Assembly (NCBI GenBank): GCA_003963005.1
Contig: RXJW01000048.1
Coordinates: 1 to 64,000 of the forward strand
Reading direction: 5' to 3'
DNA length: 64,000 nucleotides
Source of the DNA: Burkholderiales bacterium
Lineage (GTDB): Bacteria; Pseudomonadota; Gammaproteobacteria; Burkholderiales; Burkholderiaceae_C
A program made the position numbers and the translations under genes. Each line of letters begins with the position of its first letter. Position 1 is the first letter of the stretch. Below, in pieces: positions 1 through 64,000 of this stretch. The notes beneath the pieces are model-generated. The model did not search any database and was not told the origin of the DNA. It was given only the letters and a program-made list of their open reading frames with translations.

Positions 1-1
1 G

Positions 2-1582
2 GAGCCGGGCTCCCTGCCCGAGTTCGAGCGCCTGCAACGCGCGCTCAAGCGCGGCGATGCGGTGGAGGTGCGCTACGCCGTGCGGCATCCGGAGCTGGGT
101 CGGCGCTGGCTGCTGACCCGGGTCGCACCGGGCCTGCTGGCCGGCGGGCGGCGCTCCACCTCGGTCGTCACGCTGGACGTCACCGCCCAGGCCCAGGCCG
201 AGAACGCGCTGCTGCTGCGCGCCGAGAGCGAGCGCGCCGTGCTCGACTCGGTGCTGGTGGGCATCGTGACCGTCGGCCCCGGCGGCATCGAATGGATGAA
301 CCGTTCGGCCCGCCGCATGTTCGGCTGCGAACTCGACGAGGTGCAGGGCCAGCCCATGGGCGTGCTGGCTCCCGACGACGACGAGCACGCCTTCCACGCC
401 GAGCCGGGCACCGACGTCTTCGAATGCCGCCTGCGTGGTCGCGACGGGCGGGAGTTCTGGGTGATCGGCAATGCCGTGCAGACCCCGCGCGACGACGGCG
501 GCACGCAGACCACCTACGCGCTGCTGGACATCGACCGCCGTCGCCAGGCCGAGGCGCAGAGCCGTCAGGCACAGGCGTCGCTCGCCCGGATCATCGAAGG
601 GGCACCGCTGGCCATCACGCTGCACGAGGCGCACAGCCTGCGCATCGTCAAGCTCAATGCTGCTGCCGTGGCGCTGGCGGGCCGGCCCGAAGCCGCCCTG
701 CTCGGTGGCACGCCCGCCCAGCTTTTCGGCCCCGAACAGGGGGCACAGGTGATGGCCGACATGCGCGAGGCCCTGGCCTCCCAGGCCGTGGTGCAGCGCG
801 AATACCCGGTGCCCACCGGCAACGCGGTGCGCGTGTGGGACACCCGGCTGCTGCATCTCGCCGGCGTCGGCGGCGACACGCCCGAGCTGCTGCTCCTCGT
901 GGCCAGCGACGTCACCGAGCAGCGTGCTGCCGAGCAGGCCCGCCTGCAGGCGGCCATCTCGCAGCGCGAACTGCTCGTGCGCGAAGTGCACCACCGCATC
1001 AAGAACAACCTGCAGGGCGTGGCAGGCCTGCTGCAGCAGATTGCCGCCCGGCGGCCGGAAGTAGCGCCCGTGCTGAAGGACGCGGTGGGCCAGGTCCAGG
1101 CCATCGCGCAGGTCTACGGGCTGCAGGTGGGTGCGTCCGGCCCCTTGCTGCTCAAGCGGGTGTTCGACGCCATCGTCGGCTCGGTGCAGCGCATGCAAGG
1201 CCGCGTCATCACGACGACGGCCGAAGGCGGCGCGCTGCTGAACGACTGGTGCCTGCCGGAGGCCGAGGCCATCCCGATCGCGCTGAGCCTCAACGAGCTG
1301 CTGGGCAATGCGCTGCGCCACAGCGACGGCGCCCAGGTGCGCTGCCAGCTGATCTGCGATGCGGCCGGCGTCACCGTCGAGATCGTCAACCCGGGCCGGC
1401 TTCCCGAGGGCTTTGCGCTACAGAACGTGAAGAGCGGCGTCTCGGGCCTGGGCCTGGTGCGCGCGCTGCTGCCGCGGCGCAGCGCCATCCTCAGCCTGGA
1501 GCAGCTGGGCGGCGACGTCTGCTGCCGGCTGGAGCTGATTCCGCCCAGCGTGGTTCACAATCCCGGCACGAAACCCGTTTAG
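2..1582 (+). CDS. PAS-domain sensor histidine kinase, HisKA_2/HWE type (5' partial, frame open to window start)
   Basis: Frame open from base 2; motif VREVHHRIKNNLQGVAGLLQQ typical of HisKA_2; C-terminal HATPase with NELLGNALRHS. Confidence 0.85.
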   Translation, partial: EPGSLPEFERLQRALKRGDAVEVRYAVRHPELGRRWLLTRVAPGLLAGGRRSTSVVTLDVTAQAQAENALLLRAESERAVLDSVLVGIVTVGPGGIEWMNRSARRMFGCELDEVQGQPMGVLAPDDDEHAFHAEPGTDVFECRLRGRDGREFWVIGNAVQTPRDDGGTQTTYALLDIDRRRQAEAQSRQAQASLARIIEGAPLAITLHEAHSLRIVKLNAAAVALAGRPEAALLGGTPAQLFGPEQGAQVMADMREALASQAVVQREYPVPTGNAVRVWDTRLLHLAGVGGDTPELLLLVASDVTEQRAAEQARLQAAISQRELLVREVHHRIKNNLQGVAGLLQQIAARRPEVAPVLKDAVGQVQAIAQVYGLQVGASGPLLLKRVFDAIVGSVQRMQGRVITTTAEGGALLNDWCLPEAEAIPIALSLNELLGNALRHSDGAQVRCQLICDAAGVTVEIVNPGRLPEGFALQNVKSGVSGLGLVRALLPRRSAILSLEQLGGDVCCRLELIPPSVVHNPGTKPV

Positions 1583-1602
1583 GGACGGCAACGAGGGGCG
1601 CG

Positions 1603-2208
1603 GTGAGCAAGGGCAAGATCCTGGTCGTCGACGACGACCGACTGGTACTGGCGACGTTGAGTTACGGGCTCACGCAGGCCGGCTTCGAAGTGATCGACGC
1701 CGACAACGGCGACGATGCCATCCTGCTCGCCCGCGAGCACCGGCCGCAGCTGGCACTGCTGGACATCCGCATGGAAGGGCTGACCGGTTTCGACGTGGCG
1801 GCCTACCTGCGCGAGTTCCTGCAGACACCCTTCATGTTCCTGTCCGCCTTCGCGGACGACGCCACCGTGGCCAAGGTCAAGGAACTGGGCGCCGTGGCCT
1901 ACCTCGTCAAGCCGCTGGACATCTCCCAGATCGTCCCCGCCGTGGAAGCGGCCTTTGCCCGTTCCACCGCGGCGCCGGCCGACGCACCGCAGGCGCCGGC
2001 GTCGTCACCGCCATCGGAGTTCCCGACGCAACTGGATGCCACCTCGATGGCCGTCGGCGTGCTGATGCATCGCTATTCGCTGCCCCGCGACGAAGCGCTC
2101 GCCCGGCTCATGAGCCTGGCCGCAGCGGACGACCACAGCTTGCCCGACCAGGCGCGTCGCATCGTCGACGCCGTGGAGTTGCTGGCCCGCCCGGGCCACG
2201 CCGCCTGA
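1603..2208 (+). CDS. Response regulator with C-terminal ANTAR domain
   Basis: GTG start; receiver ILVVDDDRLVL...LLDIRMEG...YLVKPLD; ANTAR-like tail ATSMAVGVLMHRYSLPRDEALARL; follows HisKA_2 kinase. Confidence 0.85.
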   Translation: MSKGKILVVDDDRLVLATLSYGLTQAGFEVIDADNGDDAILLAREHRPQLALLDIRMEGLTGFDVAAYLREFLQTPFMFLSAFADDATVAKVKELGAVAYLVKPLDISQIVPAVEAAFARSTAAPADAPQAPASSPPSEFPTQLDATSMAVGVLMHRYSLPRDEALARLMSLAAADDHSLPDQARRIVDAVELLARPGHAA

Positions 2209-2209
2209 C

Positions 2210-3547
2210 TCAGCCGCCCAAGGTGAAGTAGAAGCGGGCGCCCTCGCCCACCGCCGACTCGGCCCAGATGTCGCCCCCGTGGCGGCGGATGATGCGGCGC
2301 ACGAGCGCCAGGCCCACACCCGTGCCCTGGAAATCACTGGCGCTGTGCAGCCGCTGGAACACCCCGAACAGGCGTTCGGCGAACCGCATGTCGAAACCTG
2401 CGCCGTTGTCGCTGACGACGAACACCCGCTTGCCACCCTGCTGGACGCTGCCAAAGCTGATGTGTGCGCTGTCCATCTTGGCGCTGTACTTCCAGGCGTT
2501 GCCCAGCAGGTTCTCCAGCACCATGCGCAGCAAGGTCGGGTCGCCCTGAACGACCAGCCCCGGCTCGACATCGAAGGACAGCACCCGCTGGGGCGCGCCG
2601 CGGCGGATCTCGTCCATCACGAAGCCCGCCTGTTGCGACAGGTTGACCGGCTGGCAGGCGAGCGGCCGCGTGGAGAGCTGGCTCAGGGACAACAGCGCAT
2701 CGATCATGCTGTTCATGCGCGCCGCGGCGCTCATGACGCGGTCAAGGTGGTCGTTGCCGACGCGGTCGAGCCGGCCGCCGTAGTCTTCCTTGAGGATGCG
2801 GGCAAAACCCTCCACCACCCGCAGCGGTGCGCGCAGGTCATGCGACACCGTGTAGCTGAAGGATTCGTGCTCGTGGCCGACGTCCGTTGCTGCCACGGCT
2901 GCGGCCGGCGCTGGCGCTGGCGCCTGCACGAGCTGTGCGGTTCCGAGGTAGCCCGCAAAGTGGCCCTGCGCGTCGATGCACGGCAGGCCGCGCAGCCGCC
3001 ACTGCGCCACGCCATCGGCGGCCGTCAGCAGCAGGTCTGCAAACGGTTGGTGGGCATCCAGTCGCTCCCGCAGTTGCGCGGCCGGTTCGGTGGCTTCGAA
3101 TCGATCCCAGAGCTGCTGGGTGGAGAGACCCGCGCCGACCCAGCTCGACGACGGCGCCCCCTGCGGCGCCTGCCAGCGCACAAGCCGGTGGGCGTCATCG
3201 GTCGCCCACTGCCAGTCCGGCTGGAGCTGCGTCTGCATCAGCAGCTGCTGGCGCGCCTCGCGCAGCGGCTCGGCCAGGCGCTGCCGGGTCAGGCGCACGC
3301 CGGCATGCCAGCCGAGGGCTGCCGCCACGAGCACCAGCACTCCAGTGAAGAAAGCCGTCAGCACCAGCGCCGCATGCACCATGCCGACCTCGCCGCCCCA
3401 GACCCGCGTCAGCGAGAGCACCACCAGCGTGCCCAACACCAGCAGCATCAGCGCAGCCAGTCCCAGACCCAGCACCAGCAGCCGCATCGGCAGGCGTCGC
3501 TCCTGGCGGCGTGACGCAAGCACGCGGTCCTCGCTGAGGCTGTTCAT
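2210..3547 (-). CDS. Membrane sensor histidine kinase
   Basis: TM segments, SYTVSHDLRAPLRVVEGFA H-box, ENLLGNAWKYS, GVGLALVRRIIRRHGG. Confidence 0.85.
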   Translation of the reverse strand: MNSLSEDRVLASRRQERRLPMRLLVLGLGLAALMLLVLGTLVVLSLTRVWGGEVGMVHAALVLTAFFTGVLVLVAAALGWHAGVRLTRQRLAEPLREARQQLLMQTQLQPDWQWATDDAHRLVRWQAPQGAPSSSWVGAGLSTQQLWDRFEATEPAAQLRERLDAHQPFADLLLTAADGVAQWRLRGLPCIDAQGHFAGYLGTAQLVQAPAPAPAAAVAATDVGHEHESFSYTVSHDLRAPLRVVEGFARILKEDYGGRLDRVGNDHLDRVMSAAARMNSMIDALLSLSQLSTRPLACQPVNLSQQAGFVMDEIRRGAPQRVLSFDVEPGLVVQGDPTLLRMVLENLLGNAWKYSAKMDSAHISFGSVQQGGKRVFVVSDNGAGFDMRFAERLFGVFQRLHSASDFQGTGVGLALVRRIIRRHGGDIWAESAVGEGARFYFTLGG

Positions 3548-3721
3548 GCGCGGCATTGTAGGCAGCGGCCACGCGCTCGACGCCCTGGAAACGATCCGGT
3601 GTTGGCCGACATCGATAACCTCGGACGGCAGGGCCGAATCTGTGCATTCCTTCGCGGCGGCTCCCCCTGCCACCCGCGCTACATTTCCAGTTGCCGAGTC
3701 CTCTGACCCGCTGACCCCTCC

Positions 3722-4087
3722 ATGCCCGCCTCTCCCAACGCCCTGCTCGACCCCGAGGCGATTCGCCGTCTGCGCGAACTCGACCCGAGCGGCGGCAACA
3801 AGCTGCTGGAGCGCGTCGTGCAGGCGTTTTCCAACTCACTGGAACGTTTGCTGCCGGACCTGGCCCGTGCCCGCGAAGGCGGCACGCTGGACCTGCAGGT
3901 GGTCCGGCACGTCAGCCACACGCTGAAGTCCTCCTCGGCCAGTCTGGGCGCCATGGGGCTGTCAGCGCGGTGTGCGGACATCGAAGCGATGGCCCGTGAC
4001 GGCGATGTACAGCGCCTGCCTGAACAGCTCGACGCTATGCTCCAGGACATCCAACAGGTGCGCACGGCTCTGGCCGCGCTGCTGTGA
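3722..4087 (+). CDS. Hpt domain protein
   Basis: VVRHVSHTLKSSSASLGAMGLS Hpt motif, 121 aa. Confidence 0.85.
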   Translation: MPASPNALLDPEAIRRLRELDPSGGNKLLERVVQAFSNSLERLLPDLARAREGGTLDLQVVRHVSHTLKSSSASLGAMGLSARCADIEAMARDGDVQRLPEQLDAMLQDIQQVRTALAALL

Positions 4088-6321
4088 CGCCCACGCTCAT
4101 GGTGCCCATCGGTCAACCCCTGGACGATCTGCCGCCGCGCCCGCGCGTGCTGCTGGTGGACGACGACGAAGTCAACCTGCTGTTGACCGCCGCAGCCCTG
4201 CGCGAGCGGGGTTTCGAAGTGAATGAAGCCGCCAGCGGCAGCGAAGCCCTGGGCCTGCTGTCCACCCGCACGCCCGACGTCGTCGTGCTGGACGCGCTGA
4301 TGCCCGAGCTCGACGGCTTCGAGACCTGCTCCCTGCTGCGCGCCACGCCGGGTTTCGAGTCCCTGCCGGTGCTGATGCTCACCGGCCTGGACGACGAAGC
4401 CTCGATCAACCGCGCCTACCAGGCCGGCGCCACCGATTTCTTCGTCAAGTCCTCGCAATGGAGCCTGCTGGACGGGCGCCTGCGCTACCTGCTGCGCAGT
4501 TCGCGCACCCGGCTGGAGCTGGAGCGCAGCAAGGCCAAGCTCGCGCGTGCCCAGGACCTCGCCCGCATGGGCAGCTTCGAGTGGTGGCGCGCGTCATCCG
4601 GCAGCTTCGCCATCTCCGCCGAAGGCCTGCGCGTGTTCGGCCGCGGCCCGCAGGACCGGCTCGATTTCATCGGCGTCATGCGGATGGTTCCGGCTGATGA
4701 CCGGCACGTGTTCCTGCGGCTGCTGCGTGACGTGATCGCCCACACCTCGGTGCTCGTGACCGACCTGCCGCTGACGCTGCCCGACGGCCGCCAGCGCGTG
4801 GTGCACATCGAGGCCGAGCCGGAGTTCAACGAGCAGGGCGGCGTCAGCGGCTACACCGGCATCCTGCAGGACGTGACCGACCGCCGGCAGGCCGAGGACC
4901 GCATCCGCCAGCTGGCGCATTTCGACGCCCTCACCGGCCTGCCCAACCGCCGCCAGCTCATCTACCGCGTGGAGCGGGCCATCGAGAGCGCGCGCCGCGG
5001 CGGCCACGAGGTCGGCCTGCTGCTGATCGACCTGGACCGCTTCAAGGTCATCAACGACACCCTCGGCCACGCGGCGGGCGACGAGTTGCTCGTCGAGGTG
5101 GGCCGGCGCCTGCGCGGCTGCGTGCGCCATTCTGACCAGATCCTCGAAGGCCTGCTCGACGGCCTGGGCAACCGCAGCCACCGCGGCCTGGAGGCCGTTG
5201 GTCGTCTGGGTGGCGACGAGTTCGTCGCCCTGCTGCCCGAAGTGGCCGACGAGCGCGATGCCGAGCGTGTCGCGCAGCGCGTGCTCGATGCCCTGCGCGA
5301 GCCGATCTTCGTCGGCGGGCAGGAATGCTTCGTCACCGCGAGCGTGGGCATTGCGCTCTACCCGCGCGACGGCCAGACCATGGCCGACCTGCTGCGCAAT
5401 TCGGACGTGGCCATGTACGCCGTCAAGAGCCAGGGCCGCAACGCCTCGGCCGTGTACTCGCCGCAACTCGCCGGCCACGGCAAGCAGAAGCTCGAACTCG
5501 AAAGCGCGCTGCACAAGGCACTGGAGCGCAACGAGATCGTGCTGCACTACCAGCCCAAGATCGACGTGCGCGCCGCGCGCATGGTGGGTGCCGAAGCCCT
5601 GATGCGCTGGCAGCGGGGCAACACCCTCGTGCCGCCGGCGGACTTCATTCCGCTGGCTGAAGAGACCGGCCTGATCGTGCCGCTGTCCGAGTGGGCGCTC
5701 AAGGAGGCCGCGCGGCAGGCCAAGTTGTGGCAGCTGCAGTTCGGCTTCTCCGACTCGATCGCCGTGAACCTGCCGAGCCGCCTGTTCGAGCGCACCGATC
5801 TCGTCGAGCACATCCACCAGTGCGTCAGTGCCTACGGCGTACCGCACCGGTCGATCCAGCTCGAGATCACCGAGAACAACCTGATGAAGGACCTGCAGAA
5901 CGTCATCCCGTCGCTGCACCGGCTCAACGAGGTGGGCGTCGAGATCTCGATCGACGATTTCGGCACCGGCTATTCGTCCCTCGCCTACCTGACCACATTG
6001 CCCATCTCCGAGGTCAAGGTCGACCGCACCTTCGTCCGTGACCTCGGCATCACGCCGCAGAGTTCGGCGGTGGTCACGGCCATCATCGCGCTGGCGCGAG
6101 CGCTCGGCCTGCGCGTCATCGCCGAGGGCGTGGAAACACTGCGGCAGATGGAAGTGCTGCACCGCCTGGGCTGCTCGCTGATGCAGGGCTTCCTGTTCAG
6201 CAAGCCGCTGCCGGCGGACGAACTCGAGCGCTGGATCGCGCAGACGGTGCTGCCGCGCAAGGCGCCCTGGATCACCCAGGCCGATCCTCCGATCGACCTC
6301 GTCACCCGCGGACAAGGCTGA
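4084..6321 (+). CDS. Receiver-PAS-GGDEF-EAL protein
   Basis: GTG start overlaps Hpt stop; VLLVDDDEVN receiver, LGGDEF, EALMRW and DDFGTGYSSL motifs. Confidence 0.9.
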   Translation: MTPTLMVPIGQPLDDLPPRPRVLLVDDDEVNLLLTAAALRERGFEVNEAASGSEALGLLSTRTPDVVVLDALMPELDGFETCSLLRATPGFESLPVLMLTGLDDEASINRAYQAGATDFFVKSSQWSLLDGRLRYLLRSSRTRLELERSKAKLARAQDLARMGSFEWWRASSGSFAISAEGLRVFGRGPQDRLDFIGVMRMVPADDRHVFLRLLRDVIAHTSVLVTDLPLTLPDGRQRVVHIEAEPEFNEQGGVSGYTGILQDVTDRRQAEDRIRQLAHFDALTGLPNRRQLIYRVERAIESARRGGHEVGLLLIDLDRFKVINDTLGHAAGDELLVEVGRRLRGCVRHSDQILEGLLDGLGNRSHRGLEAVGRLGGDEFVALLPEVADERDAERVAQRVLDALREPIFVGGQECFVTASVGIALYPRDGQTMADLLRNSDVAMYAVKSQGRNASAVYSPQLAGHGKQKLELESALHKALERNEIVLHYQPKIDVRAARMVGAEALMRWQRGNTLVPPADFIPLAEETGLIVPLSEWALKEAARQAKLWQLQFGFSDSIAVNLPSRLFERTDLVEHIHQCVSAYGVPHRSIQLEITENNLMKDLQNVIPSLHRLNEVGVEISIDDFGTGYSSLAYLTTLPISEVKVDRTFVRDLGITPQSSAVVTAIIALARALGLRVIAEGVETLRQMEVLHRLGCSLMQGFLFSKPLPADELERWIAQTVLPRKAPWITQADPPIDLVTRGQG

Positions 6322-8186
6322 TGCGCGCTCAACTCCCCCCTGCCCAGCTGGCCAAGGCGGCCCTTCAGCGGCTCGCGCAGGCCCGACTGGAACCCACGCC
6401 GGAGAACTACGCCCGCGCCTACGCCATCGAGGCCGGCACCGAGCCGGCCGCCGCGGCCGGTAGCGCCGTGCCGGAACGGGTGCAGCAACTGCTGTCCAAG
6501 CTGATCAGCCTGGCCCTGCCCAGCGGCAGCACGCGACAGGAATTGCAGACCTCGTTGCGCGAGCAGCGCCTGGAGGAACTCCAGCGCCAGGTCGACCGGC
6601 TGCTGGACGTGGCCGGGCCCGGTGCGCAGGCCGAGGCGCTGGCCCAGGCCATCGAGCGCCTGGTGCGCGGGCTGGAGCGCGGCGGTCGCCACTGGACGGT
6701 GGCGCGCAAGAAGGACGGCGTGTTCCGCGCGCTCGAACTCAGCCGCAACGACACCGGCAAGCTCATCAAGCGGCTCACCCAGCTCATTGCGAGCTGGGAC
6801 AAGGATGGCGAAGGCAGCGAGGTCGAGACGGACGAGGACGGCGGCACACCCAGCCAGCTGTTCGCCGACAGTGGTTTCCTCGAATCACCGAGCTTCGGCG
6901 ATTCGGGCTTCCGCGAGAGCAGCGGCTTCGGCGAGCTGAGCCGCACCGGGCTGCGCGACACCCCGGCGCCGCCCCAGGCCAGTCCCCACTGGCTGGCGCT
7001 CAGCGGCGAACTCAACAGCACCGTGCGTCACGCGCTGCGCTCGCCCGAGACCGAAGCCACGCCCGCTGACGCCCTCATACGCGAACTGGACGCCGCCCAC
7101 GCCGAGCTCAAGTCGCAGGGCGCCTCGCCCGAGCGGGCGGCGCAGATGGCCGCCCTGTGCCTGCGCGCGCGCCACCTGCTCGACCACCGCCGCCACCTGT
7201 TCGACGAACTCGGAGGCCTGTGCCGCGAGCTCAGCGGCAGCCTCGTGGACTTGGCGGAGGATGACTCCTGGGCGCGCGGCCAGGCCGAGGCGATGAACAA
7301 CACCTTGGCCCAGGGCCTGTCGGGCCGTGGCGTGCGCACCGTCTCCGAACTGCTCGCCGGCACGCGGGAGCGCCAGCGGGCGCTGCGCGACGAGCGCTCC
7401 AAGGCGCGCGACGCCCTCAAGGGCCTGATCCAGCGCATGCTGGCCGAGCTGGGCGAACTGGGCCAGCACACCGACCGCTTCCAGAGCAGCGTCGGCCGCT
7501 ACGCCGAAGCCATCGAGCATGCCGACTCGCTGGAGAGCCTGGCCGGCACGGTGCGCGAGATGGTGGAAGAGAGCCGCAGCGTGCAAAGCCTCGTGGCCCA
7601 GACGCAGCAGCGCCTGACGCTGGAACATGACCGCGCCGCGGCGCTGACGGCCCGTGTGGACGAACTCGAAGGCGAGCTGCGCCGGCTGTCCAGCGAGGTC
7701 CACACCGACCAGCTCACCCAGGTGGCCAACCGCCGCGGCCTCATCCAGGCCTTCGGCATCGAGCAGGCCAAGGCCGAACGGGAATCGACCCGGGTCGCGC
7801 TGGCCCTGCTGGACATCGACAACTTCAAGAAGCTCAACGACACGCTCGGCCACCACGCCGGCGACATCGCGCTGAAGTCGCTCGCCGAGCGCACCCAGGC
7901 CTCCCTGCGCCCGGGTGACATGGTGGCCCGCTACGGCGGCGAGGAGTTCGTGCTGATGCTGCCCAACACGCCGCTGGACGAAGCCCAGCAGGTGCTCGTG
8001 CGGCTGCAGCGCTCGCTGACCACGGCGCTGTTCAACCATGACGGCAAGGACGTGTTCGTGACCTTCTCGGCCGGTGTCACGCTGTACCGGCCCGGCGAGA
8101 CGCTGGAGGCCGCACTCGACCGCGCCGACGTCGCGCTCTACGAGGCCAAGCACACCGGCAAGAACCGGGCCTGCATCGCCGAGTGA
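6321..8186 (+). CDS. Diguanylate cyclase (GGDEF) with long N-terminal region
   Basis: RPGDMVARYGGEEFVLMLP (I-site RPGD plus GGEEF); TGATG junction with upstream gene. Confidence 0.9.
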   Translation: MRAQLPPAQLAKAALQRLAQARLEPTPENYARAYAIEAGTEPAAAAGSAVPERVQQLLSKLISLALPSGSTRQELQTSLREQRLEELQRQVDRLLDVAGPGAQAEALAQAIERLVRGLERGGRHWTVARKKDGVFRALELSRNDTGKLIKRLTQLIASWDKDGEGSEVETDEDGGTPSQLFADSGFLESPSFGDSGFRESSGFGELSRTGLRDTPAPPQASPHWLALSGELNSTVRHALRSPETEATPADALIRELDAAHAELKSQGASPERAAQMAALCLRARHLLDHRRHLFDELGGLCRELSGSLVDLAEDDSWARGQAEAMNNTLAQGLSGRGVRTVSELLAGTRERQRALRDERSKARDALKGLIQRMLAELGELGQHTDRFQSSVGRYAEAIEHADSLESLAGTVREMVEESRSVQSLVAQTQQRLTLEHDRAAALTARVDELEGELRRLSSEVHTDQLTQVANRRGLIQAFGIEQAKAERESTRVALALLDIDNFKKLNDTLGHHAGDIALKSLAERTQASLRPGDMVARYGGEEFVLMLPNTPLDEAQQVLVRLQRSLTTALFNHDGKDVFVTFSAGVTLYRPGETLEAALDRADVALYEAKHTGKNRACIAE

Positions 8187-8199
8187 GCCGACCTGCCGC

Positions 8200-8586
8200 T
8201 CACATCAGGTCAGCGTTGGCGCGCATGGCCTCGATGACCGCGTCGACCGACGTGCGGCGGGCTTTCAAGGCCTCCACCTGGTCCGCGAGGGCGTCCGTCA
8301 CGAGCAGGCCCATGTGCCAGCCATCGAAGCGGCGCGTCGTGATGGGCTGGCGTTCGATCAGCCGGATGTCCTGATGCCGCGGGCTGCGGGAGATGTAGCC
8401 CACCACCTCATCCAGCATGTCGCGCTGCCCTTCCAGCACCTGCAGGAACTCCGAGCGCACCAGCAGGAGCATGCCGGTCACGTCGAGCTGTCGGTTGCGC
8501 ATCTGGGAGCGCGCGACGATGCGCCGGACTTCGGGCACCGTGAGATCGGGCGCCGCCGTACTGATGTAGACCAGCCGCTCCAGCAT
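8200..8586 (-). CDS. BLUF-domain blue-light sensor
   Basis: RLVYISTA, RNRQLDVTGMLLL, FLQVLEG pattern typical of BLUF (Tyr, Asn, Gln retained). Confidence 0.85.
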   Translation of the reverse strand: MLERLVYISTAAPDLTVPEVRRIVARSQMRNRQLDVTGMLLLVRSEFLQVLEGQRDMLDEVVGYISRSPRHQDIRLIERQPITTRRFDGWHMGLLVTDALADQVEALKARRTSVDAVIEAMRANADLM

Positions 8587-8597
8587 CGGGCCGTCCG

Positions 8598-9944
8598 TCA
8601 GAAGTTGAAGGCCAGGCGCAGGCCGCCCCAGTGCCGCCCCTGCACGATGATCGGTGCCGTGGCCTCCTTCAGCACGACGAAGCGCCCCCCGCCCATGTCG
8701 CGACGATAGGTCTGCAGCAGGAAGGGCCGCGTGTTGCGCGCCGAGGCCAGGCCGGTGCGGTCGTTGAAGATGCGCCGGTAGCGGCTGTTGGCAGTGTTCC
8801 AGACCGTGTCGCCAGGCCGCTGCGGCTGGCAGTACTTGCGGTTGTGCGTGGGGATGTAGCCATTGCGATCTGCTGCGATGCAGAACACGATCCTGTCGTC
8901 GAGCGCCAGCATCTTCTCCTGCACGGCCGGGAACAGCCTGTCGGTCAGCTGGCAGAAGCGGGCCAGGTGCTGCTGTGGCGACGTGCCCTCGATCGGACGG
9001 TACTGCTCATCGAAGAGGTCGGGCGCTGCGATCTGGCCTGCCTTCAGCGCGCCTTCGAGCACGGCCGCAATCTCGCCGGCCGCCTGCTGGGCCGCGCGGA
9101 TGAACGGCATGTCGTCGACCTCGACACCACTCTCGGCAACCTGCTCGACCAGTTCCTCCGCCATCCGCAGGAAGCGGTCGCTGCCGTCGAATGCGACCTG
9201 CAGGCCGCCGGCCGCCTGGGTCACTTCGCGATCCAGCTCATGCGCGCGCTGGTTCAGCACCTGCATCTGCTGACCGCTCTGCGCCGCGGACGCCGCGATC
9301 CGCTGCACATCCGCCTCCACTGCGCTGAAAGCCGCGTGAATCTGGCTCCGCTTGGCCGGGTTCTCGGTCAACTCCTCGCTGAAGCGGTCGATGCGGGTCT
9401 GCAGGCTGCCGATGGCACTCACGATCGCCTTCGACGACGCCTCGACCTGCCCGGCCAGCGCCTTCACGGCCTCGGCCACGACGGCAAAGCCCCGCCCCGC
9501 CTCGCCGGCGTGCTTGGCTTCGACCGCGGCATTGAAGGCCACCAGCCGCGTCTGCAGCGAGATCTTGGTGATCTCGGCCGCGGCGTCGGACACCTGCGCG
9601 AGCGTGCTGGCCATGCCGGTCACCTCGCTGCCCACGCCGCCCAGCGCGTCGCGGGCGCGCTGAACGGCCGCCGCGCTCTCGGCCGTGGCGGCCGTGATGG
9701 CCGCCTGCGCCTGGCTGATCTGGTGCAACTGCTGCGCCAATGCCTGCATGGCCTGGCTCTGCGACTGCACGACCCGCTGGGTGTCCTCCAGGGCACCGCG
9801 CACCTCCGCCGCATCCTTGCCCACGGTGGACAAGGAGCGCGACAGCCGCCTGACGACATTCAACGCGGCGTCGTCATCGCGACGCGGTGCGCCGTCATGC
9901 GCGACCGCAGAAGCGGTGCTTCCCGACCTGGGCCACTTGAACAT
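8598..9944 (-). CDS. Soluble methyl-accepting chemotaxis protein with C-terminal Cache/PAS-like sensor
   Basis: [27 protein letters not shown] tip; no obvious TM; C-terminal [20 protein letters not shown]... Confidence 0.85.
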
Positions 9945-10000
9945 GTCTTGTCCCCATCGTTGGCCGGGACCATGCCATCTGCGGGCACCGCCCAGCTAAT

Positions 10001-10714
10001 TCACCAGTCACGCAGCTTAACGCGCAACCTCGCGATGGACTGACTGTGCAGCTGGCACACGCGCGACTCCGTGACCTTGAGCACGGCAGCGATCTCCTTG
10101 AGATTCATGTCGTGTTCGTAGTACATGCTCATCACGAACTGCTCGCGCTCGGGCAGGTTCTTGATCGCAGCCACCAGCGCCTCGCGCATGCGGTGGTCCT
10201 GCAACTGGGTCATCGGGTTGCTGGCCTCGTCGGCCACGTGGCGGTCGAGGTAGTCCTCGTCGCCATCGTCGCCGGACATGTCTTCCAGGTAGACGAGCTG
10301 CGTGCCCCGCACCTTGCCCAGCAATTCCTGGTACTCGGCCAGCGGCAGGCCCATCTCGGCGGCGATCTCGGTCTCGGTCGGCGCGCGGCCCAGCCGCTGC
10401 TCGACCTTGTGCACCGCCACCTCGATTTCGCGCTGCTGCCGCCGCGTGCCGCGGCTCATCCAGTCGCCGCCGCGCAGCTCGTCCAGCATCGCGCCACGGA
10501 TGCGCTGGGTGGCGAAGGTCTCGAACTGCACGCCCTGCTCCGCGTCGAAACGCGACAGCGCGTCGGTCAGGCCGATCAGGCCGACCTGGATCAGGTCATC
10601 GACCTCCACATTGGCCGGCAGCTTGGCAATCATCTGGTGCGCCAGGCGTCGGACCAGCGGGCTGTACTGCTTGATCAGCGTGCTGTTGTCGAGGCGGCCT
10701 TTGGGCGTGTACAT
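10001..10714 (-). CDS. fliA: Flagellar sigma factor FliA (sigma-28)
   Basis: YSPLVRRLAHQMIAKLPANVEVDDLIQVGLIGL...RIRGAMLDELR; C-terminal HTH ESRVCQLHSQSIARLR. Confidence 0.95.
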   Translation of the reverse strand: MYTPKGRLDNSTLIKQYSPLVRRLAHQMIAKLPANVEVDDLIQVGLIGLTDALSRFDAEQGVQFETFATQRIRGAMLDELRGGDWMSRGTRRQQREIEVAVHKVEQRLGRAPTETEIAAEMGLPLAEYQELLGKVRGTQLVYLEDMSGDDGDEDYLDRHVADEASNPMTQLQDHRMREALVAAIKNLPEREQFVMSMYYEHDMNLKEIAAVLKVTESRVCQLHSQSIARLRVKLRDW

Positions 10715-10730
10715 CGTGAACTCCGGCGGT

Positions 10731-11522
10731 TCAGTGTGCTGCGAAGTGGGACGTGGCCAGCGTGCGCGCCGGGCGCAGCGGGCTGGCATCGGCGGCGGCG
10801 TCGACCGCAGCGCCGGGAGGAGCGGCCAGCAACAGTTCGCGGGCCAGGTGGCGGAGCTCAGGCGTCAGGGGCGCGTTCTGGGCCGCGCGTGGGTCCAGAC
10901 AGGCCCAGTCACGCAACACCGCGCCGAGGAAGCCGTCGGCGCAGGATTGCAGCTGTTGCGCGATGCGGTTGGCCACGCGCAACTGAGGGTGGCAGGCCAT
11001 CAGCAGACTGTAGACCAAGAGCCCGGCGCGTTGTGTGAGCCATTTCATGCCGGCATAGGCCTCAGTGACGCTCGCGGGCTCGGTGTCTGCCAGCAACAGC
11101 GGACGCACTTCGCGCAGGGCCACGATGCGGGCCAGCTCGGATGCGCTGGCGTGCAGCAGGATCACGTCGGCCTCGGGTGCCGCCTCGGCCACGGCTTCCA
11201 GGAAGGATGCCGCCGAGCCTTGCGCGTTGATGTAGCGCATCGGCAGGCCGCGGGCCGCCAGGTAGCTGACACGGGGCGACAGCTTCTCGATGCAGTTGGC
11301 CAGCTCGATCTGCGCCAGCTCAGAGGGCTGCGGCGAATGAACGCCGGCATCCACCACCAACGTTTTCAGATTCAATTCGGCGAACGAGGCGCACAGGCCT
11401 TCCAGCAACAGCCCGGCGCCCATCACGCGCGGATTGCTGACGACGGGCACGAAGCGCTGCTTGGACGCCGCGAACAGGCGGCGCAGGCCGTGGGCTTGGT
11501 CTTGAGGCATGGCGCGGCTCAT
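10731..11522 (-). CDS. flhG: FlhG/FleN-like (MinD-like) flagellar protein, P-loop apparently absent
   Basis: Position between flhF and fliA; MinD-like TLVVDAG strand; expected GKGGxGKT replaced by SNPRVMGAGLLL. Confidence 0.65.
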   Translation of the reverse strand: MSRAMPQDQAHGLRRLFAASKQRFVPVVSNPRVMGAGLLLEGLCASFAELNLKTLVVDAGVHSPQPSELAQIELANCIEKLSPRVSYLAARGLPMRYINAQGSAASFLEAVAEAAPEADVILLHASASELARIVALREVRPLLLADTEPASVTEAYAGMKWLTQRAGLLVYSLLMACHPQLRVANRIAQQLQSCADGFLGAVLRDWACLDPRAAQNAPLTPELRHLARELLLAAPPGAAVDAAADASPLRPARTLATSHFAAH

Positions 11523-11523
11523 G

Positions 11524-13209
11524 TCAGTGGACGGCCCTCGACAGACCCTCCGCCAGCGGCGCGCCGGCGAAGATCAGGTTGACGTCGGTGTTGTCCATGC
11601 GCCAGGCGCCCGCGGCGGGGCTCTTCAGGGCCCGCTGCACGAGGGCCGCGCCGGGCAGGCGGTGCCAGTCTTCGGGCACACGCTGGCCGTTGGCCACGCC
11701 GAGCACCTTCAGGCGATGGCGGATGAGGGTGTCCAGTGCCGGCGCGAGCTTCACGGCCTCGTCGATCTTGCTGAGCACGACGCCCTCGCACGCAGCGCCC
11801 TTCCAGGCGTTGACGACGTCCTCGATCGTCTCGCCCTGCTGAGCGGCGTTGATGACCAGCAGCTTCTTGATGCTCGGGTGAGCGAGCATTTCCAGCAGTT
11901 CCTGGGTGCGGCTGTCACGCTGCGCCATGCCGGCGGTGTCGATCAGCACGAGCTTCTTGCTGGACAGCAGGTCCAGCAGGTCGTCCAGGGACGCGCGATC
12001 GTGCGCGGTGTGCACCGGCACGCCGAGGATGCGGCCGTAGGCGCGCAGCTGCTCATGGGCGCCGATGCGGTAGGCGTCCAACGTGATCAGCCCGAGCTGG
12101 CCAGCGCCGTGCTTGGTGGCGAAGTGAGCAGCGAGCTTGGCGGTGGTTGTGGTCTTGCCCACCCCCGTGGAACCGATCAGCGCGTAGACACCCCCGCGGT
12201 CCTCGATGGCCGGGGCGGCCTCGTCGGTCTGCAGGTTGCGCGACAGCACGTGCGCGGCCCAGGCGGTTTCGTCCGCGGGCTCGGCGGGCGCGCCGGGCTT
12301 GAAGTCCGACGGGCAGCTCTCGGCCAGCTTGCGCACCAACGCCGGCGAGAAGCCCAGCTCTAGCAGCTTCTGTGTCAGGCGGGCCTGCACCGGCTGGCGC
12401 TGCAGCTTCTCCATGAAGGCCAGCGACGAGAAGCGCTCTTCGATCAGGCCGCGCATCTGGCGCAGCTCGTCGGCCATGTCCATCTGCTGGCGCTGACCGG
12501 CAGTGGGTTGACCGGGCAACGGCAGCGGCTCGGCACCGATGTCGCTCAGCGTGGGCACGGCACGCGCCGTGGCTGCCGTGGGAATGCGGATCTCGTCGCG
12601 CAGCACCGGCGGCGACATGCGCGCCTGCGGCATGACCGGCGGCGGGGCCACACGGGCTTCGGGCATCACCGGCGGCGGGGCGGCGCGGCGCGGGGCCAGC
12701 ACGGCCATCGCTTCGGCGGCACGGCGCTCACGCTGGGCGCGGGCCGCATCCAGCGACACGGCTGACGGCTGCACCGGCGGCGGCGCCACCTGCATGACGG
12801 GGTCGGGCTGCCCGCTCATTTCGGCCTGGCGGCGGCGCAGCACGCGCTCGCGCACATAGTCCTGGAAGGACAGCGTGCTCATGGCCAGCTGCTCCACGTC
12901 ACCGCGCACTTCAGGGCTGCCGAAACTCGGCTCCTGGCGCTGGGCCCGCTCGGCGAACGGGGCGCGAGGCGAGGCCTGCGCGGGCATCACCGGCGGCGGC
13001 GCCACCTGAGGGCGGGCGACCGTGCGCGGTGCGGTGGCGGCCATCTGCTCGATCTGGCCCATGCCTTCGGGGGCCATGGCCAGCACCTCGACACCTTCGG
13101 GCACGTTCTTGTTGGACAGCACGACGGCATCCGGCCCGAAGGCCTGCTTGACGAGCGCCAGGGCCTCGCGGGACGTGCGGGCCGTGAACTTGCGGACATT
13201 CATGCTCAT
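11524..13209 (-). CDS. flhF: Flagellar SRP-type GTPase FlhF
   Basis: N-terminal MNVRKFTARTSREALALVKQAFGPDAVVLSNK; GSTGVGKTTTTAKLAAHFA; LDAYRIGAHEQLR. Confidence 0.95.
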   Translation of the reverse strand: MSMNVRKFTARTSREALALVKQAFGPDAVVLSNKNVPEGVEVLAMAPEGMGQIEQMAATAPRTVARPQVAPPPVMPAQASPRAPFAERAQRQEPSFGSPEVRGDVEQLAMSTLSFQDYVRERVLRRRQAEMSGQPDPVMQVAPPPVQPSAVSLDAARAQRERRAAEAMAVLAPRRAAPPPVMPEARVAPPPVMPQARMSPPVLRDEIRIPTAATARAVPTLSDIGAEPLPLPGQPTAGQRQQMDMADELRQMRGLIEERFSSLAFMEKLQRQPVQARLTQKLLELGFSPALVRKLAESCPSDFKPGAPAEPADETAWAAHVLSRNLQTDEAAPAIEDRGGVYALIGSTGVGKTTTTAKLAAHFATKHGAGQLGLITLDAYRIGAHEQLRAYGRILGVPVHTAHDRASLDDLLDLLSSKKLVLIDTAGMAQRDSRTQELLEMLAHPSIKKLLVINAAQQGETIEDVVNAWKGAACEGVVLSKIDEAVKLAPALDTLIRHRLKVLGVANGQRVPEDWHRLPGAALVQRALKSPAAGAWRMDNTDVNLIFAGAPLAEGLSRAVH

Positions 13210-15296
13210 GCTGTGCCTCCGATGATGGAGCCGATGCGGATGGTGTGGGTCTCAGGAATCTCGCTGTGGCCGAGCACCTTCAGGCGAGGTGCGGCGCGCC
13301 GCAGCAGCCGCGCCATCGGCGCGCGGATCAGGTCGGGCACCAGCAGCGTCGCGGGCACGCCGCGGTCTTCCTGCTTCTGGGCGGTCTCGGCAGCGCTCTT
13401 GGCCAGCGTGTCGGCCACGCCGGGGTCGAGTGCGGCGCCGTGCGGCGAATTCAGGGCCTGGGTGACGAGGCGCTCCAGCTCGGGCTCCAAGGCGATGACG
13501 TCCAGCTCCTTCACGCTGCCGTAGATCTGCTGGACGATGGCCGGTGCGATGTGGGTACGGATGCGGCGGGCCAGCTCCATCGGGTCGGTCACGGTGGCGG
13601 CGTTCTCGGCCAGGCATTCGACGATGGAGCGCATGTCGCGCACGTGCACGCCCTCCTCCAGCAGCAGTTGGAGCACGCGTTGCAGGGTGGCGATGCTGAC
13701 CATCTTCGGGATCACGTCTTCGATGAGTTGGGGCGCCTGCTTGGTGAGGTGTTCCACCAGCGACTGCGTCTCCACGCGACCCAACAACTTGGCCGCATGC
13801 ACTTGCATCAAGTGTGAAAGGTGGGTGGCCACGACAGTCGAGCAATCAACCACCGTAAAGCCGCTCATTTGGGCCATCTCCTTCTGACGCTCCTCGATCC
13901 ACACCGCCGGCAGGCCGAAGGCGGGGTCGGTGGTTTGCGTCCCCAGAAGCCTCTGCGTGGCATGGCCCGGGTTGATCGCCAGCCACATGCCGGGGAAGGC
14001 CTCGGCCTCGCCGACGACCGCGCCGCGCAGCGAGATGCGGTACTGGCTCGGGCGCAGCTCCAGGTTGTCGCGGATGTGCACCGGCGGCGGCAGGAAGCCC
14101 ACCTCCTGCGCGAACTTGCGGCGCACGCCCTTGATGCGGCTGAGCAGGTCGCCTTCCTTGTTCTTGTCGACCAGCGTGATCAGCCGGTAGCCGACCTCCA
14201 GGCCCAGCGTGTCCACGGGCACCAGGTCTTCCCAGCTGGCTTCGCCGGCGCCTTCGCTGCTCGGCATGATCGGCTTGACCGCCTTGGCGGCTTCCAGCGC
14301 CTGCTCCTTGGCGCGCAGCCAGTAGGCCAGGTAGCCCAGGCCGGCCGAGATCAGCAGGAACACGACGTGCGGCATGCCCGGAATCAGGCCCAGCGCACCG
14401 ATGACGCCGGCCGTGATCGCGATGCTCTTGGCCGAGCCGAACACCTGGCGACCGATCTGGCTGCCGATGTCCTTGTCGGTGCCCACCCGGGACACGACCA
14501 TGGCCGCGGCCACCGAGATCAGCAGCGCCGGCACCTGGGCCACGAGCGCGTCACCGACGGCCAGCAGGATGTAGCTGTTGGCGGCCTGGCCGGCACTGAG
14601 GTTGTGCTGGGCCACACCGATGATGAAGCCGCCGACGATGTTGATCGCCAAAATCAGCATGCCCGCCACCGCATCGCCGCGCACGAACTTGCTGGCACCG
14701 TCCATCGAGCCGAAGAAGTCCGCTTCGTCTGACAGCTCGGCCCGGCGGCGCTTGGCCTCGGCTTCGTTGATGAGGCCGGCGTTCAGGTCGGCGTCCACCG
14801 CCATCTGCTTGCCGGGCATCGCATCCAGCGTGAAGCGCGCGCCAACCTCGGCGATCCGCTCCGCGCCCTTGGTCACCACGATGAAGTTGATGACCACGAG
14901 GATGGCAAACACGATCAGGCCGACCGCGAAATTGCCGCCGATCAGGAAGTGCCCGAAGGCCTCGATCACCTTGCCGGCAGCACCCGTGCCGGTGTGGCCT
15001 TCCAGCAGCACCACCCGCGTGGACGCCACGTTCAGCGACAGGCGCATCAGCGTGGTCAGCAGCAGCACGGTCGGGAAGGCGGCGAAATCCAGCGGCCGCA
15101 CCATGTGGGCCGCGACCATCATCACCATCACGGCCATCGCGATATTGAAGGTGAACAGCAGGTCCAGCACGAAGGGCGGCAGCGGCAGCACCATCATGGA
15201 CAGCACGAGCAGCACCGCGATCGGCGCGCCGAGCGCCGCGATGATGCCGGCGCGCGGGCCGAGGAGAGATTGCAGCTTTTGAATCAGCGGGTTCAT
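13206..15296 (-). CDS. flhA: Flagellar export protein FlhA
   Basis: FNIAMAVMVMM, FPTVLLLTTLMRLSLNVASTR, FIIGVAQHNLSAGQA. Confidence 0.97.
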   Translation of the reverse strand: MNPLIQKLQSLLGPRAGIIAALGAPIAVLLVLSMMVLPLPPFVLDLLFTFNIAMAVMVMMVAAHMVRPLDFAAFPTVLLLTTLMRLSLNVASTRVVLLEGHTGTGAAGKVIEAFGHFLIGGNFAVGLIVFAILVVINFIVVTKGAERIAEVGARFTLDAMPGKQMAVDADLNAGLINEAEAKRRRAELSDEADFFGSMDGASKFVRGDAVAGMLILAINIVGGFIIGVAQHNLSAGQAANSYILLAVGDALVAQVPALLISVAAAMVVSRVGTDKDIGSQIGRQVFGSAKSIAITAGVIGALGLIPGMPHVVFLLISAGLGYLAYWLRAKEQALEAAKAVKPIMPSSEGAGEASWEDLVPVDTLGLEVGYRLITLVDKNKEGDLLSRIKGVRRKFAQEVGFLPPPVHIRDNLELRPSQYRISLRGAVVGEAEAFPGMWLAINPGHATQRLLGTQTTDPAFGLPAVWIEERQKEMAQMSGFTVVDCSTVVATHLSHLMQVHAAKLLGRVETQSLVEHLTKQAPQLIEDVIPKMVSIATLQRVLQLLLEEGVHVRDMRSIVECLAENAATVTDPMELARRIRTHIAPAIVQQIYGSVKELDVIALEPELERLVTQALNSPHGAALDPGVADTLAKSAAETAQKQEDRGVPATLLVPDLIRAPMARLLRRAAPRLKVLGHSEIPETHTIRIGSIIGGTA

Positions 15297-15308
15297 GTCA
15301 AGACTCTC

Positions 15309-15397
15309 GAACACAGCCACAGAGACACAGAGGCACAGAGGAATTCATGGGCAGGACACCGACTTCTCTGTGTCTCTGTGCCTCTGTGGCTGTGTTC
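15309..15397. repeat. Palindromic octamer-hairpin element copy 1 (flhB-flhA gap)
   Basis: Arms 15309-15340 and 15366-15397; 30/32 complementary by eye; arm = GAACACAG + CCACAGAG ACACAGAG GCACAGAG. Confidence 0.95.
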
Positions 15398-15419
15398 CTG
15401 GGCTGAGGCAGGCAGCGCG

Positions 15420-16595
15420 TCATTCCGCGAAGTCCTCATCCGGCTCCGGCGCCCAGCCCGGCTTGTTGTGCGGGTCAAGCTCGGGCGGCACGTGGGGCCT
15501 GGGCATGTCGGGCCGTGCGGCGTTGCGCGAGGCCATGGCGGCGCGCAGCTGGTAGACGTAGGCCAGCACCTGGGCGACGGCGCCAAACAGCGCCGCCGGG
15601 ATCTCGTGATCGAGCTTGGCGTGGGCGTACAGCGCACGGGCCAGCACCGGCTGCTGCAGCACGGGCACCTTGCTGTCCCTCGCGAGGTCGCGGATCTTCA
15701 TCGCCAGCAGGTCGGCGCCCTTGGCGACCACCTTGGGCGCGCTCATGCGGCCTTCTTCGTACTTGAGTGCGACGGCGTAGTGGGTCGGGTTCATGACCAC
15801 GAGATCCGCCTTGGGCACCGCCGCCAGCATGCGGCGCTTGGCCATCTCGCGCATGCGGGCGCGCATCTTGGCCTTGACCTCGAGGTTGCCCTCCACCTCT
15901 TTCAGTTCCTGCTTGGCCTCTTCGCGCGTCATGCGCATGCGGCGCAGCCAGAGCTGGCGCTGCAAGGGCACGTCGATGGCGGCGAAGACGGCCAGCGCAA
16001 TGGCCAGCAGCATCAGGCCGCCCATCAGCTGCTGGCCGGCGTAGGCCAGGGCCGACGGCAGCGGCACCGACATGATGCTCACGTAGGCGGCCAGCCGGTC
16101 CCTCAGCACCATCGCGCCGACGATGCCAAGCACCACCGCCAGCAGGACCGCCTTCAGCGCGGTGCCGAAACCCTGGCCGGACACGAGCCGCCCCAGCCCA
16201 GCGATCGGGTCGAGATGGGAGAACTTCGGCGCGAGCGGCTTCATGGTCCAGTTCCAGCCGCCGCTGGCCACGTGGCTGGCGATGCCCACCATCACCATCA
16301 GCGCCGCGATCGGCCCCATCACCGCCGCAAAGGCGAGCGTCATGTCGACCAGGCGCTCGCCCATGAAGCCAGGCCGCGCGAGCAGCGCGGCATCGAAGTG
16401 CAGGCCGGTGCCAAGCATCTGGCGCAGGCGGTCGACGATCTGCGGGCCACCGATGCTCAGCACCGCGCCGCCCGCGACCATCATCGCGAAGTGCGGCAGG
16501 TCACGCGAACGCGGCAGCTGGCCCTCGGCCCGAGATTTCTGGATCTTCTTGGGCGAGGCGGGTAGGTGGCGGTCTTGTGCGTCGTGGTCGGCCAT
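15420..16595 (-). CDS. flhB: Flagellar export protein FlhB
   Basis: ASPKKIQKSRAEGQLPRSRDL; VVMNPTHYAVALKYEEG (NPTH autocleavage site). Confidence 0.97.
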   Translation of the reverse strand: MADHDAQDRHLPASPKKIQKSRAEGQLPRSRDLPHFAMMVAGGAVLSIGGPQIVDRLRQMLGTGLHFDAALLARPGFMGERLVDMTLAFAAVMGPIAALMVMVGIASHVASGGWNWTMKPLAPKFSHLDPIAGLGRLVSGQGFGTALKAVLLAVVLGIVGAMVLRDRLAAYVSIMSVPLPSALAYAGQQLMGGLMLLAIALAVFAAIDVPLQRQLWLRRMRMTREEAKQELKEVEGNLEVKAKMRARMREMAKRRMLAAVPKADLVVMNPTHYAVALKYEEGRMSAPKVVAKGADLLAMKIRDLARDSKVPVLQQPVLARALYAHAKLDHEIPAALFGAVAQVLAYVYQLRAAMASRNAARPDMPRPHVPPELDPHNKPGWAPEPDEDFAE

Positions 16596-16710
16596 GGCGG
16601 TTCTTCAGCGCTGGACCGAATTGTTCGAGCCGACTGGCAGAACTTGAGCGGGAAAAGCAGGGCGCTTGACCGTCAGTTCCGCCCACCAGCCGCAGCTGAC
16701 CGCGCGGGCA

Positions 16711-16735
16711 CAAAAAAGCCGGCACGAGGCCGGCT
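16711..16735 (-). terminator. Rho-independent terminator downstream of cheZ
   Basis: AGCCGGC(acgag)GCCGGCT stem followed by U-run on minus strand. Confidence 0.85.
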
Positions 16736-16757
16736 GGGTCGCCAGGAGCCCGAAGGC

Positions 16758-17393
16758 TCAGAAACCGAGACTGGCCAGCAGGTCGTCGACCTCGCCCTGG
16801 TTCGCCACCACGTCGGTGCGGCCTTCGTGGTTCACGACCGGTCCCTGCAGGATGTTCGGGTCGACCTTCTCGCGCTGGTCGGGCGGCACCACCTGCACCA
16901 GCAGCTTCACGAGGCTGTCTTCCAGATCGTTGGCCAGCGTCACCACCTTGGCGACGACCTGACCGGTCAGATCGTGGAAGTCCTGCGCCAGCATGATGTC
17001 GGTCAGGTGGTTGTCGATGGCGCTGGTGCGGGTCTCGACGTCCTGCACGAAATTCATCACCGCGCCGCTGGCCACGGCGCGCACCGGGTCGGCCACGAGC
17101 GCCGCGGCCAGCTCCTTGGTCGCGGCACTGATGCCGGCGTGCTCGGCCTTGGCCTGGTCGACGGAGTTGAGCACCTTCTCGGCGGCGGCCGCCGTCTTGG
17201 TGGCGATGTAACTGAGGCGGCTGCGGGCGTCGGGCAGGCCGTCGGTGGCCACCTGCAGCTTGGGCATGACGCCCAGGCGCTGCATGGTGTCATGCAGCGT
17301 GCGGGTGATGGTGCCGAGTTGCTGAAAGACCTCGGGGGAGACGAGCAGCGGCTCGACACTTCCAGCCAGCTTGTCCAACTGTTCCATCGACAT
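16758..17393 (-). CDS. cheZ: Chemotaxis phosphatase CheZ
   Basis: LAQDFHDLTGQVVAKVV catalytic motif; C-terminal EVDDLLASLGF CheY-binding peptide. Confidence 0.95.
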   Translation of the reverse strand: MSMEQLDKLAGSVEPLLVSPEVFQQLGTITRTLHDTMQRLGVMPKLQVATDGLPDARSRLSYIATKTAAAAEKVLNSVDQAKAEHAGISAATKELAAALVADPVRAVASGAVMNFVQDVETRTSAIDNHLTDIMLAQDFHDLTGQVVAKVVTLANDLEDSLVKLLVQVVPPDQREKVDPNILQGPVVNHEGRTDVVANQGEVDDLLASLGF

Positions 17394-17414
17394 GGCAGTC
17401 CCCTCTTGTCGTTA

Positions 17415-17807
17415 TCAGGCGGCGGCGGCCAGCTTCTGCATGATCTTCTGGACTTTTTCTTCCAGCGTCGCCTTCGTGAAGGGCTTGACGATGTAGCCGG
17501 CGGCACCCGACTGGGCGGCCAGCACGATGTCTTCCTTGCGGGCCTCGGCCGTGACCATCAGCACCGGCAGGTGCTTGAGGTTCGGGTCTTCCTTGATGGC
17601 CTTGAGCAGCTCGAAGCCCGTCATGTTGGGCATGTTGATGTCGCTGACCACGAAGTCGAACTTCGAGCCCTTGAGCATGTTCAGCGCTTCCACGCCGTCT
17701 TCGGCCTCTTCACAGTTGTTGTAGCCGATCTCCTTCAGCAGGCCGCGGACGATGCGACGCATGGTGGAGAAGTCGTCGACAACCAGGAATTTCATGTCAG
17801 CGCTCAT
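17415..17807 (-). CDS. cheY: Chemotaxis response regulator CheY
   Basis: [27 protein letters not shown]...[12 protein letters not shown]...GYIVKPFT. Confidence 0.95.
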
Positions 17808-17861
17808 GGCGGTCCTCTCTCGGGAACTGGCGGGATGGCAGGATCAGGACGCAGTCTAGTT

Positions 17862-18845
17862 CTAGCGCGTCGGCGCGGGCGGCTGAGTTTGCGGCATTTT
17901 CCCGCCGCGCGGGACTTCCGTGGGGGCGCCGCCGGCAGCCGCCGCAGCCGGGGTGTCGGCGTCGGGCTCGTCGGGCAGGTTCTTCAGCACAGCGTCTTCG
18001 GCATCGCGGTTCATGACGATGATGCTGATGCGGCGATTCAGGGCGCCGTTGGGGTCTTTCGCGTCCAGCAGCTTGCTGGCCGCCAGGCCCTGCACGCGCA
18101 GCATGCGCGCTTCGGACAGCCCGCCGGCCACCAACTCGCGGCGGGAGGCGTTCGCGCGGTCGGCCGACAGCTCCCAATTGCTGTAGCCCTTGTCACCGCC
18201 CGGGAAGGGCTGGGCATCGGTGTGCCCCTCCACCGTGAGGCGGTTGGGCACCTCGGTCAGCACGCTGCCGAGTTCGCGCAGCAACTCGCGCATGTAGGGC
18301 TTCACGACGGCGCTGCCGCTGTCGAACATCGGGCGGTTGCCTTCGTCGACGATCTGGATGCGCAGGCCTTCCTTGGTCATGTCCAGGCGGATCTGGCCAC
18401 CCAGCGCCGCGAGCTTGGGGTTCTCGGCCAGCACTTCCTCGACCTTGGTCTTGAGCTGCTCCAGGCGCGCGCGCTCGGCCTTGCGCTGCTCTTCCTTCAG
18501 TGCGCGCAGCGTGTAGCTCGACTTGCGCGCCTCGCTCTCGCCTTCCTTGACCTGGCCCGTCTCGCGCGTGAGGTCCTTGCCGCCCCCGCGCACGACGCTG
18601 GAGGAGTCGCCGGAGCCGGAGCCGCCGAGCATCGCCACCCGCAGGGGTGACTGGAAGAACTCGGCGATGCCCTTCTTGTCGCCCTCGGTCGTGGAGCCGA
18701 GCAGCCACATCAGCAGGAAGAAGGCCATCATGGCCGTGACGAAGTCGGCGTAGGCGATCTTCCACGCGCCGCCATGCGCCGCGTGGCCACCCTTCTTCAC
18801 CTTCTTGACGATGATCGGCTGGAGCTTCTTGGCGTCACCGGCCAC
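17862..18845 (-). CDS. motB: Flagellar stator protein MotB
   Basis: GTG start; GAWKIAYADFVTAMMAFFLLMWLLG; OmpA-like LTVEGHTDAQPF. Confidence 0.95.
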   Translation of the reverse strand: MAGDAKKLQPIIVKKVKKGGHAAHGGAWKIAYADFVTAMMAFFLLMWLLGSTTEGDKKGIAEFFQSPLRVAMLGGSGSGDSSSVVRGGGKDLTRETGQVKEGESEARKSSYTLRALKEEQRKAERARLEQLKTKVEEVLAENPKLAALGGQIRLDMTKEGLRIQIVDEGNRPMFDSGSAVVKPYMRELLRELGSVLTEVPNRLTVEGHTDAQPFPGGDKGYSNWELSADRANASRRELVAGGLSEARMLRVQGLAASKLLDAKDPNGALNRRISIIVMNRDAEDAVLKNLPDEPDADTPAAAAAGGAPTEVPRGGKMPQTQPPAPTR

Positions 18846-18865
18846 GGCGTTCCCCCAAGGTTAGA

Positions 18866-18941
18866 CAACACAGCCACAGAGGCACAGAGACACAGAGAAA
18901 TCCGTGCCTCTCTGTGTCTCTGTGCCTCTGTGGCTGTGTTG
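18866..18941. repeat. Palindromic octamer-hairpin element copy 2 (motA-motB gap), perfect 32-bp arms
   Basis: 18866-18897 CAACACAGCCACAGAGGCACAGAGACACAGAG is the exact reverse complement of 18910-18941; 12-nt loop. Confidence 0.97.
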
Positions 18942-18959
18942 CTGGGGCGTGGGCAGGCA

Positions 18960-19817
18960 TCACTTCTTCTTCACGTGGCTTTCGAGCTCGCTGAACGAGG
19001 GGCGATCGCCGGAGAACAGGACTTTGCGGCCGAACTCGATGGCCACCTGCGGGGCGTAGCCCTGCATGCTGGCCAGCAGCGTGGTCTTGATGCACTGGAA
19101 TTCCTTGCCGGCGTCTTCCACCTTCTGCTCGAGCAGACCGGCCAGCGGCTCCGCGAAGCCGTAGGCCAGCAGAATGCCCAGGAAGGTGCCGACCAGCGCC
19201 GAGCCGATCATGCCGCCCAGCACGGCCGGCGGCTGGCCGACCGAGCCCATCGTGTTCACGACACCCAGCACCGCAGCGACGATACCGAAGGCCGGCAGGC
19301 CACCCGCCAGGCGCTGCAGCGCGGCCACGGCGGCGTGTTCTTCCTGGTGGTGGGTCTCGATCTCGCTGTCCATCAGCGACTCGATCTCGTGCGCGTTCAG
19401 GTTGCCCGACACCATCATGCGCAGGTAGTCGGTGATGAATTCGGTGACGTGGTGGTCGTTGCCCACCACCGGATACTTCTGGAACAGCGGGCTGGAGTGC
19501 GGGTCCTCGACGTCTTTTTCGATCGACATCAGGCCCTCCTTGCGGGCCTTCTGCAGGATGTCGTACATCAGCGCCAGCAGTTCCATGTAGCGCGCCTTGC
19601 TGTACTTGCCGCCCTTGAAGCACAGCCCCAGCCCGGCGGCCGTGGCCTTGACGACCTTCATCTGGTTGTTGGCCAGGAAAGCGCCGATGGCAGCGCCGAA
19701 GATGGTGATCATCTCGAAGGGCAAGGCGTGCAGGATGACGCCGATGTTCCCGCCGTGGGCGATGAACACGCCGAAGATGCAGGCCATGGAGATGGCCCAG
19801 CCGATGATGACGAACAT
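18960..19817 (-). CDS. motA: Flagellar stator protein MotA
   Basis: MFVIIGWAISMACIFGVFIAHGG; GIVAAVLGVVNTMGS. Confidence 0.95.
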   Translation of the reverse strand: MFVIIGWAISMACIFGVFIAHGGNIGVILHALPFEMITIFGAAIGAFLANNQMKVVKATAAGLGLCFKGGKYSKARYMELLALMYDILQKARKEGLMSIEKDVEDPHSSPLFQKYPVVGNDHHVTEFITDYLRMMVSGNLNAHEIESLMDSEIETHHQEEHAAVAALQRLAGGLPAFGIVAAVLGVVNTMGSVGQPPAVLGGMIGSALVGTFLGILLAYGFAEPLAGLLEQKVEDAGKEFQCIKTTLLASMQGYAPQVAIEFGRKVLFSGDRPSFSELESHVKKK

Positions 19818-19845
19818 GCGCGGTCGAGTTGGGGATGTTCAGACC

Positions 19846-19872
19846 TTATCGGCCTGCTGCCGGGGGGCTTGA
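19846..19872 (-). promoter_or_regulatory. Sigma-28 promoter upstream of motA
   Basis: Minus strand TCAAGCCC-N11-GCCGATAA, 29 nt upstream of the motA start. Confidence 0.8.
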
Positions 19873-19906
19873 GAAAGTATGCCGCGCCGAGGCTGCCGGC
19901 AAGCAT

Positions 19907-20662
19907 TCATTTGGCCCGCTTTGGTGCGCCTTTCCGCACAGGCCGGTAAACCCACACGGTCTGGCCGCTTGCGATCGACCAACTCGCCACGGGCACCACG
20001 TCGGGTACGGCGAAGTCCAGGCTGACCAGCCAGGCGCCTTCAGCCATCTCGTCGCAGGCCTTGGCCCAGACCCGTGGCATCGACTCCGGCCGCTGAAAGA
20101 CGTAGACCAGGGCGAAAGCCGCCCAGTGGTCGGCCCACAGGTCCCCACGCCGCACCACCGCCCCCGGGACGCGCCACCGGGCCAGCCACGCAAGCGGCCG
20201 GCTCCATTCCACGCCCTCCACCGCCGCACCCGGGCAGGCGTGAAGCAATTCACGCAAGCCATCGCCGAGCCCGCAACCCGCATCGAGCACCCGGGCGCCG
20301 GGCGGCAGCGGCGCGTGGGCGGCCAGGGGGGTCAGCGCCCCCACCGGGGTTGGGAACAGCGGCGCCTCCGACCAGCTGCGCCGCGGGTAGAGCCACCACA
20401 GCAGGGCCAGCAGCACGAGCCAGAGCCACGCGGGCAAGTGCTCCTGCCCGCCGAGGATCAAGGCCGACACCGGAAAGCCGGCGGCAGCCATCACACGGCG
20501 CCACGGTGTCGGGTGGAGCCATGCGAGCGCCCCGCCGACTGCGGTGCCGAGCAACCAGGCCAGCTCCGCGCCAGCCCCCTGTGCCAGCATCCGCACCGCC
20601 CAGGCAGCCAGCCAGACCCACAGGGCCGACAAGGGCCAGGCGGTGAGCCTGTGCCTCAGCAC
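19907..20662 (-). CDS. Membrane-anchored class I SAM-dependent methyltransferase
   Basis: N-terminal hydrophobic segments then ARVLDAGCGLGDGLREL SAM motif. Confidence 0.75.
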   Translation of the reverse strand: MLRHRLTAWPLSALWVWLAAWAVRMLAQGAGAELAWLLGTAVGGALAWLHPTPWRRVMAAAGFPVSALILGGQEHLPAWLWLVLLALLWWLYPRRSWSEAPLFPTPVGALTPLAAHAPLPPGARVLDAGCGLGDGLRELLHACPGAAVEGVEWSRPLAWLARWRVPGAVVRRGDLWADHWAAFALVYVFQRPESMPRVWAKACDEMAEGAWLVSLDFAVPDVVPVASWSIASGQTVWVYRPVRKGAPKRAK

Positions 20663-21723
20663 GGCCAGGGATGCGCCTGGCGCAAGGCCGCCGCAGCGGC
20701 CTCGCGGCCGGTGCCTTCCAGCACCAGCGCGAGGTTGTGTGCGGCCAGGTGGCTGCCGCGGCCGGCGACGGCACCGGGCTGCTCGGGCCGCTCACCCAGC
20801 GCCAGGCACTGCCGCCAGGCCGACTCGGCCATCGGCAGCAGGGCCCCGGCCTGCTCCGGCTGGCTGGCAGCCAGGTCGAGCAGCAGGTCCCCGAGGGCGA
20901 AGAAAAAGTCCGGCGACTCCGCGGCGATGTCCAGCTGGCTGTTGGCGAAATCCATCGCGTCGGCATGACGCCCCAGGCACTTGAGCGCGAACAGTCGACG
21001 GGCGACAAGGTCGAACCACCACGGCGCCACAGCCGCCGCCGGCGGCCTCGCGCAGGCGCGGGCAAACGCGGCTTCGGCCGCGTCATGCTCGTCGTACACG
21101 GCGCAGTCCTTGCCGAGCTGATACCAGAGGTAGGCGTCATCAGGTGCCTCAGCCAGCGCCTGCTGCAGCAGCCGACGGTTGCGACCGCGCTTGGTGGCCA
21201 GGGCCTGCGGCAAATAGCCGTCGTGCCCCACGATGATCGGCAGTCGCCGCACCGGGAGCGCATGCTGGGGCTGCTCGTGGATGCGGCCGGCATAGCGCAC
21301 CGGCCCCGGCAACACGCGGCTCAACCAGGTGACGGCCTCGCCTTCGCGCCCCCCGCCCTGGTCGAAACGGTCGCGCAACTGCAGCGCTCCCACGAACGCC
21401 GGGTCCGTGTCCCGCAGCGCGGCCAAGGCCGGACCGCCCTCCACCAGCCATTCGTCGGCATCCAGCACCAGATGCCAATCTGCCGCGCACAGGGCCAGGG
21501 CCCGGTTGCGGGCGGCAGCGAAGTCATCGCACCAGGTGAAGTGTTCGACCCGCGCGCCTCGCGCTGCGGCCACGGCCGGCGTGTCGTCGGTGGAACCGGT
21601 GTCGAGCACCAGCATCTCGTCCACCCACGGCCGCACGCTGTCGAGCAGCCGCGCGATGCGACCGGCCTCGTCGCGCGCGATGACGACGAGCGCCAGGCGG
21701 CGCGGTGCAGGGGCGGCAGGCAT
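20656..21723 (-). CDS. Family 2 glycosyltransferase
   Basis: LALVVIARDEAGRIARLLDSVRPWVDEMLVLDTGSTDDT...WHLVLDADEWL. Confidence 0.88.
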   Translation of the reverse strand: MPAAPAPRRLALVVIARDEAGRIARLLDSVRPWVDEMLVLDTGSTDDTPAVAAARGARVEHFTWCDDFAAARNRALALCAADWHLVLDADEWLVEGGPALAALRDTDPAFVGALQLRDRFDQGGGREGEAVTWLSRVLPGPVRYAGRIHEQPQHALPVRRLPIIVGHDGYLPQALATKRGRNRRLLQQALAEAPDDAYLWYQLGKDCAVYDEHDAAEAAFARACARPPAAAVAPWWFDLVARRLFALKCLGRHADAMDFANSQLDIAAESPDFFFALGDLLLDLAASQPEQAGALLPMAESAWRQCLALGERPEQPGAVAGRGSHLAAHNLALVLEGTGREAAAAALRQAHPWPC

Positions 21724-21853
21724 GGCGAGATTGTGGGTCCGGCGGGACAGGTGCAGCGGAAAGTCAAGGCGGCTTTTTCCCCGCTCCAGCGGGTTTCAGC
21801 AGCGCTGGCGGTGCGTAGAGTTCTGCGGGTGTCCAACGCTCGCGAGGCTTCCC

Positions 21854-22495
21854 ATGATCCCCCGCACCCTGCACGTGATCTGGGTCGGCGACGAGTCCAA
21901 ACGCCCCGACAACTGCATCGACACCTGGCGCCGCCACAACCCCGACTGGACCGTGCGCGTCTGGGGCAATGACGACCTCGCCAGCTACGGCTGGGTCAAT
22001 GCCGCCCACATGCGCGCCATGGCCCAGCGCGAGCTCAACGGCGTCGCCGACCTGATGCGCTGGGAGATCCTCTACCACGAGGGCGGCTTCGTCGTGGATG
22101 CCGACAGCATCTGCCGCCGCCCGCTGGAGCCCTGGCTTTTCGAGGGCGAGGCCTGCGCCTGTTGGGAGAACGAGCTCGTGCGCCCCGGCCTGATCGCTGC
22201 GGGCTACGTGGCGTCAACACCCGAGAACCCGTTCTTCGGGCAGATCATCCTGGACTTGCAGAAGGAGGCCAGCGTCGTCGATCGCATGGCCTGGCAGAGC
22301 GTCGGGCCGCTGTGCCTGACGGAACAGGTGCGGGCCCAGCGCTACACCGGGCTCACGATCTGGCCGAGTCACTTCTTCATCCCGCGGCACTTCACGGGGC
22401 TGGAGTACACCGGCGGCGGCCATGTGTTCGCCGGCCAGGAATGGGGCAGCACGCTGGGCAAGTACGACGAACTGCACAAGAGGAAAGTCGCATGA
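21854..22495 (+). CDS. Capsular-polysaccharide/GT32-like glycosyltransferase with DXD
   Basis: IPRTLHVIWVGDESKRPDNCIDTWRRHNPDW...DLMRWEILYHEGGFVVDADSIC. Confidence 0.8.
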   Translation: MIPRTLHVIWVGDESKRPDNCIDTWRRHNPDWTVRVWGNDDLASYGWVNAAHMRAMAQRELNGVADLMRWEILYHEGGFVVDADSICRRPLEPWLFEGEACACWENELVRPGLIAAGYVASTPENPFFGQIILDLQKEASVVDRMAWQSVGPLCLTEQVRAQRYTGLTIWPSHFFIPRHFTGLEYTGGGHVFAGQEWGSTLGKYDELHKRKVA

Positions 22496-23157
22496 CCGCC
22501 GCTCTCGCCACCGAACGCCAAACGGCCGACGATCTGCCGGTGTCGCCGCTGGAATTCGCTCACCAGAAATACTTCGTGCAACGGGTCCAGGTGGGCGAAG
22601 ACTTCGTCGGCCTGCCGCGCCTGGACGTCTTCGCCGCGCTGTGCGCCGACAAGCGCGTGCTGCACGTCGGCTGCGTGGACTGGCCGATCACCGACCTGAA
22701 CCGATCGCTGCACCTCCAGCTGGACGCCCATTGCCAGCTCGACGGCTTCGACATCCATGGCGAAGCCTTCGCCCTGATGCAACCGCACCTCAAGGGCCGC
22801 CTCTACAGCCAGTGGGCCGACGTGAGCGAGCGCTACGACGTGGTGCTGGCGCCGGAAGTGATGGAGCATGTGCCTGACGTGCAGGGCTTCTTGCGCCAGC
22901 TCGACGCCGTCGGCGCGGATCAGTACATCCTGACCGTGCCGGACGCCTACTCGTGCTTCCGGCGGCACTTCGACTACAACAGCGGCGCGCAGACCTTCGT
23001 GGAAGTCGTGCACCCCGACCACAACTGCTGGTACACGCCCTACACGCTGGCCAACGTGATCCGCAAGTACACCGACTGGCAGATCGACGGCATGTTCTTC
23101 TTCAATGGCATGTCGCTGCTGGTCGTCGCGAGCCGCCGCCCGGCCGACGCGGCGTGA
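22492..23157 (+). CDS. SAM-dependent methyltransferase
   Basis: ATGA overlap with preceding gene; RVLHVGCVDWPITDLN...YDVVLAPEVMEHV. Confidence 0.75.
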   Translation: MTAALATERQTADDLPVSPLEFAHQKYFVQRVQVGEDFVGLPRLDVFAALCADKRVLHVGCVDWPITDLNRSLHLQLDAHCQLDGFDIHGEAFALMQPHLKGRLYSQWADVSERYDVVLAPEVMEHVPDVQGFLRQLDAVGADQYILTVPDAYSCFRRHFDYNSGAQTFVEVVHPDHNCWYTPYTLANVIRKYTDWQIDGMFFFNGMSLLVVASRRPADAA

Positions 23158-24722
23158 CGCCCGCCGTCCTGCGCAGCCAGGCCGAAGGCCTGCGGCTGGC
23201 CGGGCGCGCCGCCGAGGCGGTCGACCTGCTGCTGCAGGCGCTCGCCCTGGCGCCCACCGACATCGACACCTACCTGCAGCTCGGCTTCGCGCTGCAGGCC
23301 CTGGGCCTGCACAGCCAGGCTGCCGAAGCGATGCGCACGCCGGCGCTGCTGGCACCCGACAGCGTGATGGCCCAGGGCTATCTGATCCATGCGACGCAAC
23401 AGGCGGCCGACTGGCAGCACTTCGAGGCCGATCTCCGAGCCCTGCGTGCGGCGCTTGCCGCCAAGCCAGCCGGCGCCGACGACGAATTCGGCATGCCCTT
23501 CGCGCTGGTCGCCCTGCCCCACGAACGGGCCGAGATGCGCCGCGCTGCCGAGCTGGCCAGTCGCTTCCTGAGCCGCGGGCTGCAGCGCCTGCCGGCACGC
23601 CGGCCCGAGGCGCGCGAGCGGCTCCGCGTGGGGTACCTGTCCGCGGACTTCCATGCCCATGCCACGGCAGCGCTGCTGGTGGACCTGCTCGAATGCCATG
23701 ATCGCCGGCGTTTCGAGGTCTTCCTGTACTCGCACGGCCCCGACGACGGCACGCCGCTCTGCCGCCGCGTGCGTCAGGCGGCAGCGCATCTGGTCGACGT
23801 GAGCGCGCTGGACCTCGCCGGCACCGCCGCGCGCATCCGCGCCGACGGCATCGACCTGCTGGTGGACCTCAAAGGCCATACCGCCGGCAGCCGGATGGCC
23901 GCCCTGGCCTGCCGGCCGGCGCCGGTGCAGGCGACGTGGATCGGCTTCCCCGGTACCAGCGGTGCGGACTTCATCGACTACCTCATCGGCGACCCGGTCG
24001 TCACCCCGCTGTCCCACGCCGCGGACTGCAGCGAGCAGATCGCCCAGTTGCCGCGCTGTTACCAGCCCCAGGACCGGCAACGCCGTCCGCCCCCGCCCCC
24101 GCCGCGCGCCACCCTGGGCCTGCGCGAGAACGCCTGCGTGCTGCTCGGCGCGAACGCGGTCTACAAGATCACACCGCCGCTGTGGGCCGCCTGGATGGCC
24201 GTGCTGCAGCGCCTGCCCACCGCCCAGCTCTGGCAGCTCAGCGGCGGCGAGCAGGCCGACGCACGCCTGCGCGACGCAGCCCGTCAGGCCGGAGTCGGCG
24301 ACGACCGGCTGGTGTTCGCGCCACCCACCGACCCCGACACGCATCTCGCCCGACTGGGGGCCGCCGACCTGGCCCTGGACAGCTGGCCTTGCAACGGCCA
24401 CACCACCACCAGCGACGCGCTCGCGGCCGGTGTGCCGGTCGTCACGCTGCAAACCGATACCTTTCCCGGCCGTGTCGCTGCAAGCATCCTGCACGCCGCC
24501 GGTCTCGACGACTGCGTCGCCCACGACCCGGCTGGCTACATCGACCGCATCGTGGCCCTGGGCCAGGAGCCGGCAGCGCGGCAGGCACTGCGCGAGCGCA
24601 TCGCCCAGCGCCCGGCCGGCCTGTACGACACGCCGCGCCTGGCGCGCGACCTCGAAAGCCTCTACGAACGGATGTGGGCGCGCGCCCTCGCCGGCGAGCC
24701 GCCCTCAGCCCTCGCTGCCTGA
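23154..24722 (+). CDS. TPR / O-GlcNAc-transferase-like glycosyltransferase (GT41)
   Basis: GTG start overlapping previous stop; RLRVGYLSADFHAHATAALL...GIDLLVDLKGHTAGSR...DSWPCNGHTTTSDALAAGVPVVTL. Confidence 0.88.
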   Translation: MTPAVLRSQAEGLRLAGRAAEAVDLLLQALALAPTDIDTYLQLGFALQALGLHSQAAEAMRTPALLAPDSVMAQGYLIHATQQAADWQHFEADLRALRAALAAKPAGADDEFGMPFALVALPHERAEMRRAAELASRFLSRGLQRLPARRPEARERLRVGYLSADFHAHATAALLVDLLECHDRRRFEVFLYSHGPDDGTPLCRRVRQAAAHLVDVSALDLAGTAARIRADGIDLLVDLKGHTAGSRMAALACRPAPVQATWIGFPGTSGADFIDYLIGDPVVTPLSHAADCSEQIAQLPRCYQPQDRQRRPPPPPPRATLGLRENACVLLGANAVYKITPPLWAAWMAVLQRLPTAQLWQLSGGEQADARLRDAARQAGVGDDRLVFAPPTDPDTHLARLGAADLALDSWPCNGHTTTSDALAAGVPVVTLQTDTFPGRVAASILHAAGLDDCVAHDPAGYIDRIVALGQEPAARQALRERIAQRPAGLYDTPRLARDLESLYERMWARALAGEPPSALAA

Positions 24723-26807
24723 GATCGGCGGCACGCTCAGGTCCGCCGGGGGCTGGCCTGCCAGCCGCCGCGCATGCGCCAGCGCGTAGGCCTGCTCCAG
24801 GTGCCGCGTGAAACGGGGCGTGTCGAACAGCAGCGACTGATCAACGCCGGCCAGCCGCTTGCGCAGTGCGGCACGCGCCTGCGCGTCGCGACCCAGCTGC
24901 ACGGCCCGCCGCACGTAGTCCGCGCGGTCGGTGGCGATCAGCTCGGGCAGGCCCGCCGCGTGCAGCAGGCTCGCCGCGACCCGGGCTGCAAATGCCCGGC
25001 CGGGCAAGCTCAGCACCGGCAGACCCATCCAGAGCGCGTCACTGGCGGTCGTGCCGGCGTTGTAGGGCAGCGTGTCGAGGAAGAGATCGGCCTCGGCCAA
25101 GGCGGCGAGGTAATGCTCGCGCGGCATCCGGCGGGCAAGCACCAGCCGCCCGGGGGCCAGGCCAGCCGCCTCGGCATGGCCGCGCAGATGGGCGGCCGCC
25201 TGCGGGTCTTCGTCCAGCACCCAAAGCACGCTGCCCGGCACGCCGTGAAGGATCTCGGCCCAGCTGGCGAACTGCTCGGGCGTGATCTTGCAAGGGTTGT
25301 TGAAGCAGCAATACACCATCGCCTCGACGGGCAGACCCAGGGCGATGCGGCCGGCGCGCGTCGAGGGGCGCGGTCGCCGGCGGTCATTGGCCTGGTAGCT
25401 CGGCAGCCAGACGATGCATTCGTCATGGGCGGCGCGCGTCTCGGGCGGCACGGTGATGGCGTCAGCGAGCAGGTAGTCGAACACCGGCGAGCCCGACGTG
25501 CCGAGTGTGCCGAGGTAGAGCATCTGCACCGGGGCCGGTCGCCAGGCGAGGATGCCGGTGCGCGCGCCGTCGGTCAGCCCGGTCAGGTCCACCAGCACGT
25601 CGACACCCCGCGCCCGGGCGAGGTCGGCCACCTGGGCATCGGACAGGGATTCGACGTCGATGAAATCGTCGAAGGCGGCACGCAGGCGCGCCCGCAGCGG
25701 ATCGTCCGTGGCGGGGCCGTAACTCAGCGCGATGACCTCGAAGCGCGAGCGGTCGTGCAGCTCGATCACCTCGGCCATCAGGAAGGACACCGGGTGCGCC
25801 CGGAAATCACGCGACAGGTAGGCCACGCGGATGCGCCCGCCCGGCGTGACCGCGCCGGGCTGCCAGTCTGCCCGCGGCGCAAAGCTGTGGCGAGCCCAGA
25901 GGCGGGCCGCCTGCTGCTGCAGGGCCGGATCATCGACGAGACCCTGCAGGGCCAGCGGCTGGATGACACGGCGCCCCTCGCTCACGCCCTGCCGCAGCCG
26001 CTCCAGCTGGGCCGGGAGATCGCGCCAGTCGTACAGATGCATGGCCGCATACAGCCGCAGGCCGGGCAGCCAGTCGGCGTCGGGCTGGCGCACCAGGGCC
26101 TGGTCGAGATCGTCGAGCGCCGCCGAGAAGCGACGCTGCAGCAGGCGCAGGTTGCCGCGGTTGTTCAGCGCCTCGACGAAGCCCGGTCGCAAGGCCAGCG
26201 CCTGGTCATAGCAGGCCAGTGCGTCGGCAGGCCGGTGCAGCTGTCGCAGCGCGATGCCGCGCAGGTTGAGTGCGTCCGGGTCGTCCGGCAGCCCGTCCAG
26301 ATCGGCCAGCGCGGCGCTCGGCTGGCCCATGCGCACACGCACACGGGCACGCTCGACACGGTAGTGCAGCCGGTCGGGCGCCAGAGCCACGGCTCGGTCC
26401 AGCGCGGGGAGCGCGGACCCGAAGTCCTGCCGCGCCGCGTGGCTGAGTGCCGAGGCATGGTGCGTGGCCGCATCGTCCGGGCGCAGCGCGAGCGAGCGCG
26501 CGTACGCGCTGAGCGCATCGGACGGGCGCCCGAGCTCGCTCAGCGCGACGCCCCAGTTGTAGAACGCCTGGGCCGAGGCAGGCCGGAGCGCACAGCGCTC
26601 CGCGTAGCAGCGTTCCGCACGGGTCCAGTGGCCGGCACCGGCCAGCAGGTTGCCCAAGCGCAGCCAGGGTTCGGGCTCGCGCGGGAACTGTTGCACGGCC
26701 TGGGCCAGCAGTTGGGCTGCCTCGGCCGCCTGACCGCCCGACAGCTTGGCCGCAGCCCGCTGCAGCAGACCGGCACAGGCGCCAGACGGCGCGCGAGCGG
26801 CTTTCAT
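24705..26807 (-). CDS. TPR / O-GlcNAc-transferase-like glycosyltransferase (GT41)
   Basis: TPR repeats; RIRVAYLSRDFRAHPVSFLM...VDVLVDLTGLTDGAR...FLDTLPYNAGTTASDALWMGLPVLSL. Confidence 0.9.
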   Translation of the reverse strand: MKAARAPSGACAGLLQRAAAKLSGGQAAEAAQLLAQAVQQFPREPEPWLRLGNLLAGAGHWTRAERCYAERCALRPASAQAFYNWGVALSELGRPSDALSAYARSLALRPDDAATHHASALSHAARQDFGSALPALDRAVALAPDRLHYRVERARVRVRMGQPSAALADLDGLPDDPDALNLRGIALRQLHRPADALACYDQALALRPGFVEALNNRGNLRLLQRRFSAALDDLDQALVRQPDADWLPGLRLYAAMHLYDWRDLPAQLERLRQGVSEGRRVIQPLALQGLVDDPALQQQAARLWARHSFAPRADWQPGAVTPGGRIRVAYLSRDFRAHPVSFLMAEVIELHDRSRFEVIALSYGPATDDPLRARLRAAFDDFIDVESLSDAQVADLARARGVDVLVDLTGLTDGARTGILAWRPAPVQMLYLGTLGTSGSPVFDYLLADAITVPPETRAAHDECIVWLPSYQANDRRRPRPSTRAGRIALGLPVEAMVYCCFNNPCKITPEQFASWAEILHGVPGSVLWVLDEDPQAAAHLRGHAEAAGLAPGRLVLARRMPREHYLAALAEADLFLDTLPYNAGTTASDALWMGLPVLSLPGRAFAARVAASLLHAAGLPELIATDRADYVRRAVQLGRDAQARAALRKRLAGVDQSLLFDTPRFTRHLEQAYALAHARRLAGQPPADLSVPPISGSEG

Positions 26808-26839
26808 GGCGGTCTTCCGCAGCGGCGCCGGACCCGGCC

Positions 26840-27376
26840 TCAATGCATCTGGATGGCGCCTTGCGCGCGGCCCTTGCCAGCCCGCGCCGGCGGATTGCAC
26901 AGGCCGCAGACGAAGTGGCGGGCAATCTCGTGCGGATGCGTCACGAACTGGCCATTGCACTTGCAGCACTTGGTGAGCGTGAGCATGCCGTTGTCGACGA
27001 ACTTCACCAGGCGCCAGGCGCGCGTCACCGACAGCATGGCCTCCAGGCCCTGCGCCTGGGTTTGCTCCTGATAGAGCTGGTAGGCCTTGATGACGGTGTC
27101 GATCTCATCCATCTCCGCGGCCTTGTTCAGGTACTCGTGGATGTTCAGGAAGAGGCTGGCGTGGATGTTGGGCTGCCAGGTCATGAACCAGTCCGTCGAG
27201 AACGGCAGCTGGCCCTTGGACGGCGACTTGCCGCTCACTTCCTTGTACAGACGCAGCAGGCGCTCGTAGGACAGGTCGGTCTCCGACTCCAGCACCTGCA
27301 GGCGCGCGCCCAGATGGATCAGCTGAACGGCTCGTTCGATCTGCTTGGCTTCGGTGAGGATGCTCTTGACGCGCAT
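26840..27376 (-). CDS. flhC: Flagellar master regulator FlhC
   Basis: Zn motif CCKCNGQFVTHPHEIARHFVCGLC; adjacent flhD. Confidence 0.95.
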   Translation of the reverse strand: MRVKSILTEAKQIERAVQLIHLGARLQVLESETDLSYERLLRLYKEVSGKSPSKGQLPFSTDWFMTWQPNIHASLFLNIHEYLNKAAEMDEIDTVIKAYQLYQEQTQAQGLEAMLSVTRAWRLVKFVDNGMLTLTKCCKCNGQFVTHPHEIARHFVCGLCNPPARAGKGRAQGAIQMH

Positions 27377-27424
27377 GGTGGGCTCTCTCGGTGAATGGTG
27401 TCTTTGACTGCGGGGCAGCGCCGG

Positions 27425-27520
27425 GCCGCTCCCAAGCGGCACCGCATCGGACGTTGGAGCGGGTCAATCCCGCGACAGTCCGAACCCCCTCGGGGGGTGG
27501 CCTGGCGTACCCGCCAGGCC
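27425..27520. repeat. Array of four short GC-rich hairpins in flhD-flhC intercistronic gap
   Basis: GCCGCT/AGCGGC, GCGGG/CCCGC, CCCCC/GGGGG, GGCCTGGC/GCCAGGCC. Confidence 0.75.
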
Positions 27521-27527
27521 GGAGGCT

Positions 27528-27848
27528 TCAGGCGTGCTCGTGGCGCCCCGCCATCAGGATGGAGGCGTGCAGACGCGAAACGCTCTCGTTTGCCCCCGGC
27601 TTGCTGTGGTTGGTCAGCAGCCCCCACACCAGGTCGTCATTCATGCGGAAGGCGCACAGCAGGGTGTTGCCGGACGCGATCTTCAGGATCTGCGCCGTGC
27701 TCAGCGTGCTGATCAGCGTGGCGGTGTCTTCGCTGATGCCCAGGCGGTAGAGCGCCTGCTCACGGTCCGCACGGATGAGGCTCTGCGCCAGCATCAGGTA
27801 GGACAGGTTGGCTTCGCGGATCTCGGTCAGCATCTGTTCGGCGTTCAT
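27528..27848 (-). CDS. flhD: Flagellar master regulator FlhD
   Basis: EIREANLSYLMLAQSLIRADREQALYRLGIS. Confidence 0.95.
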   Translation of the reverse strand: MNAEQMLTEIREANLSYLMLAQSLIRADREQALYRLGISEDTATLISTLSTAQILKIASGNTLLCAFRMNDDLVWGLLTNHSKPGANESVSRLHASILMAGRHEHA

Positions 27849-28011
27849 GGCAGGCTTCCGTTTCAGAGTTGGGTGGCAGTTGCGGATCAGTGAAACGGAT
27901 TGTGTTGACGGCCCAACTCCGGCGATATCAGGCGCTGTCGGTGCGCGCCGTCACCCTGGCAGGAAGGGCTTGTCATCCAAATTCCTACACGGGCGTCGGC
28001 GCGGCAAGACA

Positions 28012-28042
28012 AAGCCCCGGCCGCTTGCGCAGACCGGGGCTT
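28012..28042 (-). terminator. Hairpin terminator candidate downstream of the TPR-like gene
   Basis: AAGCCCCGG...CCGGGGCTT 9-bp stem. Confidence 0.6.
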
Positions 28043-28077
28043 GCAGGTGTGAAATGCGTCGCGGAATCGGGCCGGCT

Positions 28078-28545
28078 TCAGGCGCTGCGGCTGCGATGCA
28101 GACGTTCCAGCTCGATCATCGCCACGGGAATCAGTTCCGGCGCCTCGGCCTGCAGGCTGTCACGCCCGGCGCCGGACTGCAGCTCGGTCAGGACACCGAT
28201 CGCGCGGTCCACCTGGCCCAGGCCCGACAATGCGAAGGCCAACGTGTACAGGCTCGGGCCGTGCAGGCTGCGTGCCTGCAGGGCGCGTTGGGCATAGCCT
28301 GCCGCATGTTCCAGCTTGCCGGCCGCCAGCAGCAGCGCCGCCATGTCGGACAGCAGGTCGTGGCTCATCGGCTCGTCCTGCAGGGCGTCATAAAGCACGC
28401 CCAGGCCACCGCCCAGGTTGCCTCGGGACGCTTCAGCATAGGCGGCGTTGCGGGCGCGGGCCAGCAGCATGGCCGGATCGTTCGCCGGCACCGCGACCGG
28501 GCGGTGGGCGTTCTTGGAACGGGCAGGTGCGGACTGTGCACGCAT
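28078..28545 (-). CDS. Small TPR-like protein upstream of flhDC
   Basis: 155 aa helical repeats LLLAAGKLEHAAGYAQRAL...LYTLAFALSGLGQVDRAIGVL. Confidence 0.65.
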   Translation of the reverse strand: MRAQSAPARSKNAHRPVAVPANDPAMLLARARNAAYAEASRGNLGGGLGVLYDALQDEPMSHDLLSDMAALLLAAGKLEHAAGYAQRALQARSLHGPSLYTLAFALSGLGQVDRAIGVLTELQSGAGRDSLQAEAPELIPVAMIELERLHRSRSA

Positions 28546-28624
28546 GACGGTGACTCCATGGCCGGCGCAGGATCGGCCGGTGTGGGCTGGACTTTAGGCA
28601 GCCACCCGTCGCCCAATCCGCAGA

Positions 28625-28661
28625 AAAAGCCGGCAGACGGCTTGTTACTCGTCGTCTGCCG
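28625..28661 (-). terminator. Orphan intrinsic terminator on minus strand
   Basis: CGGCAGACG-N13-CGTCTGCCG followed by GCTTTTTC on minus strand; no clear minus-strand CDS upstream. Confidence 0.65.
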
Positions 28662-28909
28662 ATGCCGCGGCCGGCCGAAAACCTCAAGGAGACCGCTTCA
28701 CCCCTGCAGCGGTTTCGCGCTTCCCCAACCCAGCACGTCGAAGGACCCGCCCGCCAACTTTCTGAAGCCCCTCCTTGGAGAGCCCCGCCTTGAGCGGGTC
28801 GGTTCCCGCAGCCTCTTCCGATGCGCTTCCCGGCTGCCGCGAACCGATCCCACGAACAAGGACCTGGCGGTGGCTCTGTTCAAAAGATCACACCCTTGAC
28901 AAATGCAGC

Positions 28910-28937
28910 TCAAGAAACTTCTTGGGCTGTCCGATAG
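28910..28937 (+). promoter_or_regulatory. Putative sigma-28 promoter for flagellin 1
   Basis: TCAAGAAA-N12/13-(T)CCGATAG; downstream block shared with flagellin 2 promoter. Confidence 0.5.
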
Positions 28938-29166
28938 CCATTCCAACGGACCTGGCAACAGGTCTGTGGTCCGGCTGGAAGGCCGAGGTGGTGTGACGCC
29001 GTCGACGGACGGTGCCACGGGCTTCAACGGTTGACTGGCGTCGGGCGTCGTCTGCGAGGGCGTGCCGCCATGCGCGCTCCTGGCCGACAGCACGGGTGCC
29101 TCACCCGGGCACTCGAGTCTTCGTCCGGCGCCTTGCCGGGTATCTCAAGTTGAAAGGAAGCGCATC

Positions 29167-30033
29167 ATGGCCTCGATCATCAATACCAACCTGCTGTCGC
29201 TGAACGCGCAGCGAAACACCTCGGCGTCTCAGTCTTCACTGGCGACGTCGCTGCAGCGCCTGTCTTCGGGCCTGCGGGTCAACTCCGCCAAGGACGACGC
29301 CGCCGGCCTCGCCATCTCCGAGCGACTCAACGCTCAGGTGCGCGGCTCCAACGTCGCCATCCGCAACGCCAACGACGGCATCTCGCTGTCGCAGACGGCA
29401 GAAGGCGCGCTGGCCAAGGTGAACGACTCGCTGCAGCGCATGCGCGAGCTGGCCGTTCAGGCCCGCAACGCGACGAACACCAGCGCCGACAAGGACTCCC
29501 TGGACAAGGAGTTCGGTGAACTCTCCAAGGAAATCCAGCGGGTGCTGGGCGGCACGACCTTCAACGGCCGCGCCATCCTGGCCACCTCGGCCGCCGGCAC
29601 GCAGACCTTCCAGGTCGGCGCCAACGTGACCAGCAACGACCGGATCGACGTCGCCACGACCGACCTGACGACCGCGGCAGAAATCACGGTCGTTGCGGGC
29701 ACGGACAACACCGGTGCCGGCCGCGCGGTGATCGACAACACCGCGGGCGGCAGCGCGATCGACACCGTCATCGGCAACATCGACACGGCCATCAACAAGG
29801 TCAGCTCCGAGCGCGCCACGTTGGGTGCGGCCCAGAACCGCTTCGACCAGGTGATCAGCAACCTGCAGATCTCCGTGGAAAACCAGAGTGCCGCCAAGAG
29901 CCGCATCACGGATGCCGACTTCGCGCAGGAAACTGCAAACCTGTCCCGTGCCAACATCCTCCAGCAAGCAGGCAACGCGATGATCGCCCAGGCGAATCAG
30001 ATTCCGTCGCAAGTCCTGTCCTTGCTTCGATGA
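29167..30033 (+). CDS. fliC: Flagellin (paralogue 1)
   Basis: MASIINTNLLSLNAQRN...LQRLSSGLRVNSAKDDAAGLAIS; C-terminal NILQQAGNAMIAQANQIPSQVLSLLR. Confidence 0.97.
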   Translation: MASIINTNLLSLNAQRNTSASQSSLATSLQRLSSGLRVNSAKDDAAGLAISERLNAQVRGSNVAIRNANDGISLSQTAEGALAKVNDSLQRMRELAVQARNATNTSADKDSLDKEFGELSKEIQRVLGGTTFNGRAILATSAAGTQTFQVGANVTSNDRIDVATTDLTTAAEITVVAGTDNTGAGRAVIDNTAGGSAIDTVIGNIDTAINKVSSERATLGAAQNRFDQVISNLQISVENQSAAKSRITDADFAQETANLSRANILQQAGNAMIAQANQIPSQVLSLLR

Positions 30034-30116
30034 AGCCGGGCCAGCTCCGCTGGCCCTGAGTGAACTGTCCCCTGCGAAGACAGCTCTCCTCACCCCTCCA
30101 GCACAAGCACCTTGAC

Positions 30117-30147
30117 ACGCCATCCCGCCGCCGCGGGTGGCGTTTTT
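30117..30147 (+). terminator. Rho-independent terminator after flagellin 1
   Basis: CGCCatCCCGCcgcCGCGGGtGGCG then TTTTT. Confidence 0.75.
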
Positions 30148-30168
30148 CAGGGGCGCGTGCAAAAGGAT

Positions 30169-30195
30169 TCAAGTCAGTCCTTCTGCCGACGATAA
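30169..30195 (+). promoter_or_regulatory. Sigma-28 promoter for flagellin 2
   Basis: TCAAGTCA-N11-GACGATAA. Confidence 0.7.
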
Positions 30196-30372
30196 CCAGT
30201 CCAACGGGTTCGCGATTCATCGAGGACTACGTGGTCCGGTCAGCCGGTCCGTGATGCGCCGAGGTGGCGCGCGGACAGGACGCGGACGTGGCCGCCCCGT
30301 GTGGGGCTGCATGTTGCAACCGCTATTGACCGGCTTCGCACCGGACTTGTTCGTCAACGAAAGGATTGAGTC

Positions 30373-31242
30373 ATGCCTCAAGTCATCAATACCAACCTGG
30401 CCTCGCTGAACGCCCAGCGCAACACGGCCATGTCGCAATCGTCCCTGGCCGTGTCCATGCAGCGCCTGTCATCGGGCCTGCGTGTCAACTCGGCCAAGGA
30501 CGATGCGGCCGGCCTCGCCATCGCCGAGCGCATGAATGCCCAGGTGCGTGGCTCGCAAGTGGCCATCCGAAACGCCAACGACGGCATCTCGCTGGCGCAG
30601 ACCGCGGAAGGCGCACTGTCCAAGGTGGGCGACGCCCTGCAGCGCATGCGTGAACTCGCGGTGCAGGCCCGCAATGCCACGAACACCAGCGCCGACAAGG
30701 ATTCGCTGGACAAGGAGTTCGGCGAGCTGGCCAAGGAAATCCAGCGTGTGCTGGGTGGCACCACGTTCAACGGCAAGGCGGTGCTCGCGACGGCCGCCGC
30801 CGGCACGCAGACCTTCCAGGTCGGTGCCAACACGACCGGCAACGATCGCATCGACATCGTCACCACTGACATGACGACCGACACCAACATCACCGTGGTG
30901 GCGGGCACCGACAACACCGGCGCCGGTCGGGCCGTGATCGACAACACGGCGACAGGCACGGCGATCGACACCGTGATCACCAACATCGACACGGCCCTGG
31001 ACAAGGTCAACGGCGAGCGTGCGACGCTCGGCGCCTCGCAGAACCGCTTCGATGCCGTGATCTCGAACCTGCAGGTGGCGGTCGAGAACCAAAGTGCCTC
31101 GCGAAGCCGGATCATGGATGCCGACTTCGCGCAGGAAACCGCCAACCTCAGTCGCGCGCAGATCCTGCAGCAGGCAGGCAACACGATGGTCGCCCAGGCC
31201 AACCAGCTGCCGCAGCAGGTCCTGGCCCTCCTGCGCAACTGA
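30373..31242 (+). CDS. fliC: Flagellin (paralogue 2)
   Basis: MPQVINTNLASLNAQRN...; near identical to paralogue 1 in both termini. Confidence 0.97.
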   Translation: MPQVINTNLASLNAQRNTAMSQSSLAVSMQRLSSGLRVNSAKDDAAGLAIAERMNAQVRGSQVAIRNANDGISLAQTAEGALSKVGDALQRMRELAVQARNATNTSADKDSLDKEFGELAKEIQRVLGGTTFNGKAVLATAAAGTQTFQVGANTTGNDRIDIVTTDMTTDTNITVVAGTDNTGAGRAVIDNTATGTAIDTVITNIDTALDKVNGERATLGASQNRFDAVISNLQVAVENQSASRSRIMDADFAQETANLSRAQILQQAGNTMVAQANQLPQQVLALLRN

Positions 31243-31475
31243 TTGACCCACCCCGTACCGGCTCCACCGGCCCCCTCAAGGGGGCGCCGCTGGCGGCCTG
31301 GCAAAGCCAGATCCGCAGCGGCCGCTGGGTCACGACCAGCGCGGCCAGCCGGCACCGGATTGGCCGTGGTTTAGCCCTCTGATCGGGCTTTTGGCCGTTG
31401 CGCCCCTCCTCAGAATTCGGTCCATCGAGTCTCGGCAACTGACGCCGGCTCGGCGACCGAATCCAGGAGTGCGCG

Positions 31476-32354
31476 ATGCCACAGACCATCAACACCAACC
31501 TCAACTCGCTGAACGCTCAGCGCAATCTGAACGCCTCACAGAGTTCTCTGGCGGTGTCGATGCAGCGCCTGTCGTCCGGCCTGCGGGTGAACTCCGCCAA
31601 GGATGACGCGGCCGGCCTGGCCATCGCGGAGCGGATGAACACCCAGGTCCGCGGCATGAACGTCGCGATCCGCAACGCCAACGACGGTATCTCGCTGGCG
31701 CAGACGGCGGAAGGCGCGCTCGGCAAGATCGGCGACAACCTGCAGCGCATGCGGGAACTCACCGTCCAGGCCCGCAACGCCACCAACAGCAACTCCGACA
31801 AGGACTCGCTGAACAAGGAATTCGAGCAGCTCGGCTCGGAAATCTGGCGGATCATCAACGCCACCACCTTCAACAGCAAGCCGATCCTGGCAGACACCGC
31901 CGGCGTCGCGGCAGGCACGGGCCAGACCTTCCAGATCGGTGCCAACACCACCGCGAACGACTCGATCACCGTCACGGCGCTCGACCTGACCGCCGACCCG
32001 ACGGTGGTCGCGCTGCTCGGCACCGGTGCCGCGCCCTTCCCGGCCTTGATCGACAACACGGCCAACTTCGCCGCACTGGGCACGGTGATCGACAACATCG
32101 ACTCCGCGCTGAATACCGTCAACAACACCCGGGCCACGTACGGCGCGATCCAGTCGCGCTTCGACGCGGTGATCTCCAACCTGCAGGTGGCGGTGGAAAA
32201 CCAGACTGCCGCCCGCAGCCGCATCATGGACGCCGACTTCGCCCAGGAAACCGCCAACATGAGCCGGGCGCAGATCCTGCAGCAGGCAGGCAATGCGATG
32301 GTGGCCCAGGCCAATCAGCTGCCCCAGCAGGTGCTGTCGCTGCTGCAACGCTGA
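31476..32354 (+). CDS. fliC: Flagellin (paralogue 3, divergent centre)
   Basis: MPQTINTNLNSLNAQRN...; centre diverges (FEQLGSEIWRIINATTFNSKPIL). Confidence 0.97.
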   Translation: MPQTINTNLNSLNAQRNLNASQSSLAVSMQRLSSGLRVNSAKDDAAGLAIAERMNTQVRGMNVAIRNANDGISLAQTAEGALGKIGDNLQRMRELTVQARNATNSNSDKDSLNKEFEQLGSEIWRIINATTFNSKPILADTAGVAAGTGQTFQIGANTTANDSITVTALDLTADPTVVALLGTGAAPFPALIDNTANFAALGTVIDNIDSALNTVNNTRATYGAIQSRFDAVISNLQVAVENQTAARSRIMDADFAQETANMSRAQILQQAGNAMVAQANQLPQQVLSLLQR

Positions 32355-32397
32355 CGCCCGACGCGGCGACAGCGATAAAAAATTTACATTCCGGGGC

Positions 32398-32425
32398 TCA
32401 AGTTCCGGATCCATCCGGCCGATAT
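32398..32425 (+). promoter_or_regulatory. Sigma-28 promoter upstream of fliD
   Basis: TCAAGTTC-N12-GCCGATAT. Confidence 0.7.
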
Positions 32426-32461
32426 GCCCCTGGTAGATCGGCCTTTTTGCATCGCTGAGCC

Positions 32462-33901
32462 ATGGCCACCATTTCATCTCTCGGACTCGGAAGCGGCCTC
32501 GACGTCGAATCCATCATCACCAAGTTGATGGCGGTCGAGCAGCAGCCGATCAATGACATCAACAAACGCACGGATGGGCTCAAGACCCAGCTGTCCACGT
32601 ACGGCCAGATTCAGAGCAGTCTGTCGAGCCTGCGCGATGCCGCGTCCAAGCTGACCAGCCCCGACACCTGGGCCGGCACCAAGGCGACGTCCAGCGACAC
32701 CAGCGCCGTCACGGTCACCGCCGGATCGGGCGCCGCGGTGACGAGTGCCAGCATCAGCGTGAGCCAGCTGGCCGCGGCTCAGACCCTGGCGTCCGCCACG
32801 TTCTCGAGCTCGACGGCGACGGTCGGCCAGGGTTCGATCACCATCGAGCTCGGCAGCTGGTCCACCGACGCGAACGGCGCCACCACATTCGCCGCCAAGT
32901 CGGGCGCCACGCCGGTCACCATCAACATCGGCACCGGGCAGGACCAGCTCGCGCAGGTCCGCGATCAGATCAACGCCGCGAACGCGGGCGTCATCGCTGC
33001 CGTCGTCACCGATGCCACCGGGTCACGCCTGACGCTGACGTCGCGCAACACCGGGGAAACGAACGGCTTTCGGGTGACGGTGAACGACGCAGACGGCAAC
33101 TCTGGTGACGCATCCGGCCTGTCGCAGCTGGCCTACGACCCGAGCACGACCGTGAGTCAGATGTCGCTCAGCCTGCCCGCGGCCAATGCACGCGCCATCC
33201 TGAACGGCTTGCCCATCAGCTCCGAGAGCAACTCGCTGGCCTCGGCGATCGACGGCCTGAACATCATCCTGCTCAAGACCACGCCGCCGGTCAGCATCAG
33301 CGTCAGCCAGGATGCCGATGCCATCAAGAAGGCGGTCACCGACTTCACGACGGCCTACAACGCCATCAACCAGTTGCTGCGCAGCCAGACCAAGTACGAC
33401 GCCGCCAGCAAGACGGCCGGGCCCCTGCAGGGCGACAGCACCGCGGTGGGGCTCAACAACCGGCTGCGCGGCATTGCCGGCGGCGTGACCTCGCTGGGCG
33501 GAACCTTGACGCGGCTTGCGGACGTCGGACTGGCGCCGGGCTCGGACGGCAACCTGCCCACGGCCGGCGCCAAGCTGGACAAGGCGCTCGCAAACCTGGC
33601 CGACCTGAAGCAGTTCTTCATGGGCGTCGACAAGACCGACGACAGCAACAGCGGCTTCGCGGTCCGCATCCGCTCACTGGTCGACCAGGTGCTGAGCATC
33701 GATGGCAGCGTGTCGGCCCGGGAGAAGGGCATCCAGGACCAGATCGACAGCAACAACAAGAACGTCGATGCCCTGTCCCAGCGCACCGCATCCACGGAGA
33801 AGCGCTTGCGCGCGCAGTACGCGGCGCTGGACACGAAGATGAGCCAGCTGAACAACCTGTCGAGCTACCTGACCCAGCAACTGGCCCAGCTCAACAAGTG
33901 A
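32462..33901 (+). CDS. fliD: Flagellar filament cap FliD
   Basis: ISSLGLGSGLDVESIITKLMAVEQQPI; C-terminal LDTKMSQLNNLSSYLTQQLAQLNK. Confidence 0.95.
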   Translation: MATISSLGLGSGLDVESIITKLMAVEQQPINDINKRTDGLKTQLSTYGQIQSSLSSLRDAASKLTSPDTWAGTKATSSDTSAVTVTAGSGAAVTSASISVSQLAAAQTLASATFSSSTATVGQGSITIELGSWSTDANGATTFAAKSGATPVTINIGTGQDQLAQVRDQINAANAGVIAAVVTDATGSRLTLTSRNTGETNGFRVTVNDADGNSGDASGLSQLAYDPSTTVSQMSLSLPAANARAILNGLPISSESNSLASAIDGLNIILLKTTPPVSISVSQDADAIKKAVTDFTTAYNAINQLLRSQTKYDAASKTAGPLQGDSTAVGLNNRLRGIAGGVTSLGGTLTRLADVGLAPGSDGNLPTAGAKLDKALANLADLKQFFMGVDKTDDSNSGFAVRIRSLVDQVLSIDGSVSAREKGIQDQIDSNNKNVDALSQRTASTEKRLRAQYAALDTKMSQLNNLSSYLTQQLAQLNK

Positions 33902-33923
33902 ACCTGCCGGACGCGGCCAGACA

Positions 33924-33948
33924 GGCGACCCCCGGGGTCGCCTTTTTC
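33924..33948 (+). terminator. Rho-independent terminator after fliD
   Basis: GGCGACCCCCGGGGTCGCC followed by TTTTTC. Confidence 0.85.
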
Positions 33949-34094
33949 TTGCGCTCGACGCGGCATCCGTCGCGCCGCCGGCAGTCTGCGGAACAAGCCC
34001 GAGAATGGGCGAAATGTTCCGCTTCAAGTGGCTCAAGTCAGCCCCGGGAAGGCCGAAAAACAGTCAACACGACGACGCCTCTCCCGAGACCTCC

Positions 34095-34541
34095 ATGTAC
34101 GGCAACATGTCTTCCCCCTTCGCCTCCCGCAACCAGCGCGCCACCCTGTACGCCAAGGTCGGCCTGGAGACCGATGTGCAGTCCGCCAGCCCGCACCGCC
34201 TGGTCGCCATGCTGTTCGATGGTGTCTTCGATGCCATGAACCAGGCCGTGCAGGCCATCAAGATCGGCAACGTGGAGATCAAGGGCCGTGCACTGTCGCG
34301 CGCCGTGCGCATCCTCGACGAAGGGCTGCGTGCCGGGCTGGACCTGTCCGCCGGCCCCCTCGCCACGGACCTGCGCGAACTCTACGGATACGTCTGCATG
34401 CGCCTCACCCAGGCCAATCTGCACAGCGACCTGGCGGCGATCGAGGAATGCCAGCGTCTGCTCACCCCTGTGCGCGATGCCTGGAACGCCATCGCCCAGA
34501 CGCCGGCCGCCCTCGGTGCAGACGCTGCGCGCGCTGCCTGA
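34095..34541 (+). CDS. fliS: Flagellin chaperone FliS
   Basis: YAKVGLETDVQSASPHRLVAMLFDGVFDAMNQA. Confidence 0.95.
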   Translation: MYGNMSSPFASRNQRATLYAKVGLETDVQSASPHRLVAMLFDGVFDAMNQAVQAIKIGNVEIKGRALSRAVRILDEGLRAGLDLSAGPLATDLRELYGYVCMRLTQANLHSDLAAIEECQRLLTPVRDAWNAIAQTPAALGADAARAA

Positions 34542-34574
34542 GCTCTTCCACAAGATCCAGCCGGTGACTGCGCC

Positions 34575-34874
34575 ATGAACTCCGAATTGCTGAATTACTA
34601 CGAAGCCATCGAGCAGGCGAGTGCCGACATGCTGTCCGCCGCCCGCACCGGCAACTGGGACGAAGTCGTCAAGCTCGAAGGCGCCTGCGTGCTGTTGATT
34701 TCCCAGCTCAAGGCGGCGGCCAGCCACCAGCAGCTCGGCGCCGGCGAATCGCAGCTCAAGACGCGCATCATGCAGCGCATCCTGCTCAACGACGCCGAGA
34801 TCCGCCACCTGGCCGAGCCCTGGCTCGAAGACCTCGACCACGTCCTGAAAGGCAAGAGCCGACTCGTGCATTGA
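34575..34874 (+). CDS. fliT: FliT-like flagellar chaperone
   Basis: 99 aa, downstream of fliS; YEAIEQASADMLSAARTGNWDEVVKLE. Confidence 0.8.
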   Translation: MNSELLNYYEAIEQASADMLSAARTGNWDEVVKLEGACVLLISQLKAAASHQQLGAGESQLKTRIMQRILLNDAEIRHLAEPWLEDLDHVLKGKSRLVH

Positions 34875-34923
34875 TGCCGGACTCGGCTGCGCAGCCTCGC
34901 CGGCGCGCGGCTACCATCGCGGC

Positions 34924-35655
34924 ATGAGCGCCCACGAAGCCATTCCGGAGGAACTGCGCGTCGCCTCCGCGGCCGAGATCACGGCCTATCTGCAGCAATT
35001 GCAGCGTGATGGCGCGGGCGTGCGGCTGAGCGGACCGCACGGCCAGGGGCTCGCCAGCCGGATCACCGTGCTCGACCCGGAGGCCGACCTGATCGGCCTG
35101 GCCCTGAGCACCGACCCCGACGGCATCAGCCAAGCGCTGGTGGCCGGCGGTGAGATCACCGCCGTGGCCTACCTGGGCACGATCAAGCTGCAGTTCGAAC
35201 TGGACGCCGCCGTCCTCGTCAGCGGCGACCAGGGCACCGTGCTGCGCAGCACGCTGCCAACCCGGCTGTACCGGTTCCAGCGCCGCCAGTCCTACCGCGT
35301 CCAACCTGCCGGCAGCACCTACCCGCGCGTCGTACTGCCCGGCGACGCGCAGCCCGGGCGCGCCCTGCGCGTGCTGGACGTCAGCATCGGCGGTCTGGCG
35401 CTGGCCCTGCCGCCCGACTTCGCGCCGCTGCCGACCGGCCAGGTCGCTGAAGGTCTGGTGCTGGAGCTGGACCGCATCAGTGCGCTGCGCGTGGCGCTGC
35501 TGCCCCACCACGTCAGCCCGATCAGCGGCGACAGCCACGGCATGCAGCAGCTGGGCTGCTCTTTCGTCGATCTCGACACCACGGCGACGCGGTCGCTGCA
35601 GGTCTACGTCGACCAGACTCAGAAGCGGCGCCGGCTGCTCAAGCTCGACCCATGA
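34924..35655 (+). CDS. ycgR: YcgR-like PilZ flagellar brake protein
   Basis: N-terminal YcgR-like domain; RRQSYR and DVSIGG PilZ c-di-GMP motifs. Confidence 0.85.
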   Translation: MSAHEAIPEELRVASAAEITAYLQQLQRDGAGVRLSGPHGQGLASRITVLDPEADLIGLALSTDPDGISQALVAGGEITAVAYLGTIKLQFELDAAVLVSGDQGTVLRSTLPTRLYRFQRRQSYRVQPAGSTYPRVVLPGDAQPGRALRVLDVSIGGLALALPPDFAPLPTGQVAEGLVLELDRISALRVALLPHHVSPISGDSHGMQQLGCSFVDLDTTATRSLQVYVDQTQKRRRLLKLDP

Positions 35656-36143
35656 CCCGGCGCCTGCGAGGCTTCACCTTGATCGAGGTGGCTTTCGTGA
35701 TGGTGCTGCTGGGCCTGATCCTGGCGGTGGCCGTCCCGAGCTATGCCGACCACCTCGCACGCCAGAAGCTGCGGCATGTCGCGGGCCTGCTGGAGCAGGA
35801 TCTGCGCCGCGCCCGCACGCTGAGCGTGGACGAAGGCCGCAACACCTATGTCAGCTTCAGCAGTGGCCGGCAATGGTGCTGGGGCCTGAGCCGCCAGGCC
35901 CCCTGCAACTGCGACACCGGCGCCCCCCGGTGCGAACTGGGCTCCGTGAATTCGCAGGACTTCAAGGGGACGCTGCTGCAGGCCGGCCAGGGTGTCACCT
36001 TCCAGGGCGGCATGGGCCAGGCGCTGAACTGGACGCGCATCGGCCTGTCCAACGACCGCAACCAGCAGCTACGCATCGACCTGAGCCCGGTCGGGCGGCC
36101 GCAGGTCTGCGGCACCGACGCCCGCAAGGTCGACGGCTGCTGA
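35652..36143 (+). CDS. GspH/FimT-like type IV pseudopilin
   Basis: MTRRLRG/FTLIEVAFVMVLLGLILAVAVPSY prepilin motif; ATGA overlap with ycgR. Confidence 0.85.
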   Translation: MTRRLRGFTLIEVAFVMVLLGLILAVAVPSYADHLARQKLRHVAGLLEQDLRRARTLSVDEGRNTYVSFSSGRQWCWGLSRQAPCNCDTGAPRCELGSVNSQDFKGTLLQAGQGVTFQGGMGQALNWTRIGLSNDRNQQLRIDLSPVGRPQVCGTDARKVDGC

Positions 36144-36157
36144 GCCCCGCAGCAGGC

Positions 36158-36484
36158 TCAGATCTGCATGTTCATGATCTCGGAGTAGGCCGACACCAGT
36201 CGGTTGCGCACCTGCAGCGTGGCCTGGAAGCCGATCTGGGCCTTCTGCATGGCCACCATCGTCTCTTCGAGGCTGACGGTGGGGTTGTCCAGCTGCACCT
36301 CGCGCTGCAGGCGAGAGGCCTCCGTCTGCTGGGCGCTGACGTTCTTCAGGGCCTGGGTCATGGCGTCGCCGAAGCTCGCGCCAGCGGTCGCAGCGGGCTT
36401 GGCGGCCAGGGGCTGGCCATTGACTGCCAGCCCTGCACGGGCGGCAGCCTGGGCAAAGTCGAAGGGGCGCAGCTTCATGTCCAT
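36158..36484 (-). CDS. fliE: Flagellar hook-basal body protein FliE
   Basis: PTVSLEETMVAMQKAQIGFQATLQVRNRLVSAYSEIMNMQI. Confidence 0.95.
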   Translation of the reverse strand: MDMKLRPFDFAQAAARAGLAVNGQPLAAKPAATAGASFGDAMTQALKNVSAQQTEASRLQREVQLDNPTVSLEETMVAMQKAQIGFQATLQVRNRLVSAYSEIMNMQI

Positions 36485-36632
36485 GGAGCGGCACTGTGGC
36501 ATCAAGTCACACGCGCGAAGCGTCGAGATGTGCGGGCGCGGTCGGCCACTTCCAAGCTTTCTTGAGGGGGGGCGACACAAATAATCTGCGCCATCGGTCG
36601 ACGTCCGACCCTGCCTCTGACCCCTGCCCTCG

Positions 36633-38324
36633 ATGGACAACGCCCTGAGCGCCCCCGCTGCCGCCGCCCCGGTGATGATCACGCCGGTCGATGCGCAGCC
36701 CAACTTCGTCCAGCGCCTGAACGGCCTGCCGCTGCGCAGCAAGCTCACGATGGGTGCCGGCCTGCTGGCCCTGGCCGGCGCAGTGCTGGCGATCACGCTG
36801 TGGTCCTCCCAGGGCGACTACCGACCGCTGTTCACCGGCCTGGCCGACAAGGACGGCGGCGCCGTCATCGGCCAGCTGGCGGCCATGCAGGTGCCCTACA
36901 AGCACGAGGCCGGCGGCACCATCCTCGTGCCGGCCGGCCAGGTCTACGAGCTGCGCATGAAACTCGCGGCACAAGGGCTGCCCAAGGGTGGCACCGGCAA
37001 TGCGGTCGGCTTCGAGCTGATGGACAAGTCCAGCATCGGGCAGACGCAGTTCAACGAGCGCCTGAACTTCCAGCGGGCGCTGGAGGGTGAACTCACCCGC
37101 ACGATCACCGCCATGTCCGACGTGGCCGATGCGCGCGTGCACCTGGCCATGCCGCAGCAGAACGGCTTCTTCCGCGAACAGCAGAAGCCCAGCGCCAGCG
37201 TGATGCTGACCCTGCGCGGCGGCCGTACGCTGGACCGCAGCCAGATCGCCGGCATCGTGCACCTCGTCTCCAGCAGCGTGCCCGAGCTCAACCCCAAGGC
37301 GGTCAGCGTGCTCGACCAGACCGGTGCCCTGCTCTCCCAGACCGGCGCAGACCCCGCCACCGGCCTGGACGGCCAGCAACTGCAGTACAAGCAGCAGATC
37401 GAGGCGGGCTACAACAAGCGCATCTTCGAGCTGCTCGAGCCCGTGGTGGGCCGCGACAACCTGCGTGCGACCGTGACCGCCGACGTCGACTTCTCGCAGA
37501 CGGAGGCGACCGCCGAGGAGTACCGCCCCAACCAGGGCCCCAACGCCCAGGCCGCGGTGCGCTCCAGCCAGAACAACGAGAGCATCAACGCCAACACCGC
37601 GCCGCCGACCGGCGTGCCGGGTGCCGCCACCAACCAGCCGCCCGTGCCGGCCACCGCCCCGATCAACGGCGCGAGCGCCCCGCTGCAGGCGGCCCAGGGC
37701 GGCGCTGGCACCAACAGCAGCCGCCGCGAGCAGGTCACCAACTACGAGCTCGACAAGACGGTGCGCGTGACGCGCGGCGCGGTCGGCAACGTCAAGCGGC
37801 TGAACGCGGCCATCGTCGTGAACCACCGCTCGGTGACGGACGCCAAGGGCAAGACCACCAACCAGCCGGTGCCGGCAGAGGAAATCAACCGGCTCACCGA
37901 CCTGGTGAAGGAAGCCATGGGCTTCAACGCGGACCGCGGCGACTCGGTCAAGGTGATCAGCGCTCCCTTCGTCGTTGACAAGGCCGAGCCCGTGGACGTG
38001 CCCTTCTACAAGCAGCCCTGGCTGATCGACATCGCCCGCAGCGCCATCGTGCCGCTGGCCTTCGTGGCCATCGCGCTGATCGCCGTCTTCGGCATGATCC
38101 GCCCGGCGATCAAGGCGGCCGCGCCGCTGCCGCCGGAGGACAAGCCCGAGACCGTCGACGAGGTCGTGGACGACACCGAACTGCTGCCCGGCGCGGACGG
38201 CATGCCCAAGCTCGAAGCCCCGGTCCACAGCGAAAAGCTCGACCGCGCCCGGTCGCTGGCGCGCGACAATCCGGTGGCGGTTGCCAACATCGTGCGCGAC
38301 TGGATGTCGGGCGAGGCGGCATAG
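36633..38324 (+). CDS. fliF: Flagellar MS-ring protein FliF
   Basis: DYRPLFTGLADKDGGAVIGQL...FQRALEGELTRTI...YELDKTVRVTR. Confidence 0.97.
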   Translation: MDNALSAPAAAAPVMITPVDAQPNFVQRLNGLPLRSKLTMGAGLLALAGAVLAITLWSSQGDYRPLFTGLADKDGGAVIGQLAAMQVPYKHEAGGTILVPAGQVYELRMKLAAQGLPKGGTGNAVGFELMDKSSIGQTQFNERLNFQRALEGELTRTITAMSDVADARVHLAMPQQNGFFREQQKPSASVMLTLRGGRTLDRSQIAGIVHLVSSSVPELNPKAVSVLDQTGALLSQTGADPATGLDGQQLQYKQQIEAGYNKRIFELLEPVVGRDNLRATVTADVDFSQTEATAEEYRPNQGPNAQAAVRSSQNNESINANTAPPTGVPGAATNQPPVPATAPINGASAPLQAAQGGAGTNSSRREQVTNYELDKTVRVTRGAVGNVKRLNAAIVVNHRSVTDAKGKTTNQPVPAEEINRLTDLVKEAMGFNADRGDSVKVISAPFVVDKAEPVDVPFYKQPWLIDIARSAIVPLAFVAIALIAVFGMIRPAIKAAAPLPPEDKPETVDEVVDDTELLPGADGMPKLEAPVHSEKLDRARSLARDNPVAVANIVRDWMSGEAA

Positions 38325-38339
38325 CGATATGCCCCTCGT

Positions 38340-38470
38340 CCAAGGCGCACCTTGGCCGGTCCCCCGAGGGGACGGCGATGCTTGCGGCATCCAGCCGCGC
38401 GCACATCGCCGAACGGGCCGGCTTGGGAGCGGCCCGGCGCTCGGCCCGAGGGGATGCACTACGCTTGTGG
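38340..38470. repeat. Cluster of GC-rich hairpins in fliF-fliG gap
   Basis: CCAAGG-CGCA-CCTTGG, GTCCCC-CGA-GGGGAC, GATGC-TTGCG-GCATC. Confidence 0.65.
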
Positions 38471-38486
38471 TGCGTGAGGATTGAAC

Positions 38487-39482
38487 ATGGACGACAAGGG
38501 CATCGAGAACGCAGCCATCCTGTTGATGTCGCTCGGCGAGGAAGAAGCCAGCGAGGTCTTCAAGCATCTGTCGCCGAAGGAAGTGCAGGCGCTGGGCGAG
38601 ACGATCGCCAAGCTCAAGGTCATCAAGCGCGCGCAGGTCGAGGAGGTGCTCGAGAAGTTCGACTCGGTCGCCGAGACGCAAAGCACGCTGGTCACCGACA
38701 CCGACGAGTACGTGCGCGCCGTGCTGCGCAAGGCGCTCGGCGAGGACAAGGCCAACCTGCTGCTGGACCGCATCCTGCAAGGCAGCGACGTGTCCTCCAT
38801 CGAGAGCCTGAAGTGGATGGATGCCGCGAGCGTGGCCGAGCTCCTGCGCAACGAGCACCCGCAGATCATTGCCGCCATCCTGGCCCACCTGGACTACGAC
38901 CAGACCAGCCAGGTGCTCAAGCTGTTCACCGAGCGCGGCCGCAACGAGGTGCTGATCCGCATCGCCACGCTCGACGGCATCCAGCCGACGGCGCTGAAGG
39001 ACCTCAACGAGGTCATGAGCCAAATCCTGGCCGGCGGCGAGCGCATGAAGAAGAGCTCGCTGGGCGGCGCCAAGACGGCGGCGGAGATCATCAACATGAT
39101 GGGCTCCAGCGTCGAGGCCTCGGTGCTGGACTACATCCGCGAGGCCGATTCCGACCTGGCGCAGAAGATCATGGACAACATGTTCACGTTCGACGACGTG
39201 AACAAGATCGACGACAAGGGCATCCAGGCGATGCTCAAGGAAGTCCAGAGCGAGAGCCTCGTCGTGGCCCTCAAGGGCGCCAGTGCCGACCTGCGCGAGA
39301 AGATCTTCCGCAACATGTCCACCCGCGCGGCCGAGACGCTGCGGGAAGACCTCGAAACCCGCGGCCCGGTGCGCCTGTCCGAGGTCGAGGCCGAGCAGAA
39401 GGAAATGCTCAAGATCGTGCGCCGCCTCGTCGACGAAGGCCAGATCGTGCTCGCCGGCGGCGGCGACGACCAGTTTGTATGA
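38487..39482 (+). CDS. fliG: Flagellar motor switch protein FliG
   Basis: AAILLMSLGEEEASEVFKHLSPKEVQALG; FTFDDVNKIDDKGIQ. Confidence 0.97.
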   Translation: MDDKGIENAAILLMSLGEEEASEVFKHLSPKEVQALGETIAKLKVIKRAQVEEVLEKFDSVAETQSTLVTDTDEYVRAVLRKALGEDKANLLLDRILQGSDVSSIESLKWMDAASVAELLRNEHPQIIAAILAHLDYDQTSQVLKLFTERGRNEVLIRIATLDGIQPTALKDLNEVMSQILAGGERMKKSSLGGAKTAAEIINMMGSSVEASVLDYIREADSDLAQKIMDNMFTFDDVNKIDDKGIQAMLKEVQSESLVVALKGASADLREKIFRNMSTRAAETLREDLETRGPVRLSEVEAEQKEMLKIVRRLVDEGQIVLAGGGDDQFV

Positions 39483-39510
39483 CGCAAGCCTGCAGGCTGC
39501 CCGCGCCCAT

Positions 39511-39587
39511 GAAACACGCCACAGAGACGCAGAGACACAGAGACACGCCGTCTCTCTCTGTGTCTCTGTGTCTCGGTGGCTGTGTTC
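39511..39587. repeat. Palindromic octamer-hairpin element copy 3 (fliG-fliH gap)
   Basis: Arms 39511-39542 and 39556-39587, 26/32 ungapped matches by eye; same octamers as copies 1-2. Confidence 0.9.
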
Positions 39588-39605
39588 TTCCCTCGGATCG
39601 CTGAC

Positions 39606-40397
39606 ATGGTCACCAGCCGCCAACCCCCTCGCCAGGTACCGCCGCCCGATCGCCGTGAAGGCGAGCGCCGTGCGCCCACCTACGCCCGTTTCATCCCGGG
39701 CGAAGAGATCCAGGGCGCCAAGGCCTGGAGCCTGGACAACCTGGGCAGCGCCCCGGCCTCCCCGTTTGCGCCGATGCGCCCAGGTGCGGCACAGGCCCAG
39801 CCACCGGCGCCCGCCGCGCCCGTCGAACCGCCGCCGCCGCCCGAACCGAGCGTTCAGGAGCAGGTGCACGCCGCCCGGCAGAGCGGCTACCAGGACGGCT
39901 ACCGCGATGGCATGGCCGCACTCGACGCCTTCAAGCAGAGCTTCGCCAAGCAGATGAGTGCGCAGATCGGCACGCTAGTGTCGAACTTCGATGCGGAAAT
40001 GCGGTCGCTCGAAGACGAGATGGCGGCGGCCGTCGCCCGCATTGCCGTCGAACTGGCCCGTCAGGTCGTGCGCAGCGAACTTGAGCAGCGCCCCGAGCTG
40101 ATCGCGCGGGTGGCGCATGACGCCGTCGAAGCCCTGCAGCTCTCGGCCCGGCACGTGCGCGTGCGTGTGCACCCAGACGACTTCGACCTGGTGCACGATG
40201 GCGCCGGCCGCGAGCTGGAGGCCCGTGAAGCGCAACTCGTGCCCGACCCGGAAGTGGCCCGCGGCGGCGTGAGGGTCGATGCCGACATCGCCAGCGTCGA
40301 CGCCACGCTGGCCACCCGCTGGCAGCAGGCCGTGTCGGCCATCGGCCAGCAGTCGATCTGGGAAGACCGCCGGGGCGGCAGCGATGACGACGAGTGA
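39606..40397 (+). CDS. fliH: Flagellar assembly protein FliH
   Basis: [25 protein letters not shown]...[27 protein letters not shown] after repeat preferred over GTG 39576. Confidence 0.92.
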
Positions 40398-41814
40398 GCG
40401 CACTGCCCGCTGGCAGCGCTACCTGGGCGACCTCGAAACCCTCGCCGGCAACGCCGGCCCGCTCGAATGCCAGGGCAAGCTGGTGCGCGTGGCCGGCCTC
40501 GTGCTGGAGGCCACCGGCATCAAGGTGCCGCTCGGCTCGGTCTGCCGCATCCAGATGCCCAGCAGCGGCAACAACCCGCGCCGCGGCGCGGCGCCGGTCA
40601 ACGCCGAAGTGGTGGGCTTCTCGGGCGACCGGGCCTACCTGATGCCGACCGACGAGGTGCAGGGCCTGTCCAGCGGCGCCAGCGTTGTGCCGCGCCACCT
40701 GCCCCCGCTGGCCCCGAAGCTCGGCCAGCCGCTCCACCCCTGGCGGCGCGGCGAGGACCGCGGCCTGCACCTGCCGATGGGCGACGGTCTGCTGGGCCGC
40801 GTGGTGGACCCCCACGGCCATCCGCTGGACCGCGGCGGCGACCTCGCCGACATCCACAACGAACCCATGGTGCGCCGACCCATCAATGCGATGGACCGCG
40901 ACCCGGTGCGCATGCCGCTGGATACCGGCGTTCGCGCGATCAACGCGCTGCTGACCGTGGGCCGCGGCCAGCGGCTGGGCCTGTTTGCCGGCACGGGCGT
41001 GGGCAAGTCGGTGCTGCTGGGCATGATGGCCCGCTACACGCAAGCTGACGTCATCGTCGTCGGCCTGATCGGAGAACGCGGCCGCGAGGTGAAGGAATTC
41101 ATCGAGGACATCCTCGGCGAGGAGGGCCGCCGCCGCAGCGTGGTGGTCGCCGCCCCGGCCGATGCGCCGCCGCTGATGCGCATGCAGGGTGCGCACTATG
41201 CGACGGCCATTGCCGAGCACTTCCGCGACCAGGGCCGCCACGTGCTGCTGCTGATGGACTCACTCACCCGCTACGCGATGGCGCAGCGCGAGATCGCCCT
41301 GGCCATCGGCGAGCCGCCGGCCACCAAGGGCTACCCGCCGAGCTGCTTCGCCAAGTTGCCCCAGCTGGTGGAGCGCAGCGGCAACGGCCTGCCGGGTGAA
41401 GGCTCCATCACGGCCTTCTACACCGTGCTCACCGAAGGCGACGACCCGCAGGACCCGATCGCCGACGCGGCACGCGGCATCCTGGACGGACACATCGTGC
41501 TCTCACGCGAGCTGGCCGAGGCCGGCCACTACCCGGCGATCGACATCGAGCGCTCGGTCTCGCGGGTGATGACCAGTGTTGCACCCCAAAACCAGGTCGA
41601 TTCCGCCCGTCGGTTTCGCCAGCTTCTGGCGAAATACAACAAGGCCCGCGACCTGATCCAGCTCGGCGCCTATGCCCCGGGGGCCGACCTCGAGCTGGAC
41701 CTGGCCGTTCGCCTGCACGCCGACATGACGCGGCTGCTGCAGCAGGACATGCACAGCCCGGCACTTCTTCACGCCAGCGTCAGCCAGCTGCAGGCCGTGG
41801 TCCAGGGCGCCTAA
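40384..41814 (+). CDS. fliI: Flagellar export ATPase FliI
   Basis: [41 protein letters not shown]. Confidence 0.97.
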
Positions 41815-41839
41815 ACCTCGTTTGGGCGCCAGCCGATAA
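41812..41839 (+). promoter_or_regulatory. Possible internal sigma-28 promoter before fliJ
   Basis: TAAACCTC-N12-GCCGATAA overlapping the fliI stop codon. Confidence 0.4.
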
Positions 41840-41884
41840 CGACTGAGCGCCGGACCGCCGGTTCAGCGCTGCGCTGGAGTTTGA

Positions 41885-42340
41885 ATGAGTGCCACCGCCA
41901 CCGACACCCTGAGCCTGCTGCTCGAACGCGCCGAAGGTGAGCGCGATGCCGCAGCCCAGGCCCTGCATGCCGCCAGTGCCCAGGCCCAGGCTGCCCGTGC
42001 CCAGCACGGCGAACTGTCGGGCTACCGACAGGAGTACCAACAGCGCTGGACCCAGAGCTTCGCGCAGGCCACCACGATGGACATCGTGGCCTGCTACCAG
42101 AGCTTCGGCCAGCGCCTGACCCAGGCCGTCGACACCCAGGATCACATCGCCCAGCATGCCGACCAGCGCCAGGTCCGCGCCCGGGAAGCCCTGCGTCAGG
42201 CCGAGCTGCGTGTCGCCGCCTTGCGCCAGCTGATCGCCCGCCGCCAGGCCGAAGCCACCAAACTCGCACAGCGCCGCGAACAGCGCGCCACCGATGAATT
42301 TGCCGCCCGCGCCCACCTGCGCCGCGCGGCCCAGGTCTGA
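41885..42340 (+). CDS. fliJ: Flagellar protein FliJ
   Basis: 151 aa coiled coil immediately downstream of fliI. Confidence 0.88.
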   Translation: MSATATDTLSLLLERAEGERDAAAQALHAASAQAQAARAQHGELSGYRQEYQQRWTQSFAQATTMDIVACYQSFGQRLTQAVDTQDHIAQHADQRQVRAREALRQAELRVAALRQLIARRQAEATKLAQRREQRATDEFAARAHLRRAAQV

Positions 42341-42350
42341 GGAGACGGTC

Positions 42351-43736
42351 ATGCTCGGCAGCGCCCAGTTCGTCTCCCCCAAGCCCACCCTGTTGCCACC
42401 GGCCGCGCCACCTGCCGGGCCGAACCCCGGCCCGCATGGCGGTCCGAGCTTCATGCAGATCATGAGCGAGCAGCCGGCTCTGGTGACACCGCCAAAGACG
42501 GGCCCGGTCCCCGAGGCGCCTGAGGCTCACGCCAGCGCAGAAGCGCCACCGGCGGCAGCTCCGGCCCCGGCATCGCCCGGGACGTCAGCCAGCTCGAACG
42601 CCGCAACACGCCGCAAGGACACGCCAGCGCCACCCGCCAAGCCCGTGGGCGCCGGCCCGCAGGCCGGGCAGCCCGCCGCGCAGGCCACCCAGGATGGCGA
42701 CTCGACGGATGCCTCGACCGGTGAGACGGCGAGCGTCACCGACCGGCCCGCTGACGCCGCCGACGGGCCCGACCGCGCGTCGAGCCTGACCGAGTTCACC
42801 CAGCTCATCGGCCTGGCCCTGCCGACGCCGACGATGTCGACGGATCCGGCGCAGGCCGGCGCGCTGTCGGCAGACACCCGCGTCACATCGGACGGCCCCG
42901 CTGGCGCCGCGAGTGGCCGGCCAGGCGCCGCCGCTCGCGCCGCGCGAGGCCTCGCCGGTGCCGACGACGTCGCCCCCGGCAGCGCCACGCGACCGACCGA
43001 CCCGCCCGACGCCAAGTCCGCCACCGCCGACCGCCAGCTGACCAACACCGCCGTGCGCGGCGCCGAAGCCGCTCGCGCCCGTGCCACCGACGCGGTGGTC
43101 GACAAGGCGGCGCTGTCCAACCGCAACGGTGCGTCGGAGACGGTGGTCACCACCAGCGCCCACGCGCCCGACATGCCAGCGCTTCGCGGCCCCGGCGCGA
43201 CCGAGGGGGGTCCCACATCCTTCGCGGCCGTGCTGGCGCAGTCGATGCCGACCGGCATCAGCGCACCCGACGCCCCAGCCACGCCGGCGACGGGCCAGGT
43301 CCACGCCGCGCTGCACAGCCCCGGCTTTGCGCCCGAGCTGGCGGCCCGCGTGAGCCTGCTGGCGTCCGACGGCATCCAGCAGGCCGAACTGCAGCTCAAC
43401 CCGGCCGACATGGGCCCGGTGGCGGTGCAGATCATCGTGGACGGTGGCCAGGCCCAGGTGTCCTTCCACGCGGTGCAGGTCGAGACCCGCCAGGCACTCG
43501 AACGCAGCCTGCCGGATCTGGCGGCCGCACTGCAGGGCCAGGGCCTGACCCTGTCGGGCGGCGGTGTCTTCCAGCAGGCCCGGCGCGACGCGCAGGCCGG
43601 TGACACCAACACCGGTGGCGGCAAGGAAGGCAGCGACCGATCGGCGGGCACCGTCGGCGGCCGGATCAGTGGCACGACTGGGACGGCGCAGGTCGCCCTC
43701 CGCCGCGCGGCGGGCCTGCTCGACACATTTGCCTGA
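42351..43736 (+). CDS. fliK: Flagellar hook-length control protein FliK
   Basis: Ala/Pro-rich N-terminal; C-terminal AELQLNPADMGPVAVQIIVDGGQAQVSFHA. Confidence 0.92.
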   Translation: MLGSAQFVSPKPTLLPPAAPPAGPNPGPHGGPSFMQIMSEQPALVTPPKTGPVPEAPEAHASAEAPPAAAPAPASPGTSASSNAATRRKDTPAPPAKPVGAGPQAGQPAAQATQDGDSTDASTGETASVTDRPADAADGPDRASSLTEFTQLIGLALPTPTMSTDPAQAGALSADTRVTSDGPAGAASGRPGAAARAARGLAGADDVAPGSATRPTDPPDAKSATADRQLTNTAVRGAEAARARATDAVVDKAALSNRNGASETVVTTSAHAPDMPALRGPGATEGGPTSFAAVLAQSMPTGISAPDAPATPATGQVHAALHSPGFAPELAARVSLLASDGIQQAELQLNPADMGPVAVQIIVDGGQAQVSFHAVQVETRQALERSLPDLAAALQGQGLTLSGGGVFQQARRDAQAGDTNTGGGKEGSDRSAGTVGGRISGTTGTAQVALRRAAGLLDTFA

Positions 43737-43871
43737 GGATGAAGCGGAAATAGCCACGCCTGGCGTGACCTGATCGAGGTTTCCCCGGGCTGGCCCGGGT
43801 CAATAATCGGCCGCCATGTGCCCGCAGCCCGTCAGGTGCGCGTCGGGCGGTGGACGATTCAAGGAGTGTTC

Positions 43872-44468
43872 ATGGCGACTGCGCCGGCTGCCGAACCCGC
43901 TGCTGCCGCACCCACCGGGGGCGGCAAGAAGAAGCTCATCATCATCCTCGCCGCCGTGCTGCTACTCGTGCTGGTGGGCGGCGGTGCGGCCTTCATGCTG
44001 CTCAAGAAGAAGCCGGCCGCCGAAGACGGCGAGGACGGCGAAGCCGTGGAGGCACCTGCCAAGCCCAAGGCCCACGCCAAGTCCGATCACCCGCCGACCT
44101 TCGTGCCGCTGGACCCCTTCACCGTCAACCTGGCCGACAAGGACGTGGACCGCTTCGCCCAGGTCGGCGTGACGCTGCAGGTCGAGGACCCGAAGTTCGC
44201 TGACCAGATCAAGGCCTACATGCCGGCCATCCGCAGCAATGTGCTGATGGTGCTGTCGCACAAGACCGCGGCCGAGCTGCTCAGCCGCGAAGGCAAGGAA
44301 AAGCTCGCCAAGGAAATCATGCGGGAGTCGGTCCGACCGATGGGCATCGAGGTCGAGGACGAGGACGAGGACAGCGGCGACTCACCCAAGAAAAAGAAGA
44401 AGAAAAAGAAGACCGCCGTCGAAAACCCGGTGACCCAGGTCCTGTTCTCCAACTTCATCGTCCAGTAG
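43872..44468 (+). CDS. fliL: Flagellar basal body protein FliL
   Basis: KKKLIIILAAVLLLVLVGGGAAFMLL; C-terminal NPVTQVLFSNFIVQ. Confidence 0.93.
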   Translation: MATAPAAEPAAAAPTGGGKKKLIIILAAVLLLVLVGGGAAFMLLKKKPAAEDGEDGEAVEAPAKPKAHAKSDHPPTFVPLDPFTVNLADKDVDRFAQVGVTLQVEDPKFADQIKAYMPAIRSNVLMVLSHKTAAELLSREGKEKLAKEIMRESVRPMGIEVEDEDEDSGDSPKKKKKKKKTAVENPVTQVLFSNFIVQ

Positions 44469-44484
44469 CGCGCGTGCTCCCGCC

Positions 44485-45489
44485 ATGAATCAGCAGATTC
44501 TTTCCCAAGACGAAGTCGATGCACTGCTCCAGGGCATCACCGGCGAGAGCCAGAAGCTCGAGCAGGAAGAGGAGCAGGTCGGCGGCATTCGCGAATACAA
44601 CATCGCGAGCCAGGAACGGATCGTCCGTGGGCGCATGCCCACGATGGAAATCATCAACGAACGCTTCGCGCGCAACATCCGCGTGGGGATGTTCAACTTC
44701 ATCCGCAAGAGCCCGGAAGTCGCCATCGGCGGCATCAAGGTGCAGAAGTACAGCGCCTTCCTGCGCGAGATCGTCGTCCCGACCAATTTCAACATCGTGT
44801 CGGTGAAGCCGCTGCGCGGCAGCGGGCTGATCGTCTGCGACCCGACGCTGGTGTTTGCCGTCATCGACAGCCTGTTCGGCGGCATCGGCAAGTTCCACGC
44901 CCGCATCGAGGGCCGTGACTTCTCCCCGACGGAGCAGCGCGTCATCACGCGCATCGTCGAGGTGGTGCTGACCGAGTATCACAAGGCCTGGAAGGGCATC
45001 TATCCGCTGGAGCTGGAGTACCAACGCTCGGAGATGCAGCCGCAGTTCGCCAACATCGCCACGCCGAGCGAGATCGTCGTGTCGACCTCCTTCACGCTGG
45101 AGATCGGTGAAACCAGCGGCACGATCTACTTCTGCATCCCCTACTCCACGCTGGAGCCCATCCGGGACGTGCTGTATTCGACGACCGTGGGCGATTCCTC
45201 CGAGCCGGACCGCCGCTGGATCAATCTGCTCAAGACCCAGATCCAGGCTGCCGAAGTGGAACTGGTGGCCGAACTCGGCACGGCGCCCGCCACGGTGGAA
45301 CAGTTGCTGGCCTTCAAACCGGGCGACTTCATCGAGCTGGACCTCGAACCGATGATCCAGGCCAAGGTCGACGGAGTCCCCGTGTTCCAGTGCCACTACG
45401 GCACGTCCAACAGCCGCTACGCCCTCAAGATCGACAAGATGCTGACCAGCTCGCAGGAAAGCTGGTTGGGAGCCAAACATGAGCCCTGA
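44485..45489 (+). CDS. fliM: Flagellar motor switch protein FliM
   Basis: MNQQILSQDEVDALLQGITG CheY-binding N-terminus. Confidence 0.97.
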   Translation: MNQQILSQDEVDALLQGITGESQKLEQEEEQVGGIREYNIASQERIVRGRMPTMEIINERFARNIRVGMFNFIRKSPEVAIGGIKVQKYSAFLREIVVPTNFNIVSVKPLRGSGLIVCDPTLVFAVIDSLFGGIGKFHARIEGRDFSPTEQRVITRIVEVVLTEYHKAWKGIYPLELEYQRSEMQPQFANIATPSEIVVSTSFTLEIGETSGTIYFCIPYSTLEPIRDVLYSTTVGDSSEPDRRWINLLKTQIQAAEVELVAELGTAPATVEQLLAFKPGDFIELDLEPMIQAKVDGVPVFQCHYGTSNSRYALKIDKMLTSSQESWLGAKHEP

Positions 45490-45928
45490 TTCACCGAGCC
45501 AAGAAGAACAGGACGCGATGGCGGCCGAATGGGCTGCGGCCCTGGCCGAAGCCTCCGCCGCGCCCGCCGCCTCCACCGAGGTGGTGACCGAAGTGGCACC
45601 GGAGCAGGTGTCCACGCCGAGCTTCGCCAACTTCACGCCCACCGCCGCGGGCGGCCCGGCGGGCGACATCAACATGATCCTGGACATCCCCGTCCAGCTC
45701 ACGGTGGAACTCGGCCGCACGCGCATCCCGATCAAGAACATCCTGCAACTGGCCCAGGGCTCGGTGGTGGAACTGGACGCACTCGCCGGCGAGCCGATGG
45801 ACGTGCTCGTCAATGGCTACCTGATCGCCCAGGGCGAGGTGGTCGTCGTGAACGACAAGTTCGGTATCCGCCTGACCGACATCGTCACGCCGTCGGAGCG
45901 CATGCGCCGCCTGTCCAAATCTGCTTGA
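45479..45928 (+). CDS. fliN: Flagellar motor switch protein FliN
   Basis: ILDIPVQLTVELGRTRIPIKNILQLAQGSVVELDALAGEPMDVLVNG. Confidence 0.97.
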   Translation: MSPDSPSQEEQDAMAAEWAAALAEASAAPAASTEVVTEVAPEQVSTPSFANFTPTAAGGPAGDINMILDIPVQLTVELGRTRIPIKNILQLAQGSVVELDALAGEPMDVLVNGYLIAQGEVVVVNDKFGIRLTDIVTPSERMRRLSKSA

Positions 45929-45935
45929 GGACAGC

Positions 45936-46032
45936 GAACACAGCCAAAGAGACACAAAGGCACAGACACAGCACGCTGGTGGCGAAGGCCTGACCTCTCT
46001 GTGTCTGTGTGCCTCCGTGGCACTTCGTGTTC
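45936..46032. repeat. Degenerate palindromic octamer-hairpin element copy 4 (fliN-fliO gap)
   Basis: GAACACAGCCAAAGAGACACAAAGGCACAGACACAG ... CTCTCTGTGTCTGTGTGCCTCCGTGGCACTTCGTGTTC. Confidence 0.85.
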
Positions 46033-46105
46033 CACCGAATAGCCCCCTCAAGCACCGCCTGTTGGCGGCTTCAAGGCCTCAAGTCGCTCCGCAGAATGCC
46101 GAGGC

Positions 46106-46429
46106 ATGAATGCTTCCGGCCTGCTTCCCTTTCTCTGGTTCCTCGGGATCGTCGCGCTGATCCCGGTCGCGCTGTGGCTGCTCAAGCGCACGCCGATCGG
46201 CGGTGCGGCGGCCGCCGGCGTGCTGCGGGTCGTGGCGCAACTGCCCACGGCGCCGAACCAGCGCCTGCTGGTGGTCGAGGTCGGCCAGGGCGAAGACCGT
46301 CGCTGGCTGGTGCTCGGCGCCACCGCGCAGAGCATCACCACGCTGCACACGCTGCCGCCTCAGGCGGAGCCACCGGCACCCGCCTCGTTCGCCAAGCTCC
46401 TCAAGAAGGAGCGTGGCGATGAAGCCTAA
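46106..46429 (+). CDS. fliO: Flagellar protein FliO
   Basis: TM then RVVAQLPTAPNQRLLVVEVGQGEDRRWLVLGAT; directly before fliP. Confidence 0.9.
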   Translation: MNASGLLPFLWFLGIVALIPVALWLLKRTPIGGAAAAGVLRVVAQLPTAPNQRLLVVEVGQGEDRRWLVLGATAQSITTLHTLPPQAEPPAPASFAKLLKKERGDEA

Positions 46430-47162
46430 GCACCTGATCGGCCTGACGCTGCTGGCCGCCGGCAGCGCCATCGCCCAGACGCAGAGCCCACCCGCCTCGC
46501 TGCCGCTGCTCGTCGGCCAGGGCGCAGGCGGCAGCTACTCGGTGCCGATCCAGACGCTGCTGTTCTTCACCGCGCTCGGCTTCCTGCCGGCCGTGCTGCT
46601 GATGATGACGGCCTTCACGCGCATCGCCATCGTGCTGAGCCTGATGCGCCAGGCGCTCGGCACCCAGGCCGCGCCGCCCAACCAGGTGATCGTCGGCCTG
46701 AGCCTGTTCCTGACCTTCTTCGTGATGAGCCCGACGCTGGACAAGGTCTATGCCGAGGCCTGGCAGCCCTACAGCGCCGGCACGATCCAGTTCGACGACG
46801 CCTTGAAGCGTGCCGAGGTGCCGATGCGCGGCTTCATGCTGAAGCAGACGCGCCAGGCCGACGTGGCCCTGTTCGCGCGCCTGGCGAAGCTGGACCCGAG
46901 CGTGAAGGCCGAGGACGTGCCCTTCAAGGTGCTGGTGCCGGCCTTCGTGACCAGCGAGCTGAAGAGCGCCTTCCAGATCGCCTTCCTGATCTTCATCCCC
47001 TTCCTGGTCATCGACATGATCGTGGCCAGCGTGCTGATGAGCCTCGGGATGATGATGCTGTCGCCGGTGCTCGTCGCCCTGCCCTTCAAGCTGATGCTGT
47101 TCGTGCTGGCCGACGGCTGGAACCTGCTGCTCGGCTCCCTTGCTGCTTCTTTCGTGACCTGA
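46419..47162 (+). CDS. fliP: Flagellar export protein FliP
   Basis: FFTALGFLPAVLLMMTAFTRIAIVLSLMRQALGTQAAPPNQVIVGLSLFLTFFVM. Confidence 0.97.
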   Translation: MKPKHLIGLTLLAAGSAIAQTQSPPASLPLLVGQGAGGSYSVPIQTLLFFTALGFLPAVLLMMTAFTRIAIVLSLMRQALGTQAAPPNQVIVGLSLFLTFFVMSPTLDKVYAEAWQPYSAGTIQFDDALKRAEVPMRGFMLKQTRQADVALFARLAKLDPSVKAEDVPFKVLVPAFVTSELKSAFQIAFLIFIPFLVIDMIVASVLMSLGMMMLSPVLVALPFKLMLFVLADGWNLLLGSLAASFVT

Positions 47163-47163
47163 C

Positions 47164-47433
47164 ATGGACGCACAACAAGTTTTCACCTTCGGCCAGCAGG
47201 GCCTGTACATGCTGATGCTGGTGTCGGCCCCGATCCTGATCGTCGTGCTGCTGGTGGGTGTGGTGATCAGCGTGATCCAGGCGGCCACGCAGATCAACGA
47301 GGCGACGCTGTCGTTCGTGCCGAAGGTCATTGCGGCGGTGCTGACGCTGGCGGTGGCGGGGCCGTGGATGGTCACGCAGCTGGTGGAATACATCCAGAGG
47401 ACGTTGCAGACGATTCCTTCGGTGGTGGGGTGA
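47164..47433 (+). CDS. fliQ: Flagellar export protein FliQ
   Basis: 89 aa; VSAPILIVVLLVGVVISVIQAATQINEATLSFVPK. Confidence 0.97.
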   Translation: MDAQQVFTFGQQGLYMLMLVSAPILIVVLLVGVVISVIQAATQINEATLSFVPKVIAAVLTLAVAGPWMVTQLVEYIQRTLQTIPSVVG

Positions 47434-47449
47434 TGGCGAGGTACGCGGC

Positions 47450-48047
47450 GGTGGCTTTTGCGAGGAGCCTTTGCAGCTCAGTGCACCGTGCCGGGAGTCC
47501 GCCCCGGCGGGCGGGTCACTTTCTTCTGCTGCGCCAGAAGAAAGTCACCAAAGAAGAGGCGCTGAACCGCAAGTCGCCTCTGGCCGGCCAAGGACATCGC
47601 GCGAGAACGAACGCTCAGAGCCTCACCCGAGGCGAGCCGCTGCGCTCTCGCTGCTGTCCTTGTCACGGCCCGAGCTCAATCACCGTCCGTGCGCCTAACG
47701 TCGGCTGCACGCCGAACTCACGAGTGGAAGACAAGCGCCGTCGACGGCGCGTCGTGGCATGTGGTGCATTCACTGATGAGTTCGGCGTGCAGCCGACGTT
47801 GAACGTGGTGAAGGCACGGGTGCTGGCGCTCGTGCAAGGTGGGAGGCGAGAGCGCAGCGGGTCGCTTCTGCGCACGGTCCGAGCGGGTGTTTTCGCGCGT
47901 GAGCCTCGCCACCCATCCGCTGGTGTGCGGTTCAGCGCCTCTCTTTTGGTGACTTTTCTCTGGCGCGACAGAGAAAAGTTACCCGCCCGCCGGGGCGGAC
48001 TCCCGGCACGGTGCACCGAGCTGCAAAGGCTCTTCGCAAAAGCAACC
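47450..48047. repeat. ~598-bp palindromic element filling fliQ-fliR gap (nested inverted repeats with a single centre)
   Basis: Outer arms 47450-47570 / 47927-48047 (about 109/121 matches by eye); inner perfect 24-bp IR 47697-47720 / 47777-47800; both centred at 47748.5. Confidence 0.92.
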
Positions 48048-48069
48048 TAACCTGCAGAACGAAGACCCC

Positions 48070-48834
48070 ATGTTCACCGTCACCGAAGCCCAGCTCCTCG
48101 CCTGGCTCAACCCCCTCCTCTGGCCCTTCATCCGCACGCTGGCCCTGTTCGCCGGCATGCCGACCTTCAGCCAGCGCAACGTGCCCCTGCGCCTGCGCGT
48201 CGGACTGGCCCTGTTCATCGCGGTCGCCGCGCAGCCGTCGCTGCCCGACATTCCGCCCACCCCACTCGACTCCCTGCCCACGCTCACGTTGCTGGTCGCG
48301 CAGCAACTGGTGATCGGCCTGTCGATGGGCTTCGCGGTGCGCATCGTCTTCGCCGCGCTGGAGTTCGCCGGCGAGATCATCGGCCTGCAGATGGGCTTGA
48401 ACTTCGCCGGCTTCTTCGACCCCGGCACCGGCTCTCAGGGCACCGCCAGTGCCCGCTTCTTCGGCAGCATGGTCGCGTTCCTGTTCATCGCCATCAACGG
48501 CCACCTGCTGCTGATCCATGCGCTGATCCAGAGCTTCCACGCCTTTCCGGTGGGCGGCGAGCCCTTCGCCTTCTTGCGCGCCGCCGCGCCGCAGCAGTGG
48601 GGCGCCGAGATCTTCAGCATCGGCCTGTGGATTGCGCTGCCGCTGATCACGATGCTGATGTTCGTGAACCTCGTGCTCGGCGTGATTTCGCGTGTCGCGC
48701 CGCAGATCGGCGTCTTCTCGGTCGGCTTTCCGCTGACGGTCAGCGTCGGCCTGATCGGCATGGTGGCCACGCTGCCGCTGATGCAGACGCCGTTCACCGT
48801 CGCGCTGGAGCGGCTGCTGGCGGTGTTCAGCTAG
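48070..48834 (+). CDS. fliR: Flagellar export protein FliR
   Basis: LVIGLSMGFAVRIVFAALEFAGEIIGLQMGLNFAGFFDPGTGSQ. Confidence 0.97.
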   Translation: MFTVTEAQLLAWLNPLLWPFIRTLALFAGMPTFSQRNVPLRLRVGLALFIAVAAQPSLPDIPPTPLDSLPTLTLLVAQQLVIGLSMGFAVRIVFAALEFAGEIIGLQMGLNFAGFFDPGTGSQGTASARFFGSMVAFLFIAINGHLLLIHALIQSFHAFPVGGEPFAFLRAAAPQQWGAEIFSIGLWIALPLITMLMFVNLVLGVISRVAPQIGVFSVGFPLTVSVGLIGMVATLPLMQTPFTVALERLLAVFS

Positions 48835-48924
48835 CACGCCCTGGGGCCATGGTCATCCCGCGCTGACGCGGGCCGCCCGGGCGCCCAAAATCGCGGTCTT
48901 CACCACCACGAAGGGGCAGGCGGC

Positions 48925-50559
48925 ATGGGCAGCACGGCGAGTCGACGGGGGTTTGTGGCCAGCGCAGCCGGCGCCGGTCTGGCGGCCATGGCGGCGGATG
49001 CCACGCAGGCGGCCCCGGGCTCCGGGCAGCGCTTCAGTGTGCCGCGAGACAGGGCGCTGGATGCCATGGACGTGACCGCGCTGCAGGCCGAGATGACCGC
49101 CGGCAGGCTCAGCGCCGTGGCCCTGGTGCGGCATTGCCTCAAGCGCATCGAAGCGATCGACCGGCGCGGCCCGACGCTGCGTGCGGTGATCGAACTCAAC
49201 CCGGATGCGCTCGCCCAGGCCCGCCAGCTCGACGCGGAGCGTCGCGGCAAGGCCGCTCGCGTCCGCGGGCCGCTGCACGGCATCCCGGTCCTCATCAAGG
49301 ACAACATCGCCACGGCAGACCGCATGGCCACCACGGCCGGCTCCCTGGCCCTCGCCGGATTGCATGCCCAGCGCGACGCCCACATCGTGCAGCGCCTGCG
49401 CGAGGCCGGCGCGGTGATCCTGGGCAAGACCAATCTCAGCGAATGGGCCAATATCCGCAGCAGCCGCTCGAGCAGCGGCTGGAGCAGCCGGGGTGGCCAG
49501 ACGCGGAACCCGCATGTCCTCAATCGCAGCCCCAGCGGTTCGAGCTCCGGCTCGGCAGCGGCCGCCGCCGCGGGCCTGGCACCGCTCACGGTCGGAACCG
49601 AAACGGACGGCTCCATCTGCTCACCGGCCCATCTGTGCGGCGTGGTGGGCTTCAAGCCTACCGTCGGCCTCGTGAGCCGCGCCGGGATCATCCCGATCTC
49701 AGCCAGCCAGGACACTGCCGGCCCGATGGTTCGCCATGTGCGCGATGCTGCGCTGCTGTTGCAGGCCCTGGCCGGGCCGGACCGCAACGACACCGCCACC
49801 CAGGCCCAGCCGGCCGCACTACCCGACTTCGAGCGAGCCCTGAACCCCGACGCGCTGCGCGGCGCGCGCATCGGCGTGATCCGCCATGCCGTGCCCAATC
49901 AACCCGGCGTCGCTGCGCTGTTCGAAGCGGCCCTGGACGTGCTCCGCACCCAGGGCGCCGTGCTGATCGACCCGTTGGAGATCCCCAACCGCGACAAGGC
50001 TCGCAGCACCGAGTTCACCGTGCTGATCCATGAGCTCAAGGCCGGCCTGGCGGCTTACCTGAGCGGCTATCAGAGCGATGCGCCGGTCAAGACGCTCGCC
50101 GACGTCATCGCCTGGAACCAGGCCAACGCCGCCCGCGTGATGCCTTTCTTCGCCCAGGAGACCCTGGAGGCCGCCGAGGCCACGACCGGCCTGGACGCAC
50201 CGGCGTATGTCGAAGCCGTGGACAACTGCCGCCGCTACGCCCGCGAGGAGGGCATCGACGCGCTGTTCAAGACCCACCAGCTCGACGCCGTCGTGGGCCC
50301 GACCGGCAGCATTGCCTGGCCGATCGACCACCTGCTGGGTGACCGCTTCACCGGTGGCGGCATGGGTTCCTTCTTCGCGATTGCCGGCTATCCGCACCTC
50401 ACCGTGCCGATGGGCTTCGTGGGCGGCCTGCCGACCGGCCTGTCGTTCGCGGGGCTCGCCTGGCAAGACGCCAGGATCCTGGGGCTCGGCCATGCGTACG
50501 AACAGGCCAGCCGACGGCGGCAGGCGCCCCGGTTCCTGGCGCAAACCGGTCTCGACTGA
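48925..50559 (+). CDS. Amidase-signature family protein with Tat-like signal
   Basis: SRRGFVASAAGAGLAAMAA leader; GIPVLIKDNIAT, GSSSGSAAAAAAGLAPLTVGTETDGSI. Confidence 0.9.
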   Translation: MGSTASRRGFVASAAGAGLAAMAADATQAAPGSGQRFSVPRDRALDAMDVTALQAEMTAGRLSAVALVRHCLKRIEAIDRRGPTLRAVIELNPDALAQARQLDAERRGKAARVRGPLHGIPVLIKDNIATADRMATTAGSLALAGLHAQRDAHIVQRLREAGAVILGKTNLSEWANIRSSRSSSGWSSRGGQTRNPHVLNRSPSGSSSGSAAAAAAGLAPLTVGTETDGSICSPAHLCGVVGFKPTVGLVSRAGIIPISASQDTAGPMVRHVRDAALLLQALAGPDRNDTATQAQPAALPDFERALNPDALRGARIGVIRHAVPNQPGVAALFEAALDVLRTQGAVLIDPLEIPNRDKARSTEFTVLIHELKAGLAAYLSGYQSDAPVKTLADVIAWNQANAARVMPFFAQETLEAAEATTGLDAPAYVEAVDNCRRYAREEGIDALFKTHQLDAVVGPTGSIAWPIDHLLGDRFTGGGMGSFFAIAGYPHLTVPMGFVGGLPTGLSFAGLAWQDARILGLGHAYEQASRRRQAPRFLAQTGLD

Positions 50560-50580
50560 CGCGGCCCCGGGTCTGCTCGG

Positions 50581-51897
50581 TCACGCCTCCCGCAGGGCCG
50601 TCGTCACCGGCAGCGACGCCGCCCGCACGGCCGGGAACAAGCCGCCGATGAAGCCGATGGCCAGCGCCCACTTGACGCCTTCCCAGAGCAGCTGAGGCGA
50701 CACCGCCAGGTTGAAGCTCAGCTTGCCGACCGAACCGGCGGACATCGTCGAGGCCTCGAAGCCGTTGAACAGCAGCCAGGCGATGGCCCCGCCGATCAGG
50801 CCGCCCGCCAGCGCCAGCAATGTGGTCTCCAGCATCACCGCGATGACGACCGGCAGGCCGCGAAAGCCGATGGCGCGCAGCGTGGCAATTTCCCGGGCCC
50901 GAGCGGCCACGGCGGCGAACATAGTGTTGAGCGCGCCGAACACTGCCCCCACCGCCATGATGGCGCCGACCGTGATGCCGATGATGCGCAGCACCTGGGT
51001 CATGCGCTCGGACTGCTTCTGGAAGAAGGCCAGCGTCGTGCTCGCCTTGACCTTGAGCTGCGGGTTGTTCTCCAGCGATTCGCTGAATGCCTTGATGGCG
51101 CCCGGGTTCTCCAGCTTCACGGTCGCGGAGTTGCGACCCGCGCCGCGGCGGTAGGTGTCGTTGACGACGTTGGCATCGGCCCACAGCTCGGACTCCATCG
51201 CATCACCCGACGCGAAGATGCCGACCACCGTCCACGGCTGGTTGCCGAGCTTGAGCGTGGCGCCGACCTTCAGGCCCTCGAACTGGCGCACGGCGCCCTT
51301 GCCGACGATGATCTCCCGCAGCCCGGGCTGGAAGGTCCGGCCTTCGACGATCTTGACGTTGGGCCGCACGGTGAACGCCGCATCGCCGACGCCGCGCACC
51401 TGCGCGCTGCCCTCGTCGCGGGTGGCGCTGCCGCGCACCGGCAGGTTGGCCGCGGCCACCGACTCGGCCGACACGATCGGCTTGCCCTGCGCATCGCGGG
51501 CGATGCCGGGCGCCTGTTCGATCTGCACGATATCTTCCCGGCTCAGCGACGACGAGACCTCGGTGGCCGAGGCACCGCGCATGACGATGGCGGTGTCCTC
51601 CGAGCCCGAGTTGCGCAAGGTCTGCGCATAGCCCTCGGCCATGGCCAGCAGCGCCACGAGCACGCCCACCACGCCCGCGATGCCGACGACGATGACCGCG
51701 GACGACCCCAGCCGCTGGCTCAGCGTGCTGATGCCGACCGAGGCGACCGAGCGCGTCTGCATGCCGCTGCGAAACAGGAACATCCACGCAACGAACAGCA
51801 CCAGGGCGGCGAGTGCGCCCTGCCAGGGCAGCACGATCCAGGCGCCCAGCATGACGAGGGTCAGCAGCACGAGGCCGAAGTTCTTGAGGAATTTCAT
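50581..51897 (-). CDS. ABC transporter permease (FtsX/MacB type)
   Basis: TM segments plus REIATLRAIGFRGLPVVIAVMLETTLLALAGG. Confidence 0.88.
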   Translation of the reverse strand: MKFLKNFGLVLLTLVMLGAWIVLPWQGALAALVLFVAWMFLFRSGMQTRSVASVGISTLSQRLGSSAVIVVGIAGVVGVLVALLAMAEGYAQTLRNSGSEDTAIVMRGASATEVSSSLSREDIVQIEQAPGIARDAQGKPIVSAESVAAANLPVRGSATRDEGSAQVRGVGDAAFTVRPNVKIVEGRTFQPGLREIIVGKGAVRQFEGLKVGATLKLGNQPWTVVGIFASGDAMESELWADANVVNDTYRRGAGRNSATVKLENPGAIKAFSESLENNPQLKVKASTTLAFFQKQSERMTQVLRIIGITVGAIMAVGAVFGALNTMFAAVAARAREIATLRAIGFRGLPVVIAVMLETTLLALAGGLIGGAIAWLLFNGFEASTMSAGSVGKLSFNLAVSPQLLWEGVKWALAIGFIGGLFPAVRAASLPVTTALREA

Positions 51898-51898
51898 G

Positions 51899-53068
51899 TC
51901 ATGCCCTCCCGGCCAGTGCATCGGTGATGTTCACGCGCATGGCGCGCAGCGCGGGGAAGGCCCCGACGGCCACGCCGAACAGCAGCGCCAGGCCCACGCC
52001 GATCAGCCAGCTGGTCAGCCCTGCCGCCGGCAGGTTCAGCGCGCCGCCGCTGCCGGCGGACACCGCCGGGCCGATGACGCTGGCCAGCGCCAGCCCCACC
52101 GCACCGCCGATCAGCAGCAACAGCATCGACTCGGCCAGCACCATGACCAGCACGCTGGGTCCCGAGAAGCCGAGCGTCTTGAGCACCGCAATCTCACCCG
52201 TGCGCTCGCGCACCGCCTGCATCATCGTGTTGCCAGCCAGCAGCAGCAGCGTGAAGAAGACTGCACCCATGATGGAGGTGACGATCAGGTTGATGTCGGC
52301 CACCTGCTTCATCCAGCTGCTCATGGCGGCCTGCTCGGTGAGCGTGCGGGTCTCGTGGTCGGAATTGGCGGAGATCTCGTCGATGGCCTTGAGCACGCGG
52401 TCCGCCTGGTTGACGTCCTTCACGCGACTCACGTACCAGCCCACCTGGCCCTTGTTCCATGGTGTGGTGTCGTCGAAGTACTGCCAGTTCAGCAGGAAGG
52501 TCTGGTCCCACCAGCCGCCGGTCTTCTTGTCGGCGACGTGGATGAGGCCCACGATGCGGAACGACCAGTTCTGGCTGCCGTTCTTGTCCGGGAAGATGGT
52601 CGACTGCATCGGCACCTGGTCGCCGACCTTCCAGCCGAACTTGCGCGCCAGGCCCTCGCCGATCAGCGCGCCATCCTTGGTCTCGGCAAAAGCCTTGCGG
52701 TGCTCGGCCGAGACTTCCATCTCCGGGTAGATGTCCAGGTAGTTGGGCGCGACGGCAAAGCTGAAGACCTGGTTCTCGGGCTTCTGGTAGGCCCCACCGA
52801 ACCAGTTCGCATAGGTCACGTCCTTCACGCCGTCGATCTGCGAGATGCGCGCACCCAGCGACATCGGCAGCAGCTGGATGAAGCTGAGCTTGGCACCGGT
52901 CTGCAGTCGCTGGGCGCCGTTGGCGCTCTGCCCGGCCTGGTCGAAGCCCACGCGCACCGCGTCCAGCAGGCCGAACAGCAGGAAGGCCGTGACGATGGAC
53001 ACCAGCGTGAGGAAAGTGCGCAGCTTGCGCCGGAACAGCGCCGCCCAGATGAGGTGGAGGTATTTCAT
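51899..53068 (-). CDS. ABC transporter permease (FtsX/MacB type)
   Basis: RTGEIAVLKTLGFSGPSVLVMVLAESMLLLLIGG. Confidence 0.88.
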   Translation of the reverse strand: MKYLHLIWAALFRRKLRTFLTLVSIVTAFLLFGLLDAVRVGFDQAGQSANGAQRLQTGAKLSFIQLLPMSLGARISQIDGVKDVTYANWFGGAYQKPENQVFSFAVAPNYLDIYPEMEVSAEHRKAFAETKDGALIGEGLARKFGWKVGDQVPMQSTIFPDKNGSQNWSFRIVGLIHVADKKTGGWWDQTFLLNWQYFDDTTPWNKGQVGWYVSRVKDVNQADRVLKAIDEISANSDHETRTLTEQAAMSSWMKQVADINLIVTSIMGAVFFTLLLLAGNTMMQAVRERTGEIAVLKTLGFSGPSVLVMVLAESMLLLLIGGAVGLALASVIGPAVSAGSGGALNLPAAGLTSWLIGVGLALLFGVAVGAFPALRAMRVNITDALAGRA

Positions 53069-53078
53069 GGCCGCTCCT

Positions 53079-53774
53079 TCAGGCCGCCACGGCCTCGGCT
53101 TCGGTCACGAGCGTGCCCTTGTCCAGGTGCAGCGTGCGGCTGGCCCGGGCAGCGGCGCGCGGGTCGTGGGTGACCATCACGATGGTCTTGCCGTGCTCGC
53201 GGTTGAGGGCCTGCAGCAGCGTCAGCACGTCCTCGGCAGACTGGCGGTCCAGGTCACCGGTGGGTTCGTCGCAGACCAGCAGCGTCGGGTCCGACACGAT
53301 GGCCCGCGCGATGGACACCCGCTGCTGCTGCCCGCCGGACAGCTCGGTCGGCTTGTGGGAGGCGCGGTCCGCCAGGCCCACGAGCTGCAGCGCAATGGCC
53401 GCGCGCTTGCGGCGCTCGGCGGCCGACAGCTTGGTCAGCAGCAGCGGCAGCTCCACGTTCTTCTGCGCCGAGAGCATGGGCATCAGGTTGTAGAACTGGA
53501 ACACGAAACCCACGCGCGAGGCCCGCCACTTGGCCAGCGCCGCACCGGAGAGCTGGTCGATGCGCTGGCCGCCCACGGTGATGGCGCCGCCACTTGGCGT
53601 GTCCAGGCCGCCGATCAGGTTCAGCAGCGTCGTCTTGCCCGAGCCCGACGGGCCCATCAGTGCAAGGAAGTCGCCCTGGGCCACGTCGAGGTGGATGCTG
53701 TGCAGCACCTCGACCGACTGCTTGCCGCGGGTGTAGGCCTTGGAAAGGTCACGGATCTCGATCAATGCGCTCAT
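53079..53774 (-). CDS. ABC transporter ATP-binding protein (LolD/MacB-like)
   Basis: GPSGSGKTTLLNLIGGLD; LSGGQQQRVSIARAI. Confidence 0.93.
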   Translation of the reverse strand: MSALIEIRDLSKAYTRGKQSVEVLHSIHLDVAQGDFLALMGPSGSGKTTLLNLIGGLDTPSGGAITVGGQRIDQLSGAALAKWRASRVGFVFQFYNLMPMLSAQKNVELPLLLTKLSAAERRKRAAIALQLVGLADRASHKPTELSGGQQQRVSIARAIVSDPTLLVCDEPTGDLDRQSAEDVLTLLQALNREHGKTIVMVTHDPRAAARASRTLHLDKGTLVTEAEAVAA

Positions 53775-53776
53775 GC

Positions 53777-55021
53777 TCAGTCCTTGCTCACGATGGGGGA
53801 ACCCTGCTTCAACTCGGCCGGCGGTGAGACCACGACGGTCTCGCCCGGCTTGAGGCCGTCGGTGGCGAGGCGGAACTTGCCCACGTCACCGGCCAGCTTC
53901 ACCGCACGCCGCTCGGCGCGGCCATCCTGCACGACGAACACGGCCAGACCGCCATCGCGGTCCACCAGCGCGTCCGGCGGCAGCAGCACACCCGGCACGG
54001 GCTTGGCCGCGGCCACGGGCTTGGCGGCCAGGAAACTCACACGCACGCCCATGTCGGGCACGACGCGGTCGTCCTTCTGCTCCAGCGCGACGCGCACCTT
54101 GACGGTGGCCTTGCCGCGGTCGGCGCTCGGGATGACGGCCACGACGTGGGCCGGGATCTTCCAGTCGGGGTAGGCGTCCAGCACGGCCTCGCAGGGCATG
54201 TCGGGCTTGACCTGGGCGATGTAGGCCTCGTTGACGTCGACGCTGACCTCCAGCGAGTCCATGTCGACGATCGTGCCCACGCCGGTGCGCGTGAAGCCCC
54301 CCCCGGCCGACAGCGGCGAGATGATCTCGCCGACCTGCGCCGCCCGGGCCGTGACGACGCCGTCGAACGGTGCCCGCACGGTGGCGTAGTCGAAGTTCAC
54401 GCGGGCCACGCGCACCTGGGCCTGGGCAGCCTCGACCTGGCGCTGGGCGGCTTCGAGCTGGGCGCTGACGGTCTTGACGGCCGTGGCCGACTGCTCGCGC
54501 GACTGACGCGTCGTCATGCCGCTGGCGCTCAGTTCGGCCTGGCGGCGCTCGTCGGCCTGGGCTTGCGCCAGCTGGGCGCGCAGCTGGCCGAGGTTGGCTT
54601 GCGCCGTGTAGACCTGCGCCTCGGCGGCGGCAAGGCTGGCCTTGAGGCCGGTGTCGTCGAGCCGGGCCAGCACCTGGCCCTTCCTGACCCTGAAGCCCTC
54701 GTCGATCAGCACCTCGGTCAGGGTGCCCGTCATCTGGGCCGACACGGTGGCCATGCGCCGGGCCGTGACGTAGCCGGTGGCCTGCAGCACGGCGTCAGCC
54801 GCAGGGCCCTGCCCATTGGCTCGCACCGTGACCGTCAGCACGGGGATGGGCTTGTGGCCGGCCAGGAACCACCAGGCGGCGCCACCCGCCAGGGCCAGGG
54901 CCACGCCGCCGGCAACCACGCCCCAGACCCAGGTCGGCACACTGCGGCCCTGGTCCTCCCGTTGCGCACCTTCGATGCGCAGCTCCTTCAACAGTCCGGT
55001 ATCGATGACGTGCTCCCGCAA
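53777..55021 (-). CDS. HlyD/MacA-type periplasmic adaptor
   Basis: N-terminal TM; GTLTEVLIDEGFRVRKGQVLARLDDTGLKASLAAAEAQV. Confidence 0.88.
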   Translation of the reverse strand: MREHVIDTGLLKELRIEGAQREDQGRSVPTWVWGVVAGGVALALAGGAAWWFLAGHKPIPVLTVTVRANGQGPAADAVLQATGYVTARRMATVSAQMTGTLTEVLIDEGFRVRKGQVLARLDDTGLKASLAAAEAQVYTAQANLGQLRAQLAQAQADERRQAELSASGMTTRQSREQSATAVKTVSAQLEAAQRQVEAAQAQVRVARVNFDYATVRAPFDGVVTARAAQVGEIISPLSAGGGFTRTGVGTIVDMDSLEVSVDVNEAYIAQVKPDMPCEAVLDAYPDWKIPAHVVAVIPSADRGKATVKVRVALEQKDDRVVPDMGVRVSFLAAKPVAAAKPVPGVLLPPDALVDRDGGLAVFVVQDGRAERRAVKLAGDVGKFRLATDGLKPGETVVVSPPAELKQGSPIVSKD

Positions 55022-55144
55022 CGTGACGCCCGTTGGGCGATTCGTGACGGATTCTGCACAGATAACCCTGTCAGTCGACGGGGATTTCGATGAAAGGCGC
55101 CTGAGGCTGGCGAATCGACAGCGGCGGGGGACGAACGGCGGCGT

Positions 55145-55660
55145 TCAGCGCACTTCGCGCGCGAGTTTCAGCACCGGCGCGGCGAGGCTCAGGCCCCGCT
55201 TCTTGGACTCGCCATGGTTCACCGCGAAGGCCATGCCCTGCGGCTCGCTGATCAGCGCGATGCACACGCCCGCCCGCATGGCCTCGGGGCTGGTGGCCAC
55301 GACCAGCACCGGGGCATCGCCCACGGCCCCGATCCATTGGCGCAGCGTGGCGGCATCCGGGTGGCCCAGCAGCAGCACCTGGCAATCACGTGCCGCGTCG
55401 CGCGGGTCGGTCAGCGTGCGCACGCGCAGTGGTGCGCCGCCCACCGGCCGGCTCGACAGCGCCCTCACCGCCTCCAGGCCCGCGGGCTGCAGGCCGGCGG
55501 CGCACAGCGACAGCGTCTGCCCCTCTGCCACGGGGGTGGGCCACTGCGTGTACTGGGCCAGGCGCAGCACGAACGCGGCGCGCAGCCGGTCTTCGTCCAG
55601 GCCTTGGGCCTCGGACAGTGCGGCGGCTGCGGCCAGCAGCAGGGGCGCCATCATCTTCAC
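55145..55660 (-). CDS. yfiR: YfiR family (DUF4154-like) periplasmic protein
   Basis: RLRAAFVLRLAQYTQWP...; VCIALISEPQGMAFAVNHGESKKRGLSLAAPVLKLAREVR. Confidence 0.82.
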   Translation of the reverse strand: MKMMAPLLLAAAAALSEAQGLDEDRLRAAFVLRLAQYTQWPTPVAEGQTLSLCAAGLQPAGLEAVRALSSRPVGGAPLRVRTLTDPRDAARDCQVLLLGHPDAATLRQWIGAVGDAPVLVVATSPEAMRAGVCIALISEPQGMAFAVNHGESKKRGLSLAAPVLKLAREVR

Positions 55661-57660
55661 GGCCCCTCTCCGCGCCAGGTGAAGCCCGCCTGCCAGCGCG
55701 TGCCCTCACGGCGCAGCGGCAGTGTGTAGCCGGCGCCACTCGACTCGCTGTAGGCCCGCGCGCCGACGTTGTCGGCACCGATGAAGACGTCCCAGGCCCG
55801 GCTCGGCTGCCACAGCAGGTGAGCACGGGTCTGGGCATAGCCGGGCAGGCGCTCGTCGCCGAAGCGCGCCGACGTCGCCCAGCCGCTGAGCGACAGGCGC
55901 AGGTTCTCCACGGCCAGGGGCATCTGCAGGGACCATTTCAGCGTGCGGGCGGGGCTGTAGGCCTGCCGGCCACCGTCGTCCGCCCGGTTGCGCTGGCCCA
56001 TGACGCTGAGCTGCAACTGCCAGCCGGCGCCCCACTGGCCGTTGACGCCCAGTTCGCCACCGCGGGACTGCGCAAGCGCCGAGTTGGCGTAGGGCTTGTT
56101 GGCTCCCCGCTCGATCAGGTTGACGAGGCGGGTGGAGAACACCGAGGCCTGCCAGGTCCAGCCCGCGGGGGCAGCCGGCAGCGGCCCCTGCCAGGCCAGC
56201 TCCAGCGTGCGCAGCCGTTCGGGCCGCAGCGGCTCGGCACCGGCGTTGGCGTTCAGCACGCTCTCGAAGCGGTTGGGCGCGCGGAAGGCCGTGCCCCACA
56301 TCAGCTTCAGGCTCTGCCCGGGCTCGGGTGACCACACCCAGGCCGCCCGCGGGTTCCAGCTCGATTCGCCGCCCCGCGCACCGTCCCGGCGCACGCCGAG
56401 CACGAGGCGCTGCCGCTCGGCCAGGCGCCACTCGTCCTGCACGTAAAAGCCCAGGCGCGCCGAGCTGTAGGCCTGGTCGTCGGGCGCTTCACCCAGGTAG
56501 ACGTAGCGGAAGCGCTGCAGGCTGTCGCGTTGCCAGTCCAGGCCGAGCGTGGTGGTGTGGGTGTCGCCCGTCGGCCCGCCCCAGCTCTGGCCCAGCCGCG
56601 CCTCGCCCAGCCACCAGCGGCCCAGCGCCTCGAAGCGGCTGGTACGGATCGCCGGGCCGGTGTCGTCGGCCTGCTCCGAGCGAAAGCGCGAGCCTTGCCA
56701 GGCCAGGCCGACATGGACGTCCCAGTCAGCCAGGCGCCCGTCCCAGCCGCTTTGCACGAAGTTCTCGCGCACCGAATCGACGCTGCCGGTGATGTCGCCG
56801 GACTTGGGCAGGAAGCTGTACAGCCCCCGGTCGCGCAGCACGCCGCCCACACGCAGCGACAGCCCGCCGTCACGCCCGCCGAGCAGCCAGCGGCGGGCTC
56901 GGTCCCATTCAAGCGGCTTGAGCTGGGCGTAATAACGCTCCGGCTCACCGAAGGACAGCGCCGGATGCGGCTCCTCGTCGCTGCTGAACGCAGCCAGCCA
57001 CTCGGCCCCGCTGTCCAGCCGCTGTGCGTAGCTCAGGCGGGTGCTGACCTGGCCCTTGGGCGAGAACACCACCCGCGCCTGCGGGCCGGCAAGCGTGTCC
57101 GCCCGCTGGGTGACGATGTTGACCACACCGAGCAGGGCGTTGCCCCCGTACAGCGCCGAGCCCGGGCCGGGTGCGAACTCCACGCGCTCGATCAGGCTCA
57201 CGTCCACGAAGAACTCGCGGTTGATGGGACCGGCGTCGTAGACGTTGTCGTTCAGGCGCAGCCCATCCAGCAGGAAGAGCACGCGGCCGTTGAAGTCGCC
57301 CGGCGCCACCCCCCGGACCGCCACGCGCGTGAACTCGCCGTCCTCACGCACTTCCAGGCCGGGGATCTGGCGCAGGATGTCACCGAGATCGCGCAGCCCC
57401 AGGCGTGCGATGTCCTGGCGGCTGACGACACGGGTCACGGCTGGTGCGAGGTCCGCACTCTGGGCCTGCCTCGAGGCCGTGCTGACGGCGACGTCCACGG
57501 CGGCGCCGCGCCGCTCGGTGCGCAGCAGGTCTTCGAGGCTGGGGAGGTCTGGAGGTGCGGTCTGCGCGACTGCCGCACCGCTCAGCAGCAGGCCGGTGCC
57601 AAGTTCAAGCGCCCACAGAATGCGCGCGAACTGCCCGGCGGTAGGTGTTCTTGCCAGCAT
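55657..57660 (-). CDS. TonB-dependent outer-membrane receptor
   Basis: Signal-like LLLSGAAVAQ; plug LGDILRQIPGLEVREDGEFTRVAVRGV; GSALYGGNALLGVVNIVTQ; C-terminal YTLPLRREGTRWQAGFTWR. Confidence 0.9.
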   Translation of the reverse strand: MLARTPTAGQFARILWALELGTGLLLSGAAVAQTAPPDLPSLEDLLRTERRGAAVDVAVSTASRQAQSADLAPAVTRVVSRQDIARLGLRDLGDILRQIPGLEVREDGEFTRVAVRGVAPGDFNGRVLFLLDGLRLNDNVYDAGPINREFFVDVSLIERVEFAPGPGSALYGGNALLGVVNIVTQRADTLAGPQARVVFSPKGQVSTRLSYAQRLDSGAEWLAAFSSDEEPHPALSFGEPERYYAQLKPLEWDRARRWLLGGRDGGLSLRVGGVLRDRGLYSFLPKSGDITGSVDSVRENFVQSGWDGRLADWDVHVGLAWQGSRFRSEQADDTGPAIRTSRFEALGRWWLGEARLGQSWGGPTGDTHTTTLGLDWQRDSLQRFRYVYLGEAPDDQAYSSARLGFYVQDEWRLAERQRLVLGVRRDGARGGESSWNPRAAWVWSPEPGQSLKLMWGTAFRAPNRFESVLNANAGAEPLRPERLRTLELAWQGPLPAAPAGWTWQASVFSTRLVNLIERGANKPYANSALAQSRGGELGVNGQWGAGWQLQLSVMGQRNRADDGGRQAYSPARTLKWSLQMPLAVENLRLSLSGWATSARFGDERLPGYAQTRAHLLWQPSRAWDVFIGADNVGARAYSESSGAGYTLPLRREGTRWQAGFTWRGEGP

Positions 57661-58876
57661 GCTTGGCAGCGTACATGGCAGCGTCCGCAGCGCCGAGCAA
57701 GGACTGCGGGTCGGTTGCGTCATCAGGCACGAAAGCCAGGCCTACGGTGGCACCCACCGGCTGGACTTCGCCCTGGATGAGCAATGGTTCACGAACCGTG
57801 GCGATCAGCCGCGCGGCCAGTTGCTCGACGGCCTCGGGCTCCGCGACATCGGCCACCAGCAACGCGAACTCGTCACCGCCCAGTCGGAACAGGGTGTCAC
57901 TGGCCCGCAGCACGCTGCTCATGCGGCTGCTCACTTCGCCGAGCACGGCATCACCGGCGCCATGGCCGAGGCGGTCGTTCACGGCCTTGAAGTTGTCGAG
58001 GTCGATGAACAGGAGGGCCAGGCGTTGCCCGCTGGCGGGGCCGGCATGGTGCAGGTCGACGAACAGCCGCTCCAGCGTGAGCTCGAAAGCGAGCCGGTTG
58101 GGCAGGCCGGTGAGCGTGTCGCGGTGCGCCAGCTGGTGCAGGGCCTGGCCGCTCTGGCGCTCCTGCGCAAGCTGCTGGTTCATGTCCTCGTGCCAGACCT
58201 GGATGCGGCGCAGCATGCCGTTGAACCGCTCGGCCAGGCGACCGACCTCGTCCTGCTCGCGCACCGGGGCGCGCAGGCTGTAGTCCTGCGTGGTGGCCAC
58301 GCGTTCGGCCAGGCGGGACAGCGCCAGCAAGGGCGCAAGCGCCCGGCGCTGCGTCCAGCGCAACAGCAGGCTGGCGCCCACCAGGGACGGCCCCAGCACC
58401 AGCAGCGCACCAGCGCCCAGCCGCAGCAGCGTCGCATTCAGCGCTTCGAAGGATTCCGTCCAGGCCAGGCTGCCGATGCGCTCGCCCTGAAGCTGCACCG
58501 GCACGACGAGGCGCAGGCCTTGCCAGTCCACCTGCCGTGGCGCATCGACCCACGGGGCCGATGCCGCCGCCCCCGGCCAGTGGGCGAAGGTCTCGCCATT
58601 GGGCTCGCGCACGACCAGCGCCTGCAGGCCCTCGCGGCGGCTGAAGGCCACCAGCGCATCCCGCGTGGCCTCGCGGTCGTGGAAGGCCAGCGCCGGCGCC
58701 AGGTTCTCGGCCAGCAGTTGAGCCGACTGTTCGGCACTCTTGAGTTGGGCCTCGCGCAGGCTGTGGTGCACCCAGGCCGCCAGCGCCAGCGCACTGACGA
58801 GCAAGGCGGCCCCCATCACGGCCACGCTCAGGCGCGTGAGCCGCCGCACCAGCGAAGGTGCGCGCGTGGGCCGCAT
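57605..58876 (-). CDS. YfiN-like diguanylate cyclase (CHASE8-like sensor, HAMP, GGDEF)
   Basis: AENLAPALAFHDREATRDAL; HAMP; RASDTLFRLGGDEFALLV. Confidence 0.88.
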   Translation of the reverse strand: MRPTRAPSLVRRLTRLSVAVMGAALLVSALALAAWVHHSLREAQLKSAEQSAQLLAENLAPALAFHDREATRDALVAFSRREGLQALVVREPNGETFAHWPGAAASAPWVDAPRQVDWQGLRLVVPVQLQGERIGSLAWTESFEALNATLLRLGAGALLVLGPSLVGASLLLRWTQRRALAPLLALSRLAERVATTQDYSLRAPVREQDEVGRLAERFNGMLRRIQVWHEDMNQQLAQERQSGQALHQLAHRDTLTGLPNRLAFELTLERLFVDLHHAGPASGQRLALLFIDLDNFKAVNDRLGHGAGDAVLGEVSSRMSSVLRASDTLFRLGGDEFALLVADVAEPEAVEQLAARLIATVREPLLIQGEVQPVGATVGLAFVPDDATDPQSLLGAADAAMYAAKHAGKNTYRRAVRAHSVGA

Positions 58877-58877
58877 C

Positions 58878-59525
58878 TCAGCTGGCGACGAGTCCATTGC
58901 GGATGGCATACACCGTCAGTTCGGAGTTGTTGCTCAACCCCAGTTTCTCAAGGACTCGCGCCCGGTACACGCTCACGGTCTTGGGGCTGAGCATCAGCTC
59001 CTCGGCAATGTCGGACAGGCGCTTGCCCGACGCGATCATCACCAGCGTCTGCAGCTCGCGATCCGACAGCTTGTGGTGTGCCTGCTCGGTCACCGGCGCA
59101 GTCAGGCTCTCGACGAGCATCTGCGCGATCTCGGGCGTGACGTACTTGCGGCCCTGGGCGACCGTGCGCACCGCCTGCACGAGGGTCGCCGGGTCGCCGC
59201 CCTTGTTCACGTAGCCGTAGGCCCCGGCCCGCAGTGCACGGATGGCGTACTGGTCCTCGGGGTACATCGACACGATCAGCGTGCGCACCGGGTTGCCCTC
59301 TTCCTTGAGCACATGCAGCACGTCCAGCCCCGAGCGGCCCGGCATGTTGATGTCCAGCACCAGCACGTCGCAGGGGTTGTCGCGCCCGAGGGTGTGCAGC
59401 AGGCCGCGCAGCTCGGTGTAGTCACCGGCCTCGCCCACGACCTCGATGTCCTGGGCATCGGCCAGCGTATCGCGGATGCCGCGCCGGATGAGCCCGTGGT
59501 CGTCACACAGAATGACCCGGATCAC
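58878..59525 (-). CDS. NarL/LuxR-family response regulator
   Basis: VILCDDHGLIRRGIRDTL; LSDRELQTLVMIASGKRLSDIAEELMLSPKTVSVYRARVLEKL. Confidence 0.93.
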   Translation of the reverse strand: MIRVILCDDHGLIRRGIRDTLADAQDIEVVGEAGDYTELRGLLHTLGRDNPCDVLVLDINMPGRSGLDVLHVLKEEGNPVRTLIVSMYPEDQYAIRALRAGAYGYVNKGGDPATLVQAVRTVAQGRKYVTPEIAQMLVESLTAPVTEQAHHKLSDRELQTLVMIASGKRLSDIAEELMLSPKTVSVYRARVLEKLGLSNNSELTVYAIRNGLVAS

Positions 59526-60679
59526 ACGCGCCCCCAGATGGACGTGCCGTCGTCCTTGCCGAAGTCGGTGCTGTCGTCCAGCGCGTCGATGGCATCCTGC
59601 GCCAGCGGCACCGTCAGGATCAGGCTGGTACCGCCACCGGGCGGGCTGGCGAGGTCGACCCAGCCGCCGACCGTTGCCGCACGCTCGTGCAGGCCCCGGA
59701 TGCCGAAGGAGCGTTCCTTGGCCAGGTCACCCGGGCCCATGCCGCGGCCGTTGTCCCGGATTTCGAGCGTCAGCACGCCGGAATCCAGGCTCAGCTCGAC
59801 GTCCACGCGCGTCGCCAGCGCGTGCTTGGAGACGTTGGTCAGCGCCTCCTGGGCCGTGCGGTAGGCCACGAGCGGCACGCCGGGCGGCAGGGCCAGGCGC
59901 TCGTCACCCAGGCGCAAGGCGGCCTCGATGCCGGTGCGGCGCTCGAAGCGGGCCGTCATCCACTGCAGCGCGGCCACGAGCCCCTGCTCCAGGATCGCCG
60001 GACGCAGGTTGTGCATGATGCGCTGGCTGGCGTCGATCGCGGCATTGACGGTCTCGAGCGCGGCCGCCACACGCTGCCGCACCTCCGGCTCCCGGGCATG
60101 GCGATCGATCCAGGCGAGGTCGAACTTGATGGCGGTCAGCGACCCGCCGACGTCGTCGTGGATTTCCCGGGCGATGGCGGCCCGCTCCAGCTCCACGCTC
60201 GTCTGCAGGTGACCGGCCAGTTCATGCAGGCGCTGCTTGGACTTGACGAGTTCCTGGTCGGCCGCCTGCCGGGCGCGTTCGTTCTCCGCGGCGTCGATGG
60301 CGTGGACGAGTGCCGGCGCGAGGCGGTTCAGGTTGTTCTTGAGCAGGTAGTCCGACGCGCCGTTGCGCATCGCCGCCACCGCCGTGTCTTCGCCGATCTC
60401 GCCGGACACCAGGACGAACGGCACCGTGATCTGGCGCGCCTTGAGGGCATCCAGCACTTCCAGGCCCGAGAAGCCGGGCAGGTTGAAGTCCGAGATGATC
60501 GCGTCCCAGGGGTGTGTCAGTGCAGTGAGCACGGCCGGCAGCGAGTCCAGCCGTTCCATGTCGACCTGGAGGCCGGATCGGGCGAGCTGGGCGGCAATGA
60601 GCTGATGGTCGAGCTCGGAATCCTCGACATGCAGCACGCGCAGAACCCGGGGGGTCTGCTCCAGACCGGAAATCGTCAT
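59522..60679 (-). CDS. Receiver-HisKA_3 (NarX-like) histidine kinase
   Basis: N-terminal receiver VLHVEDSELDHQLI; ERAAIAREIHDDVGGSLTAIKFDL. Confidence 0.92.
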   Translation of the reverse strand: MTISGLEQTPRVLRVLHVEDSELDHQLIAAQLARSGLQVDMERLDSLPAVLTALTHPWDAIISDFNLPGFSGLEVLDALKARQITVPFVLVSGEIGEDTAVAAMRNGASDYLLKNNLNRLAPALVHAIDAAENERARQAADQELVKSKQRLHELAGHLQTSVELERAAIAREIHDDVGGSLTAIKFDLAWIDRHAREPEVRQRVAAALETVNAAIDASQRIMHNLRPAILEQGLVAALQWMTARFERRTGIEAALRLGDERLALPPGVPLVAYRTAQEALTNVSKHALATRVDVELSLDSGVLTLEIRDNGRGMGPGDLAKERSFGIRGLHERAATVGGWVDLASPPGGGTSLILTVPLAQDAIDALDDSTDFGKDDGTSIWGRV

Positions 60680-60888
60680 GGGAGCGCAGTATGCCGCGCC
60701 CCGGAGCCCCCCGCCGGCGCCACCCCCGCGCCACACTCAACGGGGTTCAGACCGGTAATACGGCTCGTTCTTCCGACATCGTCAAGTCGACACCTGCCGA
60801 AAAAGGGGTGAACATGCCATGATGCATTCGCCCTGAGGGAAACCACAGGGCATTGGGACAAGAAGCAGCATCCCCTCGCGGAGTCACG

Positions 60889-61356
60889 ATGCAGACAGAA
60901 ACTTCCACTGCCGCAGAACTTGACGGAGCCGTGGCCGCCATGCCGCTGCTGGCGGCCGCGGAACTGCAGGATCACCTGATGACGGTGACGAACGATCTCG
61001 AGCGCCTGCAGCGCCTGCTGGACGATGCCGGTGAGGCCTTGTCCACCCATTTCTACAGCGCGTCCAACCAGACGATGGCTCTGCTGAGCAATAGCGACGG
61101 CAGCGCGGCCTCCGACGGGCTCAAGCAGATCATGCAGGACATCGCCGGTGCCATCACCGCCCTGCAGTTCCAGGACATGGCCACCCAGCTCATCGCCCAC
61201 ACGAGCCAGCGGCTGCGCAACTGCGCCGACCAGCTCGCCCGCGACACCTTCGGCATGGACGACGAGGACGGCGTGGCCGTCGTCGAGATCGCCCCGCTGC
61301 GCCCCAACCCGGTCACGCAAGACGAGATGGACGCCGGTTCCATCGAACTCTTCTGA
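60889..61356 (+). CDS. CheZ-like chemotaxis protein (DxxxQ motif)
   Basis: ITALQFQDMATQLIAHTSQRL resembles CheZ DFxDxTGQVV; tail TQDEMDAGSIELF resembles CheZ CheY-binding peptide. Confidence 0.6.
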   Translation: MQTETSTAAELDGAVAAMPLLAAAELQDHLMTVTNDLERLQRLLDDAGEALSTHFYSASNQTMALLSNSDGSAASDGLKQIMQDIAGAITALQFQDMATQLIAHTSQRLRNCADQLARDTFGMDDEDGVAVVEIAPLRPNPVTQDEMDAGSIELF

Positions 61357-61410
61357 TCAACCTGTTCACTTCGGCCCCCCAGGCAACACGTCCTCTCGGA
61401 GAAAACACAA

Positions 61411-61773
61411 ATGCACTCAATCCTCGCTGTCGACGACTCGGCCTCGATGCGCCAGATGGTGGCATTCACGCTCAAGAACGCCGGCTTCAACGTGGTGGAA
61501 GCGGTGGACGGGCAGGATGCCTGGGAGAAATCCGGCCAGCGCGACTTCGACCTCGTGCTGACCGACCAGAACATGCCCCGCATGGACGGCATCAGCCTGA
61601 CCAAGAAGCTGCGCGAGAACCCCAAGTTCAAGACCACGCCCATCCTGATCCTGACCACCGAGTCCAGCGACGCGATGAAGCAGGCAGGCCGTGCAGCAGG
61701 CGCGACCGGCTGGCTGGTGAAGCCCTTCGACCCGGCCAAGCTGATCGAGGTGATCGGCAAGGTCATTCGCTGA
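61411..61773 (+). CDS. cheY: CheY-type chemotaxis response regulator
   Basis: ILAVDDSASMRQMVAFTLKNAGF...VLTDQNMPRMDG...GWLVKPFDPAKL. Confidence 0.93.
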   Translation: MHSILAVDDSASMRQMVAFTLKNAGFNVVEAVDGQDAWEKSGQRDFDLVLTDQNMPRMDGISLTKKLRENPKFKTTPILILTTESSDAMKQAGRAAGATGWLVKPFDPAKLIEVIGKVIR

Positions 61774-61800
61774 AGACGGTTCCGGCACAGGAGCACCGCC

Positions 61801-63951
61801 ATGGGTGACATGACCACCGAAGGCGCCAGCATCAGCGCTGGCATCGACCTCAGCCAGTTCTACCAGGTCTTCTTCGAGGAAGCCGGCGAGAACCTCGACA
61901 ACATGGAGCAGCTGCTGCTGAACCTGAATGTCGACGAGGCCGACGACGAGGAACTGAACGCCATCTTCCGCTGCGCGCACTCCATCAAGGGCGGTGCGGC
62001 GACCTTCGGCTTCAGCGACGTTGCCGAGCTGACCCACCAGATGGAGACGCTGCTGGACAAGCTGCGCCGCCACGAACTGCAGCCGACCGCGCCGATGGTC
62101 GACGTGCTGCTGCAGTCGGGCGATGCGCTGCGCGCCCAGCTCGGCCGCCACCAGGGGTCCGGCGCGGACCCGGTCGACACGACCGAGCTGCTGTTCAACA
62201 TCAAGAGTTTCGTCGAGGGCGGCAGCGCCCCGGTCGCCGCCCCTGCGGCAGCGGCACCCGCCGCCGCACCGGCCCCCAAGGCAGCCCCCGCCCCGGCGCC
62301 GGCTGCGGCCGCACCCGCCGGCCCCGGCACCCGGCTGCTGGAACTCCAGGTCGGCCCGCTGACCGACCCAAGCGTGGCCGACAACCTCGTCGAGCTGTTC
62401 AAGGAAATCACTGACCTCGGCACCATCGAACCGCTGGACGCCGGCCAGAGCTCCGACGGCATGCGCCGCTTCAAGGTGCTGACCAGCTCGACCGACAACG
62501 ACCTGCTGGACCTGTTCACCTTCCACGTCGCCCGCGAGCAGGTCAAGCTGACGCCGCTCGGCCCGGGCTTCGGTTTCTATGACGGCGCGCCCGGTGCGCC
62601 TCCGGCCGAAGCGCCGTCGAGCGACCCGGGCTATGGCTTCTTCGACGATGCCCCCGGCGTGCCGGAAGGCACGGCCGCGTCCCCCGCACCGGCACCCGCC
62701 GCCGAGCCCAAGCCGGCCGCAGCCATCGTGCCGGCCCGCCCGGCCACGCCCGCCAAGACCGAGGTCAAGCCCGCCGGCGGTGGTCTGGACCAGACCACGC
62801 TGCGCGTGTCGATCGAAAAGGTCGACCAACTGATCAACCTCGTCGGCGAACTGGTCATCACGCAGGCCATGCTGGCCCAAAACAGTCGCGAGCTTGACCC
62901 GGCGCTCTACCAGCAGCTGACCTCGGGCCTGGCGGACCTGGAGCGCAACACGCGCGACCTGCAAGAGTCCGTCATGTCGATCCGGATGATTCCGATGTCG
63001 ACCGTGTTCAACCGCTTCCCGCGCATGCTGCGCGACCTGGCCGCCAAGCTCGGCAAGAAGGTCGAGCTGGTCACGCAGGGTGAAGCCACCGAGCTGGACA
63101 AGAGCCTGGTCGAGAAGATCACCGACCCGCTGACTCACCTGGTGCGCAACAGCTGCGACCACGGCATCGAGATGCCGGCGGACCGCATCGCCAAGGGCAA
63201 GCCGGAACAAGGCACGATCACGCTGGTCGCCTCCCACCAGGGCGGCAGCATCGTCATCGAGGTGCGCGACGACGGCCGGGGCCTGAACCGCGAGAAACTG
63301 ATCAAGAAGGCCCGCGAGAAGGGCATCGACGCCCCGGACACCATGACCGACGCCGAGTGCTGGAATCTGATCTTCGCCCCCGGCTTCTCCACCGCCGAGC
63401 AGGTGACCGACGTGTCCGGCCGCGGCGTGGGCATGGACGTGGTCAAGAAGAACATCACGTCGCTCGGCGGCACGGTCGAGATCGACTCCGCCGAAGGCTA
63501 CGGCATGAAGGTGTCGGTGCGCCTGCCGCTCACACTCGCCATCATGGACGGCATGAGCGTGGGCGTGGGCGACGAGTGCTACATCCTGCCGCTGTCCAGC
63601 GTGGTCGAGTCCTTCCAGGTGCAGTCCGACACGATCAAGACGGTGGCCGGTTCCGGCCGCGTGGTCGAGGTGCGCGACGAGTACATGCCGGTCATCGAGC
63701 TGGAGAAGGTCTTCGACGTGCCGCGCTTCGACTTCGAGCACGTCAGCTCGATCATGGTCGTCGTGGAAGCCGAAGGCGGCCGCGTGGCACTGCTGGTAGA
63801 CGAACTCCTCGGCCAGCAACAGGTCGTCGTGAAGAACCTCGAGGCCAACTACCGCAAGGTGAACGATGTGTCGGGCGCCACCATCATGGGTGACGGCCGC
63901 GTGGCACTGATCCTGGACGTCGGCAGCCTCGTGCGCCGCTCGCGCCACTAA
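61801..63951 (+). CDS. cheA: Chemotaxis histidine kinase CheA
   Basis: Hpt AHSIKGGAATFGF; LVRNSCDHGIEMP; GRGVGMDVVKKNI; CheW-like C-terminal domain. Confidence 0.96.
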   Translation: MGDMTTEGASISAGIDLSQFYQVFFEEAGENLDNMEQLLLNLNVDEADDEELNAIFRCAHSIKGGAATFGFSDVAELTHQMETLLDKLRRHELQPTAPMVDVLLQSGDALRAQLGRHQGSGADPVDTTELLFNIKSFVEGGSAPVAAPAAAAPAAAPAPKAAPAPAPAAAAPAGPGTRLLELQVGPLTDPSVADNLVELFKEITDLGTIEPLDAGQSSDGMRRFKVLTSSTDNDLLDLFTFHVAREQVKLTPLGPGFGFYDGAPGAPPAEAPSSDPGYGFFDDAPGVPEGTAASPAPAPAAEPKPAAAIVPARPATPAKTEVKPAGGGLDQTTLRVSIEKVDQLINLVGELVITQAMLAQNSRELDPALYQQLTSGLADLERNTRDLQESVMSIRMIPMSTVFNRFPRMLRDLAAKLGKKVELVTQGEATELDKSLVEKITDPLTHLVRNSCDHGIEMPADRIAKGKPEQGTITLVASHQGGSIVIEVRDDGRGLNREKLIKKAREKGIDAPDTMTDAECWNLIFAPGFSTAEQVTDVSGRGVGMDVVKKNITSLGGTVEIDSAEGYGMKVSVRLPLTLAIMDGMSVGVGDECYILPLSSVVESFQVQSDTIKTVAGSGRVVEVRDEYMPVIELEKVFDVPRFDFEHVSSIMVVVEAEGGRVALLVDELLGQQQVVVKNLEANYRKVNDVSGATIMGDGRVALILDVGSLVRRSRH

Positions 63952-63977
63952 CCGAATCACTCTGAGGAGAGGACTGC

Positions 63978-64000
63978 ATGGAAGCCAGCAACGTACCCGC
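63978..64000 (+). CDS. Start of next ORF, truncated by window end (cheW plausible by position only)
   Basis: ATG preceded by GAGGAGAGGA RBS-like sequence, 27 nt after the cheA stop. Confidence 0.45.

Follow-up and report, generated by a model that had tools for sequence, protein, structure and literature searches.

A dispersed CACAGAG-heptamer palindrome, probably a mobile REP/MITE-like repeat, between motA and motB in Roseateles

Dispersed palindromic repeats are common, and are normally lineage-specific and tied to RAYT transposases. NEMIS/Correia, ERIC and YPAL sequences are dispersed hairpin repeats that are co-transcribed with their neighbours, and some are cleaved by RNase III or alter mRNA stability. 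Stabilising hairpins between cistrons, such as the malE-malF REP and that of the puf operon, have experimentally shown effects. REP, BIME and REPIN sequences, which occur with RAYT transposases, are short extragenic palindromes present in many copies (PMC2817692, PMC3116915, PMC6006769). Atypical secondary structures associated with class 3 TnpA-Y1 genes have been described in Planctomycetes, Acidobacteria and Proteobacteria, with a CnGA foot adjoining the class 3 gene (PMC6006769), and GTAG- and CGTC-tagged palindromic intergenic repeats have been catalogued across prokaryotes (PMC3733652). Differential decay within operons has been described in E. coli (PMC5927463).

The motA-motB hairpin and its family

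The window, i.e. the whole stretch of 64 000 nt that was analysed, comes from a bacterium whose genus is Roseateles (including Pelomonas). On its minus strand, the motA stop codon (18960-18962) and the motB GTG (18845-18843) flank a perfect hairpin, which an earlier note had described as having arms of 32 nt, built from octamers, around a 12-nt loop, about 18 nt from the motA stop and about 20 nt from the motB start. A repeat search of the window found the same structure as arms of 33 nt, 100 % complementary and 10 nt apart, at exactly those two distances (Table 1); no other perfect inverted repeat in the window is as long. The arm consists of CAACACAGC and then three CACAGAG heptamers, linked by a single purine into an 8-nt register, and the octamer motif CACAGAGNCACAGAG had 21 matches in the window (two or fewer mismatches) against 0.7 expected. 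The sense RNA of the hairpin has a predicted folding energy of -84.4 kcal/mol (z = -11.3 against 200 shuffles).

Table 1. Coordinates of the motA-motB hairpin, its flanking genes and the other family copies in the window
Feature	Position	Strand	Remarks
Left arm	18866..18898	.	CAACACAGC and three CACAGAG heptamers; 3' arm in motA-motB sense; exact complement of 18909-18941
Spacer/loop	18899..18908	.	Variable part of the family; loops diverge, heptamers kept
Right arm	18909..18941	.	Three CTCTGTG heptamers and GCTGTGTTG; 5' arm in motA-motB sense
motA	18960..19817	-	Upstream gene; stop 18 nt from hairpin
motB	17862..18845	-	Downstream gene; GTG start 20 nt past hairpin
Second family copy	15309..15397	.	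Between flhB and flhA
Third family copy	39511..39587	.	Between two co-directional genes
Fourth family copy, degenerate	45936..46018	.	Orthologous place in Roseateles puraquae (G019) has a better-preserved copy

Beyond what the earlier note had described, three more copies of the same element lie in the window and dozens in the genome. The family has the form (G)AACACAGC-(CACAGAGR)x3-variable loop-(YCTCTGTG)x3-GCTGTGTT(C). A genome search returned 73 + 74 heptamer-pair matches, and retrieval of the listed places gave at least 41 two-armed copies, four of them within the window; copy numbers from pattern searches are lower bounds throughout. Arms are alike between copies, while the loops, from 10 to about 75 nt long, are mostly unrelated. 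None of the at least 41 two-armed copies lies inside a predicted gene. The family shares with MITEs its terminal inverted repeats, non-coding nature and multiple copies, and with REP sequences its many extragenic palindromic copies per genome (at least 41). The motA-motB hairpin is thus a copy of a dispersed palindromic repeat, an identification held with very high confidence, and this REP/MITE-like family is probably mobile. Copies are open in most reading frames, which produces spurious ORFs encoding the peptides HRGTETQR and LCASVSLWLC (15293-15637, minus strand, and 18774-19949, plus strand, of the window); hypothetical proteins with these motifs in databases are probably this CACAGAG hairpin repeat.

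Placement was assessed against gene calls from a simple codon-usage caller made for this analysis. Of the 40 copies of this genome that could be classified, 37 are flanked by co-directional genes, two lie in convergent gaps and one in a divergent gap. Co-directional gaps with no more than 80 nt besides the element contain 33 of the 40, although this compartment comprises 9 % of intergenic DNA (P about 3e-28), whereas divergent gaps, with 26 % of intergenic DNA, contain one. Copies in other Roseateles are distributed likewise (50 of 65 in such short co-directional gaps). The element follows the stop codon by 0-58 nt (median about 16) and mostly precedes the next start by 10-45 nt. Tens of unrelated gene pairs are separated in this way, e.g. 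flhB/flhA, paaK/A, paaA/B, paaD/E and paaE/R in the operons paaK-A-B and paaD-E-R (L013) and genes of a liv-type branched-chain amino-acid ABC operon (L014), the paa and ABC gene names having been assigned by reading translated sequences. In the Gemmatimonadota genome MAG68, copies lie about 12 nt past stop codons, with 36 of 82 in convergent gaps and one in a divergent gap. Copies are therefore found almost solely just 3' of stop codons, which in Roseateles means within operons.

Conservation and distribution

Between congeners, 28 non-identical positional matches showed differences of 3.5 % in the heptamers, 44 % at the inter-heptamer base, 42 % in loops and 34 % in flanks; these figures should be read with caution because some of the pairs may be independent insertions at one junction. 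A strict set of seven orthologous pairs with homologous loops gave 4.8 % for heptamers, 17.7 % for loops, 21 % for the inter-heptamer base and 18.9 % for flanks (Fisher P = 5e-5 for heptamers against loops and 3e-8 against flanks). At orthologous sites the rate of change in the heptamers is thus about a quarter of that in loops or flanks and the inter-heptamer base is free to vary, though heptamer conservation is partly ascertained since the finder requires recognisable heptamers. Covariation between the arms was essentially absent in Roseateles: the inter-heptamer bases of the two arms are nearly independent, single heptamer changes have no compensating change, and in the sense RNA there was no excess of G.U over A.C (99 versus 88). 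This indicates that in Roseateles it is the sequence, not the pairing, that is held. The lack of a pairing constraint argues only weakly against an RNA role because a 33-bp stem tolerates mismatches. The arms in MAG68 do covary (Fisher P = 6e-6 and 7e-8), indicating that pairing matters in that genome. Slow change of the heptamers around a freely varying base suggests that they are maintained for their sequence and not through selection on pairing; such sequence-specific maintenance is considered fairly probable.

The family is patchily distributed. Among 20 Roseateles species, eight had no pattern match and the top species had 131 matches (about 70 copies); at the level of the order, nine of 300 genomes matched the family pattern. 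Matches listed for the strict pattern, with three heptamers per arm, include Betaproteobacteria (Rhodocyclaceae, Thiobacillus, Propionivibrio and others), Alphaproteobacteria, Gemmatimonadota, Acidobacteriota, Planctomycetota, Bacteroidota (among them Bacteroides sp. 519), Chloroflexota (Chloroflexales), Verrucomicrobiota, one actinobacterial MAG and others. Many carriers are MAGs, so single cross-phylum cases may be contamination, and two Methylotenera MAG contigs with the hairpin resemble Roseateles-type DNA. MAG68, with many copies of the triple-heptamer hairpin, Bacteroides sp. 519 and Thiobacillus each have several copies in their own sequence style. The outer ends vary by lineage (AACACAGC, ATGCAAC, CTCA, TTCAC or AAC) around a constant heptamer core. 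One MAG68 locus (L097:344-406) has eight tandem CACAGAG octamers (seven overlapping octamer-pair matches), which suggests an arm expanded by slippage. A plasmid search gave no match to the family, a result that a low-complexity filter may affect by masking one. Among viral contigs, a single one (IMGVR_UViG_3300045950_000093) was found to have hairpin copies, two in number (L322:1062-1279); it is possibly a vehicle, or a misclassified host fragment.

Spread and possible effects on operon mRNA

Evidence of recent spread comes from Roseateles caseinilyticus (G010), in which the 80-bp hairpins of a young subfamily share a conserved tail and have loops that are related to one another and occur in either orientation; that loop and flanking tail are common to its members indicates copying. 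In several of these copies (L292, L308, L309 and L316) the 3' tail is conserved over about 55 nt, up to a terminal CTGACATG at the start codon that follows; the distance from the preceding stop is often fixed at 11 nt, as if the whole intergenic cassette had been copied. Two hairpins of Roseateles oligotrophus (G032; L205:2291-2350 and 4784-4843) are identical, with their flanks, and 2.5 kb apart; this pair is probably a segmental duplication. No obvious target-site duplication was found in flanks by inspection, no autonomous element sharing the hairpin termini among the loci retrieved, and no mobilising enzyme or heptamer-binding protein.

An extragenic palindromic doublet with a spacer, in high copy number and with bursts, is what would be expected of a REP/REPIN mobilised by a RAYT, a Y1 tyrosine transposase, and Y1 genes are present in all 20 Roseateles (RAYT, PF01797); 11 of the 12 carriers from other groups have them too. 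However, these genes occur equally in the eight congeners without pattern matches, copy number is uncorrelated with them, no CACAGAG run lies within about 1.5 kb of the 30 Y1 loci retrieved, and one carrier genome has no Y1 match. The family also has no GTAG/GTGG or CGTC foot, its outer ends being AACACAGC, ATGCAAC, CTCA or TTCAC according to lineage. In MAG68, an IS200-like transposase gene does lie between two CACAGAG hairpins (L335:1380-1990), but it was not counted as a mobiliser because it has different inverted ends of its own (GGGGGATGAATCCCCC, AAGCCCGCTGAAGCGGGCT). Mobilisation by RAYT is considered improbable, and was rejected for Roseateles since the genes are present irrespective of copy number with no copies adjoining them.

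The earlier note had proposed that a strong hairpin here could stabilise motA mRNA or lower motB translation, stators needing more MotA than MotB (5:2). Its premise holds in that the hairpin is very stable and lies at an operon junction, and in this species the 5' flank (CCCCA) is predicted to pair additionally with the G-rich ribosome-binding region of motB. This pairing is not kept in G010, G014 and R. puraquae, the three congeners with an orthologous hairpin in the motA-motB gap; two more (G006, G008) have a variant with other ends. Moreover, the same element separates dozens of unrelated genes, the gap has no repeat at all in five of 20 congeners (G001, G002, G007, G012 and G018), and about six species have a different GC-rich repeat there (e.g. 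GGCGCCCCCCTGGGGGGG...GGCGCTTCGGGGGG; L043, L044, L047, L048, L049 and L056). With five of 20 congeners lacking any repeat and some six having another, a dedicated device for stator stoichiometry appears highly improbable, and the comparison between species makes an adaptation of the stator ratio unlikely. The GGCGCCCCCCTGGGGGGG...GGCGCTTCGGGGGG pattern was not found in the window. The presence of a different repeat in the same gap suggests that the motA-motB junction is a repeat hotspot or repeat-tolerant. The case also shows that an eye-catching hairpin flanked by interesting genes may turn out to be a generic repeat.

An RNA function selected in many operons, motA-motB included, as a 3'-to-5' exonuclease barrier, RNase III site or means of translational decoupling, would account for the extreme enrichment in short operon gaps after stop codons, the near absence from divergent gaps and the very stable RNA fold. 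It would also fit the asymmetric end AACAAAGC of the R. caseinilyticus copies, which faces the upstream gene in about 20 of 26 cases (P = 0.009), and the placement, convergent-gap share and covarying arms of MAG68 copies. Yet the same junction is patchy even among congeners, inter-heptamer pairs are not kept paired in Roseateles, G.U is not favoured over A.C, and the heptamer sequence is kept while adjacent stem positions are not. Such a selected function is therefore somewhat unlikely. The position at gene 3' ends would suit an intrinsic or bidirectional terminator, and the MAG68 copies, enriched in convergent gaps, have an extended GGCTCA...TGAGCC base. In Roseateles, however, the element usually occurs in true operons with only 10-45 nt between it and the following start codon, too little to accommodate a promoter; a scan gave no terminator-like site at the motA-motB hairpin, which lacks the arrangement of a GC-rich stem followed by a U-tract; and T-rich tails are infrequent (at least five T in eight nt in 14 of 37 copies of this genome and eight of 45 in MAG68). 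A terminator is accordingly quite improbable. A search of Rfam 15 gave nothing above the gathering score, and the sub-threshold matches were to miRNA-precursor models only, a hairpin artefact.

The reading favoured, with reasonable but far from full confidence, is that of a dispersed, non-coding CACAGAG-heptamer palindrome of REP/MITE type, maintained sequence-specifically, with possible generic mRNA effects as a by-product at motA-motB. As a non-autonomous element, it would spread in bursts; its heptamers would be recognised sequence-specifically by a putative protein or recombination process, by which the element would be maintained; and it may persist at the 3' ends of genes because it does least harm there or is mildly beneficial. 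A stem of at least 33 bp would form in motA-motB RNA and could shield the motA part from 3'-to-5' decay, serve as a cleavage site for RNase III or uncouple the translation of motB, effects that would be generic to the element and not stator-specific regulation. Because the hairpin is very stable and the family is enriched at operon junctions, the polycistronic mRNA may plausibly be affected; that the effect is appreciable for motA/motB is a possibility, though a somewhat doubtful one. A broader proposal, that a conserved putative factor recognises inverted CACAGAG arrays at 8-nt spacing and places or retains palindromes right after stop codons across phyla as a pan-bacterial system, which would provide many unrelated operons of distant phyla with one shared intercistronic hairpin, is speculative and rather unlikely.

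Comparison with known systems

A search of the open-access literature gave no match to the arm sequences and no earlier description of the family; its topical matches were papers on REP sequences, stem-loops and triplexes. The CACAGAG motif is not mentioned in the paper on GTAG/CGTC palindromes (PMC3733652), whose repeats are likewise palindromic and intergenic but bear tag tetranucleotides that are absent here. The family thus looks undescribed. High-copy atypical hairpins and some phyla are shared with the class 3 TnpA-Y1 structures; however, the Y1 genes of this genome have the motifs NHFH and YIELNP and lie away from the CACAGAG element. NEMIS/Correia, ERIC and YPAL differ in sequence and length and are confined to narrow lineages, and no target duplication was seen in the CACAGAG family. 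Like the malE-malF and puf hairpins, the motA-motB copy lies between co-transcribed genes and could protect the upstream segment, but it is known here from position and predicted stability.

The resemblance to REP, BIME and REPIN sequences is in the inverted halves around a spacer, the patchy bursts among relatives and the location mostly at gene 3' ends. The differences are the arms of tandem heptamers in an 8-nt register, the free loops, and the absence of both a GTAG/CGTC foot and any association with RAYT found here. Whereas REPs are species-specific, the CACAGAG arms are almost identical across phyla. The same arms in many phyla, the heptamers as their most constrained part and the placement after stop codons within operons together make the family a tractable test case for the spread of repeats between phyla and for the tuning of operon mRNA.

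Follow-up and report, generated by a model that had tools for sequence, protein, structure and literature searches.

In the window, as we call the whole 64-kb stretch of DNA analysed here, the flagellar genes fliQ and fliR are separated by 636 nt (from the end of fliQ at 47433 to the start of fliR at 48070), and most of this gap is occupied by one large palindrome. The features of the locus are as follows.

47164..47433, + strand: fliQ, an ORF of 89 aa; orthologous fliQ-fliR pairs are found in relatives
47250..47449, + strand: left footprint, top strand C-depleted and G/T-enriched; mostly the 3' coding end of fliQ
47450..48047, no strand: whole quasi-palindromic element, 598 bp, dyad at 47748.5
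47450..47513, + strand: left outer arm, GCTTTTGC...GAGCCTTT...CTC(A/G)GTGCACCG + CGGGAGTCCGCCCCGGCGGGCG; common to the second giant-palindrome type of the host genome
47514..47549, + strand: left side hairpin, GGTCACTTTCTTCTG..CAGAAGAAAGTCACC, then AAAGAAGAGGC
47637..47651, + strand: conserved middle module, CCGCTGCGCTCTCGC
47697..47726, + strand: inner arm, AACGTCGGCTGCACGCCGAACTCACGAGTG
47735..47750, no strand: central 16-bp palindrome, GCGCCGTCGACGGCGC
47771..47800, - strand: inverted partner of the inner arm
47846..47860, - strand: inverted partner of the middle module
47948..47983, - strand: right side hairpin, GGTGACTTTTCTCTGGCG/CGACAGAGAAAAGTTACC, of the other stem type
47984..48047, - strand: right outer arm, inverted partner of 47450-47513
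48048..48247, - strand: right footprint, top strand G-depleted (bottom strand C-depleted); mostly the 5' coding end of fliR
48070..48834, + strand: fliR, an ORF of 254 aa; orthologues are found in relatives

Self-comparison returned a single quasi-palindrome across 47450-48047 (617 aligned columns, 74.7%, E 2e-107). The other inverted repeats in the window were far weaker, the strongest of them being short palindromes of less than 90 bp, with a best E value of 6e-25 over 76 bp. Short palindromes of 76-89 bp at 15309-15397 and 18866-18941 showed no skew in their flanks. The large palindrome consists of nested arms that share the dyad at 47748.5. The outer arms (47450-47571 and 47926-48047) are 122 nt long and 90% complementary with no indels, the middle arms (47598-47662 and 47835-47899) pair over 65 nt at 72% in mirror positions, and the inner arms (47697-47726 and 47771-47800) pair over 30 nt at 93%, including a perfect 24-mer. 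The central GCGCCGTCGACGGCGC sits 6 nt away from the global dyad. Being of the other stem type, the right side hairpin pairs internally better than it does with the left hairpin. The original prediction had described this palindrome with correct coordinates and counts; its indel-free outer arms, the perfect 24-nt repeat concentric with them, the intermediate blocks at mirror positions and the small hairpin inside each outer arm were all recovered. Its further proposal, an inverted dimer of a 299-bp unit, is too simple for outer arms at 90% and middle arms at 72% with unpaired spacers between the modules, for a left/right asymmetry that is conserved in every copy, and for differing interiors behind shared outer arms. 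The element is a non-coding, modular, nested quasi-palindrome.

A dispersed family of large palindromes

The window element is one copy of a family of large, non-coding, nested quasi-palindromes (about 450-750 bp) found between genes in the Roseateles/Pelomonas group. Counting of copies by sequence search showed that the element is dispersed through the genus and is present in seven full-length copies in the genome from which the window was taken (hereafter the host; Roseateles/Pelomonas group, 236 contigs). On the same strand, the six other host copies share 82-89% identity with the window copy, compared with 73-75% on the opposite strand, indicating that the polarity of the element is conserved. 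Matches were found in 20 of 20 genomes of the genus, in four of 17 others in the family and in none of 24 from the other families of the order. In an alignment of 46 copies, the outer-arm, side-hairpin, middle and inner modules are conserved and the spacers between them are variable. A second palindrome type in the host genome has the outer 63 nt in common with the first and a different interior. It was seen on seven host contigs, with the side hairpin CCTACTTTTTGG..CCAAAAAGTAGG, and its flanks are also skewed. One host contig (C94) carries outer arms alone, forming a hairpin of about 70 bp, and the R. caseinilyticus copies bear additional outer layers. At four loci, an outer arm of the element is interrupted by a distinct repeat of about 80 bp that contains two hairpins (GCCTTGCCGCTTGCAAGCGGCAAGGC..ACAGGACAGCCCGCAGTGGGCTGTCCTGT). 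Giant palindromes also lie at the starts or ends of five host contigs and of three contigs in two other genomes; draft assemblies therefore break inside them, and the copy numbers are lower bounds.

At fliQ-fliR, the full element is present in four genomes (the host, R. puraquae, Pelomonas Root1237 and Root1217) and arm stubs only in two (G014 and R. caseinilyticus). Empty junctions, with a gap of 3-28 nt, were found in seven relatives, and three further genomes hold unrelated inserts of 130, 180 and 171 nt that are rich in inverted repeats. Another site lies between genes that we take, from their translations and without a database match, to be urtE-like and livH-like. Seven species have the first type (type I) at this site, G014 has the second (type II) and G004 a third, and four have almost nothing there. 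In a tree, the copies cluster mostly by genome and not by site: the window copy shares 89% identity with another copy in the host and 82% with the fliQ-fliR copy of R. puraquae. Such grouping could reflect gene conversion that homogenises the copies or repeated insertion at hotspots, between which the data do not discriminate. With gene direction taken from codon-position GC instead of annotation, both orientations relative to transcription occur among the copies (16 versus 15); seven copies are in convergent settings and one of the 39 typed copies is in a divergent setting. Copies and species in these comparisons are non-independent, and the edges of some copies are approximate.

Outside the genus, a common side-hairpin module relates the family to giant inverted repeats of many other families of Gammaproteobacteria. 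The left side hairpin pattern was detected in 15 of 229 genomes across the class, belonging to 15 genera, against zero matches for a reversed control, and across the class its stem bases vary in matching pairs. An inverted repeat of at least 200 bp was found at 17 of 40 loci around side hairpins, in 11 families. A further inverted repeat, CCCTCTCCCTCTGGGAGAGGG..CCCTCTCCCAGAGGGAGAGGG, occupies the centre of the Variovorax paradoxus palindrome. Spread by phages or plasmids was considered and set aside, as there was no phage match and the plasmid matches, in Variovorax and Pasteurella, were weak.

Strand-asymmetric footprint in the flanks

The surprising part of the locus lies outside the palindrome, in a footprint that the original prediction had missed. 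In a dozen related genomes, C has been lost from one particular strand of the flanks, an effect that extends over a few hundred bases of the adjacent genes. In the 92 flanks of the 46 copies, and on both sides, C is depleted along the strand that runs 3' toward the element, dropping from 0.35 to 0.21 as G and T go up. The GC skew oriented toward the element is +0.28 to +0.35 within 100 bp (about +0.33), both sides alike, and decays to +0.24 at 100-150 bp, +0.16 at 150-200 bp, +0.11 at 200-300 bp and +0.05 at 300-400 bp, being about zero beyond 500 bp. About 90% of the flanks are skew-positive within 75 bp. When the 64-kb window was scanned, the element gave the top left-minus-right skew (0.65-0.67), the next independent site reaching 0.41 (standard deviation 0.13). 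The profile is equal for adjacent genes that read toward the element (n = 51) and away from it (n = 34), which excludes a transcription-strand cause. Because the innermost 0-40 bp may hold eroded outer layers, evidence from coding DNA counts most.

Such evidence was obtained by comparing orthologues with and without the element. Judging from its translation, one gene is presumably 5-formyl-THF cyclo-ligase. The element follows it in three genomes and a stub in one, and nine genomes are empty there; the consensus of the empties served as reference. Over the last 200 coding nt, the carriers and the stub show 84 losses of C (35 C>T and 49 C>G) and 11 losses of G, versus 83 C losses and 63 G losses for the empties, each left out in turn, over the same 200 nt (Fisher's exact test: 9e-8, a value that overstates independence because the species are related). 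Codon position 3 accounts for 68 of the 84 C losses, the protein is nearly unchanged, and no asymmetry between C and G loss was found at 200-600 nt of the gene. At this site the three carriers and the stub have the skew and the nine empties, including the near relatives G014 and G019, do not. The stub, a palindrome of about 90 bp in Pelomonas Root405, still shows the full flank skew. At fliQ-fliR, C is lost in both directions within one operon (fliQ codons 46-89 versus fliR codons 1-50), and genomes with the element or stubs differ from empty ones in the fliQ/fliR codon-3 skew difference (p = 0.016, again overstated by relatedness). The comparison at the urt site was diluted, since the genomes labelled empty included G014, which holds a type II palindrome. 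An excess of changes was found on both sides of the repeat, in the form of evolutionary substitutions. In G005 the fliQ-fliR gap is only 28 nt, yet the codon-3 skew is strong on both sides; this is possibly the scar of a lost palindrome.

The pattern is well supported in the genus and moderately supported beyond it. Around the 17 inverted repeats near side hairpins in other families, the mean skew was +0.21, +0.10, +0.03 and then zero per successive 100 bp, rough values based on automatic edges. Elements in Variovorax paradoxus, between convergent genes, and in Ralstonia wenshanensis, between glgB and glgX, have the skew in coding DNA; an element on a Comamonas plasmid showed none. A limited search of open-licence literature, covering titles and the openings of abstracts, returned no earlier description of such palindromes or of their flank skew.

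Origin of the footprint and maintenance of the arms

Cutting of the palindrome and resection of its ends would leave, as the 3' overhang, the very strand on which C is lost. Judging from the substitution pattern, the flanks have probably been exposed chronically as single strands through breakage and resection. We lean towards an account in which the members of this dispersed family extrude a hairpin or cruciform that would be cut or would stall replication, and resection of the flanks would leave the 3'-ended strand single-stranded and open to mutation. Repair from another copy through the common outer arms would homogenise the family within a genome and could replace one interior by another while the site stays fixed. 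Short arm stubs may be produced by slippage across the hairpin, and the element would spread or persist as selfish DNA. A bolder version, which we put forward as a tentative and somewhat doubtful idea, is that the giant palindromes are transposase-free, self-homogenising selfish DNA in which chronic breaks drive repair from other copies, with conversion and exchange of interiors at fixed sites, and that the strand-specific C-loss scar, left in adjacent genes by resection, outlives the palindrome and records former insertions.

SbcCD is the usual palindrome nuclease, as in E. coli. The models TIGR00619 and TIGR00618 scored below cut-off in the 13 genus genomes searched, with a positive E. coli control, and so another enzyme (e.g. 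a resolvase) or replication stalling would have to act. The presence of SbcCD as the driver was rejected: it was not detected in these genus genomes, and across the class the occurrence of SbcD does not follow that of the side hairpin (two of 15 genomes with the motif versus 27 of 214 others). Moreover, C>G is as frequent as C>T, and simple cytosine deamination is therefore insufficient. Inverted repeats in yeast give rise to hairpin-capped breaks, resection and mutagenesis on both sides, requiring end processing and a translesion polymerase (PMC3681665), and a chronic break at a palindrome in E. coli has no detectable effect on mutagenesis (PMC4213011). Given the absence of detectable SbcCD, the frequency of C>G and the E. 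coli null result, breakage with resection is an explanation that we prefer and not a result. The present family resembles these systems in its long hairpin-forming DNA, and the yeast case in changes on both sides, here read only as evolutionary substitutions. Those cases are single engineered loci, whereas the palindromes described here occur naturally throughout the genome, have left an evolutionary footprint and reside in hosts in which SbcCD was not detected; a strand-specific pattern is not reported in the parts of either paper that we could consult (PMC4213011, PMC3681665).

Alternatively, the element could be a non-autonomous transposon of the MITE or REPIN kind, moved by a transposase such as RAYT, that prefers targets already skewed (G/T-rich on the left and C/A-rich on the right), in which case the flanks would reflect target preference and not a scar. 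We consider this unlikely. The copies are dispersed, have inverted ends and empty counterpart sites, and reuse the same junctions, and they almost never lie between divergent genes, much as REPs lie mainly between tandem and convergent genes (PMC3733652). However, the empty cyclo-ligase sites lack the skew that carriers and stub possess, and a skew spanning 300-500 bp goes well past the usual target motif. Nor was a target-site duplication found, no k-mer repeat (k = 3-9) exceeding shuffled pairing in the 46 copies, some with approximate edges. A search with the outer arm in the host, whose assembly is fragmented, and in R. puraquae returned palindromes, stubs and contig ends, and no transposase-bearing copy was noticed. 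The host has two PF01797 (Y1 transposase) genes, with no significant similarity to the element within about 1.5 kb of either, and linkage to RAYT was therefore rejected. On host contig C73, a Y1-type transposase gene is bordered by inverted ends that are AT-rich, resemble GGGGTCAGAGTCG and bear no relation to the element. An attC-like site at the centre (GCCTAAC..GTTGAAC, with box-like ends) was dropped because its right box varies between copies (GTTTACC, GTTAACT). The original description of the element as MITE-like consequently stands for its architecture (terminal inverted repeats, non-coding, dispersed) and not beyond it, since the analysis detected neither a target-site duplication nor a transposase nor an RNA-strand bias. 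Bacterial MITEs such as NEMIS, ERIC and RUP are likewise dispersed and non-coding, with terminal inverted repeats and both filled and empty sites, but are 70-300 bp long (PMC3733652), whereas this element is larger and palindromic throughout, with no cognate transposase seen. REP, BIME and REPIN sequences (GTAG and CGTC families; PMC3733652, PMC3116915) are also extragenic palindromic repeats with many copies, often in inverted pairs. REPs, however, measure 20-40 bp, in contrast to about 600 bp of nested palindromes here, and unlike the REP/REPIN-RAYT association, neither Y1 transposase gene of the host has the element in its flanks.

It is very unlikely that the element acts as RNA, i.e. as a huge hairpin in the fliQ-fliR transcript, as originally envisaged, that alters mRNA processing, stability or fliR translation. 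The element lies inside an operon, its copies are mostly downstream of genes, and its predicted folding is far better than that of shuffled sequences (-447 kcal/mol versus -269 ± 8, z = -21.9, 0/100). When copies are aligned to the window, 66-68% of the cells at mirrored positions form Watson-Crick pairs, versus 28-33% when the arms are slid, and compensatory double changes number 84 among close copies and 235 among distant ones, versus 8-54 and 48-88 when slid. A stem on a single RNA strand should favour G.U, yet G.T and A.C mismatches are about equally frequent (7.6/6.8% and 7.0/5.4%), and it is thus not a single RNA strand that has been preserved. Orientation to transcription is random, relatives retain the operon without the element, and an Rfam search of the element gave only one match, far under its gathering score. 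No evidence was found for a role of the element in flagellar gene expression. The arms could be maintained by gene conversion or by template switching, which keeps hairpin arms complementary through compensatory double changes without RNA selection (PMC8794818). Template switching alone does not account for the skew outside the arms.

We give little credence to the skew arising from transcription, local selection on codon use or Chi-like recombination signals instead of palindrome damage. Chi-type signals point toward breaks, and G/T-rich words pointing toward the element are enriched nearby, e.g. GGTGG with 194 occurrences versus 41 of its complement. However, the enrichment of GGTGG is not above the expectation from base composition, so selection for Chi was rejected, GCTGGTGG is only about twofold up (20 occurrences in 32.8 kb close to the element and 18 in 54.6 kb further away), and the equal skew next to genes of either direction excludes a transcription-strand effect. 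Finally, although the host assembly is in 236 contigs and open frames of 228 and 117 aa run across the element, an assembly artefact or coding DNA is hardly conceivable as an explanation of the palindrome. This structure is also present at other loci, in isolates (Roseateles puraquae, R. caseinilyticus and Pelomonas sp. Root strains) and in other genera, and the element, with zero Pfam matches and frame-breaking indels between copies, is multi-copy, dispersed and non-coding in the host and its relatives.

The palindrome itself belongs to the dispersed palindromic repeats, an already known kind. If its footprint is a scar of breaks or single-strand exposure, it would provide a readout, from sequence only, of natural break sites in bacterial chromosomes, and the scar would suffice to shift synonymous codon choice even in ordinary genes. 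Codon-usage or skew signals at gene ends may accordingly stem from a neighbouring repeat, and it would become possible to test what happens to long palindromes where the host lacks SbcCD.
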